Assembly: GCF_004117935.1 (NCBI RefSeq) | Contig: NZ_SDOY01000135.1 | Location: 1 to 64,000 of the forward strand | DNA length: 64,000 nucleotides | Direction: 5' to 3' | Origin: Streptomyces roseicoloratus | GTDB taxonomy: Bacteria > Actinomycetota > Actinomycetes > Streptomycetales > Streptomycetaceae | In this document: one piece after another, positions 1 through 64,000 of the stretch | How positions within the stretch are numbered: position 1 is the stretch's first letter | Layout of the letters: each line of letters begins with the position of its first letter | The notes under the pieces: generated by a model | What the model saw: only the letters and a program-made list of their open reading frames with translations | Databases searched by the model: none | What the model was told of the DNA's origin: nothing | Position numbers and translations under genes: made by a program

Positions 1-2
1 TA

Positions 3-23
3 TTGAGCCGGAACTGATGGGTT
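3..23 (+). repeat. Left terminal inverted repeat of the IS630 element
   Basis: It begins TTGAGCCGGAACTGATGGG and is the exact reverse complement of 1092-1112. The match then continues with one mismatch and two further paired bases. It lies just outside the transposase stop codon. Confidence 0.9.
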
Positions 24-25
24 TC

Positions 26-1054
26 CTACTGGATCGTGTAGCGGACGTGGCGGGCGGCGAAGTAGCCGCAGACGATGTGGGGTTGCTTCTGGCGTCGCCG
101 CAGGAAGCGGCGGGTCTCGTGGGCGAGGTCGTCGGCTGAGGTGGCTCGGGCCGCGTGGACGTGGTGCTTCAGATCGGCGTTCAACAGCTCGTCGGGATTC
201 AGCTCGGGGCTGTATCCGGGCATCAGATGCAGTTCGACGCGCTCGGCGTTCTCGGCGAGCCAGGCCCGGACGGCTCTGCTGCGGTGGACCGGATGCCGGT
301 CGGCGATCACGTGGACCTTGCGCCCGGCGTGCCGGGCGAGGCGGTCGAGGAACGCGCAGAACACCTGTGAGGTGAACTTGCCGGGAAAGACGGTGAACCA
401 CAGCGCCCCGCGGGAGGCGACGGCCGACATGACGTTGACCCTGAAACGGCGCCCGTTCACCCGCACCAGCGGGGTCTGCCCAGCCGGAGCCCACGAGCGT
501 CCCGGCGGGGCAGTGTCCGAGCGCAGACCGCACTGATCAGCCCAGACCAGCTCGGCCTTCTCCCCGCTCGCCCGGGCCCGGATCGCCGGATACTCCTCCT
601 GAAGCCACCGGCTGACCTCGTCGCCCTTCTGCCGGTAGGAGCGGCGGGCGGGCCGCTGCGGGGTGAAGCCGTGCCGGCGCAGCCACTTGCCCACACCCCG
701 ATCGGTCATCGACACCCCGCACACCAACCGGATGAGAGTCCGCACCGAGGCCCGGGTCCACATCACCCCGCTCTGCCCGAGGTCGGCCGGCGTGTAATCA
801 CGCATCGCCTGCAAGACCGCCCCACGGCCGGACTCGTCGATCAACTCACCCTTGCCTGCCCGAGGTTCACGCGCCGCCGCGAGCAGTGCCCGCCTCCCAC
901 CGGCGCGGCTGGCCCGCCACCACGTGCCCACCGACCGCTCGGAGACCCCGAACATCTCCGCCGCCTGGCCGTACGTCCGGACCCGCCCCGACTCCAGCGC
1001 GCTCACCACCCGCAACCGCAGATCCTCCTGCGCAGCGGGCGGCAGACGCCGCAT
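26..1054 (-). CDS. IS630-family DDE transposase
   Basis: This 342-residue protein has an N-terminal helix-turn-helix of the type that binds terminal repeats (YGQAAEMFGVSERSVGTWW, about residues 28-46), a winged second HTH region, and a C-terminal DDE domain. The DDE domain contains VWADQCGL, VIADRHPVHRS and SPELNPDE, which carry the two catalytic aspartates and the final acidic residue of the IS630/Tc1-mariner catalytic triad. The length is normal for the family. I chose the ATG at 1054 because GGTGGGG lies just upstream of it; an in-frame GTG at 1072 would add six residues. No frameshift or internal stop is visible, so the element should be able to transpose. Confidence 0.88.
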   Translation of the reverse strand: MRRLPPAAQEDLRLRVVSALESGRVRTYGQAAEMFGVSERSVGTWWRASRAGGRRALLAAAREPRAGKGELIDESGRGAVLQAMRDYTPADLGQSGVMWTRASVRTLIRLVCGVSMTDRGVGKWLRRHGFTPQRPARRSYRQKGDEVSRWLQEEYPAIRARASGEKAELVWADQCGLRSDTAPPGRSWAPAGQTPLVRVNGRRFRVNVMSAVASRGALWFTVFPGKFTSQVFCAFLDRLARHAGRKVHVIADRHPVHRSRAVRAWLAENAERVELHLMPGYSPELNPDELLNADLKHHVHAARATSADDLAHETRRFLRRRQKQPHIVCGYFAARHVRYTIQ

Positions 1055-1091
1055 ATCCCCACCCTCGATCACACCCGATCAACGAGCAGGC

Positions 1092-1112
1092 AACCCATCA
1101 GTTCCGGCTCAA
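1092..1112 (-). repeat. Right terminal inverted repeat of the IS630 element
   Basis: Perfect reverse complement of 3-23, followed by the TA target dinucleotide at 1113-1114. It lies upstream of the transposase start, so it also sits in the transposase promoter region. Confidence 0.9.
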
Positions 1113-1114
1113 TA

Positions 1115-1931
1115 AGTCTCCGGACTCACGTAGGCAAGTTCGGGGCCGAGGCCTGTCGCAATGAAAGTCGGCAGTCTTGTGATCCAGGTCTCAAAATCGC
1201 TTTCTCTTGAAGCGCAACCATTCCTGTTCCTGAGGGTGCCCCACGCTGACGAACAGGATGAAACGGTCCAACCCGCCGCGTCGACTGCAGGCGAGCAGGG
1301 CGTACTTGACCGGGCGTCATGGACCGGGCCACCCATGGGGCGCCCCGGTACTGAAGGGCTCGATCTGTCTACCTTCTCCGGTGGCCTGAACTCCGCCGCC
1401 GGGGGGATGCGGAATCCGCCCGCGCGATCGGCATGGCTGTCGCTGAGGGGGCGTTTCTGCGGCTTTCCTGCGTGATCGAATCGGCTTCCCGCGCCTTGGG
1501 TAGGGGCAATTTTCCAAGGGCGGGCATCGCGTGGAAATGCACCGGCCGAGCCGGGCTGAGTTGGACGACCCGGCCGCGATCCCAGTCGGACAGGTACTCT
1601 CCTGCGGCCTTCTTCCGAAGGCCGCATCAGCCGAAGTGCGACGAGCACAGTCACCAGTTGACGCCCGGATGGTTCTTGCGTACGGGCCTCCGGCCGAGCC
1701 ACGGGTCCGGCCCCGGACCACCGTCAGGAGCCGGCGCCGGGCGACTTGCGGGCGGTCGACCGGCATCCGGTACCAGCGGCGACCACCGTCCCCGTGCCTG
1801 GCGTCAGCACCCCGGCTGCGGCCGGAATCCGGGCACCGGGCAGGTCCCCTTCGTGCCGCGTCGCACCCCTGGACGCACGCGGCCCCGTCCACCTGCGCAC
1901 CTCTTATTTCGGCAACTCGTAGGGATTTCTG
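1115..1931. other. Stretch without a recognisable gene, right of the IS630 element
   Basis: Reading frames here are short, overlapping and do not resemble any family I recognise. A minus-strand segment at about 1195-1318 reads as a protein-like stretch (KYALLACSRRGGLDRFILF...) bounded by stops, possibly the ruined end of an older gene. No tRNA, terminator or clear promoter was seen. It is best regarded as decayed sequence in the accessory island. Confidence 0.5.
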
Positions 1932-2040
1932 GTGACTTCTCGCGCCCGCTATCTCCTCGTCGCCGCCGTCGCACTCTCCTCGCTCGGCGCCTTCGGCGTC
2001 TATGCCTCGGCCGCCGACACCCCGCCCGCCGTGACCTGGC
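1932..2040 (+). pseudogene. N-terminal fragment of a secreted protein (signal peptide only)
   Basis: From the GTG at 1932 the frame encodes a textbook Sec signal peptide: a short basic start (MTSRARY), a hydrophobic core (LLVAAVALSSLGAFGVY) and an ASA-A cleavage site. About ten residues of mature protein follow. At about 2040 the sequence changes abruptly into an unrelated oxidoreductase fragment in another frame. The original gene is therefore truncated by a deletion junction. Which secreted protein it came from cannot be told from so short a piece. Confidence 0.5.
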
Positions 2041-2041
2041 G

Positions 2042-2290
2042 GAGGGCCGACAGGCGGAGGTCGACGGCAACCCGATCCGCATCCCGTGGATGCGCGACGG
2101 CAAGCCGCCGGTGTGGATGCCGGCGTACGGACCCAAGGCCCTCGCCCTCGCGGGGCAGAAGGCCGGGGCTTCATCCTCCAGCTCGCCGAACCCCTTCCTC
2201 ACCGAGTGGATGGTCAAGGCCGTCCGGCAGGCCGCCCGAGACGCCGGCCGCGACCCCGACGTCCTGACGATCTGCGTGGCCATGCTGTGG
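2042..2290 (+). pseudogene. Fragment of an F420-dependent LLM-class oxidoreductase (TIGR03842-like)
   Basis: About 80 residues read as the C-terminal half of a luciferase-like flavin/F420 oxidoreductase: VDGNPIRIPWMRDGKPPVWM, AYGPKALALAGQKA, then PFLTEWMVKAVRQAARDAG and LTICVA. Between QKA and PFL the expected GFILQLA segment is present but in another frame. One base is missing near 2160 and one extra C near 2193 restores the frame. Both ends are cut off, on the left by the signal-peptide fragment and on the right by unrelated sequence. In actinobacteria this LLM family is typically encoded beside dihydropyrimidinase, and a fragment of the latter lies at about 8480-8720. Confidence 0.7.
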
Positions 2291-2301
2291 GGGAGGGTCC
2301 G

Positions 2302-2568
2302 CAGTGCGAACACGAACCGCAGGGGCGCGCGGTGGCCGACTTCAGCCGCCTGATCAGGGGCTGGTTCCGCGAGGCCGCGAAGTGGTGGCTGTCGGTTCAG
2401 CTGGCGACGGAGCGGTACGTGTGGTCATCGGTGAAGAGCCGGCTGGATCATCTCAAGGGGTTCCAGTGGTACATCGGCGAGGCGGGATGCAGCGGCACTC
2501 GAACGGCGCAGGGCGAGAACCTGGAGCTGCGTCGGCGCCTGGCACGTGACGAAACCGATGAGCGATGA
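2302..2568 (+). pseudogene. Possible integrase/recombinase fragment
   Basis: The frame ending at 2568 contains ADFSRLIRGWFREAAKWWL, SVQLATERYVWSSVKSRLDH and LKGFQWYIGEAG. This resembles the N-terminal SAM-like, core-binding region of tyrosine recombinases and transposon integrases. No catalytic domain follows and there is no convincing start codon, so this is at most a broken N-terminal piece. The assignment is by feel only. It fits the mobile-element debris around it, but could be an unrelated decayed gene. Confidence 0.35.
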
Positions 2569-2584
2569 CGGCACGGGGCGAAGG

Positions 2585-4087
2585 TCAGCTCACGGACGCA
2601 CTCCAGCCGTCTCCGGCCGCGACGCGCAGGGCGCCCTGGTGCAAGTCAAGGCTGCAGGCAGCAGTGGGCTTCCCCACCTGGACGAACGGGCCGGCTCCGC
2701 GGAACGCGCCGGTTCGGAGGTGGAAGGAGTTCGGCTCGGTGCAGCCGACGGTGCGCAGTCGCCAAGGTCCTGAAGAGTCCTCGTGGGCGCGAGGCGGCAG
2801 GGCGAGTTGGAGCTGTGCGGCGGCCGGACGCTCCGTCTGGTAGTCGGTGTGTGCCGCCGTCCAGGCGGCCATGACGAGAGCTGCCTGCGAAGGCGTACCG
2901 GACACGGGTGAGCCGTCGGCGAGGGAGGGGGGTATGCGTTCGGGAACCTGGGGTGCCTCGACGATGTCCGGCCGACCTTCGTGTTCCCTGAGGACGGCGG
3001 CGAGCCAGCGGGTGATGTCCGGGCCGCCTTGGCCGGCCCAGGCTCGGATCACGTCCTGGAAGGCCGCCTCACGGCGGCGGGCGCCGCGTTGTGACCCGGC
3101 AGCCAGGATCGCTTCGCCCGCTCCCGAGAAGGCCCGGCACAGGTCGCGCACAGGGACGCGATCCGCCCGTTCGGCATAGCGTACCGATCGCAGCTCCAAC
3201 ATGGCACGGTGGAGAAGCGCGGCGGCAGCGTGCGCGTCGGGGCCCAGGTCTCCGCCGGGCGGCCGACGTCGGCGACCCGACCGGCTGGTACGGGGAGGGA
3301 TGACCGCGTCCGCGCGTCGACCGGCGGCCGACAGGTGCCAGGAACGGTCGTCGAGGCGGTACTCGCCACCGGCGGCGCGGAGCCGACCGCCCGGACCCAG
3401 GGAAATTCCGACCCCCCGCACTTCGGCGTCCAGGATTACTCCCCGCGTGTGCGAGAGGCCGAAGGAGATGTCGGTGATGCCATCCAGCCACACGTCCAGC
3501 AGAGCGGGCGGCGCGGGCTCATCGACAGCGAACTTACGGTCGACGACCAGCTGGAGAAAGGCCGTCAGGCAGGTACCGGCACGCTCCACCCGCAGGTGGC
3601 GGACGGACGCCGCCGCCAGATCGTAGTCGGGGACCAGCTCATCCACGTTCTGGCGCGTAAGCCGGTACTGCGGTGCCATGACGTGTCCGCGATAGTCGCG
3701 ACCTGGCGTGTCCGGCCTGGCCGGTGGGAGGAGCGATTCGATGTCGTACCCGGCGATCGCGGCCTGCTCGGTCATCCATACGCGCCGCCGCTCTCCGAGA
3801 CCGGCCATCCACTCCAGTACGGTCGCCGCCCTCCGCTCACGCTCGCCGGCTCTGGACGTGCCGGCGGCCCAGAACAGGGGAAACAGATTGTTGTCCCACA
3901 CATCCGAGGCCGCGCGAATGGCTTCCCGGTCGAACAGGCGGGCGTCTGCCGCAGCCGCCGCCATCTGGTCCAGTGAGCGGTCCAGCAGTGCCGTCAGGAC
4001 GGCCATGGCCGACGCGGGACGCATGGGCGGGCGCGGTACATCGGACGGTGGAAGGGCTGGTATGGCCACGTCGTGATCGTCGCACAT
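2585..4087 (-). CDS. Large uncharacterised protein
   Basis: The 500-residue open frame has normal Streptomyces codon bias and no internal stop, but I do not recognise a family. The N-terminal third is rich in alanine and predicted helix (LTALLDRSLDQMAAAAADARLFD). The middle (LLDVWLDGITDISFG, VRGVGISLGPGGRLRAAGG) looks like a beta-rich domain. A basic low-complexity linker (SRSGRRRRPPGG) follows, then another helical region. No signal peptide or membrane segment is evident. The ATG at 4087 is preceded by GAAGG and sits at the edge of an IS5 transposase remnant (4088-4350), so the start region may have been created or altered by that element. It sits next to a SUKH gene, which makes a role in polymorphic-toxin or defence contexts conceivable, but this is only context. 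Confidence 0.55.
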   Translation of the reverse strand: MCDDHDVAIPALPPSDVPRPPMRPASAMAVLTALLDRSLDQMAAAAADARLFDREAIRAASDVWDNNLFPLFWAAGTSRAGERERRAATVLEWMAGLGERRRVWMTEQAAIAGYDIESLLPPARPDTPGRDYRGHVMAPQYRLTRQNVDELVPDYDLAAASVRHLRVERAGTCLTAFLQLVVDRKFAVDEPAPPALLDVWLDGITDISFGLSHTRGVILDAEVRGVGISLGPGGRLRAAGGEYRLDDRSWHLSAAGRRADAVIPPRTSRSGRRRRPPGGDLGPDAHAAAALLHRAMLELRSVRYAERADRVPVRDLCRAFSGAGEAILAAGSQRGARRREAAFQDVIRAWAGQGGPDITRWLAAVLREHEGRPDIVEAPQVPERIPPSLADGSPVSGTPSQAALVMAAWTAAHTDYQTERPAAAQLQLALPPRAHEDSSGPWRLRTVGCTEPNSFHLRTGAFRGAGPFVQVGKPTAACSLDLHQGALRVAAGDGWSASVS

Positions 4088-4350
4088 CCTTCGATGGTGT
4101 GGTCGCGGTGAGGGGCAGGGTGCCGTCGACGATGAGCACGGTGTCCTTGGCGAACCGCTTGAGGGAGCGGATCGCGAGCATCGGCCGAGGTGGTCGATAG
4201 TCCGGGCCCGCCGTCGACGGCAACACCCCGACCAGCGGTACGAGCTGCCGCATGGTCAGGCTCATGCGCCGGCAGGCCGCCACAGCAGGGCCCGGTCCAC
4301 CAGCGGTGGACTCCACGACCGACCCCCGCCCGTCAGACGGAGCCTGCAAC
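4088..4350 (-). pseudogene. IS5-family transposase remnant (fragment)
   Basis: The minus-strand frame reads MSLTMRQLVPLVGV followed by LAIRSLKRFAKDTVLIVDGT. This matches the HTH and first catalytic-aspartate region of the IS5-family transposases common in Streptomyces, where LTMRQ is followed by VDGTL. The catalytic core after VDGTL and everything downstream are missing, and no terminal repeats were found. The fragment directly abuts the start codon of the 500-residue gene at 4087. Confidence 0.65.
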
Positions 4351-4465
4351 GAATCATGTTTGAGCGGCAGGCATCCTGGACTCCGGTGCCCGAGTCTCGC
4401 GTGACCCGCTGGCGGGCGGCGACCCGGCTTCCTCCGCTGCCACAGGGTCCGCGTACGGTCTCCGC

Positions 4466-5821
4466 ATGGTTGATCACAGACCCCCTTTGCCGTCGCTGTC
4501 CGACTTCGCGACCTGGGAGCCCGTGCTGCAGTTCATGCTGACCGGCGACACGGACCGGCGTGCTGCCCGGCCAGCTCGCGTGGCAGGACGCATCGGCCGG
4601 CACGGCTCCAGTCTCGCCCATCGTGGAACGAGGGGGCCCTCGGCGCGGATCGCGGTGGAGCACATTCGGGGGGCGCTCGCGCGCGGCGGGGTGGAGGAGA
4701 TCGCGTTTCGGGCGGAAGTCCAGCCGAGCGGAAGGACCGTGCTTGGCCTGGTCTGGCCGAGTCCGGTCGTGGAACCGGCTGTCGGGTACCCAGACCTGGG
4801 AGTGCTTCTTCTGGCTGATGGAGCCATTCCTGAGCCCTGGCGCCGTGGTCCCGTTCCGGTGCCAGGGGCGGTGTCGGCACCATCGGCGGATCTCGAGTTG
4901 CTGGAGCGGACGCTCCGTGAGCGGCTGCCCGGCGCCGTTGGCGCGGCCGAAGAGGAGATCGCTGCCGCGGAAGCGCGCCTCGGCGTCACGTTGTCCGACG
5001 AGCTCAAGGTGCTTTACCGGGTGACACGAGTGGACTACGACGACGACTTCGAGGAGGCGGACCGCGCCGGTGCCGCGGTCGGCTGCGAGCTCTCCGGGCT
5101 GGACCACTTGTACGCCGTCGACGGGGCGGTCCGCCACCCGAGTTGGGACTTGAGCGCGACGCGCGCGGTCAATAGGGCGCCGGACGCAGCGGTGCAGGGC
5201 TTGGCCGGCTCGTCGGGCTGGATCGTCTTCGGAAGCAACGGCGGCGACGAGTTCGCGGTCGATATGACGCCCGGCCCGGGCGGATACCTCGGGCAGGTCA
5301 TCCTGGTCGATCACGAGCAGAGCCTCGGTGCCGACCTCGTGGCTGATTCCCTCACCGACTTCGTTCTGGGCCGGCTGCGGGACGAACGCGGTGACCGCCG
5401 CGGAGATCAGCTTCCTGCCGCGGCCAGGGTCGGAGCCGGTCACCTTGAGAGCATCCAGGCCGCCGCCCACGCAGCCCTGGAGGTTCTGTCCATCGAGGCC
5501 TGGAACGGCGCACCGCTCAGCCTCGCACCCGTCGCCGGACTTCCCTGCCTGCGCACCCTCACCGCCTGGCCCGGAACCCTGGCCGACCCTCTGGAGGTCG
5601 CCGGGCTCACCGGACTTGAGTTCCTGGAACTCGGCGCGCAGGAATGGCGCATCCTTCTCGACGCCGGAGCCGTACCTCGTACCTTGAAGGCCGCCGCCAT
5701 CAAGGTGAGGGACCAGGATCACCTGCCCGTCGTGGCCCTCGCCAACGAGATCCTGGCTCTCTGGGATCGACCTTCGATCATTCAAACGCACCTCGAAGGA
5801 GACCTCGGCCCTGCAGCCTGA
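4466..5821 (+). CDS. SUKH (SMI1/KNR4) domain protein, possible immunity protein
   Basis: This 451-residue protein has an N-terminal region of about 140 residues of unknown type. A SUKH domain follows at about residues 150-310: AEEEIAAAEARLGVTLSDEL with an acidic YDDDFEE loop, then GWIVFGSNGGDEFAVDM and DSLTDFVLGRL. A C-terminal stretch rich in leucine (LAPVAGLPCLRTLTAWP, LTGLEFLELGAQ) looks like degenerate leucine-rich repeats. SUKH proteins are known as immunity proteins against secreted nuclease and deaminase toxins, but many bacterial ones stand alone, and no toxin gene is visible nearby. TACGGT lies six bases before the ATG, suggesting a leaderless transcript. The C-terminus runs directly into an IS5 remnant, so the last residues may not be original. 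Confidence 0.75.
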   Translation: MVDHRPPLPSLSDFATWEPVLQFMLTGDTDRRAARPARVAGRIGRHGSSLAHRGTRGPSARIAVEHIRGALARGGVEEIAFRAEVQPSGRTVLGLVWPSPVVEPAVGYPDLGVLLLADGAIPEPWRRGPVPVPGAVSAPSADLELLERTLRERLPGAVGAAEEEIAAAEARLGVTLSDELKVLYRVTRVDYDDDFEEADRAGAAVGCELSGLDHLYAVDGAVRHPSWDLSATRAVNRAPDAAVQGLAGSSGWIVFGSNGGDEFAVDMTPGPGGYLGQVILVDHEQSLGADLVADSLTDFVLGRLRDERGDRRGDQLPAAARVGAGHLESIQAAAHAALEVLSIEAWNGAPLSLAPVAGLPCLRTLTAWPGTLADPLEVAGLTGLEFLELGAQEWRILLDAGAVPRTLKAAAIKVRDQDHLPVVALANEILALWDRPSIIQTHLEGDLGPAA

Positions 5822-5830
5822 CCGAGATCG

Positions 5831-6399
5831 GGTCCGGGCTCGTCTCCACCGGGTCATCCTCGACGAGCCGGGTGGCCGCGGCCAGCTGGACTGGTCGAGA
5901 TGCGCAATTGACTCCGTGAGCCTTCGAGTTGCAACGGAGGGCAGCTGACCGGACCGAATCCGACCGATCGGGGGAAGCTGGGATCGAGAATTCACCTGGT
6001 GACAGACAGAAACGGTCTGCCCTTGTCGCTGGGCACCTCCGGCGCGCACCCGCACGACAACCAGATCCTGGAGCCGTTGATCCGAGGCGTTCCGCCAATC
6101 CGCTCCCGCCGCGGACCGCGACGCCGACGCACCGTCAAGCTCCACGCCGACAAGGGATACGACGACGAAGCCCTCCGGCGGTGGCTTCGCCGCCGGGGCA
6201 TCACGCCACGGATCGCCAGGAAGGGGGCAAGTCCTCCCAGTGGCTCGGCCGGCATCGTTGGGTCGTGGAACGGACCGTGTCCTGGCTGGCCGGATGCCGA
6301 CGGCTCCACCGGCGTGAGGAGCGCAAGGCCGAGCACTTCCTCGGATTCGTCGGCATCGCCGCCGCGTTCATCTGCTTCCGGCGCCTTGCGGCAGCCTGA
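5831..6399 (+). pseudogene. IS5-family transposase remnant (C-terminal part, frameshifted)
   Basis: Three frames have to be joined. The first is HRVILDEPGGRGQLDWSRCA with DSV (5847 on). The second is LTGPNPTDRGKLGSRIHLVT through KLHADKGYDDEALRRWLRRR. The third, after a shift near 6225, is WLGRHRWVVERTVSWLAGC to the stop at 6397-6399. The two aspartate motifs (IDS, HADKGYD) and the glutamate motif (VVERT) of the IS5 DDE triad are recognisable, but the N-terminal half is gone and at least two frameshifts break the gene. It differs from the IS5 piece at 4088-4350. Confidence 0.8.
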
Positions 6400-6406
6400 C
6401 CACGAG

Positions 6407-6796
6407 TCAGAAGGGAGGGTGTAGATCGCCTCGGCCATCCGTGTGGGGCCCCTGGTCCCAGGGCTCCTCCCAGAGAGGCTCTGAGCCTGGGGGAGTGTGG
6501 CCCCATGCTTCAAGGGCCCTCCAGGCGATGCGACGGTTGATGACGACGCTGCTGGTCCCGAGGATGCGGCGCGCATGCGCCGCGAGGTGATCGCGGTGCG
6601 CGGCGAGTGCGGCGTGTTCGGCGAGGACAAGAACGGCGATGACAGCGGCTTCGCGCACATCCTCGTGACCGTCCTGAAGGAACGGTGTGACAGCCCGATA
6701 GAGCATCGGGCGCAGTTCCCGGAAGGCCGCCATGGTGGTGCCGGGCGCGAGGAAGCCAGGGCAGTGTTCGTGGCACCCCACGGGCCCCGGTCGCAT
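6407..6796 (-). pseudogene. C-terminal fragment of a HEAT-repeat-like protein
   Basis: The frame encodes AFRELRPMLYRAVTPFLQDG, DVREAAVIAVLVLAEHAALA and INRRIAWRALEAWG. This is the helical, acidic style of HEAT-type repeats found at the C-terminus of a longer Streptomyces protein. No good start codon with a ribosome binding site exists, and the upstream part of the gene is absent, so it is most likely a truncated remnant. Its stop codon lies eight bases from the stop of the IS5 transposase remnant on the other strand, which suggests that IS activity cut the gene. Confidence 0.5.
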
Positions 6797-7164
6797 CGGG
6801 AGCTCTGACGGCTCTGGAGTATCAGGAGGTCACCGTGCGGCGGGCTCGTACCACCAACACCAACGAGTGATCAAGTGACCAGTGCTGACGGTGGGGACCT
6901 CGAAGACGTTGAGCGCCGCCGCTCCGGATAAAGGGATCGAGTGCCCAGACGGCTCCATGAGTACGGTCGGTGCCCGCGAGGCTACCGCCACCTGCACTGT
7001 GGAAGGCCAGGATGAGCGAAGGGCATCGGTCCGGCGCTCGAGCGGACGGTGGCTCACCCCGGTTCCCACGGCCCGTCACCAAGAAATCGGGACGGCTGCG
7101 ACGCCGTGATCACACCAGCCACGACCGGAGCCTCACACGGTTCTCGCCGTGGCTGGTCTGTTGA
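6797..7164. other. Intergenic stretch without a recognised gene
   Basis: Both strands carry only short frames. One minus-strand frame (about 6830-7069) has protein-like composition (HSIPLSGAAALNVFEVPTVS) but no recognisable family or start. No terminator, repeat or RNA gene was seen. It is probably residue of the same rearranged island. Confidence 0.4.
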
Positions 7165-7599
7165 TCACTTGCTGGACAGGCGAAGGCCGCCGGACCAGGT
7201 ATCACACCGGACGCGGCCGGAGCCGAAGGTGATCTCCAGTGCGATCCGCCCGCTGTCCGGGGCAGTCTCTTCGCTGACTGCCAGCACCGTCTCGCCGAGG
7301 TGATCCGCGAACGGGGTCTCGCCGCTGATAGGCGCCACCTTGATGCGGCCTGACTCGGCCATGTCGTATCCCTCGAAGGGGCTCGACGTCTCCACGATCA
7401 GGCACCAGTCCGAACCGGTCGTGATGCGAGTGGCGACCGCTTCGCTGTCGATCAGCCACACGTCCAGCGGGCCGGACGGAGCCTCTGACTCGTACAAGTG
7501 CCACGAGGCGACCACTTGCTCAAGACGGCATCCGACCAGGTAATCAGGACGCACACCGATCCCGTGCAACGGGCACTCGCTTCCCCTCTTCGACTCCAC
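7165..7599 (-). CDS. Small uncharacterised protein
   Basis: This 144-residue, acidic, soluble protein is mostly beta-type in character (LVGCRLEQVVASWHLY, LDVWLIDSEAVATRITTGSD, GETVLAVSEETAPDSGRIAL). The style recalls small immunity or DUF proteins of Streptomyces, but I cannot name a family. The GTG start at 7599 is preceded by TACGGT six bases upstream, giving a plausible leaderless promoter. It lies between the decayed HEAT fragment and the IS982 remnant, and is one of the few apparently intact genes of the island. Confidence 0.55.
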   Translation of the reverse strand: MESKRGSECPLHGIGVRPDYLVGCRLEQVVASWHLYESEAPSGPLDVWLIDSEAVATRITTGSDWCLIVETSSPFEGYDMAESGRIKVAPISGETPFADHLGETVLAVSEETAPDSGRIALEITFGSGRVRCDTWSGGLRLSSK

Positions 7600-7692
7600 G
7601 CGTCGACCGTACCGTCAGACAAACCCCCAGCTGAGTGAGTCCGATGTTCGTGCTGGTCGCGACCATGACGAAGGGCGCCCGTTGGTCAGTGT

Positions 7693-8348
7693 GTGAAAAC
7701 AAACCTGGACGCCCTTTTGGCGGCACTGTACGTGTTCATCGACGACCATGTGGCGCCTTGTCGCCGGATCGGGCGACCCCCGAAACTCACGGACGCCGAA
7801 CTGCTGTGCCAGGCGATCGCCCAGGTCCTGCTCGGCTTCCCCTCGGCCCGGCACTGGATCCGCTTCGCCCACGCCCGCCTCGGCCGCCTGTTCCGCTACC
7901 TGCCCCAGCAGTCCGCCTACAACAAGCGGCTCAACGCCGCAGGTCCGCTGATCAGCCGCGTGATCGAGGCGCTGGCCCGGCAGGTGCCGACCTGGAACGA
8001 CGACCTGCGGCTGATCGACTCCACCCCACTGCCCTGGGAGGCCTCCCGCGAGACCGTCAAACGCTCCGACCTGGCAGGGCACTGTGGCTACGGCTACTGC
8101 CGCAGCCACTCCCGCTTCTTCTGGGGCTTCCGGCTCTACCTGGTCACCACCGCGGAAGGCATGCCCGTCACCTGGTGCCTGGCCAACCCCAAGACCGGCG
8201 AGCGGGAGGTGGCGGCCGCGCTGCTGGAACGCGACCACCACCTCGTCCGCCACGGGCAGGTGATCCTCGCCGACAAAGGCTTCGCCGGGAAGGAGTTCGA
8301 AGCCTTCGTCGCCGAGCGGCTGGGTTGGGCGCTCCTGTGCAACGACGA
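7693..8348 (+). pseudogene. IS982-family transposase, C-terminally truncated
   Basis: From the GTG at 7693 about 218 residues follow the IS982 pattern: KTNLDALLAALYVFIDDHV, IGRPPKLTDAELLCQAIAQV, LIDSTPLPWEASRETVKRSD, FWGFRLYLVTTAEGMPV and VILADKGFAGKEFEAFVAER. The catalytic aspartates (LIDST, ADKGF) are present. After GWALLCND (about 8347) the sequence changes to unrelated DNA, so the last fifth, including the final catalytic glutamate, is missing. The left end of the element probably lies near 7615. No matching right end was found. Confidence 0.8.
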
Positions 8349-8479
8349 AGTTCCTGGTCGGCGGTGTCATGACCGAGATCCACCGAGCCCGGTCTGCCGT
8401 TCTCGACCGGGAGCCTGGTCAAGCCGGCCGACTTCCCGGTCGCCGAGGGGGTGTCGACGACATCGGTCTCGAGGCCTGC

Positions 8480-8720
8480 GCCTCGCGCTCCGCGAGGAAG
8501 GCGTCACCTTTCCGGTGGGCTGATCATGATGCACGCGGAGAACGGCGTCGCGATCGACGTCGTCCTCGTCGACAGGTCCTGGTCCGTGGCGAGACCGACC
8601 CCCGCTACCACGGCGAGGTCCGCGAGGCCCTGTTCGAGGCCGGGGCCACCCACCCTGCGACCCAGCTCACACGGGTCGCGGACTCATGTGTCGTGGTCGC
8701 CAAGGGTACGGCTGCCCCAC
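8480..8720 (+). pseudogene. Dihydropyrimidinase (D-hydantoinase) fragment
   Basis: Joining frames gives LREEGVTF, then GLIMMHAENGVAIDVV at 8519 onward, then VLVRGETDPRYHGEVREALF, EAGATHPATQLTRVA. These are landmark stretches of the middle of dihydropyrimidinase/hydantoinase, where MMHAEN carries a metal-ligand histidine. A deletion joins EEGVTF to GGLIMMHA, a frameshift lies in the early 8570s, and both ends are missing, so it is a dead remnant. Dihydropyrimidinase opens the ring in reductive pyrimidine breakdown. In related actinobacteria its gene neighbours the LLM oxidoreductase family seen as a fragment at 2042-2290, on the same strand. Confidence 0.7.
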
Positions 8721-8729
8721 CCGATGAGG

Positions 8730-9434
8730 TCAGGCGCGCCATACCTCGGCCGTGGCGACGAACGCCGACGACGACGGGCGGTCCGGCGTTCCTCCCCGGC
8801 TGATCTCGCCGGGCAGCGTGTGGCCGTCGACGGTGGCTCGGGCGCGTCCGCACGGGCCGATCACCAGGCTCAGGCTGTGTTCCACGCTGCCCAGCGGGAA
8901 CCGGTCGGTGGCGAAGGCGCGCCGGTCGAGCACCTCGGCCATGCGCACGTCGATGCCTCCGCCCCAGGCGTGCAGCCCGGACGCGAGGTCGAGCCGGATC
9001 CGGACCGCCGACCGGTGGAACCGGGGTGCGGACCAGGGCAGACCCTCGAGTTCGGGGAAGTGACGGACGAACCGATCGGCCAGCCAGAGCGTGAGGTGCG
9101 GGTCCTCGCCGACGGCCCTCACGCCGTCCGGCCGCCAGAGCACGACGGCGTTCCCCGCTCCATGGGTGGACCAGTCCACCTGCCACGTGGAGATGTAGGC
9201 CGTGCAGGCGCCCGACGGGTCGAAGAGCTGGAGGCCGGGGTTGGCACCGACCAGGATCGGCTTCCGCAGGGCCGGCTCCTTGCCCGGGGCGTCGCCGGCC
9301 GCCGACGCCGGAGCGGCAGTGGCCAGGAGGCCCATCGCGCCGAGGGCGGTGCCCATGCGCATGACGCCGCGTCGGCTGACGGGGGCGGAGGGGCGGTCGC
9401 GGTCGGAGTCGAAAGGCGTTCGGTCGGTGCGCAA
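8730..9434 (-). CDS. Tat-exported protein of unknown function
   Basis: The 234-residue product starts at a TTG (9434) placed five bases after GAGGAGG; no ATG or GTG has comparable support. The N-terminus holds a twin-arginine signal: SRRGVMRM, then a hydrophobic core (GTALGAMGLLATAAP) and an ASA-A cleavage site. The mature part is beta-rich with several tryptophans (YISTWQVDWSTHG, LWRPDGVRAVGEDPHLTLWL) and ends in an EISRGG/AEVWRA tail. I recognise no family. It is divergent from the ArsR-type regulator at 9562, with a palindromic operator between them, so the regulator probably controls this gene. Confidence 0.7.
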   Translation of the reverse strand: MRTDRTPFDSDRDRPSAPVSRRGVMRMGTALGAMGLLATAAPASAAGDAPGKEPALRKPILVGANPGLQLFDPSGACTAYISTWQVDWSTHGAGNAVVLWRPDGVRAVGEDPHLTLWLADRFVRHFPELEGLPWSAPRFHRSAVRIRLDLASGLHAWGGGIDVRMAEVLDRRAFATDRFPLGSVEHSLSLVIGPCGRARATVDGHTLPGEISRGGTPDRPSSSAFVATAEVWRA

Positions 9435-9499
9435 GGCGCCTCCTCGGTCGTGGTGACACGGTCGCGGATCACCATCCGGTGGGGGCGGCGGTGACCGCC

Positions 9500-9525
9500 A
9501 TGGATTCGAGCCCCTTCGAATCCAT
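9500..9525. promoter_or_regulatory. Palindromic operator between divergent genes
   Basis: ATGGATTCGA at 9500-9509 is repeated as its exact reverse complement at 9516-9525, with a six-base spacer. It lies 37 bp upstream of the regulator start (9562) and 66 bp upstream of the Tat-protein start (9434). Its AT-rich arms stand out in this GC-rich DNA. The arm length and symmetry suit a dimeric winged-helix regulator such as the adjacent ArsR-type protein. Confidence 0.6.
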
Positions 9526-9561
9526 CGGCCCGCGTCCCGGCGGCGGTGGGACACTCGCGGC

Positions 9562-10638
9562 ATGGCGATGAGGGTGCAGCTGGACGCACGGGCTTGGAGC
9601 AGGTCGCGGTTCGCCACGTCCCCGGCCATGGAGGTTCTCGGCGTGCTGCGCCACCGCGGCCGGCATCCGGCCGCCCACGCACGGGAGTGGCACGCCCGTG
9701 CCCGGCGGGCACTCCCGCCGGGACAGCTGGCGCTGCTGGAAGCCCTGGTGCCCGCCGATCACAGCTACGCGCCGGACTTCCTGACACCCGTGCCGCGCCA
9801 CGGCGAGTCGATGCCGGAGGTGGCCGCCCGCATCGCCGCGACCCCGGCCGAGGAGGTCGACTACCAGCTCGACATCGCGATCCGTGGCCGGCGCGTATGG
9901 CCCCACGTCCTGGCGCAGCATCCGAGCGAGGAGGCTTACGAGCGCTGGCGACGCCCGCTGCCTCCGGCGCTCGCGCGGGTGGCGCGCGACGGCGGCGCCG
10001 CCGTCGCGACCGCTGCCGCCACGGCCATGGCGACCTTGTTCGCGTCCGTACTGGCGCCGGACTGGTCGAGGGTCCGCGCGGTCCTGGACGCCGACATCGG
10101 CAACCGTGCCGACCGGATGGCCGCACACGGCGCGGCGGCGGTCCTCGACGATCTCGGCGAGCGGATGCGGTGGACGGGCACCGAACTCGTGCTGGAGCGC
10201 ACCTACTCCGGTGTCATCGACTGGGCCGACGAAGGCGTGCTCTTCGTGCCGGCCACGACGCACGTCGGACCGGTGCTGTTCGCCGCCGAACGTCCGCACA
10301 CGCCGGTGCTCGTCTACCGGGCGCGCGGCATCGGCGCTCTCGGGGAGCGCCCGTCGGGCGTGGCGGAACCGGCCCTGACGGGACTCGTGGGCGTGACCAG
10401 GGCCGCGCTGCTGACCACGCTCGACCAGCCCGCGTCCACGGGTGAGTTGAGCCGGAGGACCGGCTGGAGCAGCGCGACCGTCTCGTACCACCTCGGCATC
10501 CTGCTACGGGCGGGACTGGTCGACCGCTCCCGCCGCGGCCGCGTCGTCCGCTACGCGAGGACCGGCCTCGGGACGGCGCTCGCGTCGTCATCGCCGTCCG
10601 GGGACGACGCCGATTCCCTGTCCCGGGCGGGCCGGTGA
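9562..10638 (+). CDS. ArsR-family transcriptional regulator with long N-terminal domain
   Basis: This 358-residue protein has an N-terminal domain of about 270 residues, of the DUF5937 type found in Streptomyces regulators (FATSPAMEVLGVLRHRG, LLEALVPADHSYAPDFLTP). A C-terminal winged helix-turn-helix follows at about residues 285-345 (ALLTTLDQPASTGELSRRTG, WSSATVSYHLGILLRAGLVD), typical of ArsR. No metal-binding cysteine pair is present in the HTH, so a metal is not the obvious ligand. The start at 9562 lies six bases after GACACT, a weak -10 sequence, which would make the transcript leaderless; an alternative ATG is at 9568. The 9500-9525 palindrome suggests autoregulation and control of the divergent exported protein. 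Confidence 0.75.
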   Translation: MAMRVQLDARAWSRSRFATSPAMEVLGVLRHRGRHPAAHAREWHARARRALPPGQLALLEALVPADHSYAPDFLTPVPRHGESMPEVAARIAATPAEEVDYQLDIAIRGRRVWPHVLAQHPSEEAYERWRRPLPPALARVARDGGAAVATAAATAMATLFASVLAPDWSRVRAVLDADIGNRADRMAAHGAAAVLDDLGERMRWTGTELVLERTYSGVIDWADEGVLFVPATTHVGPVLFAAERPHTPVLVYRARGIGALGERPSGVAEPALTGLVGVTRAALLTTLDQPASTGELSRRTGWSSATVSYHLGILLRAGLVDRSRRGRVVRYARTGLGTALASSSPSGDDADSLSRAGR

Positions 10639-10791
10639 CGCGGGCCCGGTGCCTCCGGGCGGGCCGGCGTTGCGGGTCAAGTGTCTCTGGGCGGGCCGGT
10701 ACGCGGATCCGGTGACGCGGATCCGGTGCTTCCGGGTGGGCCGGGCGGGCCGGGCGGGCGCGGCGGGCCGGCGTCGCGGGTCGGTGCCTCC
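10625..10791. repeat. Imperfect GC-rich tandem repeat (about 32-bp unit)
   Basis: Four degenerate units each begin GGGCGGGCCGG or a close variant and end in GGTGCCTCC or a variant. The first begins inside the last codons of the regulator. Units vary in length through internal duplication (for example ACGCGGATCCGGTG twice). The rest of the gap to 11103 contains no gene. Confidence 0.5.
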
Positions 10792-11069
10792 GCGCGCTCC
10801 GGGCCGGCCGGCCGGTCGGCGCAGGCCCCCCGCGCGTCCCTCCCGCATCGGGCCGGCAGGAGCTCTGCGGCGCTGACGCGCACCGTCCGGACTTGCCGCT
10901 CCGGGCCGCGCCGCTCCTCCCGTCGCGCACCGTCCGGCCTGGACCCCGAACAGCGCGATGGCCTAGCCTCGCAGGCATCGAGAAGCGGTTCAGCGTCGAT
11001 CACTTCGGGTCCCTTCAGCCTGCCCGGAAGGTGTTCGAGACCCCGTAACTCGCCTCCCACGGTGTCGTT

Positions 11070-11088
11070 TTGCGTGTACACAACGCAA
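11070..11088. promoter_or_regulatory. Inverted repeat upstream of methyltransferase gene
   Basis: TTGCGT at 11070-11075 and ACGCAA at 11083-11088 flank GTACACA, and the eight-base palindrome GTGTACAC lies within. The site ends 15 bases before the start codon at 11104, where a regulator or an RNA hairpin could affect expression. There is no obvious linked regulator. Confidence 0.35.
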
Positions 11089-11103
11089 CGAAGGCGGTCG
11101 TCA

Positions 11104-11703
11104 ATGTCCGGCACGCAGTCCTCCGACTACACCCAGCGGCTCGCGCGGCTCGAGACCTCGGGGATCAGGCGGTTCCTCCCCACGCAGGCTCCCTATCGAT
11201 GGAACCTGAAGAGGCTCGGCCTGGGGCGGGTGATCGACATCGGCTGCGGTCTGGGGCGCAATCTGCTGAACTGCTCTCCCGACAGCGTGGGCGTCGACCA
11301 CAACGCGACCTCCGTGGCCACCTGTCGTGAGCGAGGTCTGACCGCCTACACGCCGGACGAACTGGCCGAGGCGCCGGACTGCGGCCCCGGGTCCTTCGAC
11401 AGCCTGCTCTGCGCGCACGTCCTGGAGCACATGGACGAGACCCTCGGGAACACGATCCTGGAGCAGTACCTGCCGCTGGTGAAGCCGGGCGGCTCGGTCG
11501 TCCTGATCTGCCCGCAGGAGGCCGGCTACAAGACCGACGCCACGCACGTGCGCTTCGTCGACTTCGACGGCATGCGCACCCACGCCGAGAAGGTCGGACT
11601 CACCGTCGGCCGCGTCTACTCCTTCCCGTTCTCCCGGCCGGTCGGCAAGGTCTTCCCGTACAACGAGTTCGTCGTGGTCGCCCGCACCCCCTTGGACGCC
11701 TGA
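11104..11703 (+). CDS. Class I SAM-dependent methyltransferase
   Basis: This 199-residue protein has a Rossmann methyltransferase fold. Motif I, VIDIGCGLGRNL, lies at about residues 40-52. An acidic/FDSLLCAHVLEH segment, equivalent to motif II/post-II, and LVKPGGSVVLICPQ (motif III region) follow. The substrate is unknown; the sequence resembles Methyltransf_11/23-type enzymes, and H-V-R-F-V-D-F-D near the C-terminus is typical of small-molecule or lipid methyltransferases of this kind. The ATG at 11104 is preferred over a far-upstream start because the upstream extension is repeat DNA. It is monocistronic, with an inverted repeat just upstream. Confidence 0.8.
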   Translation: MSGTQSSDYTQRLARLETSGIRRFLPTQAPYRWNLKRLGLGRVIDIGCGLGRNLLNCSPDSVGVDHNATSVATCRERGLTAYTPDELAEAPDCGPGSFDSLLCAHVLEHMDETLGNTILEQYLPLVKPGGSVVLICPQEAGYKTDATHVRFVDFDGMRTHAEKVGLTVGRVYSFPFSRPVGKVFPYNEFVVVARTPLDA

Positions 11704-11791
11704 CCGGCCCCCGCATCCCGCCCAGTCGCCCGACACCCCCGAGGAGAGGCCTGACCGGCCCCGGCACCGGCCCCCCGGCCCGCCTCCCCGC

Positions 11792-12685
11792 TCAGGGGCG
11801 GCGCTTCGGTCGCCAGCCGGGCACGTGCTCCGTCGTGGCGCGCTCCCAGGCGGCCACGCCGCCGGCCAGCGGCCAGGCGCGGGTGATCCTGGGGGCCCGT
11901 TCGACGGCCAGCAGTTCCGCCGCGAGCTGCCGGCTCACCGTACTCGCCTTCACGCCGGCCAGCGGGCCGGGCCGCAGGGCGGCCATCCGCTCCTCGTACG
12001 CCCGCAGCGGCAGCTCCGACCACATCGCGACATGGCCGGCGTCCACCGCCCCGGACAGCAGCAGGACGGTCGGACGCCCGCCCTCGGCGAGCGCCGCGAC
12101 CAGCCGATCGTGGCCGTCGAGGACGACCGGGCTCTGGAGCCCGCTGATCCACCACAGCACGACGGGCGGCAGCAGGCCCTCACGGTACTGCCGCCGGTAC
12201 GCCTTCACGCGCGGCGCGTCCGGGGCGGACAGCGCCCGCAGCGGCAGCAGGTCGCGGGCGTCCTCGTCCGGGTCGCCGTAGCCGAACCAGGTGAGATGGC
12301 CCCGGTCGGTGTCGTGGGGGAGGAGCTTGGCCCAGTGGGACTCCACGAACCAGTCCGGGGTCATCGGGGCCAGGTGCCAGTCGCCCTCGTGCAGCGGTCC
12401 CTCGGCGGCCCCGCACAGCTCCTCCCGCGCGTGCGCGGCCCAGCGGTCGGTCCACGCCTCGGAACCCGGCGGGGCGAAGTCCGCGAAGGCGCGGGCCGTG
12501 GCGGCGCGCACCGGTGCCAGCGGGGAGACGTACGTCCCGGTCCTGGCGTAGTGCACGCCGTGGTGCGTGACCCGCTGCCGCGCGAACAGCACCGGCCGCT
12601 CGCCCTGCACCAGGACCAGCCGCCCACCGTCCGCGCTCTCCATCCGCAGCCCGGGCCGCACCGGGTGATCCACAGCGATCCGCAT
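11792..12685 (-). CDS. Uncharacterised protein with ParB-like DGHDRL motif
   Basis: The 297-residue cytoplasmic protein has no signal peptide or membrane segment. The stretch LLPPVVLWWISGLQSPVVLD followed by GHDRLVAAL resembles the motif in which ParB/Srx-fold proteins bind nucleotide, but no DNA-binding helix-turn-helix is apparent, so it is not a partition protein. The N-terminal half has several tryptophans (DWHLAPMTPDWFVESHWAKL). It lies downstream of the lipoate ligase gene on the same strand, separated by about 250 bases of repeats, so co-transcription is possible but not shown. Function unknown. Confidence 0.65.
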   Translation of the reverse strand: MRIAVDHPVRPGLRMESADGGRLVLVQGERPVLFARQRVTHHGVHYARTGTYVSPLAPVRAATARAFADFAPPGSEAWTDRWAAHAREELCGAAEGPLHEGDWHLAPMTPDWFVESHWAKLLPHDTDRGHLTWFGYGDPDEDARDLLPLRALSAPDAPRVKAYRRQYREGLLPPVVLWWISGLQSPVVLDGHDRLVAALAEGGRPTVLLLSGAVDAGHVAMWSELPLRAYEERMAALRPGPLAGVKASTVSRQLAAELLAVERAPRITRAWPLAGGVAAWERATTEHVPGWRPKRRP

Positions 12686-12740
12686 GCCGTCAGCCTACGG
12701 GCCGCGCCACGCGCCCCTGCCCCGGGCGACGAGGAGGTCC

Positions 12741-12812
12741 GACCGGAGGAAGCGGGCCGACCGGAGGAAGACGACCGACTGGACGAAGAGGACCGACCGG
12801 AGGAAGCGGGCC
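12741..12812. repeat. Four tandem 18-bp repeats
   Basis: The units are GACCGGAGGAAGCGGGCC (12741-12758, and again 12795-12812) with two variants between. Degenerate copies continue on both sides, so most of the 12690-12880 gap is derived from this unit. It lies between two minus-strand genes. Confidence 0.7.
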
Positions 12813-12880
12813 GGGCGGAGAGACGGAGCGGCCGGGCGAGGAAGAGGGCCGGCCGGAGGGACCGGCCGGCCGGAGAGACG

Positions 12881-12946
12881 GACCCTGCGCGGGCACGCTC
12901 GCTACGGCATCCGGACCCTGCGCGGGCACGCCCGCTACGGCACCCG
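12881..12946. repeat. 33-bp direct duplication overlapping the end of the lipoate ligase gene
   Basis: 12881-12913 and 12914-12946 are near-identical, differing at only a few positions. The second copy contains the stop codon of the ligase gene (12935-12937). The duplication therefore began at the gene's 3' end and copied it downstream. Confidence 0.7.
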
Positions 12947-13990
12947 GGCCGTCCACTCCCGCGTCGCGAACTTGGACTCCGCCAGGTTCTCGGCCAGGGC
13001 CAGCTCCTCGTCCGTGACCCGGCCCTCCGTCAGGCCGTAGCGGTCGCGGAACGAGGCGATCATGCGCTCGATGACCGCCTCGCGCGGCAGGCCGGTCTGC
13101 CGGCGCAGCGGGTCGACCCGCTTCTTCGCGCTCGTGGTGCCCTTGTCGGAGAGCTTCTCGCGGCCGATCCGCAGGACCTCGGTCATCTTGTCGGCGTCGA
13201 TGTCGTACGCCATCGTCACGTGGTGCAGCACCGCGCCCCCGCCCGCGACCACGCGCTTCTGGGCGGCGCCCGCGATCTTGCCGGCGTCGGTGGCGATGTC
13301 GTTCAGCGGCTGGTACCAGGCCTTCACGCCCATGTCGCCGAGCGCGCCGAGCACCCAGTCGTCCAGATAGGCGTAGCTGTCGGTGAAGGAGAGGCCCTGG
13401 ACGAGGGCGCCGGGAACCGACAGCGAGTACGTGATCGTGTTGCCCGGCTCGATGAACATGGCGCCGCCGCCGCTGATCCGGCGGACCACCTCGATGCCGT
13501 GCCGCGCTGCCGCCTCCGGGTCCACCTCGTTGCGCAGCGACTGGAAGCTCCCGATCACCACGGCGGGCGCGGCCCACTCCCACACCCGCAGCGTCGGCGG
13601 GCGCCGGCCCGCGGCCACCTCGGCCGTCAGCACCTCGTCGAGCGCCATGTGCAGCGCGGGGGAGCGCGGCGGCTCGTGGACCAGCTGCCAGTCGTAGTCC
13701 GTCCAGTCCGTGGCGTGCGCGAGCGCCCGCCGGACCGCGACCCCGATGCCCTCCGTGGTCAGGCCGAACATCTCCGTGCCGGGCGGCAGCGCCTGGTCGA
13801 TCCGGGCCGCGAGACCGGCGGCGTCGGTGTCCGCGGGGGCGCCTTCGAGGGCCCGGTCGACGGCCAGGATCGCCTCGTCGGGTTCGAGGAAGAAGTCGCC
13901 CGCGACCCGGACCCGGCGCAGCACGCCGTCCTCCACGTCGAGGTCGACGACGACCAGCTTGCCGCCCGGGACCTTGTACTCGCCGTGCAC
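12935..13990 (-). CDS. lplA: Lipoate-protein ligase family protein with N-terminal accessory domain
   Basis: This 351-residue protein belongs to the LplA/LipB/BirA fold. It should attach lipoate or a similar acyl group to a lysine of E2 or GcvH-type proteins. Residues 1-85 (GEYKVPGGKLVVVDLDV, RVAGDFFLEPDEAI) look like the accessory domain that normally follows the catalytic domain of LplA. Residues 95-330 are the catalytic domain, with LRVWEWAAPAVVIGSFQS and the hallmark VVRRISGGGAMFIEPGN. The domain order is therefore permuted relative to E. coli LplA. The lipoate-adenylate lysine region is less clear, so the exact substrate is uncertain. It diverges from the IMPase gene at 14154, and the two share the 13991-14153 promoter region. 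Confidence 0.8.
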   Translation of the reverse strand: MHGEYKVPGGKLVVVDLDVEDGVLRRVRVAGDFFLEPDEAILAVDRALEGAPADTDAAGLAARIDQALPPGTEMFGLTTEGIGVAVRRALAHATDWTDYDWQLVHEPPRSPALHMALDEVLTAEVAAGRRPPTLRVWEWAAPAVVIGSFQSLRNEVDPEAAARHGIEVVRRISGGGAMFIEPGNTITYSLSVPGALVQGLSFTDSYAYLDDWVLGALGDMGVKAWYQPLNDIATDAGKIAGAAQKRVVAGGGAVLHHVTMAYDIDADKMTEVLRIGREKLSDKGTTSAKKRVDPLRRQTGLPREAVIERMIASFRDRYGLTEGRVTDEELALAENLAESKFATREWTARVP

Positions 13991-14153
13991 GAGCCCTCCC
14001 TGGAAGGTCGGTGGAGCTGACGGGTGACGGGGTCGACCCTTCCAAGATCACAGCGTACTCGTGTTCCGCGGGCCCCCGCCCGTCCTCACGCCGGTCGCCC
14101 CCGGGCCACCCGGGGGCCGCCGCGTTGTCGGAGGCGTGTGGTGGGATGGACAC

Positions 14154-15017
14154 ATGACGGAACGCAGCGTGACCGGAACCGGAGCCGACGACTTCCTCGC
14201 CCATGTCCTCGCCGGTGGCACCGGCGAGGTGGAGGAGGCGGTGCGCAAGGCCGCCGCCGCCGAGATCACGCCGCGCTTCCGGCAGCTCGCCGAGGACGAC
14301 ATCGTCGAGAAGAACGGGCCGCACGACCTGGTGACCGTCGCCGACCGGGCCGCCGAGGCCCACCTCACCGCCTCCCTCACGGCGTTGCTCCCCGGCTCGG
14401 TGGTGGTCGGCGAGGAGGCCGTGCACGCCGACCCCGCGGTCTACGAGGCACTCAAGGGCGACGCCCCGGTGTGGATCGTCGACCCGGTGGACGGCACCCG
14501 CCAGTTCGTCCACGGCGAGGCCGGATTCTGCACGCTCGTCGCCCTCGCCCGGCGCGGCGAGGTCCTCGCCTCCTGGACCTACGCCCCCGCCCTGGACCAG
14601 CTCGCCGTGGCGGTGCGCGGCCGCGGCGCCACCCTGAACGGCGAACCGATACGGTCGGGCGCGCCCGCGCCCGGTGCGGTCCTGGAGGTCGCCGTCTCCC
14701 ACCCCGACTACACCACGCCGGACCAGAAGCGCGCCCTGCTCGGACTGACCGCGGAGGGCGTCCGCCCGCGTCCCTGCGGCTCGGCGGGCCTCGAGTACCT
14801 GGCCGTCGCCCGGGGCGGCCTCGACGCCGTCGCCTTCTCCTGGGAGTACGCCTGGGACCACGCCGCCGGACTGCTGCTGGTCGCGGAGGCCGGCGGCGCG
14901 GACCTCACCCTGACCGGCGAACGGTTCCGGATCACCGGTGGCAACACCCTGCCGTTCACGGCCGCCCGCGACGCGGCCACCGCCGCACGGATCCGGTCAC
15001 TCCTCGGGGCGCGGTAA
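14154..15017 (+). CDS. Inositol monophosphatase family phosphatase
   Basis: The 287-residue enzyme has all metal-site signatures of the Mg/Li-sensitive phosphatase family: GEEAVHAD near residue 85, [12 protein letters not shown] (about residues 102-113) and [13 protein letters not shown] (about 224-236). Substrates in the family include myo-inositol-1-phosphate, histidinol-phosphate, fructose-1,6-bisphosphate and PAP, and the sequence alone does not choose between them. The ATG at 14154 lies six bases after TGGGAT, a -10-like box, so the transcript may be leaderless. It is followed after 59 bases by the FAD oxidoreductase gene and may be co-transcribed with it. Confidence 0.85.
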
Positions 15018-15076
15018 GTCCCGTACGGGGCCGGGAATATGCTGGGTTCCTGGCCCGCCGACCGAAGGAGTCCCAG

Positions 15077-16501
15077 GTGCCGTCGATGCTCGATGCCGTC
15101 GTCGTGGGTGCGGGGCCCAACGGACTGACCGCCGCCGTGGAGCTCGCCCGGCGCGGGTTCTCGGTCGCCGTGTTCGAGGCGAAGTCCACCGTCGGCGGCG
15201 GCGCCCGCACGGAGGAGCTCACGCTCCCCGGCTTCCGGCACGACCCCTGCTCGGCCGTGCACCCGCTCGGCGCCGCCTCGCCCGTGTTCAGGACCATGCC
15301 GCTCCAGCGGCACGGACTGGAGTGGCTGCATCCCGAGCTGCCCATGGCCCACCCCTGGGACGACGGCACCGCCGCGGTCCTCTCCCGCTCCGTCGCCGAG
15401 ACCGCCGCCTCCTTCGGCCCGCGCGACGCCGGCACCTACCGGCGGCTCGTCGCTCCCTTCCTCGGCCGATGGGACAGCCTCGTCGCGGACTTCATGCAGC
15501 TTCCGCTCACCGCGCTGCCCCGCGACCCGGTCACCCTGGCCCGCTTCGGCCTGGCCGGACTCCCGCCCTCCACCTGGCTGATGCGCCGCTTCCGCGACGA
15601 GAAGGCCCGCGGCCTGTTCGCCGGGCTCGTCGGCCACGTCATCGCCCCGCTCGGCGGCATCGCCACCGGAGCCGTCGGCCTGGTCTTCGCACTCGCCGCG
15701 CACACGGGCGGCTGGCCGCTGCCCCGGGGCGGCTCCCAGTCGATCTCCGACGCCCTCGCCGCGTACCTGAAGGAACTCGGCGGCGCCGTCCACACCGACT
15801 TCGAGGTCAAGCGGCTCGACGACCTGCCGCCGGCCCGCGCCTACGTCTTCGACACCTCGCCCACCGCTCTGGCCCGGATCGCCGGACTCGGCTCCGCCTA
15901 CGACGGCTACCGCTACGGCGCCAGCTGCTTCAAGATCGACTACGCGCTCTCGGGACCCGTCCCGTGGACCTCCGACGCCGCCCGCCGGGCCGGCACCGTC
16001 CAGGTCGGCCCCACCATGGGCGAGATCGCCACCGCCCTGAACCAGGCGTCCTCCGGCACCGCCCCCGACACCCCGTTCCTCATCACCGCCCAGCCCAGCC
16101 TCGTCGACCCCGGCCGCGCCCCCGACGGCAAGCACGTCTTCTGGGCCTACGGCCACGTCCCCAACGGCTGGCGCGGCGACCTCACCGAGGCCGTCGAGCG
16201 GCAGATCGAGCGCTTCGCGCCCGGCTTCCGCGACCTGATCCTCGCCCGTGCCACCGCCGGACCGCCCGAACTCGCCGAGCGCAACGCCAACTACGTGGGC
16301 GGCGACATCGCCTGCGGCGCCGCCGCAGGCCTCCAGCTCCTGCTCCGCCCGAAGCTCTCCCTCTTCCCCTACGGCACGCCCCACCCGGCCGTCTTCCTCT
16401 GCTCCTCCGCCACCCCGCCCGGCCCCGGCGTGCACGGCATGTCCGGCCACAACGCGGCCAAGGCGGTCTGGCGCCGGCTGCGGGTCCCCGCCGGAAACTG
16501 A
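15077..16501 (+). CDS. Phytoene-desaturase-like FAD-dependent oxidoreductase
   Basis: This 474-residue flavoprotein begins with the FAD-binding dinucleotide motif [20 protein letters not shown], continues with the GGGARTEEL second nucleotide-contact region, and ends in [17 protein letters not shown], typical of the CrtI/amine-oxidase-like group (PYROXD2-like). The carotenoid pathway is not encoded here, so the substrate is unknown and the label phytoene desaturase should be taken only as family. The GTG at 15077 is chosen because GAAGGAG precedes it by seven bases; an ATG at 15086 is the alternative. It lies between the IMPase and macrodomain genes on the same strand. Confidence 0.8.
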
Positions 16502-16537
16502 GGTGTCGTCCGCCCCCGGCGGCGCGAGGATGGGGAC

Positions 16538-17080
16538 ATGACCACCCGACCCGAGATCGTGCTCGTCCGCGGCGACATCACCCGGCAGGACACCGACGTC
16601 ATCGTCAACGCCGCCAACTCCTCCCTCCTCGGCGGAGGCGGCGTCGACGGGGCGATCCACCGGCGGGGCGGACCCGCCGTCCTCGACGCGTGCCGCACGC
16701 TCCGGGCCGGCCACTACGGCCGCGGCCTGCCGACCGGCCAGGCCGTCGCCACCACCGCCGGAAACCTCGCCGCCCGCTGGGTCGTCCACACCGTCGGCCC
16801 CGTCCACAGCACCCGGGAGGACCGCTCCGGGCTGCTCGCCTCCTGCTACCGCGAGTCCCTGCGGATCGCCGCCGAGCTGGGCGCCGGGACCGTCGCCTTC
16901 CCCGCGATCTCCACCGGCATCTACGGCTGGCCCATGGACGACGGGGCCCGCATCGCGATCCGCGCGGTCCGTGAGGCCGCGGCCGGGTCCGTACGGGAGG
17001 TCCGGTTCGTGCTCTTCGACCAGCCGGCGTACGACACCTTCGCGAAGGCCCTGGCCGAGGACGAGGCCACCGGACGTTGA
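16538..17080 (+). CDS. Macrodomain protein, ADP-ribose hydrolase type
   Basis: The 180-residue protein is a single macrodomain of the YmdB/MacroD type. It carries VNAANSSLLGGGGVDGAIHR, with the ADP-ribose-binding asparagine and glycine-rich loop, and VAFPAISTGIYGWP, the second substrate loop. Enzymes of this group remove ADP-ribose from proteins or deacetylate O-acetyl-ADP-ribose, a by-product of sirtuins; a sirtuin is encoded 2 kb downstream. The ATG at 16538 follows the preceding stop by only 36 bases, and translation may be leaderless or weakly initiated. The gene is followed by ada-alkA, so transcription through macro, ada-alkA and ogt is plausible. Confidence 0.88.
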   Translation: MTTRPEIVLVRGDITRQDTDVIVNAANSSLLGGGGVDGAIHRRGGPAVLDACRTLRAGHYGRGLPTGQAVATTAGNLAARWVVHTVGPVHSTREDRSGLLASCYRESLRIAAELGAGTVAFPAISTGIYGWPMDDGARIAIRAVREAAAGSVREVRFVLFDQPAYDTFAKALAEDEATGR

Positions 17081-17130
17081 TGTCGTTTTCCCGCCAGCCC
17101 CGCCCGCCCGCGGTCACCGATCCTTGAGGC

Positions 17131-18633
17131 ATGCACACCGACACCGAGCGCTGCGTGCGGGCCGTCCGTTCGAAGGACGCCCGCTTCGACGGCGTCTTCT
17201 TCACCGCCGTCCGCACCACTCGGATCTACTGCCGGCCCAGCTGCCCGGCCGTGCCGCCCAAGCCCGGGAACATGGAGTTCCACCCCACCGCGGCCGCCTG
17301 CCAGCGCGCCGGATTCCGGGCCTGCAAGCGCTGCCGGCCCGACACCAGCCCCGGATCGCCCCACTGGCACGTACGGGCCGACGCCGTCGCCCGCGCCGTG
17401 CGCCTGATCCAGGACGGGGTCGTCGACCGCGAGGGAGTGCCCGGCCTCGCCGCGCGGCTCGGCTACTCCACCCGGCAGATCGAGCGGCAGCTGCTCACCG
17501 AGCTCGGCGCCGGTCCGCTCGCGCTCGCCCGCGCCCAGCGGGCCCAGACCGCCCGGCTGCTCATCGAGACCACCGCCATGCCCATGGCGCGGATCGCCTT
17601 CGCGGCCGGATTCTCCTCGATCCGCACCTTCAACGACACCGTCCGCGAGGTCTTCGCCCTCACCCCCGGCGAGCTCCGCGCCCGCGCGAACGGCTCCGCC
17701 GGATCGCACCCACCCACCACCGCCACCACCCGTGCGACGGCCACCCCCGGCACCCTCACCCTCCGGCTGCCGTTCCGCGCCCCGCTCAACCCCTCCAACC
17801 TCTTCGGCCACCTGGCCGCCACCGCCGTCCCCGGCGTCGAGGAGTGGCGCGACGGCGCCTACCGCAGGACGCTCGCCCTCCCGTACGGGCACGGCATCGT
17901 CGCGCTCACACCGCGCCCCGACCACGTCCTCTGCCGGCTCTCGCTCACCGATCCCCGCGACCTCACCCTCGCCATCAGCCGCTGCCGCCGGCTCCTCGAC
18001 CTCGACGCCGACCCCGTCGCCGTCGACGAGCAGCTGCGCGCCGACCCGCTCCTCGCACCGCTCGTCGACGCCGCGCCCGGCCGGCGGGTGCCGGGCACCG
18101 TCGACGCCGCCGAGTTCGCGGTACGGGCCGTCCTCGGCCAGCAGGTGTCCACGGCCGCCGCCCGCACCCACGCGGCCCGCCTCGTCTCCGCGCACGGCGT
18201 CCCCGTCGAGGACCCGGAGGGCGGCCTCACCCACCTCTTCCCGACGCCCGAGGCACTCGCCGGGATCGACCCGGCCACCCTCGCCCTGCCGCGCAGCCGC
18301 CGTACGACCCTGCTCACCCTGGCCACGGCCCTCGCCGACGGCAGTCTGGCCCTCGGACCCGGCAGCGACCGGGACGAGGCCCGCGCCAACCTCCTCGCCC
18401 TGCCCGGCTTCGGTCCCTGGACCACCGAGATCATCGCCATGCGGGCGCTCGGCGACCCCGACGCCTTCCTCCCCGGCGACCTCGGCGTCCGCCGAGCCGC
18501 CCAGGGCCTCGGGCTGCCCGCCACGCCCGCCGCGCTCACCGACCGGGCGGCACGCTGGCGCCCCTGGCGCGCGTACGCCGTGCAGTACCTGTGGGCCACC
18601 GACGACCACCCGATCAACCACCTGCCCGCGTAA
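17131..18633 (+). CDS. alkA: Ada-AlkA fusion: methyl-sensing AraC regulator with 3-methyladenine glycosylase
   Basis: This 500-residue protein joins three parts. Residues 1-75 are the Ada N-terminal zinc domain, with four cysteines in YCRPSC and CKRC, which accepts methyl groups from DNA phosphotriesters. Residues 85-190 are an AraC-type double HTH (LAARLGYSTRQIERQLLTEL; IAFAAGFSSIRTFNDTVREV). Residues 210-500 are an AlkA glycosylase, with an EFAVRAVLGQQVST helix and the helix-hairpin-helix LPGFGPWTTEIIAMR, followed by DPDAFLPGDLG, which holds the catalytic aspartate. Such fusions are usual in actinobacteria and act both as damage sensor and repair enzyme. The next gene, ogt, begins 10 bases later and surely shares the transcript. 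Confidence 0.92.
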   Translation: MHTDTERCVRAVRSKDARFDGVFFTAVRTTRIYCRPSCPAVPPKPGNMEFHPTAAACQRAGFRACKRCRPDTSPGSPHWHVRADAVARAVRLIQDGVVDREGVPGLAARLGYSTRQIERQLLTELGAGPLALARAQRAQTARLLIETTAMPMARIAFAAGFSSIRTFNDTVREVFALTPGELRARANGSAGSHPPTTATTRATATPGTLTLRLPFRAPLNPSNLFGHLAATAVPGVEEWRDGAYRRTLALPYGHGIVALTPRPDHVLCRLSLTDPRDLTLAISRCRRLLDLDADPVAVDEQLRADPLLAPLVDAAPGRRVPGTVDAAEFAVRAVLGQQVSTAAARTHAARLVSAHGVPVEDPEGGLTHLFPTPEALAGIDPATLALPRSRRTTLLTLATALADGSLALGPGSDRDEARANLLALPGFGPWTTEIIAMRALGDPDAFLPGDLGVRRAAQGLGLPATPAALTDRAARWRPWRAYAVQYLWATDDHPINHLPA

Positions 18634-18643
18634 GGAAGTCCCC

Positions 18644-19144
18644 ATGCCCCCCACCGTCCGGCACACGGTCGTGGACAGCCCCTACGACGCGCTGACCCTG
18701 GTCGCCGTCGACGGGGTCCTCAGCCGCATCCACATGACCGGCCAGCGCCACCGCCCGCCGCAGGAGACCTTCGGCAGCCCCGACCCGCGGCCCTTCACCG
18801 AGGCCGTACGCCAGCTCGACGCGTACTTCGCCGGCGAACTCACCGAGTTCGACCTGCCGTTGCACCTCGTCGGCACCCCGTTCCAGCTCCGCGTCTGGGA
18901 GCGGCTGCGCCGCATCCCGTACGGGGAGACCCGGACGTACGGCGAACTCGCCGAGGCACTCGGCAGCCCCGGCGCGTCCCGTGCGGTCGGACTCGCCAAC
19001 GGCAGGAACCCGGTGGGCATCGTCGTCCCCTGCCACCGCGTGATCGGCGCGGGCGGCGGGCTCACCGGCTACGGCGGCGGCCTCGACCGCAAGCGGCGTC
19101 TGCTGGCCTTCGAAGCGGGCGCCTCCGCCAACGCCCTCTTCTAG
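18644..19144 (+). CDS. ogt: Methylated-DNA-[protein]-cysteine S-methyltransferase
   Basis: The 166-residue protein repairs O6-methylguanine by transferring the methyl group to its own cysteine. The active-site motif GIVVPCHRVIG, the arginine-finger HTH region (YGELAEALGSPGASRAVGLA) and the conserved GYGGG loop are all present. The length is normal for Ogt-type proteins lacking the Ada N-domain. The ATG follows AAGGAAG at a good distance and is 10 bases downstream of the ada-alkA stop. Ada-type regulation of both genes is expected. Confidence 0.92.
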   Translation: MPPTVRHTVVDSPYDALTLVAVDGVLSRIHMTGQRHRPPQETFGSPDPRPFTEAVRQLDAYFAGELTEFDLPLHLVGTPFQLRVWERLRRIPYGETRTYGELAEALGSPGASRAVGLANGRNPVGIVVPCHRVIGAGGGLTGYGGGLDRKRRLLAFEAGASANALF

Positions 19145-19193
19145 CGTGGGCGTTCGCGACCGGCGACTCGACCGGAAGGCGCGGCCCCGCCGT

Positions 19194-19910
19194 TCAGCGG
19201 AGACGTTCGAGCAGCGAGGGCAGCGCCGTGCCGATCGGCTCGCGCACGACCTCGTCCGCGATCGCGTCGTACGGCGTCGGCTCGGCGTTCACGATGATCA
19301 GCCGGGCGCCGTTCTCCGCCGCCATCCCGGCGAGCGAGGCCGCCGGCTGCACCTGGAGGCTGGTGCCGACCGCGACGAACACCTGCGCGGCCTTCGCGAT
19401 GGACATCGCGTCGCCCAGCACCTTCGGATCGAGACGCTGCCCGAACATCACCGTCGCCGCCTTCAGGATGCCGCCGCACGTCCGGCACGCCGGGTCGTCC
19501 TCGCCGGCCGTCACCCGCTCCAGGGCCTCGTCCATCGACGAGCGGGCGTGACAGGCCGTGCACACCACCGACCGTGCCGAGCCGTGGAGTTCGAGCACCT
19601 TGCGCTCCGGCACACCGGCGGCCTGGTGCAGACCGTCGACGTTCTGGGTGATCACCCGCAGCGCGTTGCCGGTCTTCTCGTAGGCCGCGACGGCGTGGTG
19701 CGCGACGTTCGGCTCGGCGCGGAGGGCCGACAGGTCGAGCCGCATCCGCCACGAGCGGCGGCGGATCTCCGGGTCGGCCATGTAGGGCCCGTAGGTGACG
19801 AGCCGCTCGGCCTCGGGGTCACGGCGCCACATTCCGGCGGGTCCCCGGTAGTCGGGAATGCCCGAGTCCGTGGAGATGCCGGCACCGCTGAGAATCGCCA
19901 CCATGGTCAT
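19194..19910 (-). CDS. cobB: NAD-dependent protein deacylase (sirtuin, CobB type)
   Basis: This 238-residue sirtuin consumes NAD+ to remove acyl groups from lysine and releases O-acyl-ADP-ribose. Visible signatures are GAGISTDSGIPDYRG (NAD loop), ITQNVDGLH, the catalytic histidine in LELHGS, two zinc-binding cysteine pairs (VCTACHA and CRTCGG), and GTSLQVQPAA. These are the canonical deacylase residues, so this is not a class-M ADP-ribosylating sirtuin. It is convergent with ogt and divergent from the VapB-like gene. In S. coelicolor the equivalent position holds the sirtuin CobB2 (SCO6464), as far as I recall. Acetyl-CoA synthetase is a known target of CobB enzymes. Confidence 0.92.
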   Translation of the reverse strand: MTMVAILSGAGISTDSGIPDYRGPAGMWRRDPEAERLVTYGPYMADPEIRRRSWRMRLDLSALRAEPNVAHHAVAAYEKTGNALRVITQNVDGLHQAAGVPERKVLELHGSARSVVCTACHARSSMDEALERVTAGEDDPACRTCGGILKAATVMFGQRLDPKVLGDAMSIAKAAQVFVAVGTSLQVQPAASLAGMAAENGARLIIVNAEPTPYDAIADEVVREPIGTALPSLLERLR

Positions 19911-19975
19911 GCCGCGAGGGTAGGCGGGCCGACGGGGCTCCCGCGAGGCGGTTTCCTGGTGCTAGGTTCGCCCGC

Positions 19976-20179
19976 ATGGCCAAGGTCAGCATCTCCCTCG
20001 ACGCCGAACTCGTGGTCGAGGTCATGGTCCTCGCCGGCATCGGCAACCCGCAGGACGCCGTCGAGACGGTCGTCCGCGACTACATCGCCCGCGGACACCG
20101 CACCGAGGCCCGCACCGCCTCCCGCGACGAGTCCGTGCGCACCGGCCGCCTCGTCCCCCCTGAGCCCGAGCAGGGCTGA
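19976..20179 (+). CDS. VapB-family antitoxin-like protein, no toxin partner
   Basis: The 67-residue protein starts with a beta-strand-helix region of ribbon-helix-helix type (MAKVSISLDAELVVEVMVLA, QDAVETVVRDYIARG) and resembles the VapB-family antitoxins that occur widely in actinobacteria. A VapC/PIN gene would be expected directly downstream but is absent; the next gene is the convergent NUDIX. It therefore looks like an orphan DNA-binding protein. TAGGTT lies seven bases before the ATG, suggesting a leaderless transcript. A palindromic terminator overlaps its last codon. Confidence 0.75.
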   Translation: MAKVSISLDAELVVEVMVLAGIGNPQDAVETVVRDYIARGHRTEARTASRDESVRTGRLVPPEPEQG

Positions 20180-20197
20180 GCCCGCCCGGGCGGGCTC
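20178..20197. terminator. Perfect 20-bp GC palindrome between convergent genes
   Basis: GAGCCCGCCC followed directly by GGGCGGGCTC. It can form a stem in transcripts of both the VapB-like gene and the NUDIX gene; there is no T-run, as is common in Streptomyces terminators. The absence of a loop makes cruciform or operator roles possible too. Confidence 0.5.
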
Positions 20198-20231
20198 CCT
20201 CGGACCCCGGTCACGATCCACGAGCGACGGC

Positions 20232-20726
20232 CTACGCCCGCACCGGCCTGCCGTTCTCCAGCTCCACCGGGCCGCGGCCGTCCTTGAGCGCACCCAGGGC
20301 CGCGCTCACCCGCAGGGCCAAGCCGTTCGGCAGATGGGCGGACAGCTCCGACGGTTCCACCAGCTTCCAGGAGAGCAGCTCCTCCTCCTGGAGCCGGATC
20401 GCCGCGAGCCGCTCGCCGGACAGCACCCCGCCGTCGTACAGGTACGCCACGATCGGCGGACGGCCGGGGCCCGGCGCCCAGTCGACCACGAGCAGTGCGC
20501 CCGGCTCCACGTCGAGGCCGATCTCCTCGGCCGTCTCGCGCCGGGCGCCCGCGCGGGGCGTCTCGCCCGCGTCGGACTCGATCGTTCCGCCCGGCAGGGC
20601 CCAGCCCTCCCGGTAGTTCGGCTCGACGAGCAGGACGCGGCCGTCCGCGTCCCGGAAGAGGGTGGCGGCAGCGGCCAGGATCCGGGGGAGTCCCGCGATG
20701 TACGTGGCGTATTCGGAGGTCGTCAT
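20232..20726 (-). CDS. NUDIX hydrolase
   Basis: The 164-residue protein has a NUDIX box, GGTIESDAGETPRAGARRE followed by TAEEIGLD. The segment before the first glutamate has two residues more than the standard spacing, a variation also seen in actinobacterial relatives. NUDIX enzymes cleave nucleoside diphosphates linked to another group; ADP-ribose, NAD derivatives and damaged nucleotides are possible substrates here. The start overlaps the stop of the ADP-ribosylglycohydrolase gene in an ATGA arrangement (20723-20726), implying translational coupling and a shared role, for example cleavage of ADP-ribose released by its partner. Confidence 0.88.
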   Translation of the reverse strand: MTTSEYATYIAGLPRILAAAATLFRDADGRVLLVEPNYREGWALPGGTIESDAGETPRAGARRETAEEIGLDVEPGALLVVDWAPGPGRPPIVAYLYDGGVLSGERLAAIRLQEEELLSWKLVEPSELSAHLPNGLALRVSAALGALKDGRGPVELENGRPVRA

Positions 20727-21796
20727 CCCGTCAGCGTAGCCAGCCGTACCGTCCGCTCCGCCAGCTCGCTGATCCGGGAGCCGTCGAAGCCCGCCACCGC
20801 GCTGCGCACCCGGTCCCGCAGCGGCTCGGACCATTGCGGCGGGATCGCCGCGGCCCCGCACAGCACCCCGGCCACGGACCCGGCCGTGGCGCCGTTGGAG
20901 TCGGTGTCCAGGCCGCCGCGTACGGTCAGCGCGATGGTGCGGGTGAAGTCGCCCTCGCCGTACAGCAGTCCGGCGGTGAGCACCGCCGCGTTCGGGACCG
21001 TGTGGATCCAGCCGAGGGAGCCGGTCTGCCGGGACAGCTCGGCCAGCGCCTCGGACCACTCCACGCCCGCCTCGTGCAGCGCCATGGTGTGCCGCACGGT
21101 CCTGGCGAGGCGGCTGCCCGCCGGGACGCGTTCCAGCGCGACGGACAGCGCGGAGCGCACGTCGGGCGCCGTGAACGCGGCGGCGACCAGGGCCGCCGCC
21201 CACATCGCGCCGTACACCCCGTTGCCCGTGTGGGAGAGCACCGCGTCGCGCCGGGCCAGCGACGCGGCCCGGCGGGGGTCGCCCGGCGAGGTCCAGCCGT
21301 ACACGTCCGCCCTGATCAGGGCGCCGATCCACTCCTGGTACGGGTTGTCGTAGGTGGCGGTCAGCGGAGGCTTCAGACCGTTGGCGAGGTTGCGGTAGGC
21401 CACCCGCTCCGCCGTGAACGTCTGCAGGTACGGCAGCCGCAGCAGCCAGTGCTCGCCGACCTGTTCGGTGCTGAACGCGAAGCCGCGGGTCTCCAGGAGG
21501 TGCAGGCCCAGGATCGTGTAGTCGATGTCGTCGTCCCGGCAGCTGCCGTTGACCCGGCCGCGCACGCACTGCGGCCACTCGGGGCGCAGCTCGAAGCCGT
21601 CGGCGCCGGCGGCGGGAGGCGGAGGCAGGTAGTCGGTCAGCGGCAGGGCGTCGGTCAACCGCAGATAGGAGTCGATCCGCTCGGGCGTCCAGTGGTCGCC
21701 GCGTTCGACCGGCTTGCCGAGCATGTTCCCGGCGATCCGCCCCGTCCACCCGCCGAGGATCCGGTCGGCGAGTTCACTGTGCTTCAGCTGCCCCAT
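20723..21796 (-). CDS. ADP-ribosylglycohydrolase family protein
   Basis: The 357-residue protein belongs to the DraG/ARH family, which removes ADP-ribose from proteins, DNA or small molecules using two magnesium ions. Metal-binding segments are visible: SCRDDDIDYTILGL (first acidic cluster) and GGLDTDSNGATAGSVAG (second cluster), plus the N-terminal GGWTGRIAGNMLGKPVE. The ATG at 21796 is the natural start. It is the first gene of a two-gene unit with the NUDIX hydrolase. Together with the macrodomain and sirtuin genes it makes four ADP-ribose-related genes within 5.3 kb. Confidence 0.9.
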   Translation of the reverse strand: MGQLKHSELADRILGGWTGRIAGNMLGKPVERGDHWTPERIDSYLRLTDALPLTDYLPPPPAAGADGFELRPEWPQCVRGRVNGSCRDDDIDYTILGLHLLETRGFAFSTEQVGEHWLLRLPYLQTFTAERVAYRNLANGLKPPLTATYDNPYQEWIGALIRADVYGWTSPGDPRRAASLARRDAVLSHTGNGVYGAMWAAALVAAAFTAPDVRSALSVALERVPAGSRLARTVRHTMALHEAGVEWSEALAELSRQTGSLGWIHTVPNAAVLTAGLLYGEGDFTRTIALTVRGGLDTDSNGATAGSVAGVLCGAAAIPPQWSEPLRDRVRSAVAGFDGSRISELAERTVRLATLTG

Positions 21797-21900
21797 GGGT
21801 CCGGTCTAGCCGACCGGGCGCCGGGCCGCGCGCCGACCCGCCCACCGGGCCCGTGCGATCACTCGCCCTCCGCCCGGCCGGCGTCCGCCGGCGGACGCTC

Positions 21901-21975
21901 GCCGGCGGACACCTCCCCGACGGGACCGCCGCCGGCGGGCACCTCCCCGACGCGACCGCCGCCGCCGGACACCGG
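21901..21975. repeat. 30-bp tandem repeat, about 2.5 copies
   Basis: 21901-21930 and 21931-21960 differ at only two positions and a partial copy follows. The core is ACCTCCCCGACGGGACC. The repeat occupies the gap between the BCCT transporter gene and the ADP-ribosylglycohydrolase gene, both on the minus strand. Confidence 0.7.
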
Positions 21976-21980
21976 AGCGC

Positions 21981-23693
21981 TCACCGGTCGCCGCTCCCGC
22001 CGCGTTCCCGCTCCTCGTCGCCCTCGGAGCGCCAGCGCTCCGCCGCGCGGCGGAGCCGGTGGTGGCGGGCGGGCCCCTGCCCGCCGACCGCGTCGCCGAC
22101 CATCGCCCGCACCGCGTCCCCCATGCCGTGCAGCGCGTGGTGCCGGGCCGGGCCCGCGCCCGGGTCGGCGCGCAGCTCCTTCAGGAGGGCCCAGCACAGG
22201 CCCAGCATGACGAGCACGAAGGGCAGCGCCACCAGGATCGTCGCCGTCTGCAGCGAGTTCAGACCACCGGCGACGAGCAGGACGGCGGCGACGGCGGCCA
22301 TCAGGACGCCCCAGACGACCACCAGCCAGGTCGACGGGTGCAGCGCGCCGCGGCTGGTCAGCGAGCCCATCACCAGCGAGGCCGAGTCCGCGCTGGTGAC
22401 GAAGTACGTCATCACCAGCAGCATCGCGACGTACGAGGTGACCGTGCCGATCGGCAGGGCGTCCAGCATCGCGAAGAGCGAGGCCTCCGCGCCGTCCTTC
22501 ACCGCGCCCGCCAGGTCGGCCGCGCCCGTCGACTCGAGCCTGATCGCCGTGCCGCCCATGACGCAGAACCAGAAGACCGTGGCACCGGAGGGCACGAGCA
22601 GCACCCCGACGAGGAACTCGCGGACGGTGCGGCCCCGGGAGATCCGCGCGATGAAGGTGCCGACGAACGGAGCCCAGGACAGCCACCACGCCCAGTAGAA
22701 GATCGTCCAGGCGCCGAGCCACTCCGGGTCCGAGAAGGCGCCCGTGCGGCTGGCCATCGGCAGCAGCTGGTGCAGATAGCCGCCCACCGAGGCCGGGATC
22801 GTGTCCAGGACGTACACGGTCGGGCCGAACAGGAACACGAACACCATCAGCGCGGCCGCGAGCGCGATGTTCAGCGTGGACAGCCACTTCACGCCCCGGT
22901 GCAGCCCCGAGAACGCCGAGAGGACGAAGGCCGCGGAGAGCGACACGATGATGATCAACTCGGTGCTCGTGGAGGCCTCCACGCCCAGGGTGATGTCGAG
23001 GCCCTCCGCCACCTGGAGCGCTCCGAGACCCAGGCTGGTCGCCGTGCCGAAGACCGTCGCGAACACCGCGAGCAGGTCGATCGCCTTGCCCGGCCAGGAC
23101 CGCGCCCTGCGCTCGCCCATCAGCGGCACGAACGCCGCGCTCAGCGTGTTGCCGCGGCCCTTGCGGAAGCCCGCGTAGGCGAGGGCGAGGCCCGCCGTGC
23201 CGTAGATGGCCCACGGGGTGAGGGTCCAGTGGAAGAACGAGTACTCCATCGCGGTCCGGGCCGCGGCGCCGGTCCCCGGCTCGATCCCGGAAGCGGGCGG
23301 CGGGCTCAGATAGTGCTGCAGCGGTTCGCCGACGCCGTAGAACATCAGGCCGATGCCCATGCCCGCGCTGAACATCATCGCGATCCACGCCAGGTTGGTG
23401 AACTCGGGCTCCGAGTCGTCCGCGCCGAGCCTGATCCGGCCGAACCGGCTCAGCGCGATCACCACGCACAGGACGAGGAAGACGTCCGCCGCCGTCACGA
23501 ACAGCCAGGCGAAGTTGTCGAGGACCCAGCCCAGGGCCGTGTCCGAGGCGTCGTCGAAGGAGTCCTTGCCGAGCGCCGCCCAGGCCACCACGGCCACGAC
23601 GGCGGCCATGCCGACGCCGATGACCTTCCGGTCCGGCCCGGGGTCCGGCGCGCTGCTCGGTCCGGAGGTTCGATCGATCGGTTCCGTGCTCAT
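21981..23693 (-). CDS. BCCT-family betaine/carnitine/choline transporter
   Basis: This 570-residue integral membrane protein has about twelve hydrophobic segments and BCCT signatures: MMFSAGMGIGLMFYGVGEPL, FFHWTLTPWAIYG and FWAWWLSWAPFVGTFIARIS-type sequence (here FYWAWWLSWAPF). BCCT carriers import compatible solutes or quaternary amines with sodium or protons across the cell membrane. The cytoplasmic C-terminal tail is long, histidine-rich and charged (ARHHALHG, RHHRLRRAAERWRSEGDEER), a region that in BetP senses osmotic stress. The gene is divergent from glycerate kinase; the 23694-23805 gap must hold both promoters. Confidence 0.9.
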   Translation of the reverse strand: MSTEPIDRTSGPSSAPDPGPDRKVIGVGMAAVVAVVAWAALGKDSFDDASDTALGWVLDNFAWLFVTAADVFLVLCVVIALSRFGRIRLGADDSEPEFTNLAWIAMMFSAGMGIGLMFYGVGEPLQHYLSPPPASGIEPGTGAAARTAMEYSFFHWTLTPWAIYGTAGLALAYAGFRKGRGNTLSAAFVPLMGERRARSWPGKAIDLLAVFATVFGTATSLGLGALQVAEGLDITLGVEASTSTELIIIVSLSAAFVLSAFSGLHRGVKWLSTLNIALAAALMVFVFLFGPTVYVLDTIPASVGGYLHQLLPMASRTGAFSDPEWLGAWTIFYWAWWLSWAPFVGTFIARISRGRTVREFLVGVLLVPSGATVFWFCVMGGTAIRLESTGAADLAGAVKDGAEASLFAMLDALPIGTVTSYVAMLLVMTYFVTSADSASLVMGSLTSRGALHPSTWLVVVWGVLMAAVAAVLLVAGGLNSLQTATILVALPFVLVMLGLCWALLKELRADPGAGPARHHALHGMGDAVRAMVGDAVGGQGPARHHRLRRAAERWRSEGDEERERGGSGDR

Positions 23694-23805
23694 GTGGCCC
23701 CACTATGGTGCGGAATATCGCCTTATCAGGGGGTGGCACGCCGTCTTGCCCTACGGATAGGGTCGGCCTCGGCGCGACTGCCTGTTCGAAAGCAAGGGAT
23801 GCAAG

Positions 23806-24957
23806 GTGACGGACGGAGCAGTAACTGAGGTCGCACGCGTGCTCGTCGCGGCCGACAAGTTCAAGGGTTCGCTCACGGCCGTACAGGTCGCGGAGCGGGT
23901 CACAGCAGGGCTGCGACGGGTCGTCCCGGAGCTCGAGGTGGAGACGCTGCCCGTCGCCGACGGCGGCGACGGCACCGTGGCGGCGGCCGTCGCGGCCGGG
24001 TTCGAGCGGCGAGAGGTCACCGTGACCGGCCCGGTCGGCGACACCGTCACGGCCGCGTTCGCGCTGCGCGGGACCACCGCGGTCGTCGAGATGGCCGAAG
24101 CCTCCGGCCTCCAGCTGCTGCCCGCCGGGGTCTTCGCCCCGCTCACCGCCACCACGTACGGCTCCGGAGAGCTGCTGCGCGCCGCCCTCGACGCGGGCGC
24201 CACCTCGATCGTCTTCGGTGTCGGCGGCAGCGCCACGACCGACGGCGGCGCCGGCATGCTGGCCGCGCTCGGCGCGCGTTTCCTCGACGCCGACGGCGAG
24301 CCGGTCGGCCCCGGCGGCGGAGCCCTCGCCGGGCTCGCCTCCGCCGACCTGTCGGGGCTGGACCCGCGCTTCGCCGACGTCGAGCTCGTCCTCGCCAGCG
24401 ACGTGGACAACCCGCTGACCGGCCCGAAGGGCTGCGCCGCGGTGTACGGCCCGCAGAAGGGCGCCTCCCCGGAGGACGTCGAGACCCTCGACGCGGCCCT
24501 CGCCCACTACGCGCGCGTCCTGGAGAAGGCGATCGGCCCCCAGGCCGCCGAGCTCGCCGCGTCCCCGGGCGCGGGCGGCGCGGGCGGCATCGGCTACGGC
24601 GCGCTGCTCATCGGCGCGAGCTTCCGCCCCGGGATCGAGCTGATGCTGGACGTGCTGGGCTTCGCCCCGGCCCTGGAGCGCGCCACCCTGGTCATCACCG
24701 GCGAGGGCTCCCTCGACGAGCAGACCCTGCACGGCAAGGCCCCGGCGGGCGTCGCCGCGGCCGCCCGCGCGGCCGGCAAGGACGTCGTCGCGGTCTGCGG
24801 CCGCCTCGCGCTGGCCCCGGAGGCCCTGGGCGCCGCCGGCATCCGCCGCGCCTACCCGCTCTCCGCCCTGGAGCCGGACCCGGCGAAGTCCATCCCGAAC
24901 GCGGGCCCGCTCCTGGAGCGGGTCGCCTCGGACATCGCCCGGGACTTCCTGTCGTAG
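23806..24957 (+). CDS. glxK: Glycerate kinase
   Basis: The 383-residue enzyme phosphorylates glycerate to phosphoglycerate, feeding glyoxylate-derived carbon into glycolysis. Family signatures include VLVAADKFKGSLTAVQVAER, PVADGGDGTVAA, VFGVGGSATTDGGAGMLAAL and VITGEGSLDEQTLHGKAP. The GTG at 23806 follows GCAAG and is the only reasonable start. The length is standard for the GarK/GlxK family. It stands alone downstream of the divergent BCCT promoter region; glyoxylate released by the malyl-CoA lyase of the ethylmalonyl-CoA pathway nearby would be a natural source of its substrate, although that is inference. Confidence 0.9.
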   Translation: MTDGAVTEVARVLVAADKFKGSLTAVQVAERVTAGLRRVVPELEVETLPVADGGDGTVAAAVAAGFERREVTVTGPVGDTVTAAFALRGTTAVVEMAEASGLQLLPAGVFAPLTATTYGSGELLRAALDAGATSIVFGVGGSATTDGGAGMLAALGARFLDADGEPVGPGGGALAGLASADLSGLDPRFADVELVLASDVDNPLTGPKGCAAVYGPQKGASPEDVETLDAALAHYARVLEKAIGPQAAELAASPGAGGAGGIGYGALLIGASFRPGIELMLDVLGFAPALERATLVITGEGSLDEQTLHGKAPAGVAAAARAAGKDVVAVCGRLALAPEALGAAGIRRAYPLSALEPDPAKSIPNAGPLLERVASDIARDFLS

Positions 24958-25015
24958 CCCCCGCCGGGGGCGCGGCGACATCCTGCCGTAACACGCCGGT
25001 GCGAGCCTCGGGCAC

Positions 25016-25654
25016 ATGAACGACGCTCGCACCGAAGAGATCGAAGAGATCGAAGAGCACAAAGAGATCGAGAAGATCGAGAAGATCAAGAAGATCGACG
25101 AGATCGAAGAGCACGACGGGCCGCCGGGCCGTGCGCGCACGGCCCGGATCCGGCGTCTGACGCCCCAGGAGGTCCGCGAGCGGGCCTCTAGCGGGCTGGA
25201 CGCGCTCCTGGTGGACGCGGTCGCCGGCGGGGCCTCCGTCGGCTTCCTGGCGCCTCTGGAACCCGCGGAGGCCGCCGCCTGGTGGACCGGGGTCGCGGAC
25301 GGCCGGGAGGTCTGGGCCGCGTACGGCGCCGGGGGCGAGGTCCTGGGCGCCGTGACCCTGGTCCGCGACACCAGGGCGAACGGGCGGCACCGCGGCGAGA
25401 TCGCCCGCCTCGTGGTCCACCGCGACGCCCGCGGCCGGGGCCTCGGCGCCCGGCTGCTCGCCGCCGCGGAGGCGCACGCCGCCGCGACCGGCCTCCGGCT
25501 CCTCGTCCTCGACACCGAGACCGGCAGCCCCGCCGAGCGGCTGTACCGCACGGCCGGGTGGACCGCCGCGGGTGTCATCCCCGACTTCGCCGCCGACCCG
25601 GGCGGCACCCTGCGCCCCACGACCCTGTACTACAAGCGGCTCGGCGCCGTCTGA
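25016..25654 (+). CDS. GNAT acetyltransferase with charged repeat N-terminus
   Basis: Residues 50-212 form a GNAT N-acetyltransferase domain, with the acetyl-CoA pyrophosphate loop in RGRGLGARLLAAAEAHA, preceded by EIARLVVHRDA, and a C-terminal GSPAERLYRTAGW. Residues 7-33 are an unusual run of Glu, Ile and Lys (EEIEEIEEHKEIEKIEKIKK, then IDEIEEH), coded by AGATCGA-type repeats at about 25035-25118. This segment is far lower in GC than its surroundings and should form a long charged alpha-helix. The acetyl acceptor is unknown. It is convergent with pssA across a strong terminator. Confidence 0.8.
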   Translation: MNDARTEEIEEIEEHKEIEKIEKIKKIDEIEEHDGPPGRARTARIRRLTPQEVRERASSGLDALLVDAVAGGASVGFLAPLEPAEAAAWWTGVADGREVWAAYGAGGEVLGAVTLVRDTRANGRHRGEIARLVVHRDARGRGLGARLLAAAEAHAAATGLRLLVLDTETGSPAERLYRTAGWTAAGVIPDFAADPGGTLRPTTLYYKRLGAV

Positions 25655-25674
25655 GCCGCCCTCCGCGCGCACGC

Positions 25675-25711
25675 GAAGGGCCCCGGACGCTTCCCGCGTC
25701 CGGGGCCCTTC
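25675..25711. terminator. Bidirectional terminator between GNAT and pssA
   Basis: Perfect 16-base arms (25675-25690 and 25696-25711) begin GAAGGGCCCCGGACGC, with a five-base loop. It lies between convergent genes, 20 bases after the GNAT stop and 19 bases from the pssA stop, so it should terminate both. Confidence 0.85.
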
Positions 25712-25730
25712 CCGTATGTCGTGCGTACCG

Positions 25731-26612
25731 CTACGGCAGCTGCGCCGCCTGCGCCTGTCGCGCCTCCCGGCTCTCGCGCCGGTTGTCGCGGAAGGTGTTC
25801 ACCCGACGGGCCGTCGCGAAGAGGGGGATCACGGCGCCCATCACCACCTGCAGGGCGCAGCCGGTCTGGAGCAGGAAGGCTCCGCCCGGCGCGTCGAAGG
25901 CCCAGGCCGCCAGCATGCCCATCGCGCCGATGATCCAGCTGAGCATCGCCACCGCGAGGATGCCCCGCGGCTTCGGGTACTCGACCCGGCTCACCATCAG
26001 CCACGCGACCCCGATGATCGCGAGCAGCGTCGGGATGAACGGCAGCTCCAGGAGCACGATCGAGACGACCGTGAGCGCGCCGAAGGGGCTCGGCATGCCC
26101 TGGAACATGCCGTCCTTCATCGTCACGCAGGAGAACCGCGCGAGCCTGAGCACCACGGCCAGCAGCACCACGATCGCGGCCACCGCCGAGACCTTCTGCT
26201 GCGCGCCGGGCGTGACCATGCCGTACACGAGGACGAAGTAGGCCGGAGCCAGACCGAAGCTGATCAGGTCCGACAGGTTGTCCAGCTCGGCGCCCATCGG
26301 GGACGAGCGCAGCTTGCGCGCCACGATGCCGTCGAACAGGTCGAAGATCGCCGCGGCCAGCATGAGGATCACGGCGGTGGCGGCGCTGTTGCGCGCCATG
26401 CCGGTCTCCGTGCTGCCCGTGAGGTGCGGGATGAGGATGCCCGTGGTGGTGAAGTACACCGCCATGAAGCCGCACGTGGCGTTACCGAGGGTGAGGGCGT
26501 CCGCTATGGACAGCCTCATCGACAGCGGCATCTCCTCGGCGTCGTCGACGCCGTCCTCGTCCGCCTCGGCGACCCATTCGGCCGCCCGTGTGTCGGGATC
26601 AATCACGGTCAA
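25731..26612 (-). CDS. pssA: CDP-diacylglycerol-serine O-phosphatidyltransferase
   Basis: This membrane enzyme makes phosphatidylserine from CDP-diacylglycerol and serine. The 293-residue protein has the CDP-alcohol phosphotransferase signature in FDLFDGIVARKLRSSPMGAE followed by LDNLSD, where the spaced aspartates bind magnesium, and about eight hydrophobic segments. The start is ambiguous: a TTG at 26612 (seven bases after GGGGGTGA) or a GTG at 26606. Either overlaps the end of psd, so the two are translationally coupled and act in sequence to give phosphatidylethanolamine. The N-terminal 30 residues are acidic and probably cytoplasmic. Confidence 0.92.
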   Translation of the reverse strand: MTVIDPDTRAAEWVAEADEDGVDDAEEMPLSMRLSIADALTLGNATCGFMAVYFTTTGILIPHLTGSTETGMARNSAATAVILMLAAAIFDLFDGIVARKLRSSPMGAELDNLSDLISFGLAPAYFVLVYGMVTPGAQQKVSAVAAIVVLLAVVLRLARFSCVTMKDGMFQGMPSPFGALTVVSIVLLELPFIPTLLAIIGVAWLMVSRVEYPKPRGILAVAMLSWIIGAMGMLAAWAFDAPGGAFLLQTGCALQVVMGAVIPLFATARRVNTFRDNRRESREARQAQAAQLP

Positions 26613-27255
26613 TGCGAGTCACCCCCGCGGTCGTGGGCTGACCGACCTCGACCGCGACCTCGACACCCTCCGGCAGGTAGATGTCGACACGCGAACCGAA
26701 GCGGATCAGTCCGATCCGGTCACCCTGCTCGACCTTCGTCCCCTGCGGGATGTACGGCACGATCCGCCGCGCCACGGCACCCGCGATCTGGACCATCTCG
26801 ATGTCACCGAGCTCGGTGTCGAAGTGCCAGACAACGCGCTCGTTGTTCTCGCTCTCCTTGTTGAACGCCGGCACGAAGCCGCCGGGGACGTGCTCCACGG
26901 ACGTCACCGTGCCGGCCAGCGGCGCGCGGTTGACGTGGACGTTCAGCGGGCTCATGAAGATGGCGACGCGGGTGCGTCCGTCCTTCCACGGCATGATGCT
27001 CTGCACCACGCCGTCGGCGGGCGAGATGACCCGGCCCTGAGCGATCTCCCGCTCGGGGTCGCGGAAGAACCACAGCATGCCGGCCGCGAGAGCGGTGGCC
27101 GGCACGGCGACGGCCTTGGCGGCGGTCGACTTGCGGGCGCGCGCCAGGCTCAGCGCCGCGGTGGCGACGGTCGGCAGAAGCCACGGCGATGCTCCGCGTG
27201 CGATGCGTGCGCCCTTGAGGCTGTCGCGGTGTGCAGAGGTTTGGCTGTGGGGCAT
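26599..27255 (-). CDS. psd: Phosphatidylserine decarboxylase
   Basis: The 218-residue proenzyme converts phosphatidylserine to phosphatidylethanolamine. It is the short (PSD-A) type: an N-terminal hydrophobic region anchors it to the membrane (AVPATALAAGMLWFF), then RDPEREIAQGRVISPADGVV and VAIFMSPLNVHVNRAP. The self-cleavage site that generates the pyruvoyl group is the GS of IRFGSRVDIYLP near the C-terminus. The ATG at 27255 is preceded by GAAGG seven bases upstream; longer upstream extensions have no family similarity. It is the first gene of the psd-pssA pair. Confidence 0.92.
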   Translation of the reverse strand: MPHSQTSAHRDSLKGARIARGASPWLLPTVATAALSLARARKSTAAKAVAVPATALAAGMLWFFRDPEREIAQGRVISPADGVVQSIMPWKDGRTRVAIFMSPLNVHVNRAPLAGTVTSVEHVPGGFVPAFNKESENNERVVWHFDTELGDIEMVQIAGAVARRIVPYIPQGTKVEQGDRIGLIRFGSRVDIYLPEGVEVAVEVGQPTTAGVTRIDRD

Positions 27256-27424
27256 GGATGACCTTCGTAGCGGATGATGCCGCACGGGCAACGGGGGACG
27301 GCGGCTTTCCGGCGATGCTATCGGTTGCGGGCCGCAACTGGGCAAGCCAGAAGCCGAGTCGGAGGCCGGAAGCCGAACACAGGGTGTGATCTTCTTCGCG
27401 GCCAAACCGACTCAAATGCCGCAA

Positions 27425-28630
27425 TCAACCCTGGAAGCGGTACTCCTCGAGCAGCCGACGACCAATGATCATTTTCTGGATCTCGGCGGTACCTTCGCCG
27501 ATGAGCAGCATCGGCGCCTCGCGGTAGAGACGCTCGATCTCGTACTCCTTGGAGAAGCCGTATCCGCCGTGGATGCGGAAGGCGTCCTCGACGACCTCCT
27601 TGCAGTATTCGGACGCGAGGTACTTCGCCATCCCTGCTTCGAGGTCGTTTCGTTCCCCGGAGTCCTTTTTGCGTGCTGCGTTCACCATCATGGCATGAGC
27701 GGCCTCGACCTTGGTAGCCATCTCGGCCAGCTTGAACTGAATCGCCTGGTGCTGGGCGATCGGCTTTCCGAAAGTGTGACGCTGTTGGGCATACTGGACG
27801 CCCAGCTCGAAGGCACGCTGCGCGACGCCGCAACCACGGGCCGCCACGTTGACGCGGCCGACCTCCACGCCGTCCATCATTTGGTAAAACCCTCGGCCGG
27901 TGACCCCGCCGAGGACGCGATTGGCCGGAATGCGCAGTCCGTCCATGATGAGTTCGGTCGTGTCGACGCCCTTGTAACCCATCTTGTCGATCTTGCCGGG
28001 GATGGTGAGGCCGGGGCGGACCTCTCCGAAGCCGGGCTCCTTCTCGACGAGGAAGGTCGTCATCGACTTGTGCGGGGCGGTGCCCTCGGGGTGTCCTTCG
28101 TCACTTCGGACGAGAACGGCGACCAGCGTTGACGTGCCACCGTTCGTCAGCCACATCTTCTGGCCGTTCAGGACGTACTCGTCGCCGTCCTTCACCGCCT
28201 TCGACGTGATCGCCGACACATCCGAGCCGAGACCCGGCTCCGACATCGAGAAGGCACCGCGCACCTCGCCGGCCGCCATCCGCGGAAGGAAGTACTCCTT
28301 CTGCTCCTGGGTGCCGTGCTGCTTCAGCATGTACGCGACGATGAAGTGGGTGTTGATGATGCCGGACACCGACATCCAGCCGCGGGCGATCTCCTCCACG
28401 CACAGCGCGTAGGTGAGCAGGGACTCACCCAGGCCGCCGTACTCCTCGGGGATCATCAGACCGAAGACGCCGAGCTCCTTGAGCCCGTCGACGATCTGCT
28501 GGGGGTACTCGTCGCGGTGCTCGAGCTCCGTGGCGACCGGGATGATCTCCTTGTCCACGAAGTCGCGGACCGTGGAGAGGATCTCCTGCTGGACGTCGGT
28601 CAGACCGTGGGTCTGGGCGAGTCGCGCCAT
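27425..28630 (-). CDS. Acyl-CoA dehydrogenase, likely methylsuccinyl-CoA dehydrogenase
   Basis: The 401-residue flavoprotein shows the acyl-CoA dehydrogenase fold: AFSMSEPGLGSDVSAITSKA (FAD/substrate contact), KMWLTNGG, QRHTFGKPIAQHQAIQFKLA, and IHGGYGFSKEYEIERLYREA followed by LLIGEGTAEIQ, which carries the catalytic glutamate region. It is the last gene of the ccr-ecm-mcl-mch run, with only two bases separating it from mch. By position it should oxidise methylsuccinyl-CoA to mesaconyl-CoA. Alphaproteobacterial methylsuccinyl-CoA dehydrogenase is a larger protein, so the substrate assignment rests on operon context rather than on sequence length. Confidence 0.88.
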   Translation of the reverse strand: MARLAQTHGLTDVQQEILSTVRDFVDKEIIPVATELEHRDEYPQQIVDGLKELGVFGLMIPEEYGGLGESLLTYALCVEEIARGWMSVSGIINTHFIVAYMLKQHGTQEQKEYFLPRMAAGEVRGAFSMSEPGLGSDVSAITSKAVKDGDEYVLNGQKMWLTNGGTSTLVAVLVRSDEGHPEGTAPHKSMTTFLVEKEPGFGEVRPGLTIPGKIDKMGYKGVDTTELIMDGLRIPANRVLGGVTGRGFYQMMDGVEVGRVNVAARGCGVAQRAFELGVQYAQQRHTFGKPIAQHQAIQFKLAEMATKVEAAHAMMVNAARKKDSGERNDLEAGMAKYLASEYCKEVVEDAFRIHGGYGFSKEYEIERLYREAPMLLIGEGTAEIQKMIIGRRLLEEYRFQG

Positions 28631-28632
28631 GA

Positions 28633-29145
28633 CTACTTCCCCTGTTCCTTCAGCTCCGGCCGGCCGGGCTGTTCGCCGCCGCGCGCGTCGATGTACTCGG
28701 CGGTCGGGACCATGACCTTGCGGCGGAAGACGCACACCAGGGTGCCGTCCTGCTTGTAGCCCTTGGTCTCGACGTAGACGATGCCGCGGTCGCTCTTCGA
28801 CTTCGACGGCGTCTTGTCGAGGACGGTGGTCTCGCCGTAGATGGTGTCGCCGTGGAAGGTCGGCGCCACGTGCCGCAGCGACTCGATCTCCAGGTTGGCG
28901 ATGGCCTTGCCGGAGACGTCCGGCACGGACATGCCGAGCAGCAGCGAGTAGATGTAGTTGCCGACGACGACGTTCTTCTTGAAGTCCGTCGTGTTCTCCG
29001 CGTAATTCACGTCCATGTGAAGCGGGTGGTGGTTCATCGTCAGCAGACAGAAGAGGTGGTCGTCGTACTCGGTGACCGTCTTTCCGGGCCAGTGCTTGTA
29101 GACGGCGCCGATCTCGAACTCTTCGTAGGTGCGGCCGAACTGCAT
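28633..29145 (-). CDS. MaoC-family hydratase, likely mesaconyl-CoA hydratase
   Basis: The 170-residue protein is a single hot-dog MaoC-type domain (YEEFEIGAVYKHWPGKTVTE, MNHHPLHMDVNYAENTTDFK, VVVGNYIYSLLLGMSV). The N-terminal DD/H residues typical of (R)-hydratases lie in EYDDHLFCLLTMNHHPLH. In the ethylmalonyl-CoA pathway this step hydrates mesaconyl-CoA to beta-methylmalyl-CoA. Rhodobacter mesaconyl-CoA hydratase is about twice as long, so the actinobacterial version is a half-length variant, probably dimeric. It sits five bases from the lyase gene and two from the dehydrogenase gene. Confidence 0.85.
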   Translation of the reverse strand: MQFGRTYEEFEIGAVYKHWPGKTVTEYDDHLFCLLTMNHHPLHMDVNYAENTTDFKKNVVVGNYIYSLLLGMSVPDVSGKAIANLEIESLRHVAPTFHGDTIYGETTVLDKTPSKSKSDRGIVYVETKGYKQDGTLVCVFRRKVMVPTAEYIDARGGEQPGRPELKEQGK

Positions 29146-29150
29146 CGGAC

Positions 29151-30128
29151 TCAGGCCTCCGGGATCTCGAACTTGCTGGTGCGCTGCATGCCGGCGGCGC
29201 GGCCCTTGCCGGAGATGACCAGGGCCATCTTGCGGGAGGCCTCGTCGATCATCTCGTCGCCGAGCATCGCGGAGCCCTTCTTCCCGCCGGCCTCGGACGT
29301 GTAGTAGTCGTACGCGTCGAGGATCAGCTCGGCGTGGTCGAAGTCCTCCTGCGAGGGCGAGAAGATCTCGTTCGCCGCGGCGACCTGGTCCGGGTGCAGC
29401 ACCCACTTGCCGTCGAAGCCGAGGGCGGCGGCGCGCTGCGCGACGGCCTTGTAGCCCTCCGGGTTGCGGATCTGCAGGTAGGGGCCGTCGATCGCCTGGA
29501 GGTTGTTGGCGCGGGCGGCCATCAGGATGCTCATCAGGATGTGGTGGTACGCGTCCGCCGGGTAGCCGGGCGGCTGCTCGCCGACGACCAGCGACTTCAT
29601 GTTGATGGAGGCCATGAAGTCGGCCGGGCCGAAGATGATCGTCTCGACGCGCTGCGAGGCCTGGGCGATCGCGTTGACGTTGACGAGGCCCTGGGCGTTC
29701 TCGATCTGCGCCTCGATGCCGATCTTGCCGACCTCGAAGCCCATGGTCTTCTCGATCTGGGTCAGGAGCAGGTCGAGCGCGACGATCTGCTGGGCGTCCT
29801 GGACCTTCGGCAGCATGATGCAGTCGAGGTTCTGGCCGGCGCCCTCGACCACCGTGACGACGTCGCGGTAGGTCCAGTGGGTCGTCCAGTCGTTGACCCG
29901 CACGACCCGGGTCTTGCCGGTCCAGTCGCCCTCGTTGAGGAACTTCACGATGGTGTGCCGGGCCTCCGGCTTGGCCAGCGGCGCGCAGGCGTCCTCGAGG
30001 TCCAGGAAGACCTGGTCGGCCGCCAGGCCCTGGGCCTTCTCCAGGAACCGCGGGTTGGAGCCGGGCACCGCGAGGCACGAACGACGCGGGCGCAGGCGGT
30101 TCACGGGGGAAGCGGGCGTGCTGGTCAT
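29151..30128 (-). CDS. mcl: HpcH/HpaI-CitE family lyase, likely beta-methylmalyl-CoA/malyl-CoA lyase
   Basis: The 325-residue enzyme has a CitE-like TIM barrel: RRSCLAVPGSNPRFLEKAQG, the metal/CoA-site VFLDLEDACAPLAKPEAR, IENAQGLVNVNAIA, IIFGPADFMASINM and KWVLHPDQVAAANEIFSPS. It should split beta-methylmalyl-CoA into glyoxylate and propionyl-CoA, the carbon-releasing step of the ethylmalonyl-CoA pathway. The start overlaps the ecm stop in an ATGA arrangement (30125-30128), so the two are co-translated. The product glyoxylate also needs malyl-CoA handling, which the same enzyme can provide in some bacteria. Confidence 0.9.
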   Translation of the reverse strand: MTSTPASPVNRLRPRRSCLAVPGSNPRFLEKAQGLAADQVFLDLEDACAPLAKPEARHTIVKFLNEGDWTGKTRVVRVNDWTTHWTYRDVVTVVEGAGQNLDCIMLPKVQDAQQIVALDLLLTQIEKTMGFEVGKIGIEAQIENAQGLVNVNAIAQASQRVETIIFGPADFMASINMKSLVVGEQPPGYPADAYHHILMSILMAARANNLQAIDGPYLQIRNPEGYKAVAQRAAALGFDGKWVLHPDQVAAANEIFSPSQEDFDHAELILDAYDYYTSEAGGKKGSAMLGDEMIDEASRKMALVISGKGRAAGMQRTSKFEIPEA

Positions 30129-32161
30129 GCGGGGACCTCCGTACTTTCAAGGGGGCTGAGCTGGTTGGCTTTGCGGATCTCGTCGACGATACGGCCGATG
30201 ATCCCGGTGATGCCGAAGTCCTTCGGGGTGAAGACGGCGGCCACGCCCGCCGCCCTGAGCTCCTCGGCGTCCGCGTTCGGGATGATCCCGCCCACGACGA
30301 CCGGGATGTCCGCCGCGCCGGCCGTCCGCAGGCGGTCGAGGACGTCCGGTACGAGCTGGGCGTGCGAGCCGGAGAGGATCGACAGGCCGACCGCGTGCAC
30401 GTCCTCCTCCAGGGCCGCGTCCACGATCTGCTCCGGCGTCAGCCGGATGCCCTGGTAGACCACCTCGAACCCGGCGTCGCGGGCCCGCACGGCGATCTGC
30501 TCGGCGCCGTTGGAGTGGCCGTCCAGGCCCGGCTTGCCGACCAGGAAGCGCAGCTTGCCCACGCCCAGGTCCTGCGCGGTGCGGTCCACCTTGCGGCGGA
30601 CCTCGGCGAGCGGCGAGCCCGCCTCGGCCGGGACGGCCACCGGGGCGGAGGAGACACCGGTCGGGGCCCGGAACTCGCCGAAGACCTCGCGCAGCGCCCC
30701 GGCCCACTCGCCGGTGGTGACGCCGGCGCGGGCGCACTCGAGGGTGGCCTCCATGAGGTTGTCGGTGCCCTTGGCGGCCTCCTTCAGCCGCTCCAGGGCC
30801 TTGCAGGGCCGCGGATGGTTGAAGGGCGGCTGGTAACGGGTGTCGCGCCAGTTCTTCAGGGCGGACACGACACGGGCCTCGACCGCCGGGTCGACCGTCT
30901 GGATGGCGGTGTCCAGGTCGGCGGTGAGCGGGTTGGGCTCGGTCGTCTCGAAGATGTTGACGCCGACGATCTTCTCCTCGCCCGACTCGATCCGGGCGCG
31001 GCGCTCGGCGTGCGAGGAGACCAGCTGGGCCTTGAGGTAGCCGGACTCGACGGCGGCCATGGCGCCGCCCATCTCCTGGATCCGGTCGATCTCCGCCAGG
31101 CACTCGGTGACCAGGGAGTCCACCTTGGCCTCGATGACGTGCGAGCCGGCGAAGATGTCCTCGTACTCCAGGAGGTCGGACTCGTGCGCGAGCACCTGCT
31201 GGATGCGCAGCGACCACTGCTGGTCCCAGGGGCGCGGCAGGCCGAGCGCCTCGTTCCAGGCCGGCAGCTGGACGGCACGCGCGCGGGCGTCCTTCGACAG
31301 CGTGACGGCCAGCATCTCGAGGACGATCCGCTGGACGTTGTTCTCCGGCTGGGCCTCGGTCAGGCCGAGCGAGTTGACCTGGACGCCGTAGCGGAAGCGC
31401 CGCTGCTTGGCGTTCTCGATCCCGTACCGCTCGAGCGTGATCTTGTCCCAGATGCGGCCGAAGGCGCGCATCTTGCACATCTCCTCGACGAAGCGGACGC
31501 CCGCGTTCACGAAGAAGGAGATACGGGCGACGACCTCGCCGAAGCGCTCCTCGGGCACCTGACCCGAGTCGCGCACCGCGTCGAGCACCGCGATCGCGGT
31601 GGACATCGCGTACGAGATCTCCTGGACCGGAGTGGCGCCCGCCTCCTGCAGGTGGTAGCTGCAGATGTTGATCGGGTTCCACTTCGGGATGTGGTTGACC
31701 GTGTACGCGATCATGTCCGTCGTGAGGCGGAGCGAGGGGCCGGGCGGGAAGACGTGCGTCCCGCGCGACAGGTACTCCTTCACGATGTCGTTCTGGGTGG
31801 TGCCCTGGAGCCGGGTGATGTCCGCACCCTGCTCCTCGGCGACCACCTGGTAGAGCGCCAGCAGCCACATGGCGGTGGCGTTGATGGTCATCGAGGTGTT
31901 CATCTGCTCCAGGGGGATGTCCTGGAACAGCCGCCGCATGTCACCGACGTGCGAGACGGGAACCCCGACGCGGCCGACCTCGCCACGGGCGAGGATGTGG
32001 TCCGGGTCGTAGCCGGTCTGCGTGGGCAGGTCGAACGCGACCGAGAGGCCGGTCTGGCCCTTGGCGAGGTTACGCCGGTAGAGCTCGTTCGACGCCTCGG
32101 CGGTCGAGTGACCGGCGTAGGTCCGCATGAGCCACGGCCGATCCTTCTGACGCTCTGTCAT
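30125..32161 (-). CDS. ecm: Ethylmalonyl-CoA mutase (MeaA)
   Basis: The 678-residue protein is a coenzyme-B12-dependent acyl-CoA mutase that rearranges ethylmalonyl-CoA to methylsuccinyl-CoA. Residues 1-520 are the methylmalonyl-CoA-mutase-type barrel (MRTYAGHSTAEASNELYRRN, LSVAFDLPTQTGYDPDH, the radical-site region WKPINICSYHLQEAG-like WNPINICSYHLQEAGATPVQ). Residues 545-670 form the B12-binding domain with the cobalt-ligand motif LDGHSNG. The C-terminus (LSPLESTEVPA) is MeaA-like. It is downstream of ccr by 29 bases and translationally coupled to mcl. Confidence 0.95.
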   Translation of the reverse strand: MTERQKDRPWLMRTYAGHSTAEASNELYRRNLAKGQTGLSVAFDLPTQTGYDPDHILARGEVGRVGVPVSHVGDMRRLFQDIPLEQMNTSMTINATAMWLLALYQVVAEEQGADITRLQGTTQNDIVKEYLSRGTHVFPPGPSLRLTTDMIAYTVNHIPKWNPINICSYHLQEAGATPVQEISYAMSTAIAVLDAVRDSGQVPEERFGEVVARISFFVNAGVRFVEEMCKMRAFGRIWDKITLERYGIENAKQRRFRYGVQVNSLGLTEAQPENNVQRIVLEMLAVTLSKDARARAVQLPAWNEALGLPRPWDQQWSLRIQQVLAHESDLLEYEDIFAGSHVIEAKVDSLVTECLAEIDRIQEMGGAMAAVESGYLKAQLVSSHAERRARIESGEEKIVGVNIFETTEPNPLTADLDTAIQTVDPAVEARVVSALKNWRDTRYQPPFNHPRPCKALERLKEAAKGTDNLMEATLECARAGVTTGEWAGALREVFGEFRAPTGVSSAPVAVPAEAGSPLAEVRRKVDRTAQDLGVGKLRFLVGKPGLDGHSNGAEQIAVRARDAGFEVVYQGIRLTPEQIVDAALEEDVHAVGLSILSGSHAQLVPDVLDRLRTAGAADIPVVVGGIIPNADAEELRAAGVAAVFTPKDFGITGIIGRIVDEIRKANQLSPLESTEVPA

Positions 32162-32190
32162 CTATGGTCCCTGGGTCAGAGGTTGCGGTG

Positions 32191-33528
32191 TCAGATGTTG
32201 CGGAAGCGGTTGATGGCGTCGATGTGCCGGGCGCGCATCTCCGGGTTCCGCACGCCGAGGCCCTCCTGCGGGGCGAGCGCGAGCACGCCGACCTTGCCCT
32301 GGTGCAGGTTGCGGTGGACGTCGTAGGCGGCCTGGCCGGTCTCCTCCAGGGAGTAGACCTTGGACAGGGTGGGGTGGATCTTGCCCTTGGCGATCAGACG
32401 GTTGGCCTCCCACGCCTCGCGGTAGTTGGCGAAGTGCGAGCCGATGATGCGCTTCAGCGACATCCACAGGTAGCGGTTGTCGTACTGGTGCATGTAGCCC
32501 GAGGTCGAGGCGCAGGTGGTGATGGTGCCGCCCTTGCGGGTGACGTAGACCGAGGCGCCGAAGGTCTCGCGCCCGGGGTGCTCGAAGACGATGTCGATGT
32601 CCTCGCCGCCGGTGAGCTCGCGGATCTTGGAGCCGAAGCGCTTCCACTCCCGCGGGTCCTGGGTGTTCTCGTCCTTCCAGAACTTGTAGCCCTCGGCGTT
32701 GCGGTCGATGACCGCCTCGGCGCCCATGGACCGGCAGATGTCGGCCTTCTCGGGGGAGGAGACGACACAGATCGGGTTGGCGCCGCCGGCCAGCGCGAAC
32801 TGGGTGGCGTACGAGCCGAGGCCGCCGCTCGCGCCCCAGATCAGGACGTTGTCGCCCTGCTTCATCCCGGCGCCGTTGCGGGAGACCAGCTGGCGGTACG
32901 CGGTGGAGTTCACCAGGCCGGGGGCCGCGGCCTCCTCCCAGCTCAGGTGGTCCGGCTTGGGCATCAGCTGGTTGGACTTGACCAGGGCGATCTCGGCCAG
33001 GCCGCCGAAGTTGGTCTCGAAGCCCCAGATGCGCTGCTCGGGGTCGAGCATCGTGTCGTTGTGGCCGTCCGAGGACTCCAGCTCCACGCTCAGGCAGTGC
33101 GCGACGACCTCGTCGCCGGGCTGCCAGGCGTTGACGCCCGGGCCGGTGCGCAGGACGACGCCCGCGAGGTCGGAGCCGATGATGTGGTAGGGCAGGTCGT
33201 GGCGCTTGGTGAGCTCCGAGAGGCGGCCGTAGCGCTCCAGGAAGCCGAAGGTCGACACCGGCTCGAAGATCGAGGTCCACACCGAGTTGTAGTTCACGGA
33301 GCTGGCCATGACGGCGACGAGGGCCTCGCCCGGGCCGAGCTCGGGCAGCGGGACCTCGTCCAGGTGGAGCGACTTGCGCGGGTCCTTGTCGCGGCTGGCC
33401 ACCCCGGTGAACATCTCCGCCTCGTCCTTGTGGACGGTCACGGCGCGGTACGACTCGGGGAGCTTGAGGTTGGCGAAGTCGGCCGAGGTGGAGTCGGGCG
33501 ACTGGATCGCGTCCAGGATGTCCTTCAC
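32191..33528 (-). CDS. ccr: Crotonyl-CoA carboxylase/reductase
   Basis: The 445-residue NADPH-dependent enzyme reduces and carboxylates crotonyl-CoA to (2S)-ethylmalonyl-CoA, the entry step of the pathway and a source of polyketide extender units. It is a medium-chain dehydrogenase: VMASSVNYNSVWTSIFEPVS, the Rossmann-fold IWGASGGLGSYATQFALAGG and IDIVFEHPGRETFGASVYVT. The true start is a GTG at 33528, with GGAGG seven bases before it; the open frame upstream is untranslated leader. It heads the run ccr-ecm-mcl-mch-mcd. A promoter with two flanking palindromes lies about 230 bases upstream (33755-33796). Confidence 0.95.
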   Translation of the reverse strand: MKDILDAIQSPDSTSADFANLKLPESYRAVTVHKDEAEMFTGVASRDKDPRKSLHLDEVPLPELGPGEALVAVMASSVNYNSVWTSIFEPVSTFGFLERYGRLSELTKRHDLPYHIIGSDLAGVVLRTGPGVNAWQPGDEVVAHCLSVELESSDGHNDTMLDPEQRIWGFETNFGGLAEIALVKSNQLMPKPDHLSWEEAAAPGLVNSTAYRQLVSRNGAGMKQGDNVLIWGASGGLGSYATQFALAGGANPICVVSSPEKADICRSMGAEAVIDRNAEGYKFWKDENTQDPREWKRFGSKIRELTGGEDIDIVFEHPGRETFGASVYVTRKGGTITTCASTSGYMHQYDNRYLWMSLKRIIGSHFANYREAWEANRLIAKGKIHPTLSKVYSLEETGQAAYDVHRNLHQGKVGVLALAPQEGLGVRNPEMRARHIDAINRFRNI

Positions 33529-33754
33529 GGGATGCCTCCGGCGGTGCGGCGTCCGGGGGGACGCGCTGAGGGTTACGTCGGGGTGTGGTGCTGTGGAGGT
33601 GTGCCGTCGGTTCGGCGCGGTGGTGCTGTGGCGGCGCCGTGGTGGGGCGCAGGAGGTGCCTGTGACGCAGGCGTCCGGGCGCACGAGCAGGATCGCTTGT
33701 GGGGACAGCCGGCGCACGAGGTGATCTCTGCGCGCCGGCCGCCCGGACAGCATC

Positions 33755-33796
33755 AACGTATGGCACGCCGTGTCACCTGACAAGGCACTGCGTGCC
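33755..33796 (-). promoter_or_regulatory. ccr promoter with two palindromic operators
   Basis: On the minus strand TTGTCA (33778-33783) and TACGTT (33755-33760) are separated by 17 bases, a close match to the vegetative promoter consensus. GGCAC-TGC-GTGCC (33784-33796) lies just upstream of the -35, and GGCAC-GCC-GTGTC (33762-33774) fills the -10/-35 spacer. The centres are exactly 22 bp apart, about two helical turns, so two dimers would bind on one face and block polymerase. The leader to the ccr start is about 220 bases. Confidence 0.65.
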
Positions 33797-33887
33797 AACA
33801 ATTTCACTCAGATGCCATCTGCCGGTCACGGATGAGCGATGATCGATCGAAAATGCCCCTGAACTGGGCGTATACGCCGCCGGACGC

Positions 33888-33926
33888 GACGAGGGCCGCC
33901 CCCGGAATCCGGGGGCGACCCTCGTC
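33888..33926. terminator. Strong stem-loop terminator after the TetR gene
   Basis: Arms beginning GACGAGGGCCGCCCCCGG and ending CCGGGGGCGACCCTCGTC form an almost perfect long stem with a tiny loop and one wobble pair. It lies 21 bases beyond the end of the minus-strand TetR gene, isolating it from ccr. Confidence 0.8.
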
Positions 33927-33947
33927 GTGGAGCGGTGTCGCGGGCGG

Positions 33948-34799
33948 TCAGCCCTTCTTCAACGCCTCCTGGATGGTCCGCATCACCTCGTCGAGCGATG
34001 CGTCCGTTCGGGCGACGGCGACCACCACGTCACCCGTCGTGGAGGCGGTGGCGGCGGGGCCGGACGGGACGGCCGGAGCCGGGGCGGCCGGCTCGGAGGC
34101 GGCCGGACCGCCGGGCGCCGCCGGCCGGGCGCCTATGCCCGAGCCGAAGGTCTCCCGCACGATCGCGAAGGCGTGGTCCAGCTGCGCCTCCACGTCGCCC
34201 TGGCCGCCCGCACGCAGCCAGCGCCGCAGCACGTGGTTGTGCGCGGTGACCACCGCGGAGGCGGCCACCTCCGCGAGCAGCGGGTCGTCGTTGCCGTCGT
34301 GGTGGTCGCGCTCGTCGAAGTGACCGAGGAGATAGCGGGTGAACAGGCGCTCGTAGCGGGCCACCGAGGCGATCTCGCGCTCCCGCAGCGTCGGGACCTC
34401 GCGGGTGAGCCGGTACCGGGCCACGGAGACCGCGGGCGAGCCCGCGTACATCTTCATGACCTCCTTGATGCCCCGGCACACCGTGTCGAGCGGGTGCTCG
34501 TGCGGCGAGGCCGCGTTCAGCACCGCCTCGGCGCGCACCAGGGTGTCGTCGTGGTCCGGGAAGATCGCCTCTTCCTTGGAGCGGAAGTGCCGGAAGAAGG
34601 TCCGCCGGGCCACCCCGGCCGCCGCCGCGATCTCGTCGACGGTCGTGGCCTCGTAGCCCTTGGTGGCGAACAGCTCCATCGCCGCGGCGGCCAGCTCCCG
34701 GCGCATCTTCAGCCGCTGCGCGGCGGCGCGGGTCCCCGCCGAGCTCTCCGGGGAGTCGGGCGTGGACGTGGCACGGGGTGTCTTCGCGGCCTTGGACAT
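33948..34799 (-). CDS. TetR-family transcriptional regulator
   Basis: The 283-residue protein has an N-terminal TetR HTH (AAAAMELFATKGYEATTVDE, IAAAAGVARRTFFRHFRSKE) at about residues 33-78. A helical ligand-binding domain follows, and then an unusual 60-residue tail rich in Ala, Pro and Gly that ends in a short predicted helix (SLDEVMRTIQEALKKG). The start is the ATG at 34799, six bases after TACGTT, suggesting a leaderless transcript; an upstream ATG at 34816 has no better support. It sits between the ccr operon and the 3-hydroxyacyl-CoA dehydrogenase gene and is the obvious candidate regulator of the twin operators at the ccr promoter. Confidence 0.85.
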   Translation of the reverse strand: MSKAAKTPRATSTPDSPESSAGTRAAAQRLKMRRELAAAAMELFATKGYEATTVDEIAAAAGVARRTFFRHFRSKEEAIFPDHDDTLVRAEAVLNAASPHEHPLDTVCRGIKEVMKMYAGSPAVSVARYRLTREVPTLREREIASVARYERLFTRYLLGHFDERDHHDGNDDPLLAEVAASAVVTAHNHVLRRWLRAGGQGDVEAQLDHAFAIVRETFGSGIGARPAAPGGPAASEPAAPAPAVPSGPAATASTTGDVVVAVARTDASLDEVMRTIQEALKKG

Positions 34800-34923
34800 G
34801 TCCCGAACGTACTGCATCGGAGCGGAAGTGTGCCCAGGTGGGGGAGGGGAGCCCGGCCCGGCACCCGCGGTGCCCGACGGGCTGAGCAGCCCTCCCCATC
34901 CCCCGTACGACCCGTCGGCGGCT

Positions 34924-36705
34924 TCAGCGGCGGGCATATTCGCGGAAGCCGCGCCCCGTCTTCCGGCCCAGGCAGCCCGCGGCCACCAGGTGCTCGAGCA
35001 GCGGAGCCGGGGCCAGACCCGGGTCGCGGAACTCGCGGTGCAGCACCTTCTCGATGGCGAGCGAGACGTCCAGGCCGACCACGTCCAGCAGTTCGAACGG
35101 ACCCATCGGGTAGCCGCCGCCCAGCTTCATCGCGGTGTCGATGTCGTCCAGGGTCGCGTAGTGCTCCTGGACCATCTTGACCGCGTTGTTCAGGTACGGG
35201 AACAGCAGCGCGTTGACGATGAACCCGGCCCGGTCGCCGCAGTCCACGCCGTGCTTCCTGATCTTCGCCGTGACCTCGCGGACGGTCGCGTGGACGTCGT
35301 CCGAGGTCAGGACGGTGCGGACGATCTCCACCAGCTTCATGGCCGGCGCCGGGTTGAAGAAGTGCATCCCGATGACGTCCTGCGGGCGCGAGGTGGCCCG
35401 GGCGCAGGCGACGACGGGCAGCGAGGAGGTGGTGGTGGCGAGCACTGCGCCCGGCTTGCAGATCTTGTCCAGGCGGGCGAACAGGTCCTGCTTGATCTCC
35501 AGGTCCTCGGCGACCGCCTCGACCGCCAGGTCGACCTGGGCGAAGGCGTCGAGCGAGCCCGCCGGGAGGATCCGGGCCAGCGTCTCGTCGCGGGCCTCGC
35601 CGGTCATCCGGCCCTTGTCGACGGAGCGCGCCAGGGACTTGGCGATCCGCGCCTTGGCGGTGTCGGCCTTCTCCTGGGAGCGGGCCGCGAGGACGACCTC
35701 GTAACCGGCCTTCGCGAAGACCTCGGCGATGCCGGAGGCCATGGTGCCCGAGCCGGCCACGCCGACCGAACGGACCTCACGGCCGCCGCCGGCGGCGGAC
35801 GAGTCCGCTGGGGTGAGCGCGTCGGGAACCACGGTGGCCGAGCCGGGGCCCTCGTAGGTGTAGAAGCCGCGGCCGGACTTCCGGCCCGTCAGGCCCGCCT
35901 CGCTGAGCTGCTTGAGGATCGGGGCCGGAGCGTGCAGCCGGTCCCGCGAGGAGGCGTACATCGCCTCCAGGACGGTACGGGCGGTGTCGATGCCGATCAG
36001 GTCGAGCAGCGCCAGCGGGCCCATCGGCAGGCCGCAGCCGAGCCGCATGGCCGCGTCGATGTCCTCACGGGAGGCGTACCTGGCCTCGTACATGGCGGCG
36101 GCCTGGTTGAGGTAGCCGAAGAGCAGCCCGTCGGCGACGAATCCGGGCCGGTCGCCGACCGCGACGGGCTCCTTGCCGAGTTCCTGCGCGAGCCGGGTGA
36201 CGGCGTCGACGGCCCGCGGGTCGGTCAGCACCGAGGAGACCACCTCGACCAGCTTCATCGCCTGGACCGGGGTGAAGAAGTGCAGTCCGAGGACCCGCTC
36301 CGGGTGCGCGGAGTCGGCGGCGAGCCGGGTCACCGAGAGCGCGTTGGTGCCGGTGGCGATGATCGCGTCGGGCCGGACGATGCCGTCCAGGGCCCGGAAG
36401 ACCTCCTGCTTGGTCTCGTACGCCTCGGGCACGACCTCGATCACGAGGTCGGCGTCGGCGGCGGCCTGGAGCTCGGAGTAGGTGCGGAACCGGGCGAGGA
36501 CGTCCTGCCGCTCCTCCTCCGTGATCCGCTCACGGGCCACCGCACGGGCGGTGGAGGCCTCCAGGGCGGCGACGGCCTTGGCGGCCGCGGTCTCGTCGAT
36601 GTCGATGCCGACGACCTCACGGCCGGCCCGTGCCAGGACATCGGCGATGCCCGTGCCCATGGTGCCGAGACCGACGACGGCGATGGTGGAGAGAGGGGTG
36701 TCCAT
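34924..36705 (-). CDS. Tandem-duplicated 3-hydroxyacyl-CoA dehydrogenase
   Basis: The 593-residue protein consists of two complete 3-hydroxyacyl-CoA dehydrogenase halves. Half one is residues 1-290 (STIAVVGLGTMGTGIADVLA, GLHFFTPVQAMKLVEVV, GRKSGRGFYTY). Half two is about residues 297-593 (VRSVGVAGSGTMASGIAEVF, IGMHFFNPAPAMKLVEIV, GRKTGRGFREY). Each has its own NAD-binding domain and substrate-binding helical domain with the His-Phe-Phe catalytic region. It likely interconverts acetoacetyl-CoA and 3-hydroxybutyryl-CoA, supplying crotonyl-CoA for Ccr. AGGAG precedes the ATG at 36705 at the expected spacing. The gene is alone, between TetR and the divergent HEAT gene. Confidence 0.9.
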   Translation of the reverse strand: MDTPLSTIAVVGLGTMGTGIADVLARAGREVVGIDIDETAAAKAVAALEASTARAVARERITEEERQDVLARFRTYSELQAAADADLVIEVVPEAYETKQEVFRALDGIVRPDAIIATGTNALSVTRLAADSAHPERVLGLHFFTPVQAMKLVEVVSSVLTDPRAVDAVTRLAQELGKEPVAVGDRPGFVADGLLFGYLNQAAAMYEARYASREDIDAAMRLGCGLPMGPLALLDLIGIDTARTVLEAMYASSRDRLHAPAPILKQLSEAGLTGRKSGRGFYTYEGPGSATVVPDALTPADSSAAGGGREVRSVGVAGSGTMASGIAEVFAKAGYEVVLAARSQEKADTAKARIAKSLARSVDKGRMTGEARDETLARILPAGSLDAFAQVDLAVEAVAEDLEIKQDLFARLDKICKPGAVLATTTSSLPVVACARATSRPQDVIGMHFFNPAPAMKLVEIVRTVLTSDDVHATVREVTAKIRKHGVDCGDRAGFIVNALLFPYLNNAVKMVQEHYATLDDIDTAMKLGGGYPMGPFELLDVVGLDVSLAIEKVLHREFRDPGLAPAPLLEHLVAAGCLGRKTGRGFREYARR

Positions 36706-37004
36706 CAGGGGACTCCTGGGAGGAAGAGTGACGACTGAAGGCAGCGCGCGGGAAAGGGAAAGGCGCGATGGGGCCCGGGGGCGATGGGAGCCCGCAGGGC
36801 ACGGGAAATGAGGAGACGGACCCTGTCCCGGAGTCACGTCGGAAACTGCCGAACCGAACAGACACTCACGGCGGCTGCGTCACCAGGCCGTCGTGAGGAG
36901 TGCGGGGGGTGACCCGCTCACCTGAGATTAACCGCCCGGTAACGAGCACGCCAGTCCTGGGAAGTTGGGAAAGTGTGATCTGGATCGCGGATAGCCTCGG
37001 ATTC

Positions 37005-37619
37005 ATGGAAATCGCCGCGGAACTCGCCCGGGAACCCGAATTCTGCTCGATGATCGATCGTTTGCGGGAAGAGATCCGGAATGCAGAAGGGGTTGTTCCC
37101 CTCCTATTCGAAGAACTCGCCGGGCCGCTCGGCGCGGAGGAACTGCACGGCGTGCTGACCGCGCCGGCGCGGCCGCTCTGGGCCCGCGAGATCGCCGCCT
37201 TCCGGCTCGGCCTGGCGGGCGACCCGCGTGCCTTCGAGGCGCTCGTCCTCCTCCTCAACCACCGCGACCCGGAGCGCTGCGTCTCCGCCGCCCACGCCCT
37301 CACCCGCCTCGGCGACCCCCGTACCGCTCGGGCCGCCGCCGCGCTCGCCACGAACGAACTCCGCGTCGCCTACGCCCTGCTGCCCGTCCGGCTGCTCACC
37401 GGCCTGCGGGCACCGGAGAGCGTCCCCGCCCTCGTCACGGTCCTCCGGCGCAGACTCGCCCCCGGCGACCCGCACTGGCGAGTCGGCCTGGCCTGCGTCG
37501 AAGGGCTCGGCACCCTGGGCGACCCGGCCGCCCGCACCGTCCTGGAGGCGGCCCTGCCGCACCCGAGGTTCGGCGGAGCGGCCCGGGAGGCGCTGGGACG
37601 GCTGGGCGAACAGCCGTAG
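37005..37619 (+). CDS. HEAT-repeat protein
   Basis: The product is about 204 residues of alpha-helical repeats (LWAREIAAFRLGLAGDPRAF, RCVSAAHALTRLGDPRTARA, WRVGLACVEGLGTLGDPAAR) in the HEAT/PBS-lyase style, with DP at each turn, and is probably a protein-protein interaction scaffold. There is no signal peptide. The start is uncertain: ATG at 37005 lacks a clear ribosome site, and the GTG at 36975, preceded by GGGAAA, would add ten residues. It is divergent from the hydroxyacyl-CoA dehydrogenase gene and followed by a 31-bp minisatellite. Confidence 0.7.
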   Translation: MEIAAELAREPEFCSMIDRLREEIRNAEGVVPLLFEELAGPLGAEELHGVLTAPARPLWAREIAAFRLGLAGDPRAFEALVLLLNHRDPERCVSAAHALTRLGDPRTARAAAALATNELRVAYALLPVRLLTGLRAPESVPALVTVLRRRLAPGDPHWRVGLACVEGLGTLGDPAARTVLEAALPHPRFGGAAREALGRLGEQP

Positions 37620-37639
37620 CCGGCGCCTCCCGGGGGAGC

Positions 37640-37824
37640 CGGGAGCCGGGGGCCGGACGGGCGTTCCTCCTGGGAGCGGGAGACGGACGGTTCCTCTTCC
37701 TGGGGCGCGGGGGCCGGACGGTCGCTCTTGCTGGGGCGCGGGGGCCGGACGGTCACTCCTCCTGGGGCGCGGGGGCCGGAGGGTCGCTCTTCCTGGGGCG
37801 CGGGGGGCCGGACGGGCGTCGGCG
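37640..37824. repeat. 31-bp tandem minisatellite, six copies
   Basis: Unit TGGGGCGCGGGGGCCGGACG followed by GTCGCTCTTGC or variants, at 37640, 37671 (30 bp), 37701, 37732, 37763 and 37794. The most central copies differ at one to three bases. The + strand is extremely G-rich with runs of four or five Gs. It fills most of the gap between convergent genes and has no spacers, so it is not a CRISPR. Confidence 0.85.
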
Positions 37825-37861
37825 CACGGGCCCGGGAGTGGGCCGGGCGGTTGCAGCGGCG

Positions 37862-39469
37862 TCAGCGCACGTGGCCCAGCATCCCGTGGAGGGTGGCTCC
37901 GGCGTCCGGGGCGGTGCCGCGGGTCGCCGTGGTCTTGGCCTTGGCGGGCCCCGGTTCCGGCTCCGGCAGGGAATCGCAGACCGCGTCGGCCTCCGAGCCG
38001 TCCGCGCCGCGCGGCACCTTTCCGGTGGAGAGGTACGTGGCGAGGTGCTCGTCCATGCAGGGGTTCCCGGCGAGCGTCACACCGTGGTTGCCGCCGCCCT
38101 CCTCGACGACCAGGCTGGAGCCGCGGAGCATCCGGTGCAGGGCGACGCCGCCCTCGTACGGCGTGGCCGCGTCGTCGGTGGCCTGGAGCACGAGCACCGG
38201 GGGCAGCCGGTCGTTGGTGACGTCCGGCGGCGTCAGCGAGTCCACCGGCCAGAACGCGCACGGCGCGTTGTACCAGGCGTTGTTCCAGGTGGAGAACGGC
38301 GCCTTGGCGTGGGCGTCCCAGTTGTCCTTGCGCCAGACGTTCCAGTCCCGCGGCCAGGCCGCGTCCCGGCACTGGACGCTCGCGTAGACCGAGTAGCCGT
38401 TCTCGGCGGCGGTGTCCGCGGCGGCGAAGTCCTCGTAGGCCTTCACCAGCGGAGCGCCGTCCCGCTCGTTGACGTACGTCGAGAACGCGGCGGCGAGCTC
38501 CGGCCAGTAGCCGTTGTAGTAGCCGCCCGGCAGGAAGGTGTCCTCCAGTTCGCCGGGGCCGACCTTGCCGCTCGCGGGCTTCGCGCGCAGCTCCTCCCGC
38601 ATCGCGTACCAGGCGGCCTCGACGGCCGCCGGGTCGGTGCCGAGCCGGTAGGCGTCGTCGTTGCGGGCCACCCAGGCGGCGAAGTCCTTGTGCCGCGTGT
38701 CGAACGCGTAGTCCTGGGCGAGGTTGTCCTCGTACCAGACGCCGTGCGGGTTGACGACGGAGTCCAGCGCCATGCGCCGCACCCGCTCCGGGAAGAGCCG
38801 TGCGTACACGGAGCCGAGGTAGGTGCCGTAGGAGTAGCCGAGGTAGCTGATCCGCGGTGCTCCGAGCGCCGCGCGGATCGCGTCCATGTCGCGGGCGGTC
38901 GAGACGGTGTCGATGTACGGCAGCACGTCGGCGTACTTGTCGCCGCAGGCCTTCGCGAAGGCCCGGGCACGCTCGACGCCGGTCCGCTCGTTGTCGGAAC
39001 CGCGGGGCACGGAGTCGGGCCGTACGGGGTCGAAGTGGCCGGGGAGGCAGTTCAGGGCGGGTTCGCTCCTGCCGACGCCGCGCGGGTCGAAGCCGATGAC
39101 GTCGTACTGCGCGGCCACCTTCCGGGGCAGCGCGGCGGCCACGTACCCGGCCATGCCGCGCCCGCTGCCGCCGGGGCCGCCCGGGTTGACCAGGAGCGGG
39201 CCCTGGGAGGTCTCGGCGGTGTGCGCGACACGGGTCAGCGCGAGCGTGATGCTCCGCCCGGCCGGGCGGGCATGGTCGAGCGGCACCTTCAGGGTGGCGC
39301 ACTGGAGCTTCGGATACGCCTTGGTCGGACAGTCCTTCCAGGCGAGCGGGGCGGCGGGGCGGGCGGCCGGTTCGGTCGCGGCGGTGGCCGTGGCGGTGGC
39401 GGGCAGGACGGTGACCGTCCCGGCGACCAGCGCTCCAGCGGCGATCAGTACTCCTGCGCGGGGTCTCAT
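37862..39469 (-). CDS. Secreted tripeptidyl aminopeptidase (alpha/beta hydrolase)
   Basis: The 535-residue protein has a Sec signal peptide (RAGVLIAAGALVAGTVTVLP, cleavage after ATATA). A Tap/SlpD-type hydrolase follows: LLVNPGGPGGSGRGMAGYVA oxyanion-hole loop, YDVIGFDPRGVGRS, nucleophile serine in YLGYSYGTYLG, an aspartate in LVLQATDDAATPYE and the histidine in GGGNHGVTLAG. It should release tripeptides or single residues from protein N-termini outside the cell, as in Streptomyces mycelium. The length is normal. It is convergent with the HEAT gene. Confidence 0.9.
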   Translation of the reverse strand: MRPRAGVLIAAGALVAGTVTVLPATATATAATEPAARPAAPLAWKDCPTKAYPKLQCATLKVPLDHARPAGRSITLALTRVAHTAETSQGPLLVNPGGPGGSGRGMAGYVAAALPRKVAAQYDVIGFDPRGVGRSEPALNCLPGHFDPVRPDSVPRGSDNERTGVERARAFAKACGDKYADVLPYIDTVSTARDMDAIRAALGAPRISYLGYSYGTYLGSVYARLFPERVRRMALDSVVNPHGVWYEDNLAQDYAFDTRHKDFAAWVARNDDAYRLGTDPAAVEAAWYAMREELRAKPASGKVGPGELEDTFLPGGYYNGYWPELAAAFSTYVNERDGAPLVKAYEDFAAADTAAENGYSVYASVQCRDAAWPRDWNVWRKDNWDAHAKAPFSTWNNAWYNAPCAFWPVDSLTPPDVTNDRLPPVLVLQATDDAATPYEGGVALHRMLRGSSLVVEEGGGNHGVTLAGNPCMDEHLATYLSTGKVPRGADGSEADAVCDSLPEPEPGPAKAKTTATRGTAPDAGATLHGMLGHVR

Positions 39470-39563
39470 ACGGCGTCCGTGCCCCGTACGCGGCGCACCA
39501 GGACCGGTTTCGCCGAGAGTTGACCCGTTCGGAGGACGTGACGCACCGTCAAGGTAGTGGCGT

Positions 39564-40646
39564 TCAGAGGAGGGTGAGCTGCACGGGGCCGGGGTCGGGG
39601 CCGGGCGCCTGCGCGTGGTGGTCGGGCAGGGGTGTCCCGCGATGCGACCGCGGCTGGGACCGCGACGCCTCCCGGCGGCCGGGTCCTATGCCGAACTCGT
39701 CCGCGAACTCGTGCACCTGACGGGTGATCCGGCGCTGGTACCAGGTCGGCGCGTAGGCCCCGGCCGCGTACATCCGCTCGTAACGGCCGACGAGGCCGGG
39801 ATGGTGGCGGCCCAGCCAGGACATGAACCATTCGCGGGCACCGGGCCGCAGGTGGAGCACGAGCGGGGTGACGGAGGTGGCGCCGGCCTCGGCGATGGCG
39901 CGCACCGTGGCGCGCAGCTGCTCGGGCCGGTCGCCGAGGAAGGGGATCACCGGGGCCATCAGCACCCCGCAGCCGATGCCGTGCCCGGCGAGCGTGCGCA
40001 CGACGTCCAGGCGGCGCTCGGGCGCCGGGGTGCCGGGTTCCACGGTGCGCCACAGCTCGTGGTCGGTGAAGCCGACGGAGACGGAGACGCCGACCTCGGT
40101 GACGTCGGCGGCCTGCCGGATCAGGTCCAGGTCGCGCAGGATCAGCGTCCCCTTGGTGAGGATCGAGAACGGGTTGGCGTGGTCCCGCAGCGCCTCCAGG
40201 ATCCCCGGCATGAGCCGGTAGCGGCCCTCCGCCCGCTGGTAGCAGTCGACGTTGGTGCCCATCGCGATGTGCGCGCCCTGCCAGCGAAGGGAGGCGAGCT
40301 GTGCGCGCAGCAGCTCCGGCGCGTTCACCTTGACCACGATCTGCGAGTCGAAGCCGATCCCGGTGTCGAGGTCCAGATAGCTGTGCGTCCTGCGGGCGAA
40401 GCAGTACACGCACGCGTGCGTGCAGCCGCGGTACGGGTTGACCGTCCACTCGAACGGCATGCGGGAGGCGCCCGGCACCCGGTTGACGATGGACCGGGCC
40501 CGTACCTCGTGGAACGTGACGCCGCGGAACTCCGGGGTGTCGAACGTACGGGTGGTGACCGCGTCCGTACCGAACAGCGCGATGTCGGCGGGAGCGGCGG
40601 AAGCGGGGGAGGCCGCGGGAGTGCCGGCCAGATGGTCCCAGCGCAT
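39564..40646 (-). CDS. Rv2578c-family radical SAM protein
   Basis: The 360-residue protein has the iron-sulfur cluster motif CTHACVYCFAR near residue 75. It continues with a radical SAM barrel (GFDSQIVVKVNAPELLRAQL, NPFSILTKGTLILRDLDLI, ITPVIPFLGDRP-like APVIPFLGDRPEQ). The family is widespread in actinobacteria (Rv2578c in Mycobacterium); its reaction is not known to me, though it belongs to the group of SPL-like proteins. The ATG at 40646 has GAGG-type spacing upstream. It is divergent from the SRPBCC gene, with 139 bases between the two starts. Confidence 0.85.
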   Translation of the reverse strand: MRWDHLAGTPAASPASAAPADIALFGTDAVTTRTFDTPEFRGVTFHEVRARSIVNRVPGASRMPFEWTVNPYRGCTHACVYCFARRTHSYLDLDTGIGFDSQIVVKVNAPELLRAQLASLRWQGAHIAMGTNVDCYQRAEGRYRLMPGILEALRDHANPFSILTKGTLILRDLDLIRQAADVTEVGVSVSVGFTDHELWRTVEPGTPAPERRLDVVRTLAGHGIGCGVLMAPVIPFLGDRPEQLRATVRAIAEAGATSVTPLVLHLRPGAREWFMSWLGRHHPGLVGRYERMYAAGAYAPTWYQRRITRQVHEFADEFGIGPGRREASRSQPRSHRGTPLPDHHAQAPGPDPGPVQLTLL

Positions 40647-40785
40647 GGACGCCTCCTCGGTGACGGGTGGAGGTCCAGATTAGAACACATGTTCCCTTGA
40701 TCGCCGCAACCCGGATTTCCTCGCCCCGGCCCCCAGGTGATTGGCTGGGGTCACATCCCCGAGAGATCAAGCTGGAGGAAGTGCC

Positions 40786-41232
40786 ATGGCGCAGGTCGAG
40801 GCCACGACGGAGCGGATCATCGCCGCCGACGCGGAGACGGTGTTCGACACCCTCGCCGACTACTCCGGGGCGCGCGCGAAGCTGCTCCCCGAGCACTTCA
40901 GCGAGTACGAGGTGCGCGAGGGCGGCGACGGCGAGGGCACCCTGGTCCACTGGAAGCTCCAGGCCACCAGCAAGCGCGTCCGCGACTGCCTCCTGGAGGT
41001 CACCGAGCCCACCGACGGGCAGCTGGTCGAGAAGGACCGCAACTCCTCCATGGTCACCACCTGGACCGTCACGCCGGCCGGCGAGGGCCGCTCCAAGGCC
41101 GTCGTCACCACCGTCTGGAACGGCGCCGGCGGCATCGGCGGCTTCTTCGAGCGGACCTTCGCGCCCAAGGGCCTCGCCCGCATCTACGACGCGGTGCTGG
41201 ACAGGCTCGCCGCCGAGGTCGAGAAGAAGTAA
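40786..41232 (+). CDS. SRPBCC-family (START/polyketide-cyclase-like) protein
   Basis: This 148-residue single-domain protein has a hydrophobic ligand-binding cavity fold. It begins with VEATTERIIAADAETVFDTLA, has WKLQATSKRVRDCLLEVTEP mid-domain and ends with FERTFAPKGLARIYDAVLDR. Proteins of this kind bind or modify small lipophilic compounds; the ligand is unknown. GGAGGAAG lies just before the ATG. It is followed by a G-rich repeat and the convergent uncharacterised gene. Confidence 0.85.
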   Translation: MAQVEATTERIIAADAETVFDTLADYSGARAKLLPEHFSEYEVREGGDGEGTLVHWKLQATSKRVRDCLLEVTEPTDGQLVEKDRNSSMVTTWTVTPAGEGRSKAVVTTVWNGAGGIGGFFERTFAPKGLARIYDAVLDRLAAEVEKK

Positions 41233-41326
41233 GGCCCCGGAAAGCGGGGCCGGGAGGGCGCGCGGGGGTCCTCGACGAATCGGCGGATCCCTCACCGGTT
41301 CGGGTGGATTCCGCGCGGCCGGAAGC

Positions 41327-41381
41327 GGCCCGGAAAGGGCCCGGAAAGGGCCCGGAGAAGGCCCGGAAAGGGCCCGGAAGA
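41327..41381. repeat. Five 11-bp tandem repeats
   Basis: Unit GGCCCGGAAAG, five near-perfect copies in phase. Eleven bases is about one helical turn. It lies between the SRPBCC gene and the convergent uncharacterised gene (41420-42586). Confidence 0.75.
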
Positions 41382-41419
41382 AGGTGCCGGGGCGCCGGCG
41401 AGGCGCCCCGCACCGTGAC

Positions 41420-42586
41420 TCAGGACGAGGCGGCGCCGCCGACGGGCGCGGCGGAGACGTCGTCGATCGCCGCGGAGTCGCCGATGGCCGCCGCATCGGC
41501 GCCGGTGGTCGCCGCGGAATCGCCGGTCGTCGTGGTCGCCTTGCGCAGGGCGCTGATGCAGGCGCCGATCGCCTCCTGCAGCGCTTCGAGGCGCTGCAGC
41601 ATGTCCTCCTCGACGACGTCCTCTTCCAGGACCTCGTCGAGGGTCAGCTCCTCGAAGACCTTCGTCGCCTTCTGCAGGCTGTTGTAGAACTTCGTCCGGC
41701 GCTCCTGGACCCGCAGCCGCGGGTCCGCCTCGACGGCCCGGGCGACCATCGACCGCACGGTGTCGTAGGCCTCGCCGGCCCACTCGCCGGCCTCCTCCGA
41801 GTCGTCCAGCTCGTCGATCAGCGACAGGTGCCGCTCGGCCTCGGCGCGCAGCTCCGCCGGCGCCGCCACGGTCTGGCCCGCGGGCGTCCTGATCTGCCCG
41901 CCTTCGGCGATCTGCCGCACGTACTCGATCCGGTCCGCCGCCTTCGCCTCCTGCGCCACGGCCTTCTTCAGGTCGCCGGTGCGGGCGATGGCCCGGGCCA
42001 TCTCGGTCTGCAGCGCCGGGTCCTCCTTCATGCGGTCGAGCAGCGCGCCCCGCGCCGCCTCCGCGGTGCCCGGGTCGGCGAGGATCGCGGCGCGCAGCGC
42101 GGTCGGGTTCTCCGCCACCTCCAGCGCCTTGGTCGCCTTGATGCCCTCGGCCTCGGCAGCCGCCGTGATCGCGTGGCCGCGCACGGAGGTCGCGCTGTTG
42201 CGGGAGGAGTAGTACGACAGCCAGACGTCGGCCTCCGGGAGCTCGATGTCCTCGCCCGGCCGCAGGGCCTCGAACTGCGGCACCAGACCGTCGTCGGCGG
42301 CCGCGTCCCAGGCCTTGTAGTAGCGCATGACCCGGTCGGGGGAGCAGCCGGCGAGCTCGGCGAAGGCCTTCGCCGAGATCTTCTCGGAGCCCTCGGCCTG
42401 CTGCCCGCCGGGACGCACGCTGCGGGCCACCTTCAGCGCGAAGGCCCAGCCGCCGGTCCGCGCGTACACCCCGAAGTCACGGGCGTCGCGCACCACGGCC
42501 TCGGCGACGGACTGCGCGGCGGGTTCGACCCACTCGCCGGTGTCGACGGGAGCGGGGATGCCGGACGGGGCGAACGAGGTGGTCAC
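41420..42586 (-). CDS. Uncharacterised Streptomyces protein with putative HTH
   Basis: The 388-residue acidic, helical protein has a region at about residues 65-115 (EKISAKAFAELAGCSPDRVM, RYYKAWDAAADDGLV) that looks like a helix-turn-helix followed by a KAW helix. The C-terminal third is strongly helical and acidic (FEELTLDEVLEEDVVEEDML, QRLEALQEAIGACISAL), probably a coiled coil, and the tail is a low-complexity Ala/Thr/Asp region. No signal peptide is present. The combination suggests a DNA-binding or chromosome-associated protein, but the function is unknown. It is divergent from the peptidase operon at 42760. Confidence 0.7.
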   Translation of the reverse strand: MTTSFAPSGIPAPVDTGEWVEPAAQSVAEAVVRDARDFGVYARTGGWAFALKVARSVRPGGQQAEGSEKISAKAFAELAGCSPDRVMRYYKAWDAAADDGLVPQFEALRPGEDIELPEADVWLSYYSSRNSATSVRGHAITAAAEAEGIKATKALEVAENPTALRAAILADPGTAEAARGALLDRMKEDPALQTEMARAIARTGDLKKAVAQEAKAADRIEYVRQIAEGGQIRTPAGQTVAAPAELRAEAERHLSLIDELDDSEEAGEWAGEAYDTVRSMVARAVEADPRLRVQERRTKFYNSLQKATKVFEELTLDEVLEEDVVEEDMLQRLEALQEAIGACISALRKATTTTGDSAATTGADAAAIGDSAAIDDVSAAPVGGAASS

Positions 42587-42709
42587 CGAGGGGTCTCCTG
42601 GGGTACGCGGGACGACGAAAACTGCGCCCGTCAGCCTATACGTACGTGATGAAAGGATTCGCCCGAATCACCGGTGTCCGGCGGCACCACCGGTCCACGC
42701 CTCCGACAG

Positions 42710-42752
42710 TTATCCACAGGGGTGGTGGGGGTCACGGGGCGGCGCGTACGGT
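42710..42752 (+). promoter_or_regulatory. Promoter region of peptidase operon with a perfect DnaA box
   Basis: TTATCCACA (42710-42718) is the exact DnaA-box consensus. TACGGT (42747-42752) is a -10 box seven bases before the ATG at 42760, so the operon is probably transcribed as a leaderless mRNA. No good -35 is visible. Whether DnaA binds here is unknown. Confidence 0.45.
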
Positions 42753-42759
42753 GCCAGAC

Positions 42760-43593
42760 ATGAAGATCCTCATCAGCGCCGACATGGAAGGGGCCACGGG
42801 CGTGACCTGGCCCGCCGACGTGCTGCCCGGCACCCCGCAGTGGGAGCGGTGCCGCTCGATGTTCACCTCGGACGTGAACGCGGCGGTGCAGGGCTTCTTC
42901 GACGGCGGTGCCGACGAGGTGCTGATCAACGAGGCGCACTGGTCCATGCGCAATCTGCTCCTGGAGCGGCTCGACGAGCGGGCCGAGATGCTCACCGGCC
43001 GCCACAAGTCGCTCTCCATGGTCGAGGGCGTGCAGCACGGGGACGTCGACGGCATCGCCTTCGTCGGCTACCACACCGGCGCCGGCGCCGAGGGCGTCCT
43101 CGCCCACACCTACCTCGCCAACTCCATCACCGGCGTCTGGCTGAACGGCGAGCGCGCGAGCGAGGGACTGCTCAACGCGCACGTCGTGGCCGAGTTCGGC
43201 GTCCCCGTCATCCTCGTCACCGGCGACGACCTGACCTGCGAGGACGCGATCCAGTACGCGCCGGAGGCCCACAAGGTCGCCGTCAAGGACCACGTGTCGC
43301 GGTACGCGGCGGTGTGCCGCACGCCCGCCAGGACCGCCGCCGCCATCCGCGCCGCCGCCAAGGAGGCCACCGCGCTGGCCGTGCGTCACGATCCGGTGCG
43401 CGGCGGGCCGTTCACGGTGGAGCTGGAGTTCGACGCCGAACACCTCGCCGCCGCCGCGACGGTGGTCCCCGGCGCCGAGCGGAGTGGCGAACGGCGCGCC
43501 GCCTACACCAGCGCGACGATGTACGAGGCAATTCGCACGTTCAAGGCGGTGACCACGATCGTGTCCGCCGCCGTGGAGGAACAGTATGGCTGA
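42760..43593 (+). CDS. dppA: M55-family D-aminopeptidase
   Basis: The 277-residue zinc peptidase begins with the metal-binding MKILISADMEGATGV and has GYHTGAGAEGVLAHTY, with further metal or catalytic histidines, and NGERASEGLLNAHVVAEFGV. Characterised relatives (Bacillus DppA) cleave D-amino-acid peptides such as D-Ala-D-Ala. It is the first gene of a four-gene run whose other members are an M20 peptidase, an S9 peptidase and an S66 LD-carboxypeptidase. Its end overlaps the M20 start by eight bases. Recycling of muropeptides or D-peptides is the likely shared task. Confidence 0.88.
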   Translation: MKILISADMEGATGVTWPADVLPGTPQWERCRSMFTSDVNAAVQGFFDGGADEVLINEAHWSMRNLLLERLDERAEMLTGRHKSLSMVEGVQHGDVDGIAFVGYHTGAGAEGVLAHTYLANSITGVWLNGERASEGLLNAHVVAEFGVPVILVTGDDLTCEDAIQYAPEAHKVAVKDHVSRYAAVCRTPARTAAAIRAAAKEATALAVRHDPVRGGPFTVELEFDAEHLAAAATVVPGAERSGERRAAYTSATMYEAIRTFKAVTTIVSAAVEEQYG

Positions 43594-44920
43594 GCAGCAC
43601 CACGGCCCGGACACGACGGCCCTCGACGAGGTCGTCACCTTCACCTCCGAGCTGATCCGCATCGACACCACCAACCGGGGCGGCGGCGACTGCCGCGAGC
43701 GGCCCGCCGCCGAGTACGTCGCCGAACGGCTCGCCGACACGGGCATCGAGCCCACCCTCCTGGAGCGCGCACCGGGCCGCACCAACGTCGTCGCCCGGAT
43801 CCCCGGCACCGACCCGACCGCCGACGCCCTCCTCGTCCACGGACACCTCGACGTCGTGCCCGCCGAGGCCGCCGACTGGACCGTGCACCCGTTCTCCGGC
43901 GAGGTCCGCGACGGGATCGTCTGGGGCCGGGGCGCCGTCGACATGAAGAACATGGACGCGATGGTGCTCGCCGTCGTCCGCTCCTGGGCCCGGCAGGGCA
44001 TCCGGCCGCGCCGCGACATCGTCGTCGCCTACACCGCCGACGAGGAGGCCAGCGCCGAGGACGGCTCCGGCTTCCTCGCCGACCGTCACGCCGTCCTCTT
44101 CGAGGGATGCACCGAGGGCATCAGCGAATCCGGCGCCTTCAGCTTCCACCCCGACCCCGCCACCAGGATCTACCCGATCGCCGCAGGCGAGCGCGGCACC
44201 GCCTGGGTCAAGCTCACCGCCCGCGGCCGGGCAGGCCACGGCTCCAAGGTCAACACGGCCAACGCGGTGACCCGCCTCGCCGCGGCCGTCGCCCGCATCG
44301 GCGAGCACGAATGGCCCGTCCGGATCACCCCGACCGTGCGGGCCGCGCTCACCGCGCTCGCCGCCCTCTACGGCATCGACACCGACCCCGGCGCCCGCGA
44401 CTTCGACGCCGACCGCCTCCTGGAGAAGCTCGGACCGGCCGCCGCCCTCGTCGCACCCACCCTGCGCAACAGCACCAACCCGACGATGCTGGACGCCGGT
44501 TACAAGGTCAACGTCATCCCCGGCCAGGCCGTCGCCTACATCGACGGACGCATGGTGCCCGGCGGCGAGGAGGAATTCGCCGCGACCATGGACCTGCTCA
44601 CCGGGACCGACGTGGACTGGGAGTTCCACCACCGCGAAGTGCCGCTGGAGGCACCGGTCGACTCGCCGACCTTCGCCCGGCTGCGCGCCGCCGTCGAGCG
44701 CTTCGACCCGGACGGCCACGTCATCCCGTTCTCCATGTCCGGCGGCACCGACGCCAAGCAGTTCTCCCGCCTCGGCATCACCGGCTACGGCTTCTCACCC
44801 CTGAAGCTGCCGCCGGACCTCGACTACGGAGCGCTGTTCCACGGCGTCGACGAACGCGTCCCCGTCGACGCCCTGCACTTCGGCGTCCGCGTCCTCGACC
44901 ACTACCTGCGCGACGCCTGA
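43586..44920 (+). CDS. M20-family metallopeptidase
   Basis: The 444-residue enzyme has the binuclear zinc site of M20/M25/M40 peptidases: ALLVHGHLDVVPA (HxD), GAVDMKNMDAM, VAYTADEEASAEDG (EE) and a C-terminal SMSGGTDAKQFSRLGI. A dimerisation/lid domain lies at about residues 195-300. The substrate is probably a dipeptide or N-acyl amino acid. Its start overlaps the dppA end by eight bases (43586-43593), so the two are translationally coupled. Confidence 0.88.
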   Translation: MAEQHHGPDTTALDEVVTFTSELIRIDTTNRGGGDCRERPAAEYVAERLADTGIEPTLLERAPGRTNVVARIPGTDPTADALLVHGHLDVVPAEAADWTVHPFSGEVRDGIVWGRGAVDMKNMDAMVLAVVRSWARQGIRPRRDIVVAYTADEEASAEDGSGFLADRHAVLFEGCTEGISESGAFSFHPDPATRIYPIAAGERGTAWVKLTARGRAGHGSKVNTANAVTRLAAAVARIGEHEWPVRITPTVRAALTALAALYGIDTDPGARDFDADRLLEKLGPAAALVAPTLRNSTNPTMLDAGYKVNVIPGQAVAYIDGRMVPGGEEEFAATMDLLTGTDVDWEFHHREVPLEAPVDSPTFARLRAAVERFDPDGHVIPFSMSGGTDAKQFSRLGITGYGFSPLKLPPDLDYGALFHGVDERVPVDALHFGVRVLDHYLRDA

Positions 44921-44935
44921 CCACACCGCTCCAAA

Positions 44936-45015
44936 GCACGACCGTCACACCCGCACGACCGTCACACCCGCACGACCGTCACACCCGCACGACCGTCACA
45001 CCCGCACGACCCGTA
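44936..45015. repeat. 17-bp tandem repeat inside the peptidase operon
   Basis: Unit GCACGACCGTCACACCC: four perfect copies (44936-45003) and a partial fifth. It fills the gap between the M20 and S9 genes and must be part of their common transcript. Perfect identity of the copies points to recent expansion. Confidence 0.9.
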
Positions 45016-45029
45016 CAGGGGGGATCCCG

Positions 45030-47030
45030 ATGGCACCCACGGCCACCTACGGCAGCTGGCCGTCACCCATCGACGCCGCGCTCGCCGCCGCACACGACGG
45101 ACGGCCCGAGTACGTCGGCTTCGTCGGCGACGAGGTGTGGTGGACCGCCCCACGACCCGCCGAGGGCGGACGGCGCGCCCTGGTGCGCCGCCGCTCCGAC
45201 GGCACCGAGGAGTCGGTGCTGCCGGCCCCGTGGAACGTCCGCAGCCGGGTCATCGAGTACGGCGGACAGCCCTGGGCCGGCACGGTGCGGGCCGACGGCA
45301 CCCCGCTCGTCGTCTTCAGCCACCACCCCGACCAGCGGCTCTACGCCTGCGAGTTCGGCGCCCCCGGCGGCCCGGAACCCCGCCCGCTCACCCCCCTCTG
45401 CGGCGCCGGCGACGGACTGCGCTGGGCCGACCCGGTGCTGCTGCCCGAGCGCGGCGAGGTCTGGTGCGTCCTGGAGGAGTTCACCGGACCCGCGCCCACC
45501 GACGTGCGCCGCGTCATCGCCGCCGTGCCCCTGGACGGATCCGCCGCCGCCGACCGCTCCCGGATCCGCGAACTCACCGACGACACCCACCGCTTCGTCA
45601 CCGCGCCCCGCCTGTCGCCGGACGGCGGGCGCGCCGCCTGGATCGCCTGGGACCACCCGCGCATGCCCTGGGACGGCACCGAGGTCCTGCTCGCCGAGAT
45701 CACCCCCGAAGGCACCCTCGGTGCCCCGCGCGTCGTCGCCGGCGGCACCGACGAGTCCGTCCCCCAGATCGCCTGGACCGCCGACGGACAGCTGCTCCAC
45801 CTCGGCGACCGCACCGGCTGGTGGAACCTCTACCGCGCCACCGGCGAGGACGGCGAACCCGCCGCCGCACCCGTCCCGCTCTGTCCCCGGCCCGAGGAGT
45901 TCGGCGGACCGCTGTGGAAGATCGGCCTCAGCTGGTTCCAGCCGCTGGAGAACGGGCTGATCGCCGTCATCCACGGCAAGGGCACCACCGCCCTCGGCAT
46001 ACTCGACCCCGACAGCGGCGAACTCGTCGACGCCGCCGGACCCTGGACGGAATGGGCCGCCACCCTCGCCGTCCACGGCACCCGCGTCGTCGGCGTCGCC
46101 GCCAGCCCGCGCAGCGCCTACGAGGTCGTCGAACTCGACACCCGCACCGGCCGCGCCCGCGTCATCGGCTCCCCGCACCACGACCCGGTCGACCCCGCCT
46201 ACTACCCCGAACCCCAGATCCGCACCTTCACCGGCCCCGACGACCGCGAGATCCACGCCCACGTCTACCCGCCCCACAACCCCGACCGCACCCCGCCCGG
46301 CGACGAACTCCCGCCCTACGTCGTCTGGGCCCACGGCGGCCCCACCGGCCACGCCCCGCTCGTCCTCGACCTGGAGATCGCCTACTTCACGTCCCGGGGC
46401 ATCGGCGTCGCCGAGGTCAACTACGGCGGCTCCACCGGCTACGGCCGGGAGTACCGCGAACGGCTCCGCGAACAGTGGGGCGTCGTCGACGTCGAGGACT
46501 GCGCCGCCGTGGCCCGCGCCCTCGCCGACGAAGGCACCGCCGACCCCGCACGGCTCGCCGTCCGCGGCGGCAGCGCCGGCGGCTGGACCGCCGCCGCCTC
46601 CCTCACCCGCAGCGACGTCTACGCCTGCGGCACCGTCATCTACCCCATCCTCGACCCCACCGCCTGGGCCACCGGCGAGACCCACGACTTCGAATCGCAG
46701 TACACGCGTTCCCTGATCGGCCCGCTCGACGAGGTACCCGCCCGCTACCGCGACCGCTCCCCACTGGAGAACGCCGAGAAGATCACCGCGCCCTTCCTCC
46801 TGCTCCAGGGACTCGACGACGTGATCTGCCCGCCCGCCCAGGCCGAACGGTTCCTCGCCCGCATGGCCGGCCGCGGCGTTCCGCACGGCTACCTCGCCTT
46901 CGCCGGCGAAGGCCACGGCTTCCGCCGCGCCGACACCATGACCCGCGCCCTCGAAGCCGAACTCGCCCTGTACGTCCACACCTTCGGCCTCGACCGGTCC
47001 GACGTCACCGCACCGGAGCTCAGGTCATGA
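45030..47030 (+). CDS. S9-family prolyl oligopeptidase-like peptidase
   Basis: The 666-residue protein has an N-terminal beta-propeller-like half and a C-terminal alpha/beta-hydrolase half. The nucleophile serine lies in RGGSAGGWTAAASL, the aspartate in LLLQGLDDVICPPAQ, the histidine in GEGHGFRRAD and the substrate loop in VWAHGGPTGHAP. Enzymes of this group (acylaminoacyl-peptidase/DPP-like) remove residues or dipeptides from peptide N-termini. There is no signal peptide. The ATG at 45030 has GGGGGGAT upstream. Its stop overlaps the S66 start in an ATGA arrangement (47027-47030). Confidence 0.9.
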   Translation: MAPTATYGSWPSPIDAALAAAHDGRPEYVGFVGDEVWWTAPRPAEGGRRALVRRRSDGTEESVLPAPWNVRSRVIEYGGQPWAGTVRADGTPLVVFSHHPDQRLYACEFGAPGGPEPRPLTPLCGAGDGLRWADPVLLPERGEVWCVLEEFTGPAPTDVRRVIAAVPLDGSAAADRSRIRELTDDTHRFVTAPRLSPDGGRAAWIAWDHPRMPWDGTEVLLAEITPEGTLGAPRVVAGGTDESVPQIAWTADGQLLHLGDRTGWWNLYRATGEDGEPAAAPVPLCPRPEEFGGPLWKIGLSWFQPLENGLIAVIHGKGTTALGILDPDSGELVDAAGPWTEWAATLAVHGTRVVGVAASPRSAYEVVELDTRTGRARVIGSPHHDPVDPAYYPEPQIRTFTGPDDREIHAHVYPPHNPDRTPPGDELPPYVVWAHGGPTGHAPLVLDLEIAYFTSRGIGVAEVNYGGSTGYGREYRERLREQWGVVDVEDCAAVARALADEGTADPARLAVRGGSAGGWTAAASLTRSDVYACGTVIYPILDPTAWATGETHDFESQYTRSLIGPLDEVPARYRDRSPLENAEKITAPFLLLQGLDDVICPPAQAERFLARMAGRGVPHGYLAFAGEGHGFRRADTMTRALEAELALYVHTFGLDRSDVTAPELRS

Positions 47031-47971
47031 CCCACGGACTCCCGCCCCACGGACTCGTCCGCCCGCCCCGGCTGCGCCCCGGCGCCCGCGTCGCCGTCGT
47101 CGCGCCCAGCGGGCCCGTACCGGAGGACCGCCTCCAGGCCGGGCTCGACCTCCTGCGCGGCTGGGACCTCGACCCGGTCGTGGCACCCCACGTCCTCGAC
47201 ACCCACCCGGCCCTCACCCATCTGGCCGGCACCGACGCCGACCGGGCCCGCGACCTCACCGAGGCCTGGTGCGACCCGGACGTCTCCGCCGTACTGTGCG
47301 CCCGCGGCGGCTACGGGGCCCAGCGCATGGTCGACCTGCTCGACTGGACCGCGATACGGGCCGCGGGCCCCAAGGTGCTCGTCGGCTACAGCGACGTCAC
47401 CGCCCTCCACGAGGCCTTCGCCGTCCGCCTCGGGCTCGCCACCCTGCACGGCCCGATGGTCGCGGCGGCCGCCTTCCTCAAGGACGCCCGCACCCAGGAG
47501 TCCCTCCGGGCCACCCTCTTCGAGCCCGAGTCGGTCCGCACCATCGGCCTGGACACCGCCACCGCCCTGGTACCGGGCCGCGCCCACGGCGTCACCCTCG
47601 GCGGCTGCCTCGCCCTGCTCGCCGCGGACCTCGGCACCCCGCACGCCCGGCCCTCCGCCCGGGGCGGGCTGCTGCTCCTGGAGGACGTGGGCGAGGAGCC
47701 GTACCGCCTGGACCGGATGCTCACCCAGCTGCTCCGCTCCGGCCGACTGGACGGCGTCGCCGCGATCGGCCTCGGCTCCTGGGAGGAGTGCGGCCCGTAC
47801 GACGAGGTCCGCGCGGTGCTCGCCGACCGCCTCGGCGGCCTCGGCGTCCCGGTCCTGGAGCACATGGGCTTCGGCCACCACGAAAGCGCACCGACCGTGC
47901 CCCTCGGCATCCCGGGCGTCCTGGACACCGAGACGGGCACGCTCACCCTGGACGTACCGGCACTGCGCTGA
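47027..47971 (+). CDS. LD-carboxypeptidase (S66 family)
   Basis: The 314-residue protein resembles LD-carboxypeptidase A and microcin immunity MccF proteins. ARGGYGAQRMVDLLDW and VLVGYSDVTALHEAF surround the nucleophile serine, LLLEDVGEEPYRLDRMLTQL carries the catalytic glutamate, and GFGHHESAPTVPLG the histidine. Such enzymes cut L,D-bonds, as between diaminopimelate or lysine and D-Ala in murein tetrapeptides. With DppA and the M20 and S9 peptidases it makes a set that could degrade muropeptides down to amino acids. It is translationally coupled to the S9 gene. Confidence 0.88.
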   Translation: MTHGLPPHGLVRPPRLRPGARVAVVAPSGPVPEDRLQAGLDLLRGWDLDPVVAPHVLDTHPALTHLAGTDADRARDLTEAWCDPDVSAVLCARGGYGAQRMVDLLDWTAIRAAGPKVLVGYSDVTALHEAFAVRLGLATLHGPMVAAAAFLKDARTQESLRATLFEPESVRTIGLDTATALVPGRAHGVTLGGCLALLAADLGTPHARPSARGGLLLLEDVGEEPYRLDRMLTQLLRSGRLDGVAAIGLGSWEECGPYDEVRAVLADRLGGLGVPVLEHMGFGHHESAPTVPLGIPGVLDTETGTLTLDVPALR

Positions 47972-48036
47972 GACCGACGGCCGGCCCGACGCCCCCGACG
48001 GCACGGGGACGCCGTCCCGGCCCGCCCTGCCCGACG

Positions 48037-49116
48037 TCAGAGCGCCGCGTATCCCGGGCGGACCACGGCGTCGATCAGCCGCCGCCGCTCCGGCAGCGGC
48101 AGGAAGGCGGCCTCCAGAGCGGCGACCGTGAACTCCTCGAAGACCTCCGGGCCGTACCCGAAGGCGTCCGCCATGTGCTGGAACTCCTCGCTCATGGTGG
48201 TGCCGGACACCAGCCGGTTGTCCGTGTTGAGCGTGATCCGGAAGCCGAGCCGGCGCAGCTCGTCGATCGGGTGCGAGGCGTAGTCCTTGGCCGCGCCCGT
48301 CTGGAGGTTGGAGGTCGGGCAGACCTCCAGGGCGATGCGGTTGTCCCGCACGTACGAGGCCAGGCGGCCCAGCGTGCCGTCCTCGGCGATGTCGTCCGTG
48401 ATCCGCACACCGTGCCCGATCCGCTCGGTGCCGCACACCTGCACGGCCTCGTGGATCGACTCCGCGCCGACGGCCTCGCCCGCGTGGATGGTGAAGTGGC
48501 AGTTCTCCCGCTTCAGGTGCTGGAAGGCGGGCAGGTGACGGGCCGGCGGGTTGCCGATCTCGCCGCCGGCGATGTCGAAGCCGGCCACACCGCTGTCGCG
48601 GTGGGCGACGGTCAGCTGCGCGATCTCCAGCGAACGGTCCGTGTGCCGCATGCCGGTGAGCAGCGCGCGGACGGTGATCCGGCCACCCGTACGGCGCTCG
48701 CCCTCGCGGAAGCCGGCGTTCACGGCCTCGACGACCTCGTCGAGCGTGAGGCCGCCCTCGAGGTGCTGCTCGGGCGCGTACCGCACCTCGGCGTAGACGA
48801 CCCCGTCGGCGGCCAGGTCCTCGGCGCACTCCGCCGCGATCCGCTCCAGCGCCTCGCGGGTCTGCATCACCGCGCAGGTGTGGGCGAAGGTCTCCAGGTA
48901 CCGCTCCAGCGACCCGGAGTCGGCGGCGTCCCGGAACCAGACCGCCAGCTCGGCCGGATCCTCGGTGGGCAGCCCGGTGTAGCCGCACTCGCGCGCCAGC
49001 TCGACGATCGTGGCCGGACGCAGCCCGCCGTCGAGGTGGTCGTGCAGGACGGCCTTGGGAGCCTTGCGGATCCAGTCGGCGACGGCAGGGGAGGCGGAGT
49101 TGTCAGACAAGTGCAT
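48037..49116 (-). CDS. add: Adenosine deaminase
   Basis: The 359-residue enzyme converts adenosine to inosine. Signatures are [11 protein letters not shown] (zinc-binding HxH), [14 protein letters not shown] (catalytic HAGE), GHGVRI and the C-terminal [12 protein letters not shown]. The ATG at 49116 is followed immediately by the palindrome TTGTCAGACAA in codons 3-6. The -10-like TACACT (49125-49130 on the minus strand) lies eight bases upstream of the ATG, so the mRNA is probably leaderless. A second palindrome (49147-49165) covers the presumed -35 region. It is followed by the convergent S66 gene. Confidence 0.93.
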
Positions 49117-49165
49117 GGCGGGGAAGTGTACGCCACCACGGACACCCGCCGGTGTGACACCGGCG
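49100..49165 (-). promoter_or_regulatory. add control region: two palindromes around the start
   Basis: TTGTCAGACAA (49100-49110) lies just inside the coding region and is identical to the palindrome at 50208-50218 before the GntR gene. CGCCGGTGT-G-ACACCGGCG (49147-49165) is a perfect 19-bp palindrome over the expected -35. TACACT (49125-49130) is the -10. Dual operator control is likely. The rest of the gap up to 49473 shows no gene. Confidence 0.55.
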
Positions 49166-49473
49166 ACAGCGCCCGCCGACGACGGGCGAAGCCCGGAATC
49201 CTTCCCGGACCCGCGAGAGCGGAGGGCGGCGGGCAGGGTCGGGAAACCGAAGCGGACCCGCAGCCGACGACGGCGTGGGAGGGGGCGAGGCCGGGGCCGG
49301 GGCCCCTGCTCGGCGACCACCGGGTCGCGGTCTCCGCACGTGGCGGCCTCCTCCATGAGCGAAGCGCACTGGAGGCGGCGGCCCGGACGCCCCACCCGCG
49401 GGCGAGCGCGGCGCGGATCCGGCCGGGCGAGAAGCCCCGGCGCCGTCCAGGGGTTCTCCCGTCCGGGCAGACC

Positions 49474-49881
49474 TCAGCGGCGAGCCGCCGACACCCGCTC
49501 CGGGCACGTCTCGCCCTTCTTCACCACGCCCACCACCACCCGCCCGCGCGCCCGGCGCTGCACCCCCGGTGCCGGGTACTGCGTACAGACCCACCAGTTC
49601 GGCGGCCACAGCACCCGCCTGTCCCGTCCGCCCACGTCGTGGACGTCCAGCCGGGTCCGCGGCGCCAGCACGGTGAAGACCCGCCACAGCCCGCGTCCCA
49701 GCAGGTCGGGCATGGGCTGGCGCCCACCGGTGCGCTCCGTGCCCGCCGCGTGCCCCGCACCCTCGACGCCCTTCGTCCGCTCCGCGGCCTCCTCGTCGCT
49801 GACCGCCGGCTCCGCCGAGCTCACGGCCACCGCGGCGAGCGCGAGCACGGCACCGGCGCCGAGCAGCGCCGCCCGCCTCAC
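49474..49881 (-). CDS. Small exported protein with PASTA-like C-terminus
   Basis: The 135-residue protein starts at a GTG (49881) that overlaps the stop of the preceding LapA-domain gene as GTGA, so it is translationally coupled. An N-terminal signal peptide is clear (RRAALLGAGAVLALAAVAVS, AEP cleavage). The C-terminal 60 residues (WWVCTQYPAPGVQRRARGRV, VVGVVKKGETCP) resemble a PASTA domain with a probable disulfide between two cysteines. PASTA domains bind muropeptides or cell-wall material. The acidic linker (SDEEAAERTKGVEGAG) has no recognisable fold. Confidence 0.65.
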   Translation of the reverse strand: MRRAALLGAGAVLALAAVAVSSAEPAVSDEEAAERTKGVEGAGHAAGTERTGGRQPMPDLLGRGLWRVFTVLAPRTRLDVHDVGGRDRRVLWPPNWWVCTQYPAPGVQRRARGRVVVGVVKKGETCPERVSAARR

Positions 49882-50120
49882 TTGCGCCTCCGGGCCGCCG
49901 CGAAGTAGCCGCAGACGGCGCTGAGCAGGGCGGTCACGAGGAGCGCGAGGTAGAGCGGCATCGTGACCTCGGGGATGAGCAGTCTGATCCGCACCTTGCT
50001 CGTGTTCTCGAAGATGAACACGAGCAGGAGGATCACGAGGATCCCGATCGCGATCCGGCCGGGAGTGAGGACGCGGCCCGCCCGGCTCCCCTCCGTGCTC
50101 GATGTCTCCCTGCGACTCAT
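49878..50120 (-). CDS. LapA-domain membrane protein
   Basis: This 80-residue protein has two predicted transmembrane helices (IAIGILVILLLVFIFENTSK and LYLALLVTALLSAVCGYFAA) with the ENTSKVRIRLLIPEV connection typical of lipopolysaccharide-assembly-A (DUF1049) domains, ending in a positively charged tail. In Gram-positive bacteria its role is not known to me; cell-envelope function is a guess. It is the first gene of a pair, coupled to the PASTA-like gene through GTGA overlap. Confidence 0.85.
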   Translation of the reverse strand: MSRRETSSTEGSRAGRVLTPGRIAIGILVILLLVFIFENTSKVRIRLLIPEVTMPLYLALLVTALLSAVCGYFAAARRRK

Positions 50121-50207
50121 GGGCCGGACCTCTCCTCCGTCGTGCGTTCCCCCAGGATGGGCCGATTCCGCGGATTCGGCGGCGGCGAAGGCGGCCGTAC
50201 GGGTGAC

Positions 50208-50235
50208 TTGTCAGACAACGGCGGGCGGCTACGGT
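50208..50235 (+). promoter_or_regulatory. GntR promoter and autoregulatory palindrome
   Basis: TTGTCA (50208-50213) and TACGGT (50230-50235), separated by 16 bases, make a plausible vegetative promoter. TTGTCAGACAA (50208-50218) is a perfect palindrome overlapping the -35 and fits the GntR/FadR-type pattern T-N-GT-N3-AC-N-A. The GTG start of the gene is 64 bases downstream. Confidence 0.6.
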
Positions 50236-50299
50236 AGACACGGCGGACGTGGCCGCGCACCTCGTCGGGTGCGGGTACCAGCACGAGGAGGACCGATCC

Positions 50300-51061
50300 G
50301 TGGCAGCCGGAGGACCGCGACGACGCCCCGTCGTCGCACTCTACGAACGGATCGCGGACGCCATCCACGACGGCACCTACCCCCCGGGCTCCACCCTCCC
50401 GTCCGAGCCGAAGCTCGCGGGCGAACTCGGCGTCAGCCGACCGGCCCTGCGCGAGGCGCTGCTGCTGCTCCAGGAGGACGGGCTGCTCACGGTTCGGCGC
50501 GGGGTGGGCCGCACGGTCAACGCCCATCCGCCGCGGCGCGGCTTCGAGCAGATCCAGGCGCTGGAGGAGCTGCTCGGCACCGGCACCGGCGCCGGCGGTC
50601 CGCTGCGGGTACGGGGGCTGCTGCGCAGCGTCGAGGAGCCCACCGACTTCACGACGCAGCATCTGCTCGCCCCGGCCGGCGCGGAGCTCCGCTTCTGGGA
50701 GTCCGTCCTGGTGGGAGAGGCGGGGCCGGCGGTCCTGAGTCACGAGTGGGCGGCGCCCGTCGAAGTCCTGGAGCGGGCGCATCCGGCCTTCGCCGAGGCC
50801 CTGCGCGCGGCGGCCGCGCCCGAGCGGACGTCGATGCTGGGCATCCTGGCGGGGGCCTCCCGGGGTGTTCCGCTGGCGGGGCACAGCGCGGTGACGGCGA
50901 CGCTGCTCGGTCGGCGGAGGGGTGAGCAACTGGGGCGGGCGGCGGACACGCCGGCGGTGCTGGTGACGCAGGTGGTGCGGGTGGAGGAGACGCCGGTCCT
51001 GGCGGCGAAGCACATGCTGCCGACGGGGGCGCCGGGGCTGGCGGTCCTGCAGTCGAACTGA
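50300..51061 (+). CDS. GntR-family transcriptional regulator (HutC/UTRA type)
   Basis: This 253-residue regulator has an N-terminal winged HTH: VVALYERIADAIHDGTYPPG, STLPSEPKLAGELGVSRPAL, REALLLLQEDGLLTVRRGVG. A C-terminal domain of the UTRA type follows, with a ligand pocket (LSHEWAAPVEVLERAHPAFA, VVRVEETPVLAAKHMLP). HutC-type effectors are often sugars, histidine derivatives or nucleosides. GAGGAGG precedes the GTG at 50300 by eight bases, better than any upstream start. The operator-like TTGTCAGACAA recurs at the start of add, so control of adenosine deaminase is suspected. Nothing else confirms it. Confidence 0.85.
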   Translation: MAAGGPRRRPVVALYERIADAIHDGTYPPGSTLPSEPKLAGELGVSRPALREALLLLQEDGLLTVRRGVGRTVNAHPPRRGFEQIQALEELLGTGTGAGGPLRVRGLLRSVEEPTDFTTQHLLAPAGAELRFWESVLVGEAGPAVLSHEWAAPVEVLERAHPAFAEALRAAAAPERTSMLGILAGASRGVPLAGHSAVTATLLGRRRGEQLGRAADTPAVLVTQVVRVEETPVLAAKHMLPTGAPGLAVLQSN

Positions 51062-51123
51062 GTCCGGGGGCCGCCCCGGGCCAATGCAGTGGCCTTTGCG
51101 CTGCGGGGATCGCTGCCCCGAGC

Positions 51124-51596
51124 ATGACGGGGTGGGGCGCGGGCCAACGGGTGCGGATCGGGATCCTGACGAAGGTGTTCACCGCTTCGGATTCCCCCAG
51201 GTCAGGGCGGTGGTCCTCGCCGAGATCGGAACGCACGGAGTCCTCGATGCCCGCCTCGGCGGCTACCACGATGGAGAACGCAGCCTCGCCTACCCGCCGG
51301 CCGGCTCCACCGGCCGCAGCATCCCGTCCCGACGTGGATCGACCGCCACCAAGCTCACCCGCTCCTTCACCGAAGCCGGGCGGGAGGCACGTGCACGCCT
51401 CCTGCCGCCCCGGCGCGGCCGGGACTGCCCACGCGCGATCAAGAAACCGAACCGGTGGCCTGTGCTGAGGACCCGAGCCAGACGCGGCACGGTCCAGCCC
51501 GGTCGCTGGGCGCACGACCAGACTTCGAAACCGAAGAGCAAATGCCGGGCCGGGAGGCCGGTGCTCAAGGGAACGCACGCCCGGACCTCGCCCTAG
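51124..51596 (+). pseudogene. IS4-family transposase remnant
   Basis: Pieces of three frames match an IS4-type transposase of Streptomyces: GQRVRIGILTKVFTAS at the N-terminus, VLAEIGTHGVLDARLGGYHD and GERSLAYP from the middle, and LLPPRRGRDCPRAIKK from the C-terminus. Most of the protein between these pieces is deleted. The DDE residues are not all present and no inverted repeats were found. It is an old fossil, lying between the GntR gene and the zinc-ribbon-like gene. Confidence 0.65.
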
Positions 51597-51934
51597 ATGT
51601 CAGCGTCTGTCATACGCCCATCAGTCACTGCGGCGGCAGTCAGTGCCACAAGGTTGTCGGTCCAGCAATCGGACTCTTTCGTCGCTACCTCAACGCCGCA
51701 TCCGCCGCAGACGAGATGGGGCCCGTCCTGGCCCGCGAGCCCGCAGCAACCACTGACACGCTGCGGGTCGGGGTGGAGCACCGTCCCGGGAACGTCGTCC
51801 GGGTGGAAGATCAGAAGGCTGCCGTCGAAGTTGGTCGTGAAGGTCCCCAGAGCCATCCGCGGCGGAGCGACCTCGTGGCCCGGCGGCCGCTCGGGACCCC
51901 TCGTTGGTTCCCCCGACACCACTTCACGGGTCAC
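51593..51934 (-). CDS. Zinc-ribbon-like protein, probably frameshifted at its start
   Basis: From a GTG at 51934 the 113-residue frame encodes VTREVVSGEPTRGPERPPGH, then PPRMALGTFTTNFDG and a C-terminal SGCCGLAGQDGPHLVCGGCG with two cysteine pairs that could hold zinc. Upstream, an ATG at 51969 begins MTIFRCA and would continue TCQQPVTREVV if one base were inserted near 51950. I read this as a one-base deletion that broke the gene, so only the internal GTG may allow translation. The function of this family is unknown to me. Confidence 0.55.
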   Translation of the reverse strand: MTREVVSGEPTRGPERPPGHEVAPPRMALGTFTTNFDGSLLIFHPDDVPGTVLHPDPQRVSGCCGLAGQDGPHLVCGGCGVEVATKESDCWTDNLVALTAAAVTDGRMTDADI

Positions 51935-52111
51935 GGGCTGCTGACAGTGGCACAGCGGAAAATGGTCATGCCGTCATTCTCTCGGGCTGCACGCGGCGCC
52001 TGAGGCCGGGACGTTATGGCAACTGCATGGGCCGCCCCAGGCCCCTGAACCCGGGTGGGTGGTGCGGGGGCCGGTGCCTGGGGCCCCGGTGGGGGCCGCC
52101 GGGCGGGAGGT

Positions 52112-52444
52112 TCAGTGCTTGTAGTTGATCTTCATGGTGTCCATGTCGGTGACCGAGGAGCGCAGCGTGCCGAAGCCGTGTCCCTGTTCCTTCAGGGCCC
52201 GTTCCACCCGGTCCTCCGCGATCGCGCCGGCCATCTCCTCGCCGTCCTCCGCGTCCGACACGACGATCACGCGGAACGAGAAGTGCTTGAGCGTCCGGTC
52301 GTAGGCGAGCGAGCCCTCCTCGGTGAACCGCATCGCCGACATGCCGTGCTCGTCCGCCTCGGCGAGCAGCCGGCTCCGGCTCTCCTCCGACAGTCCGTCG
52401 AACGTGCCCCGTACGATCACCCGGTACGTGTGCTGCGTGCCCAT
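52112..52444 (-). CDS. DUF6204-like protein
   Basis: The 110-residue protein has a two-strand/helix pattern resembling DUF6204 proteins of actinobacteria: TYRVIVRGTFDGLSEESRSR, LLAEADEHGMSAMRF, FSFRVIVVSDAEDGEE. The assignment is by similarity of feel and of length (about 110 residues). The ATG at 52444 has AGGAA in the upstream region. The function is unknown. The gene stands alone between the zinc-ribbon-like gene and the divergent DUF5107 gene. Confidence 0.7.
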   Translation of the reverse strand: MGTQHTYRVIVRGTFDGLSEESRSRLLAEADEHGMSAMRFTEEGSLAYDRTLKHFSFRVIVVSDAEDGEEMAGAIAEDRVERALKEQGHGFGTLRSSVTDMDTMKINYKH

Positions 52445-52581
52445 TTCCTGGCGCCCTTCGTCCGTAAAGGGTTCAGCCTAGGGCGGTCGGTGCACGGCGC
52501 AACGGAATTTCCCGGTCAAGGCTTCGGAGGCTGTTGTCCACCCTCTGGCCAGGGATGGTTCCGGCGTGTTCCATGGTCGGC

Positions 52582-54522
52582 ATGACGACCGTACGACGTG
52601 CCGTACTCACCCTGCCCGCGGCGCAGTTGGGCCCGGACAACCCCCTGCCCGCCCTCCGTCGCATCGGTGGAATCCCCACGGTCGACGAGCGGGACCGGGC
52701 CGAGCTGCCCCGTGACATGGCCCGCCGACTGGGGCACGCCCCGCTGCGCACCACGCTGCCCACCCGGATGCGCGACGGGTACGGACGCGAGCGTGTGCCC
52801 ACCGTCCTCGAGACGATCGAGATCGAGAACGACCGGCTGCGCGTGACCGTGCTCCCCGGACTCGGCGGGCGCGTCCACTCGATGGTCCACAAGCCGACCG
52901 GGCGTGAACTGCTGTATCGCAATCCGGTGTTGCAGCCTGCGGCCTTCGCCCTCAACGGTGCCTGGTTCTCCGGCGGCATCGAGTGGAACATCGGGGCCCG
53001 CGGCCACGGCACCCTGTCCTGCGCGCCGCTGCACGCGGCGGTCGTCCCCGCACCCGACGGCGGCGAGATGCTGCGGCTGTGGGAGTGGGAGCGGCTGCGC
53101 GACCTGCCCTTCCAGGTCGACCTGTGGCTGCCCGACGACGCCGAGCACCTGCGCGTCGGGATCAGGATCCGCAACCCGCACGAGCGTGCCGTGCCGTTCT
53201 CCTGGTGGTCCAACACGGCCGTACCCGAGGACCGCAGGGTCCTCGCGCCCGCCGACACCGCCTGGCACTTCGGCTACACCCAGGCCCTGCGCCGGGTCCC
53301 GGTGCCGCGCACCGAGGACGGCACCGACCGCACGTACCCGCTGGAGAGCGTCCACGCCGGCGACTACTTCTACGCGCTGCCGGACGGGCAGCGACGCTGG
53401 ATCGCCGCATTCGACCGCGACGGTGCCGGTCTCGTGCAGACCTCCACCGACGGGATGGTCGGCCGCAAGCTCTTCGTGTGGGGCACCGGGCCCGGCGGGC
53501 GCCGCTGGCAGGAGTGGCTGACGGAGCCCGGCACGCCCGGATACGCCGAGATCCAGGCGGGCCTCGCCCGCACCCAGCTGGAGCACCCGACGCTGGAAGC
53601 CGGGGAGGAGGTGTCCTGGCTGGAGTCGTACGGGCCGCTGGACGCCGATCCGGCCGTGGTCCACGGCGAGGACTGGGCGGCGGCCCGCGAGGGCGTCGAG
53701 CGGGCGCTCGCCGCGGCCGTGCCGCGCGCCGAGGTCGATGCGGCGTACGAGCGGTGGCGGGCCGCCGCCGACGCCGAGCCGGGGCGGCGGCTGGGGATCG
53801 GCTCGGGCTGGGGTGCGCTCGAAGTGCTGCGCGGACACTACGAGTTGCCCGGCACGCCGTTCGAATTCTCGCTGCTCGGAGCCGAGCAGCGGCCGTGGCT
53901 CGAGCTGCTCCGTACGGGCGCCCTGCCCGCCGCGGAACCGGGCGCCGCGCCCGGCCCCACGCTGGTCTCCGACGCGTGGCGCGACATGCTGGAGACCGCG
54001 TCCGCCGACCCGGTGACCGAGTACCACCTGGGCGTCGCCCAGTGGGCGGCGGGCGACCTGGCCCAGGCCGTGCGGAGCTGGGAGCGCGGACTGAAGAACG
54101 CCGCCGAGCGCTGGCCGCTGCTCTACTGCCTGGCCGTGGCCGACCGGGAGGACGGGCACCTGGAGCGGGCCGCCGAGCGCTGCGCCGAGGCGTTCGACGA
54201 CCAGTACGGCGGCGACCCGCTGGTGACCGCCGCTCTCGGGCGCGAGACGGTCACGGTCCTGCTCGCCGCCGCCCGGCCCGCCGAGGCGCGCGCCGTGCTG
54301 TCCCGGCTGCCGGAGGAGGTCCGGGCCCGCGGCGCCTTCCGCCACCTGGAGGCGCGGCTGCTGCTGGCGGAGGGCCGCACCGCCGAGGCCCGCGCCGTCT
54401 TCGACGAGGGCTTCGAGGTGGCCGACCTCAAGGAAGGCGCCGAGGAACTGGGCGAACTGTGGTCCCGTCTCACCGACGAACCCCTGCCGCACGCCTACGA
54501 GTTCCGCATGCGCCCGCACTGA
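52582..54522 (+). CDS. DUF5107 domain protein with C-terminal TPR-like repeats
   Basis: The 646-residue protein begins with a DUF5107-type beta-sandwich at about residues 75-390 (RLRVTVLPGLGGRVHSMVHK, WFSGGIEWNIGARGHG, HGTLSCAPLHAAVV, VPFSWWSNTAV, NIGYT-like HFGYTQ), a fold related to galactose mutarotase and sugar-binding enzymes. Residues about 480-630 are TPR-like helices (EYHLGVAQWAAGDLAQAVRS, LYCLAVADREDGHLERAAER, FRHLEARLLLAEGRTAEARA). Such combinations are thought to act on carbohydrate conjugates, but the substrate is unknown. No signal peptide is present. The start at 52582 is the first ATG with plausible spacing. Confidence 0.8.
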   Translation: MTTVRRAVLTLPAAQLGPDNPLPALRRIGGIPTVDERDRAELPRDMARRLGHAPLRTTLPTRMRDGYGRERVPTVLETIEIENDRLRVTVLPGLGGRVHSMVHKPTGRELLYRNPVLQPAAFALNGAWFSGGIEWNIGARGHGTLSCAPLHAAVVPAPDGGEMLRLWEWERLRDLPFQVDLWLPDDAEHLRVGIRIRNPHERAVPFSWWSNTAVPEDRRVLAPADTAWHFGYTQALRRVPVPRTEDGTDRTYPLESVHAGDYFYALPDGQRRWIAAFDRDGAGLVQTSTDGMVGRKLFVWGTGPGGRRWQEWLTEPGTPGYAEIQAGLARTQLEHPTLEAGEEVSWLESYGPLDADPAVVHGEDWAAAREGVERALAAAVPRAEVDAAYERWRAAADAEPGRRLGIGSGWGALEVLRGHYELPGTPFEFSLLGAEQRPWLELLRTGALPAAEPGAAPGPTLVSDAWRDMLETASADPVTEYHLGVAQWAAGDLAQAVRSWERGLKNAAERWPLLYCLAVADREDGHLERAAERCAEAFDDQYGGDPLVTAALGRETVTVLLAAARPAEARAVLSRLPEEVRARGAFRHLEARLLLAEGRTAEARAVFDEGFEVADLKEGAEELGELWSRLTDEPLPHAYEFRMRPH

Positions 54523-54601
54523 GCCGGGCGCGCCGGGGGCGGGCGGCCGCGCACCGTCCGCTCCCCGGCCTCCTCCGGAGCGCCCCTGGCGGACCGTCAC
54601 C

Positions 54602-55426
54602 TCACGCGCGGCACAGGATCTCGCCGTGCGGCACCATGAACCAGGCGTCCTCGTCGCTGCCCCAGGAGCGCCACGCCCGGGCGATCTCCGTCAGCTCCTC
54701 GCGGCTCGCGTGACCGCCGTCGACCGCCAGCTCGGCGTAGACGGACTCGGTCGTGCGGTCCGCCCACAGGCCGCTCCACCAGGTCCGTTCGTCCGGGCTC
54801 GCGAAGCACCACGCGCCGGCGGAGGCGGTGACGTCGGTGAACCCGGCCCGGCGGGCCCAGGACAGCAGCCGGCGGCCCGCGTCGGGCTCGCCGCCGTTGG
54901 CACGGGCCACCCGCCGGTACAGGTCCTGCCAGCGGTCCAGGACCGGCGACGCCGGGAACCAGGTGAAGGCGCCGTAGTCGCTGTCCCGCACCGCCACCAC
55001 CCCGCCCGGCCGGCACACCCGCCGCATCTCGCTCAGCGCCCGCACCGGGTCCCCGACGTGCTGCAGCACCTGATGGGCGTGGACGACGTCGAAGGAGTCG
55101 TCGGGGAAGTCCAGCGCGTGGACGTCGGCCACCGCGAACTCGACGTTGTCCACGCCCTGTTCGGCCGCCGCCGCACGCGCCTGCGCCAGTACGCCCTCGG
55201 CCGCGTCCACCGCCGTCACCCGGCCGGGCGCCACCCGCCCGGCCAGGTCGGCGGAGATCGTGCCCGGCCCGCAGCCGACGTCCAGGACGGCCAGGCCGGA
55301 CCGGAGTTCGGGGATCAGATACGCGGCGGAGTTCTCGACGGTGCGCCAACTGTGCGACCGCAGAACGGACTCGTGGTGTCCGTGGGTGTACGTGGCGGTC
55401 TCGCGGGCGGGTGTGGACGACGGCAT
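54602..55426 (-). CDS. SAM-dependent methyltransferase (UbiE/Methyltransf_11 type)
   Basis: The 274-residue enzyme has motif I in AVLDVGCGPGTISADLAG, motif post-I in GRVTAVDAAEGVLAQARAA and LDFPDDSFDVVHAHQVLQHV (motif II) followed by RRVCRPGGVVAVRDSDYG (motif III). The length and the HAHQVLQHVGDP signature fit the class I methyltransferases annotated as UbiE-like, which methylate small molecules. GAAGGAG lies eight bases before the ATG at 55426. Two palindromes lie 70-100 bases upstream, in the gap to the divergent sulfite-oxidase-like gene. Confidence 0.85.
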   Translation of the reverse strand: MPSSTPARETATYTHGHHESVLRSHSWRTVENSAAYLIPELRSGLAVLDVGCGPGTISADLAGRVAPGRVTAVDAAEGVLAQARAAAAEQGVDNVEFAVADVHALDFPDDSFDVVHAHQVLQHVGDPVRALSEMRRVCRPGGVVAVRDSDYGAFTWFPASPVLDRWQDLYRRVARANGGEPDAGRRLLSWARRAGFTDVTASAGAWCFASPDERTWWSGLWADRTTESVYAELAVDGGHASREELTEIARAWRSWGSDEDAWFMVPHGEILCRA

Positions 55427-55497
55427 GACCGGGCTCCTTCGCGTGGAGAGGGTGGGGCGTTCGCGTGCGCACCACCGTACGCCGATCATTCATATCC

Positions 55498-55528
55498 TGA
55501 GATTCGATTCTCAAAGTGTGGACACACT
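55498..55528. promoter_or_regulatory. Tandem palindromes upstream of methyltransferase
   Basis: TGAGATTCGATTCTCA (55498-55513), palindromic but for one mispaired position in each half, is followed after one base by AGTGTG-GA-CACACT (55515-55528), perfect arms. On the minus strand TTGAGA overlaps the first site and would serve as a -35 for the methyltransferase. Two different regulators, or two sites for one, are possible. Confidence 0.45.
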
Positions 55529-55666
55529 GAAGGACCGGTCTGGTGGCCCGGTGGCCGACCGACCTGACGAACGCACAGATGACGGCCGCGTGAACGGGCG
55601 GTCACCACCCGCCCTCCGCCCCTAGGGTGTGGCCGACCCGCCCACCGACGTGCCGAGGAGACCTCC

Positions 55667-56875
55667 GTGTCCGACCGCCGCACCCTGCTGAAGGCGCTCG
55701 CCGCCACCTCCGTGCTGTCCGCCGCGGGGACACCGGCCGCAGCGGCCGCCGTTCCCGCCCGCTCCGGATCCGGCCCCGCGGCCGCCGCCGGCGTGCCCGG
55801 CATCGTCAAGCCGCTCCCGCCCGAGCACTTCGTCCTCCGCGGCACCAACGCCGAGGCGCGCTACGAGACGTTCCGCGACACCGGTCTCCTCACCCCCGCC
55901 GACCGCTTCTTCGTCCGCAACCACACCTCCACGCCCGTCCTCGACGCCCGCGACTGGCGGCTCACCGTCTGGGGCGACGGCCTCCACGGCCGCAAGCCCG
56001 TCCACTTCACCTACGGGCAGCTGCGCGACCTGTTCCCCGTCACCCGGACGGCGCTCATCGAGTGCGCCGGGAACGGCCGCAGCCTCTACACCACCCAGCA
56101 GGGCGAGCCGGTCAGCGGCACCTCCTGGACCCTCGGCGCCGTCGGGGCCGCCCGCTGGCGCGGCGCGCGCCTCTCCGACCTGCTGCGCGCGGCCGGCCTC
56201 GCCCCCGACGCCGTCGACGTCATGCCGCGCGGCCTCGACGACCCGTACGTCACCGAAGGCGTCGACCTCGGCCGGGTCCGCCGCCCGCTGCCGGTCGCCA
56301 AGGCCCTGGACGACGTGATCCTCGCGTACGAGATGAACGGCGAGCCCCTGCCGTACGACCACGGCTTCCCCGTGCGGCTCGTCGTGCCCGCCTGGGTCGG
56401 CATCGCCTCGATCAAGTGGCTCGGCGACATCCAGGTCTCCCGCACCCCGCTGTCCTCGCCCTGGTCCACCGACTACTACCGGCTCTTCGGCGCCGCCCAC
56501 CCGCCCGGCGGCAGCGCCCCGATCACCCGCCAGACCCTCAAGAGCGCCTACGAGCTGCCCTTCGGCGCCACCTTGGAGGCGGACAGGACGCACCGGCTCG
56601 AGGGCCGGGCCTGGTCAGCGCACGCGTCCGTGCGCAAGGTCGAGGTCTCCACCGACGGCGGCGCCCACTGGCGGCCCGCCCGGATCGTGGACCGCCCCGC
56701 CCCCGACCGCTGGGTGCGCTGGACGACCCAGTGGCGGCCGCGCGGCACCGGGCCCGCCACCCTGCTCTCCCGGGTCACCGACGCGGCCGGGAACGTCCAG
56801 CCCGAGCGGGCCGTGCACAACACCCAGGGATACCTCTTCGGCGCCGTCGTCCGGCACCCCGTCAGCGTCGTCTGA
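55667..56875 (+). CDS. Sulfite-oxidase-like molybdopterin protein, Tat-exported
   Basis: The 402-residue protein has a twin-arginine signal (SDRRTLLKALAATSVLSAAG). A sulfite oxidase-fold catalytic domain follows: ALIECAGNGRSLY contains the molybdenum-ligand cysteine, with GARLSDLLRAAGLAPD, RGLDDPYVTEGVD and PWVGIASIKWLGDIQVS-type sequence. The C-terminal Ig-like dimerisation domain contains ARSAHASVRKVEVSTDGG-like sequence (ARIVDRPAPDRWVRWTTQW). It should oxidise sulfite or a related sulfur compound outside the cytoplasm; the electron acceptor is not encoded here. GTG start with GAGGAGACCTCC upstream. It is followed by a hairpin and the aminotransferase-like gene. Confidence 0.88.
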   Translation: MSDRRTLLKALAATSVLSAAGTPAAAAAVPARSGSGPAAAAGVPGIVKPLPPEHFVLRGTNAEARYETFRDTGLLTPADRFFVRNHTSTPVLDARDWRLTVWGDGLHGRKPVHFTYGQLRDLFPVTRTALIECAGNGRSLYTTQQGEPVSGTSWTLGAVGAARWRGARLSDLLRAAGLAPDAVDVMPRGLDDPYVTEGVDLGRVRRPLPVAKALDDVILAYEMNGEPLPYDHGFPVRLVVPAWVGIASIKWLGDIQVSRTPLSSPWSTDYYRLFGAAHPPGGSAPITRQTLKSAYELPFGATLEADRTHRLEGRAWSAHASVRKVEVSTDGGAHWRPARIVDRPAPDRWVRWTTQWRPRGTGPATLLSRVTDAAGNVQPERAVHNTQGYLFGAVVRHPVSVV

Positions 56876-56899
56876 GCGGCGGAAACCAGCAAACCTCCG

Positions 56900-56946
56900 T
56901 ATAAAGGACACCGGGGCGCCGCTCCCGCGCGCTCGCCCCGGTGTCC
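56900..56946 (+). promoter_or_regulatory. TATAAA box and long hairpin in the leader of the aminotransferase-like gene
   Basis: TATAAA (56900-56905) is a strong -10-like box, rare in this GC-rich DNA. Just after it GGACACCGGGGCG (56906-56918) pairs exactly with CGCCCCGGTGTCC (56934-56946) across a 15-base loop. It may be a terminator of the preceding gene, or a leader hairpin for the 56972 gene. Confidence 0.45.
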
Positions 56947-56971
56947 GCGCGGCCACGAGGAGGTTCCGGAC

Positions 56972-58207
56972 ATGCGGCAGACGGCCCCGGAGAGCCGAGG
57001 CCCGGTGCGCTACGGGCCGCCCGCGCCGGAACCCGGCCTGCCCGTGCTGCCCGGCCTCGCCGCGCTCCTCGCCGCCGCCGTCGACCGCACCGGCCCCGAA
57101 CCGCCCGGCGGCGGGCCCGTCCTGCGCGAGGCCGCGGCCGGCCACTGGTGGCGGCGCGGACTGCGCACCCACGCCGAGGACGTCGTCGCCGCGCCCGGCG
57201 CCCAGCCCCTGCTGCTCGCCCTGATCGCCGCGCACGGCGGCGACGTGCTGCTGCCCCGTCCCTGCCCCGCCTGGTGGACCCCGCAGGCCCGGCTCATCGG
57301 CCGCCCCGCCTACCACGTCCCCACCCCCGCCGAATGCGGCGGCGTCCCCGACCCCTTCGCCCTCCTGGAGACCGTCCGCCGGGTCCGCTCCGAAGGCGGC
57401 AGTCCCCGGCTGCTGCTGCTCTCCGTCGCCGACGACCCCACCGCCACCGTCGCCCCGCCCGAACTCGTCCGCGAGGCCTGCGAGGCGGCCGTCGCCGAGG
57501 GCCTCCACATCATCAGCGACGAGACCTGGCGCGACACCCTCCACCGGCCCCAGGACACCGTGCTGCTCAGCCCGGCCGAGATGTGCCCCGACGACGTCAC
57601 CGTCCTCACCGACCTCGCCGGCGCCCTCGCTCCCGCCGCCTGGCCCTGCGCCGTCGCCCGCTTCCCGCCCTCCGCCCCCTCGCGCGCCGACCGCTACGCC
57701 GACCACCGGGCCCGCGCCCTGGACGTCCTCACCGCGCTCGGCGCCCTGGTCCCCGGCCCGCTCGCCCCCGCCGCCGCCCACGCCCTCGACGAACCCGAGG
57801 ACGTCACCGTACGGGCCCGCCGCACCGCCGCCCTGCACGGCAGGGTCGCCACCGCCGTCCACCACGCGGTGCTCGCGGCCGGCGCCCTCGCCCGCCCGCC
57901 GCAGGCCGGCCGGCACGTCTACGCCGACCTCGGCCCGCTGCGCGCCGGGCTCGCCGCCCGCGGCGTCACCGACTCCCTCGAACTCGAGAACCACCTCACC
58001 GCCCGGCTCGGCACCCCGGTGCCCGGCGGCCACCGCTTCGGCGACGAACTCGGCGCGCTGCGCGCCCGGTTCGACACCGCTGGCTTCCTGGGAGGCGCCG
58101 AGGAGGAACGGACCGAGGCCCTCGCCTCACCCGCACCGGAGGAACTGCCCCACGTCGCCCGGGCGCTGGGCGCGTTCCGCGAAGCACTCGACGAACTGGC
58201 GACCTGA
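56972..58207 (+). CDS. Aminotransferase-fold protein lacking the PLP lysine
   Basis: The 411-residue protein has the fold of class I/II pyridoxal-phosphate aminotransferases: the N-terminal substrate loop, PRPCPAWWTPQARLIGRPAY near residues 95-115, and IISDETWRDTLH, matching the aspartate-tyrosine cofactor motif. The position that normally holds the Schiff-base lysine, in a SLSK-like segment followed by AGWR, reads LAGALAPAAWPCAVARF, with no lysine. The protein therefore probably cannot use PLP for transamination and may have become a binding or regulatory protein. GAGGAGGTTCC precedes the ATG. It lies between the sulfite-oxidase-like and MBL genes. Confidence 0.75.
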   Translation: MRQTAPESRGPVRYGPPAPEPGLPVLPGLAALLAAAVDRTGPEPPGGGPVLREAAAGHWWRRGLRTHAEDVVAAPGAQPLLLALIAAHGGDVLLPRPCPAWWTPQARLIGRPAYHVPTPAECGGVPDPFALLETVRRVRSEGGSPRLLLLSVADDPTATVAPPELVREACEAAVAEGLHIISDETWRDTLHRPQDTVLLSPAEMCPDDVTVLTDLAGALAPAAWPCAVARFPPSAPSRADRYADHRARALDVLTALGALVPGPLAPAAAHALDEPEDVTVRARRTAALHGRVATAVHHAVLAAGALARPPQAGRHVYADLGPLRAGLAARGVTDSLELENHLTARLGTPVPGGHRFGDELGALRARFDTAGFLGGAEEERTEALASPAPEELPHVARALGAFREALDELAT

Positions 58208-58209
58208 CG

Positions 58210-58340
58210 CACCGGCGAGCCGGTCCACCGGCGGGCCGGTCCACTGGCGGGCCGGTCCACTGGCGGGCCGGCGGACTCGCGACCTGACGAACTCGCGAAG
58301 AGACGCATTCGCTACCTGACGAGCTCGCTGAGAGACGAGC
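58210..58340. repeat. Two tandem-repeat families before the MBL gene
   Basis: Four 16-bp units (CACCGGCGGGCCGGTC and close variants) span 58210-58273. They are followed by two copies of a 32-bp unit containing ACCTGACGAACTCGC and AGAGACG (about 58277-58340). They fill the space between the aminotransferase-like gene and the MBL gene. Confidence 0.65.
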
Positions 58341-58389
58341 TCGCGACAAGACGAACCGACGGGCTGACGACACCACGGAGGCCGCAGAG

Positions 58390-59427
58390 ATGACGGAACA
58401 GACGGCCCGGCCGGCCCGGGCCCCGCACTCCGCCCGCACCCCCCACGCCCCGCACCCCGCGCCCGTGCTCCAGCCCCTCGGACGGCTGCGGCGCGACTGG
58501 CCGCGCAGCTTCGCCGACCGGCTCACCGCGCCGCTGCCCGGCGTCCGCGCGATGGCCCGGCTCGCCCGCGAAGGCGCCGTACGGCCCGGCCCCGAAGGAC
58601 TCCGCGACATCCCGCGGCTGCCCTTCGCCCCCGGGCCGCTGCCCGAGGCGGGCCCCGACACCCTCGCCGTGACCTGGGCCGGACACGCCAGCTGGGTGCT
58701 GCGCATCGGCGGACTCACCGTCCTCACCGACCCCGTCTGGTCCCGCCGCATCCTCGGTACCCCGGCCCGCCTCACCCCCGTCGGCGTCCGCTGGGAGGAC
58801 CTGCCGCCGGTCGACGCCGTCGTCATCAGCCACAACCACTTCGACCACCTCGACGCGCCGACGCTGAAGCGACTGCCCCGCCGCACGCCCGTCTTCGTCC
58901 CCGCAGGACTCGGCCGCTGGTTCGCCCGGCGCCGCTTCAGCCGGGTCACCGAGCTCGACTGGTGGGAGGCGGCCGAACTCCGCGGCGTGCGCTTCGACTT
59001 CGTCCCCGCCCACCACTGGTCCAAGCGGACCCTGCTCGACACCTGCCGCTCCCTCTGGGGAGGCTGGGTCCTCACCGACCGGGCCGGGCGACGGGTCCAC
59101 TTCGCCGGCGACACCGGCTACGGCCACTGGTTCGCCGAGATCGGCCGCCGCCACCCCGGCATCGACCTCGCCCTGCTGCCGATCGGCGCGTACGACCCGC
59201 GCTGGTGGCTCAGCGACGTCCACACCGACCCCGAGGAGGCCGTCCGCGCCTTCCAGGACCTCGGGGCCCGGCGCATGGCCCCCATGCACTGGGCCACCTT
59301 CGTGCTGTCCTCCGAACCCGTCCTCGAACCGCTCACCCGCGTCCGGGCCGCCTGGGACCGCGCCGGTCTGCCCCGCGATGACCTGTGGGACCTGCCGGTC
59401 GGCGCCTCACGCGTGCTCGTCCCCTGA
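58390..59427 (+). CDS. MBL-fold metallohydrolase (NAPE-PLD-like)
   Basis: The 345-residue protein shows the metallo-beta-lactamase metal site: VVISHNHFDHLDAPTLKRL (HxHxDH), HFAGDTGYGHWFAE with a metal aspartate, FDFVPAHHWSKR, and a C-terminal PMHWATFVLSSEPV. It belongs to the branch that contains N-acylphosphatidylethanolamine phospholipase D, with typical DTCRSLWGGWVL and YDPRWWLSDVHTDPEEAV segments. The true substrate is unknown. GGAGG sits ten bases before the ATG. Its end overlaps the convergent VTT-domain gene by 21 bases. Confidence 0.85.
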   Translation: MTEQTARPARAPHSARTPHAPHPAPVLQPLGRLRRDWPRSFADRLTAPLPGVRAMARLAREGAVRPGPEGLRDIPRLPFAPGPLPEAGPDTLAVTWAGHASWVLRIGGLTVLTDPVWSRRILGTPARLTPVGVRWEDLPPVDAVVISHNHFDHLDAPTLKRLPRRTPVFVPAGLGRWFARRRFSRVTELDWWEAAELRGVRFDFVPAHHWSKRTLLDTCRSLWGGWVLTDRAGRRVHFAGDTGYGHWFAEIGRRHPGIDLALLPIGAYDPRWWLSDVHTDPEEAVRAFQDLGARRMAPMHWATFVLSSEPVLEPLTRVRAAWDRAGLPRDDLWDLPVGASRVLVP

Positions 59428-60060
59428 ACGGGACGGGCCCGACGGCCCGCGCAGCCGCCGCCACAGCGAGGGCACCGCGCCGATCAGCACCGTGAGCGCC
59501 ACCGCGGCCACCACGCCCTGCCAGGGCTCCGGGAAGAGCGAACCGCCGAGGACGCCGATGAGCTGGTACGTCGCCGCCCACGCCAGACAGGCCGGCAGAT
59601 CGCCCCGGGCGAACCGGCGCAGTGGCATCCCGGCAAGCAGACAGGCCAGCATCACCGGAATCCGCCCGGCGGGCACCAGCCGCGAGAGCACGAGCACCGG
59701 CACCTGATGGCTGTCGAGCCGCTCCTGGGCGTGGGCGAGCCGGTCGGGAGTGGCGCGGGAACGCAGGGCGGCGAGCCAGCGCGAACCGTTGCGCGACCGG
59801 ACCCCGCGCTGCCCCAGCCAGTACAGCGCCAGGTCGCCGAGGAACGCGGCGGACGCCGCCACCAGGAACACGAAGAGCAGCGCGAAGGGATCGGACTGGT
59901 GGAAGGCCACCACGGCGGCCGAGCTCACGATCGCGCCCGTCGGCACCACCGGGACGAGCGCGCCGAGCGCCACGAGCAGGAAGAGCGAGGGATAGCCGAC
60001 CGCCTGCTGCGTCGACTCCGGCGGCAGCTCCCGCACCGCCGTGATCAGCCGGTCGATCAC
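59407..60060 (-). CDS. VTT-domain (DedA-like) membrane protein
   Basis: The 217-residue integral membrane protein has the DedA/SNARE-associated VTT fold: SLFLLVALGALVPVVPTGAI, GDLALYWLGQRGVR, the amphipathic PVLVLSRLVPAGRIPVMLAC and two further helices. Members of the family act as lipid scramblases or transporters. The GTG start overlaps the stop of the preceding basic-repeat ORF in a GTGA arrangement, so it is translationally coupled to it. The C-terminus overlaps the MBL gene on the other strand by 21 bases. Confidence 0.85.
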   Translation of the reverse strand: MIDRLITAVRELPPESTQQAVGYPSLFLLVALGALVPVVPTGAIVSSAAVVAFHQSDPFALLFVFLVAASAAFLGDLALYWLGQRGVRSRNGSRWLAALRSRATPDRLAHAQERLDSHQVPVLVLSRLVPAGRIPVMLACLLAGMPLRRFARGDLPACLAWAATYQLIGVLGGSLFPEPWQGVVAAVALTVLIGAVPSLWRRLRGPSGPSRSGDEHA

Positions 60061-60362
60061 CGGGCGACCCCTGCACCCGCCGGGCGCACGCGGCGTACGC
60101 GCCTCATCGCGCCGGCCACGGGGCGCGCCGGGCGCACGCGCCCCGCCGTGCCGCCCATGGTCCGCGCTGTGCGCTCGCGGCGCACGCGCCTCACCGCGCC
60201 ACCCGTCGGCTTCACCGCGCCACCTGTCGGCCTCACCGTGCCACCCGTCGGCCTCACCGTGTCACCCGTCGGCCTTGCCGCGCCACCCGTCGGCCTCGAC
60301 GGCCCCGCCGCGCGCATGCGGCGCTCGCGGCGCGTTCGTCCCGTCGCGCCCTCGCGCCTCAT
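60057..60362 (-). CDS. Basic repeat protein (7-residue repeats)
   Basis: The 101-residue ORF is extremely basic and contains tandem seven-residue units (ARPTGDT, VRPTGGT, VRPTGGA, VKPTGGA), encoded by 21-bp DNA repeats at about 60180-60290. The rest is rich in arginine, alanine and methionine (RREGATGRTRRERRMR). Its ATG overlaps the MBL stop (ATGA) and its stop overlaps the VTT GTG (GTGA), so it lies perfectly inside a three-gene operon. I keep it because of this dual coupling, but it could instead be a translated spacer. Confidence 0.5.
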   Translation of the reverse strand: MRREGATGRTRRERRMRAAGPSRPTGGAARPTGDTVRPTGGTVRPTGGAVKPTGGAVRRVRRERTARTMGGTAGRVRPARPVAGAMRRVRRVRPAGAGVAR

Positions 60363-61132
60363 CGCGCCACCTCCGGCCGTACCCGTTCGCCGTGGCCCGG
60401 CAGGTGGACGGCCACCTTCGGTGCGAGGCGGGCCGCGTGACGGGCGAACTCGTCGCCCGGGGCGTGGAACTCGTGCGGGCGGATCGCGTCCATGCCGATC
60501 GGCCAGTAGGTGCCGTAGTGCACCGGCACCGCGGCGGCCGGGGAGAGCGCCGCCAGCGCCTCCGCCGCCCGGCCCGCGTCCAGGTGCCCGTGGCCCAGGT
60601 ACGGGCCCCAGCCGCCGACCGGGAGCAGCGCCACGTCGATCGGGCCGACCGCGTCCGCCATGCCGTCGAACAGGCCGGTGTCACCCGCGAAGTACGTACG
60701 GGCCTCGCCCTCCACCACGTACCCCAGGGCGGGGGAGCGGTGCGGGCCCAGCGGCAGCCGCCGGCCGTCGTGCCGTGCGGGCACGGCCCGTACCGTCACT
60801 CCCGCCACCGCCACCTCCTCGCCCGGAGCGAGCTCCGTCAGCCGCAGCCCCCGCCGGCCGAGGCGCCGCAGCGCCGGTACGGCGGCGGGCGCGCCGGCCG
60901 GCACGACGAGCAGCGTTCCCGGGGCCAGCCTCGCGAGCGAGGGCAGATGCAGATGGTCGGCGTGCAGGTGGGAGACGAGGGCCACCTCGGCGCGCGCGGC
61001 CTCCGGCGGCGGCAGCGCCCCGCGCCGGCGCCGCAGGTGCGCGAGCCGGCGCGCGAAGAGCGGATCGGTCAGGAGCCGGACACCGGAGTCCTCGACCGTG
61101 CACGTGGCATGACCCCACCAGGTGATTTCCAC
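60359..61132 (-). CDS. MBL-fold metallohydrolase (UlaG-like)
   Basis: The 257-residue protein is a metallo-beta-lactamase-fold enzyme: ITWWGHATCTVEDSGVRLLT, VALVSHLHADHLHLPSLARL (HxHxDH) and AGDTGLFDGMAD. It resembles the UlaG/L-ascorbate-6-phosphate lactonase group, with FHAPGDEFARHAARLAPK near the C-terminus and PVHYGTYWPIG. The substrate is unknown. The GTG start at 61132 is preceded by GCGGCC; translation may be weakly initiated. Its stop is part of an ATGA overlap with the basic-repeat ORF, making it the first gene of the three-gene unit. Confidence 0.8.
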   Translation of the reverse strand: MEITWWGHATCTVEDSGVRLLTDPLFARRLAHLRRRRGALPPPEAARAEVALVSHLHADHLHLPSLARLAPGTLLVVPAGAPAAVPALRRLGRRGLRLTELAPGEEVAVAGVTVRAVPARHDGRRLPLGPHRSPALGYVVEGEARTYFAGDTGLFDGMADAVGPIDVALLPVGGWGPYLGHGHLDAGRAAEALAALSPAAAVPVHYGTYWPIGMDAIRPHEFHAPGDEFARHAARLAPKVAVHLPGHGERVRPEVAR

Positions 61133-61142
61133 CGGCCGCCGC

Positions 61143-61265
61143 CCTTCTCGTGTCGTGGCCGGGCTCCTGTCGTGGCCCGGCTCCCGCCGTTGCCCGGCTC
61201 TGCCATGGTCCGGCTCCCGTCGCGGTCCGGGCTCCTGTCGTGGCTGTCGTGGCTGTCGTGGCTCG
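61143..61265. repeat. Imperfect repeats upstream of the UlaG-like gene
   Basis: Units of about 18 bases with core GGCTCCTGTCGTGGC recur with variation. It lies in the leader or promoter region of the minus-strand MBL gene. No obvious promoter is visible within it. Confidence 0.55.
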
Positions 61266-61414
61266 CACGGCAGTCCGCGCCGTCCGCCGTCCGTTCCCCC
61301 TCCGTAACGAGGGTAGATGTCCGGGGCCGTGAGCGTGGCCGGACTTCGCCGCAGGCGCCCCGCCCGGTGCACGAACCCCTCCTCGGGTCGTCCCGGACCC
61401 AGTAGGGTCGGTCC

Positions 61415-61819
61415 ATGGACGACGTTCGGGTGGCGGCGATCGCCAGCCTCACCCCGCTCGAAGAGCTCGACGAAGACCCCTTCCTGGTCGACACCCGCAG
61501 CCAGCACGCCATGTGCGTCCGCTGGGCCCGGGACAAGGGCTACGTGGTGACCCGCCAGCTGTTCTGTTACGGCATCAGGCCGGACCACGACGCGCTGTGG
61601 GCCGATGTCGACGAGGGCGCGGTGGACCTCTTCGTCGCGCCGAACGACCGGGTGCTCGCCCGCGCGCTGACCGACGTGCCCGCCTTCCACGCCGAGTGCG
61701 AGCGGCGCGGCGTACGGATCGAGACCGCCGGCTTCGACGAACCGGTGTACGACGCGCCGATGAAGGCAGGGGTGCACCGCAGGCTCTCCATGCCCACCGC
61801 CGGGTACGACGGCTGCTGA
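61415..61819 (+). CDS. Small uncharacterised conserved protein
   Basis: The 134-residue soluble protein (MCVRWARDKGYVVTRQLFCY, VDLFVAPNDRVLARALTDVP, FHAECERRGVRIETAGFDEP) has alternating helix and strand, reminiscent of small resolvase- or Rossmann-like domains. I do not know its function. TAGGGT (61403-61408) lies six bases before the ATG, so a leaderless transcript is likely. It stands alone between the MBL unit and the phosphatase-like gene. Confidence 0.65.
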   Translation: MDDVRVAAIASLTPLEELDEDPFLVDTRSQHAMCVRWARDKGYVVTRQLFCYGIRPDHDALWADVDEGAVDLFVAPNDRVLARALTDVPAFHAECERRGVRIETAGFDEPVYDAPMKAGVHRRLSMPTAGYDGC

Positions 61820-61943
61820 GCGCCCGGACGCCCCGCGCCCGACAGCGGCCGATCACACCCGCACCGCCCAGCCGGGTGACCGGGCCGCGACGGCCGAGTG
61901 CCCCGCTCGACCCCGGCTGGTCCTGGGCTGCCGGCTGCCGAGC

Positions 61944-62010
61944 ACCCCACCTCGCCTCACCCCACCTCGCCTCGGGCCGCCTCGCTCCGGGCCGCCTCGC
62001 TCCGGGCCGC
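61944..62010. repeat. Short C-rich tandem repeats
   Basis: CCCACCTCGCCTCA repeats and then three copies of GGGCCGCCTCGCTCC. They lie in the gap before the phosphatase-like gene and contain no gene. Confidence 0.5.
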
Positions 62011-62107
62011 CGGCGCCCGTACGTGCGTCGAACACCCGTCGCCCCGGTCCGGTCCGACGCCGTTGTGCCACGCTTGAGGCAGGTAACGGGCGAAAGGTGA
62101 ACCAGGC

Positions 62108-64000
62108 GTGGGCGAACCGCGAGGAAGCATCCCCGCCCGCTGGCGGAGCGCGGGCCGCGCCCTGCTGCGGGTGATCACCGTATGGGCCGTCTCCACGCTC
62201 ACCCTGCTCCTCCTCGCCGGCCTCCTGCCCGAGTTCCAGCTCCAGTCCGACGACGGCGACAGCTTCACCACGATCGCCCTCACCGCCGCCCTCGGCGCGG
62301 GTGCCTTCGGCCTGCTGAGCGCGCTCGTGTGGCCGTTGATCGTGCGCGCCCTGCTGCTCGTACCGGCCCTGGTGCTCGGCCTGTTGGTGTTCTTCCTCAA
62401 CGGCTCGCTGCTGCTCGTCGCGCTCTGGCTGATCCCTGACGGCCGCGGCGACGCCGCGCCCGAGACGGCCGTGGTCGTCGCCGCCGTGATGTCCGCCGTC
62501 GCCTCCGCCACCTCCACCGCGCTCGCCGTGCGGGACGACGACGCGTACCGGCGGCGGCTCTACCGGCTCACCGACCGCAAGCGGCCGCGCAGCGCCCGCG
62601 CCGTCACCGGTACGCACCCCGGCACCGAGCCCGCCCCCGGCACGGTCTTCCTCCAACTCGACGGCGTCGGCCACCGGGTGCTGTCCGACGCCGTCGCACG
62701 CGGCCTCATGCCCACGGTCGCCGACTGGCTCGCCACCACCCACACCCTCACCCCCTGGCGCACCGACTGGTCGAGTCAGACCGGTGCCAGCCAGCTCGGC
62801 ATCCTGCACGGCTCCAACGAGGACGTGCCCGCCTTCCGCTGGTACGAGAAGGACACCGGCCGGCTCATGGTGTCCAACCGGCCCGCGAGCGCCGTGGAAC
62901 TCCAGCGCCGCGCCGTCGCACGCACCGGCGACGGCGGACTGCTCACCCTCGACGGGGCCTCGCGCGGCAACCTGTTCACCGGCGGCGCCGACCAGCTCGC
63001 GCTCGTCCTCTCGGTGGCCGCCCGGCGCGGCCGCCGCAACCGTTCGCGCTCCGGCTACTTCGCGTACTTCTCGGACCCCGCCAACGCGGTCCGCACGGCG
63101 GGGTCCTTCGTCGCCGAGGTCCTGCGCGAACTGCGGCAGTCGGTCCGCGCCCGGCTGCGCCGCGCGTCCCCGCGGGTCTCGCGCGGCGGCCTCTACCCCT
63201 TCGTCCGGGCCTTCGCGACCGTCGTCGAACGCGACGTCGTGGTCGCCGCCGTCATGGGCGACGTCCTCGCCGGGCGCACCGCCGTCTACGCGGACCTGGT
63301 CGCCTACGACGAGGTCGCCCACCACTCCGGACCGCGGGGCCGCGACACCGACCAGGTCCTGGCCCGGATCGACCGCTCGATCGCGCTGATCGCCAAGGTC
63401 GCCGAGCACGCGCCCCGCCCGTACCGGATCGTTCTCCTCTCCGACCACGGGCAGAGCCCGGGGGAGACCTTCGCGTCCGCCTACGGGCTGAGCCTCCGCG
63501 ATCTGGTGCGTGTCGGCTGCGGACTGCCGGTGTCCCGCCGGGTGCGGCGCAGCCGCAGGGGGCGCGCCGGTACGGAGGCCGGGGGCGGCGGCTCGGAGGC
63601 GAGGGACGCGGCCAGGGAGGCGCTGCGCAGCGCACTGCACCGGCCCGTCGACGAGGCGGAGGAGGCCGGGACGGAGGGCGCGGAGGCGGCGGCGGTCGCC
63701 GCGGCCCGCGCTCCCGCGCCGGTCGTCCTGGCCTCGGGAAACCTCGGCCTGATCTCCTTCCCGGGCGTGCCGCACCGGATGACCCGCGAGGAGATCGACC
63801 GGCTGCATCCGGCGCTGCTGCGCACCCTCGCCCAGCACCCCGGCATCGGCTTCCTGCTGGTCGCGAGCGAGGAGCACGGCTCGGTGGTCCTGGCCCGCGA
63901 CGGGGTCGAGGTGCCGGTCGCCGAGCTCACCGACGGTGCCGAGCTCACCGACGGCGCTGATTCCGCCGAGCTAGCAGATCCCGCCGATGGTGCCGATCCC
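62108..64000 (+). CDS. Membrane-anchored alkaline-phosphatase-superfamily protein (phage-holin-family type), incomplete
   Basis: The frame is open from the GTG at 62108 to the window end (631 codons). The first 130 residues hold several transmembrane helices (LLRVITVWAVSTLTLLLLAG, LLSALVWPLIVRALLLVPAL, ALVLGLLVFFLNGSLLLVAL) of the type annotated as phage holin family. An alkaline-phosphatase-like catalytic region follows from about residue 175, with GTVFLQLDGVGHRVLSDAVA, YADLVAYDEVAHHSG, VLLSDHGQSPGETFA and late SGNLGLISF. The domain order fits a membrane-bound phosphatase or phosphotransferase. The C-terminus lies outside the window, after Asp/Ala-rich repeats (AELTDGAELTDGAD). Confidence 0.75.
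   Translation, partial: MGEPRGSIPARWRSAGRALLRVITVWAVSTLTLLLLAGLLPEFQLQSDDGDSFTTIALTAALGAGAFGLLSALVWPLIVRALLLVPALVLGLLVFFLNGSLLLVALWLIPDGRGDAAPETAVVVAAVMSAVASATSTALAVRDDDAYRRRLYRLTDRKRPRSARAVTGTHPGTEPAPGTVFLQLDGVGHRVLSDAVARGLMPTVADWLATTHTLTPWRTDWSSQTGASQLGILHGSNEDVPAFRWYEKDTGRLMVSNRPASAVELQRRAVARTGDGGLLTLDGASRGNLFTGGADQLALVLSVAARRGRRNRSRSGYFAYFSDPANAVRTAGSFVAEVLRELRQSVRARLRRASPRVSRGGLYPFVRAFATVVERDVVVAAVMGDVLAGRTAVYADLVAYDEVAHHSGPRGRDTDQVLARIDRSIALIAKVAEHAPRPYRIVLLSDHGQSPGETFASAYGLSLRDLVRVGCGLPVSRRVRRSRRGRAGTEAGGGGSEARDAAREALRSALHRPVDEAEEAGTEGAEAAAVAAARAPAPVVLASGNLGLISFPGVPHRMTREEIDRLHPALLRTLAQHPGIGFLLVASEEHGSVVLARDGVEVPVAELTDGAELTDGADSAELADPADGADP

Follow-up and report, generated by a model that had tools for sequence, protein, structure and literature searches.

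Paired MftR-like operators around the predicted ccr promoter of Streptomyces suggest repression of the ethylmalonyl-CoA operon by a TetR-family protein

MftR of Mycobacterium smegmatis represses the mycofactocin genes and responds to long-chain acyl-CoAs as ligands (PMC8728441). Its operator, Omft, has been footprinted in M. smegmatis (TGGCACTCGATGCCATATAT / TCCATTCTGGCACTCGATGCCATATAT), and the operator consensus is T-N2-GGCA-N5-TGCC-N2-A (PMC8728441). Control of ccr, the crotonyl-CoA carboxylase/reductase gene of the ethylmalonyl-CoA pathway, by a TetR-family protein has been described in Methylobacterium extorquens where CcrR is reported to be an activator with a site at -334 to -321 (PMC6534649) and Ccr activity is halved in the CcrR mutant (PMC4207312). 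A further parallel is provided by RamB of Paracoccus denitrificans, which resembles the system considered here in controlling acetate assimilation under the influence of pathway CoA esters and in having a two-box operator, but which belongs to the ScfR family, controls the glyoxylate cycle and has boxes 18 bp apart (PMC10370305). None of the components is new in itself: this family of regulators, this type of operator and the notion that a TetR protein controls ccr have all been described before. In the openly accessible literature, outside which most subscription journals lie, we found neither a described regulator of the ethylmalonyl-CoA operon in Streptomyces nor an account of an MftR-like regulator with tandem phased operators at that operon.

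The window analysed here is a stretch of 64,000 nucleotides from Streptomyces roseicoloratus. Genes for Ccr, a mutase, a CoA lyase, a hydratase and an acyl-CoA dehydrogenase follow one another in the order of an ethylmalonyl-CoA pathway operon (Table 1). The gene for a TetR-family regulator, TetR1, is encoded beside ccr, and a FadB-like gene lies upstream of tetR1.

Table 1. Genes and promoter elements of the ccr region, with positions in the window
Feature	Position	Strand	Basis
Acyl-CoA dehydrogenase; methylsuccinyl-CoA dehydrogenase by position	27425-28630, start approximate	(-)	PF00441/PF02771, operon order
MaoC-like hydratase; mesaconyl-CoA hydratase by position	28633-29145, start approximate	(-)	ORF, conserved operon order; function assigned from synteny
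mcl-like CoA lyase (HpcH/HpaI family)	29151-30128	(-)	PF03328
meaA-like ethylmalonyl-CoA mutase	30125-32161	(-)	PF01642, PF02310
ccr, crotonyl-CoA carboxylase/reductase	32191-33528	(-)	TIGR01751, 631.8 bits
Predicted transcript start (~33748) and conserved first leader bases GTCCGGGCGGCCGGCG	33733-33748	(-)	Spacing; aligned promoters
-10 element TACGTT	33755-33760	(-)	Read from sequence and promoter alignment
O2, proximal operator GACACGGCGTGCC = GACAC-GGC-GTGCC	33762-33774	(-)	One mismatch to GGCAC-N3-GTGCC
-35 element TTGTCA	33778-33783	(-)	Read from sequence and promoter alignment
O1, distal operator GGCACGCAGTGCC = GGCAC-GCA-GTGCC	33784-33796	(-)	Perfect palindrome
Inverted half-sites CTCANNYG-N14-CRNNTGAG	33807-33836	(-)	Less redundant promoters; candidate activator site
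tetR1, MftR-like TetR-family regulator	33948-34799, start approximate, ORF open to 34937	(-)	TetR_N PF00440
FadB-like double 3-hydroxyacyl-CoA dehydrogenase	34924-36837	(-)	NCBIfam 3-hydroxybutyryl-CoA dehydrogenase models

The original prediction placed a TTGTCA-N17-TACGTT promoter in front of ccr, with one palindrome just upstream of the -35 element, a second between -35 and -10, and 22 bp between their centres. All of these elements were found on the minus strand as described. O1 abuts the -35 element on its upstream side, reading towards ccr, and O2 occupies the 17-bp spacer, the length of which is normal. Judged from the spacing, the leader between the predicted start and ccr would be about 220 bases long, and its opening is conserved across the aligned Streptomyces promoters. 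A generic sigma-70 scan returned no promoter because the conserved promoter bases are limited to TTG and TANNNT. These same bases support the call as a predicted promoter, since among 104 less redundant promoters the -10 element is TANNNT in nearly all (TACGTT, TACCGT, TACCTT, TAGCGT and TAACGT are seen), and the TTG, alone of the -35 element, is invariant in Streptomyces. Other genera of the Streptomycetaceae have the same tandem with TTTAC replacing TTG.

A single palindrome carries no weight by itself. Although 15 copies with at most one mismatch are present in the window against 7.8 expected, the whole genome contains 117 exact matches to GGCACNNNGTGYC and 126 to the reversed control, and the single site was rejected as a signal for want of enrichment. 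The pair is far above chance. At a tolerance of up to three mismatches, the window should contain 0.11 such pairs; it contains one, which has no mismatch. We extended the pattern to GRCAC-N3-GTGYC-TTG-N6-GDCAC-N3-GTGYC-ATA and took its reversal as the control. Of 393 Streptomyces genomes, 370 gave exactly one match, and the control gave none, so that the expectation that both palindromes would be conserved across the genus is borne out.

Several of the 23 exceptions are explicable by loss of ccr, by contig ends or by changes in the flanks. The ccr gene has been lost from G037, G113, G135, G731 and G010; the contigs of G008 and G050 stop immediately short of ccr; and in G140 and G018 the sequence beside the arms contains a single-base difference or a single-base insertion. 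One assembly (G112, locus L153, sites near 341 and 383) has a wider interval between the operators, 42 bp (about four helical turns) rather than 22, and TetR1 was not detected in it.

Alignment of 174 Streptomyces promoters, many of them from close relatives, reveals which bases are held. The operator arms reach about 2.0 bits except at tolerated G/A/T and C/T positions, whereas values of about 0.4-1.3 bits are usual for the N3 centres, for the six bases lying between the two operators and for the final three of the -35 element. Because the N3 centres drift, the conservation of the arms cannot be put down to overall sequence similarity, and the pattern is the one expected of a promoter enclosed by two protein sites. 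Inverted repeats located downstream of tetR1 might instead be RNA hairpins or the terminator of that gene. We regard this as very improbable, since the palindromes lie upstream of the predicted transcript start and overlap promoter elements, arms and spacing are constant while the centres vary, and the tandem remains at ccr where inserted genes have put tetR1 1 to 20 kb away. This last behaviour marks the tandem as an element of the ccr promoter and not the tail of tetR1. A scan for T-run terminators found none, and Rfam gave no match near a gathering score. For the latter reason we also rejected a riboswitch or similar RNA element in the ccr leader.

The amino acid sequence of TetR1 places it in the TetR family (TetR_N PF00440, 63.4 bits against a cut-off of 24). 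Its best NCBIfam match is TIGR03968, MftR, at 90.8 bits, which is below the equivalog cut-off of 224.9, so that TetR1 is MftR-like and not a member of the equivalog. A profile of TetR1 and its relatives matches the MftR structure 8x0a with an E value of 9e-23, and the recognition regions are near-identical, with GVARRTFFRHF in TetR1 and GIARRTLFRYY in MftR, as befits a regulator of the MftR-like operator class. The operators agree with this: both O1 and O2 match the core GGCA-N5-TGCC, apart from a single substitution in O2. Together with its right flank, O2 reads TGACACGGCGTGCCATACGTT and runs on into ATA as Omft does. Similarity to MftR extends over the operator core TGGCAC-N3-RTGCCATA, the TetR fold and the placing of the regulator gene beside its target operon, and Omft, like O2, lies one base upstream of the likely -10 element, the position of that element at Omft being deduced. 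The two systems differ in that the mycofactocin promoter has a single operator whereas the ccr promoter has two. They differ also in that TetR1, scoring under the equivalog cut-off, is a candidate regulator of a carbon-assimilation operon. Its gene is not encoded with mycofactocin biosynthesis genes but has ethylmalonyl-CoA pathway genes as neighbours, and its ligand may be a shorter acyl-CoA.

The tandem and TetR1 travel together. TetR1 orthologues were found in 146 of 150 Streptomyces, and in a sample of 30 Streptomycetaceae from other genera, which are kin genomes and hence not 30 independent events, TetR1 occurs with a nearby tandem in 27 and neither occurs in 3. For 20 ccr genes of other actinobacterial families, the sequence adjoining the gene on its upstream side gave neither an operator nor a TetR-type match. 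The earlier proposal that the TetR protein encoded beside ccr is the natural candidate regulator is supported by this co-occurrence and by the match between an MftR-like protein and an MftR-like operator. TetR1 may have another role besides ccr, as it persists in five Streptomyces that lack both ccr and the tandem. Autoregulation was considered and rejected. No conserved operator lies upstream of tetR1, and the GACAC-N3-GTGCC sites near its start are limited to close relatives; the site at 34770-34782 occurs only in these, and that at 34475-34487 falls in a conserved coding stretch.

Three of the genomes without ccr (G135, G113 and G037; loci L109, L110 and L112) retain TetR1 and the CoA lyase gene, although ccr is lost genome-wide, the locus lacks meaA, maoC and mcd, and the operator is absent nearby. 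Another genome (G010; L113, 1900-3200) has a decaying locus in which ccr is gone, although its start codon and promoter are retained, and meaA is reduced to a remnant; here O2 survives and O1 is degraded.

The operator core by itself does not identify the protein that binds it, because a perfect tandem of GGCACNNNGTGCC, present twice and 22 bp apart, also stands upstream of aceE (pyruvate dehydrogenase E1; L159, G000:C14, 1999-2033), where the adjoining gene encodes a GntR-type regulator. The factor reading this tandem might therefore also occupy the palindromes at ccr, as might TetR2, an MftR-like paralogue about 50% identical to TetR1 (L099, G000:C162, 3033-4503). The gene next to that for TetR2 encodes a ChsH2-like zinc-ribbon protein, and its promoter contains the same operator (TGGCACTCAGTGCCATA / GGCACTCAGTGCCATATCTT), frequently accompanied by another site 22-23 bp upstream. 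We nevertheless consider it unlikely that a protein other than TetR1 is responsible at ccr. Many Streptomyces with the ccr tandem have a single TetR1/TetR2-like match (G006, G012 and G027, for example), and TetR2 is therefore not needed for the ccr sites. As for the aceE factor, Kitasatospora-type genomes have no aceE-type tandem but do contain TetR1 and the tandem at ccr, and the sites at aceE differ in their flanks and are not adjoined by a -10 element.

The aceE tandem recurs in many Streptomyces with differing flanks. Its membership of a ccr regulon was rejected, since its own flanks, its GntR-type neighbour and the fact that Kitasatospora-type genomes lack it all point to a distinct system. 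A further candidate operator, TGGCACGTTTTGCCATA, is present on the same contig at C14:8673.

Overall, we favour the interpretation that TetR1 is a repressor that clamps the ccr promoter through two operators, silences the ethylmalonyl-CoA operon and is probably released by an acyl-CoA, and we put the probability of this at about 0.8. Two TetR1 dimers, separated by two turns and sharing one face of the helix, would bind O1 and O2, the first lying against the -35 element and the second filling the spacer. With O2 occupying a spacer whose length is ordinary and O1 directly adjoining the -35 element, RNA polymerase would be excluded and the operon (ccr-meaA-mcl-maoC-mcd) would remain silent. A pathway-linked acyl-CoA thioester would probably release TetR1 and allow carbon from acetyl-CoA to enter. 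We infer the binding of TetR1 to O1 and O2, the repressive sign and the acyl-CoA nature of the ligand; ligand control of the operon, in particular, is suggested by analogy with MftR. In S. tsukubaensis, expression of the native ccr1 gene was below quantification in glucose/dextrin medium (PMC4606968), a result consistent with a closed native promoter.

TetR1 might bind the same two operators and yet activate ccr, as CcrR does. CcrR resembles TetR1 in being a TetR-family regulator of the ccr gene of the ethylmalonyl-CoA pathway and it is reported to be an activator, the mutant of which has half the Ccr activity (PMC6534649; PMC4207312). The likeness noted here is one of family and target, and the CcrR site is reported to lie far upstream. 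Activation by TetR1 seems to us improbable. O2 in the 17-bp spacer and O1 touching the -35 element are in blocking positions, and MftR, the relative that has been characterised, acts as a repressor. Moreover, the position usual for an activator is taken by a different conserved element.

This element consists of the inverted half-sites CTCANNYG and CRNNTGAG upstream of O1, which are centred 22 bp apart at about -84 and -62 with respect to the predicted start. The region from -84 to -62 before a start is the usual place for an activator. Both half-sites are present in 86 of the 104 less redundant promoters; 82 of these show a distance of 26 bp and the remaining 4 one of 27 bp. There is one copy per fetched locus, and the element is largely missing from the Kitasatospora-type relatives. 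It is probably an activator site. The half-site centres extend the two-turn rhythm of O1 and O2, and we tentatively suggest, as a possibility somewhat short of an even chance, that the ccr promoter is a four-site array with steps of about two turns, in which TetR1 as a repressor at O1 and O2 would be combined with an upstream activator so that the promoter would open only in response to an acyl-CoA and a second nutritional signal together. GlnR immunoprecipitates from S. venezuelae included the ccr promoter, in which no GlnR box was recognisable (PMC3087709).

Repression by TetR1 through O1 and O2 is, with a precise operator pair and a named candidate protein, a testable switch. For metabolic engineers, it would supply a defined target for increasing the supply of extender units, and a single operator code would link the MftR-like TetR branches of mycobacteria and Streptomyces. 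In another actinobacterial genus, related to the window genome at the level of class, genes for MftR-like TetR proteins are followed by two GRCAC-N3-GTGCC sites some 65 bp apart (L084, 2168-2245; L085, 2185-2262), which suggests that the operator code may be widely shared.
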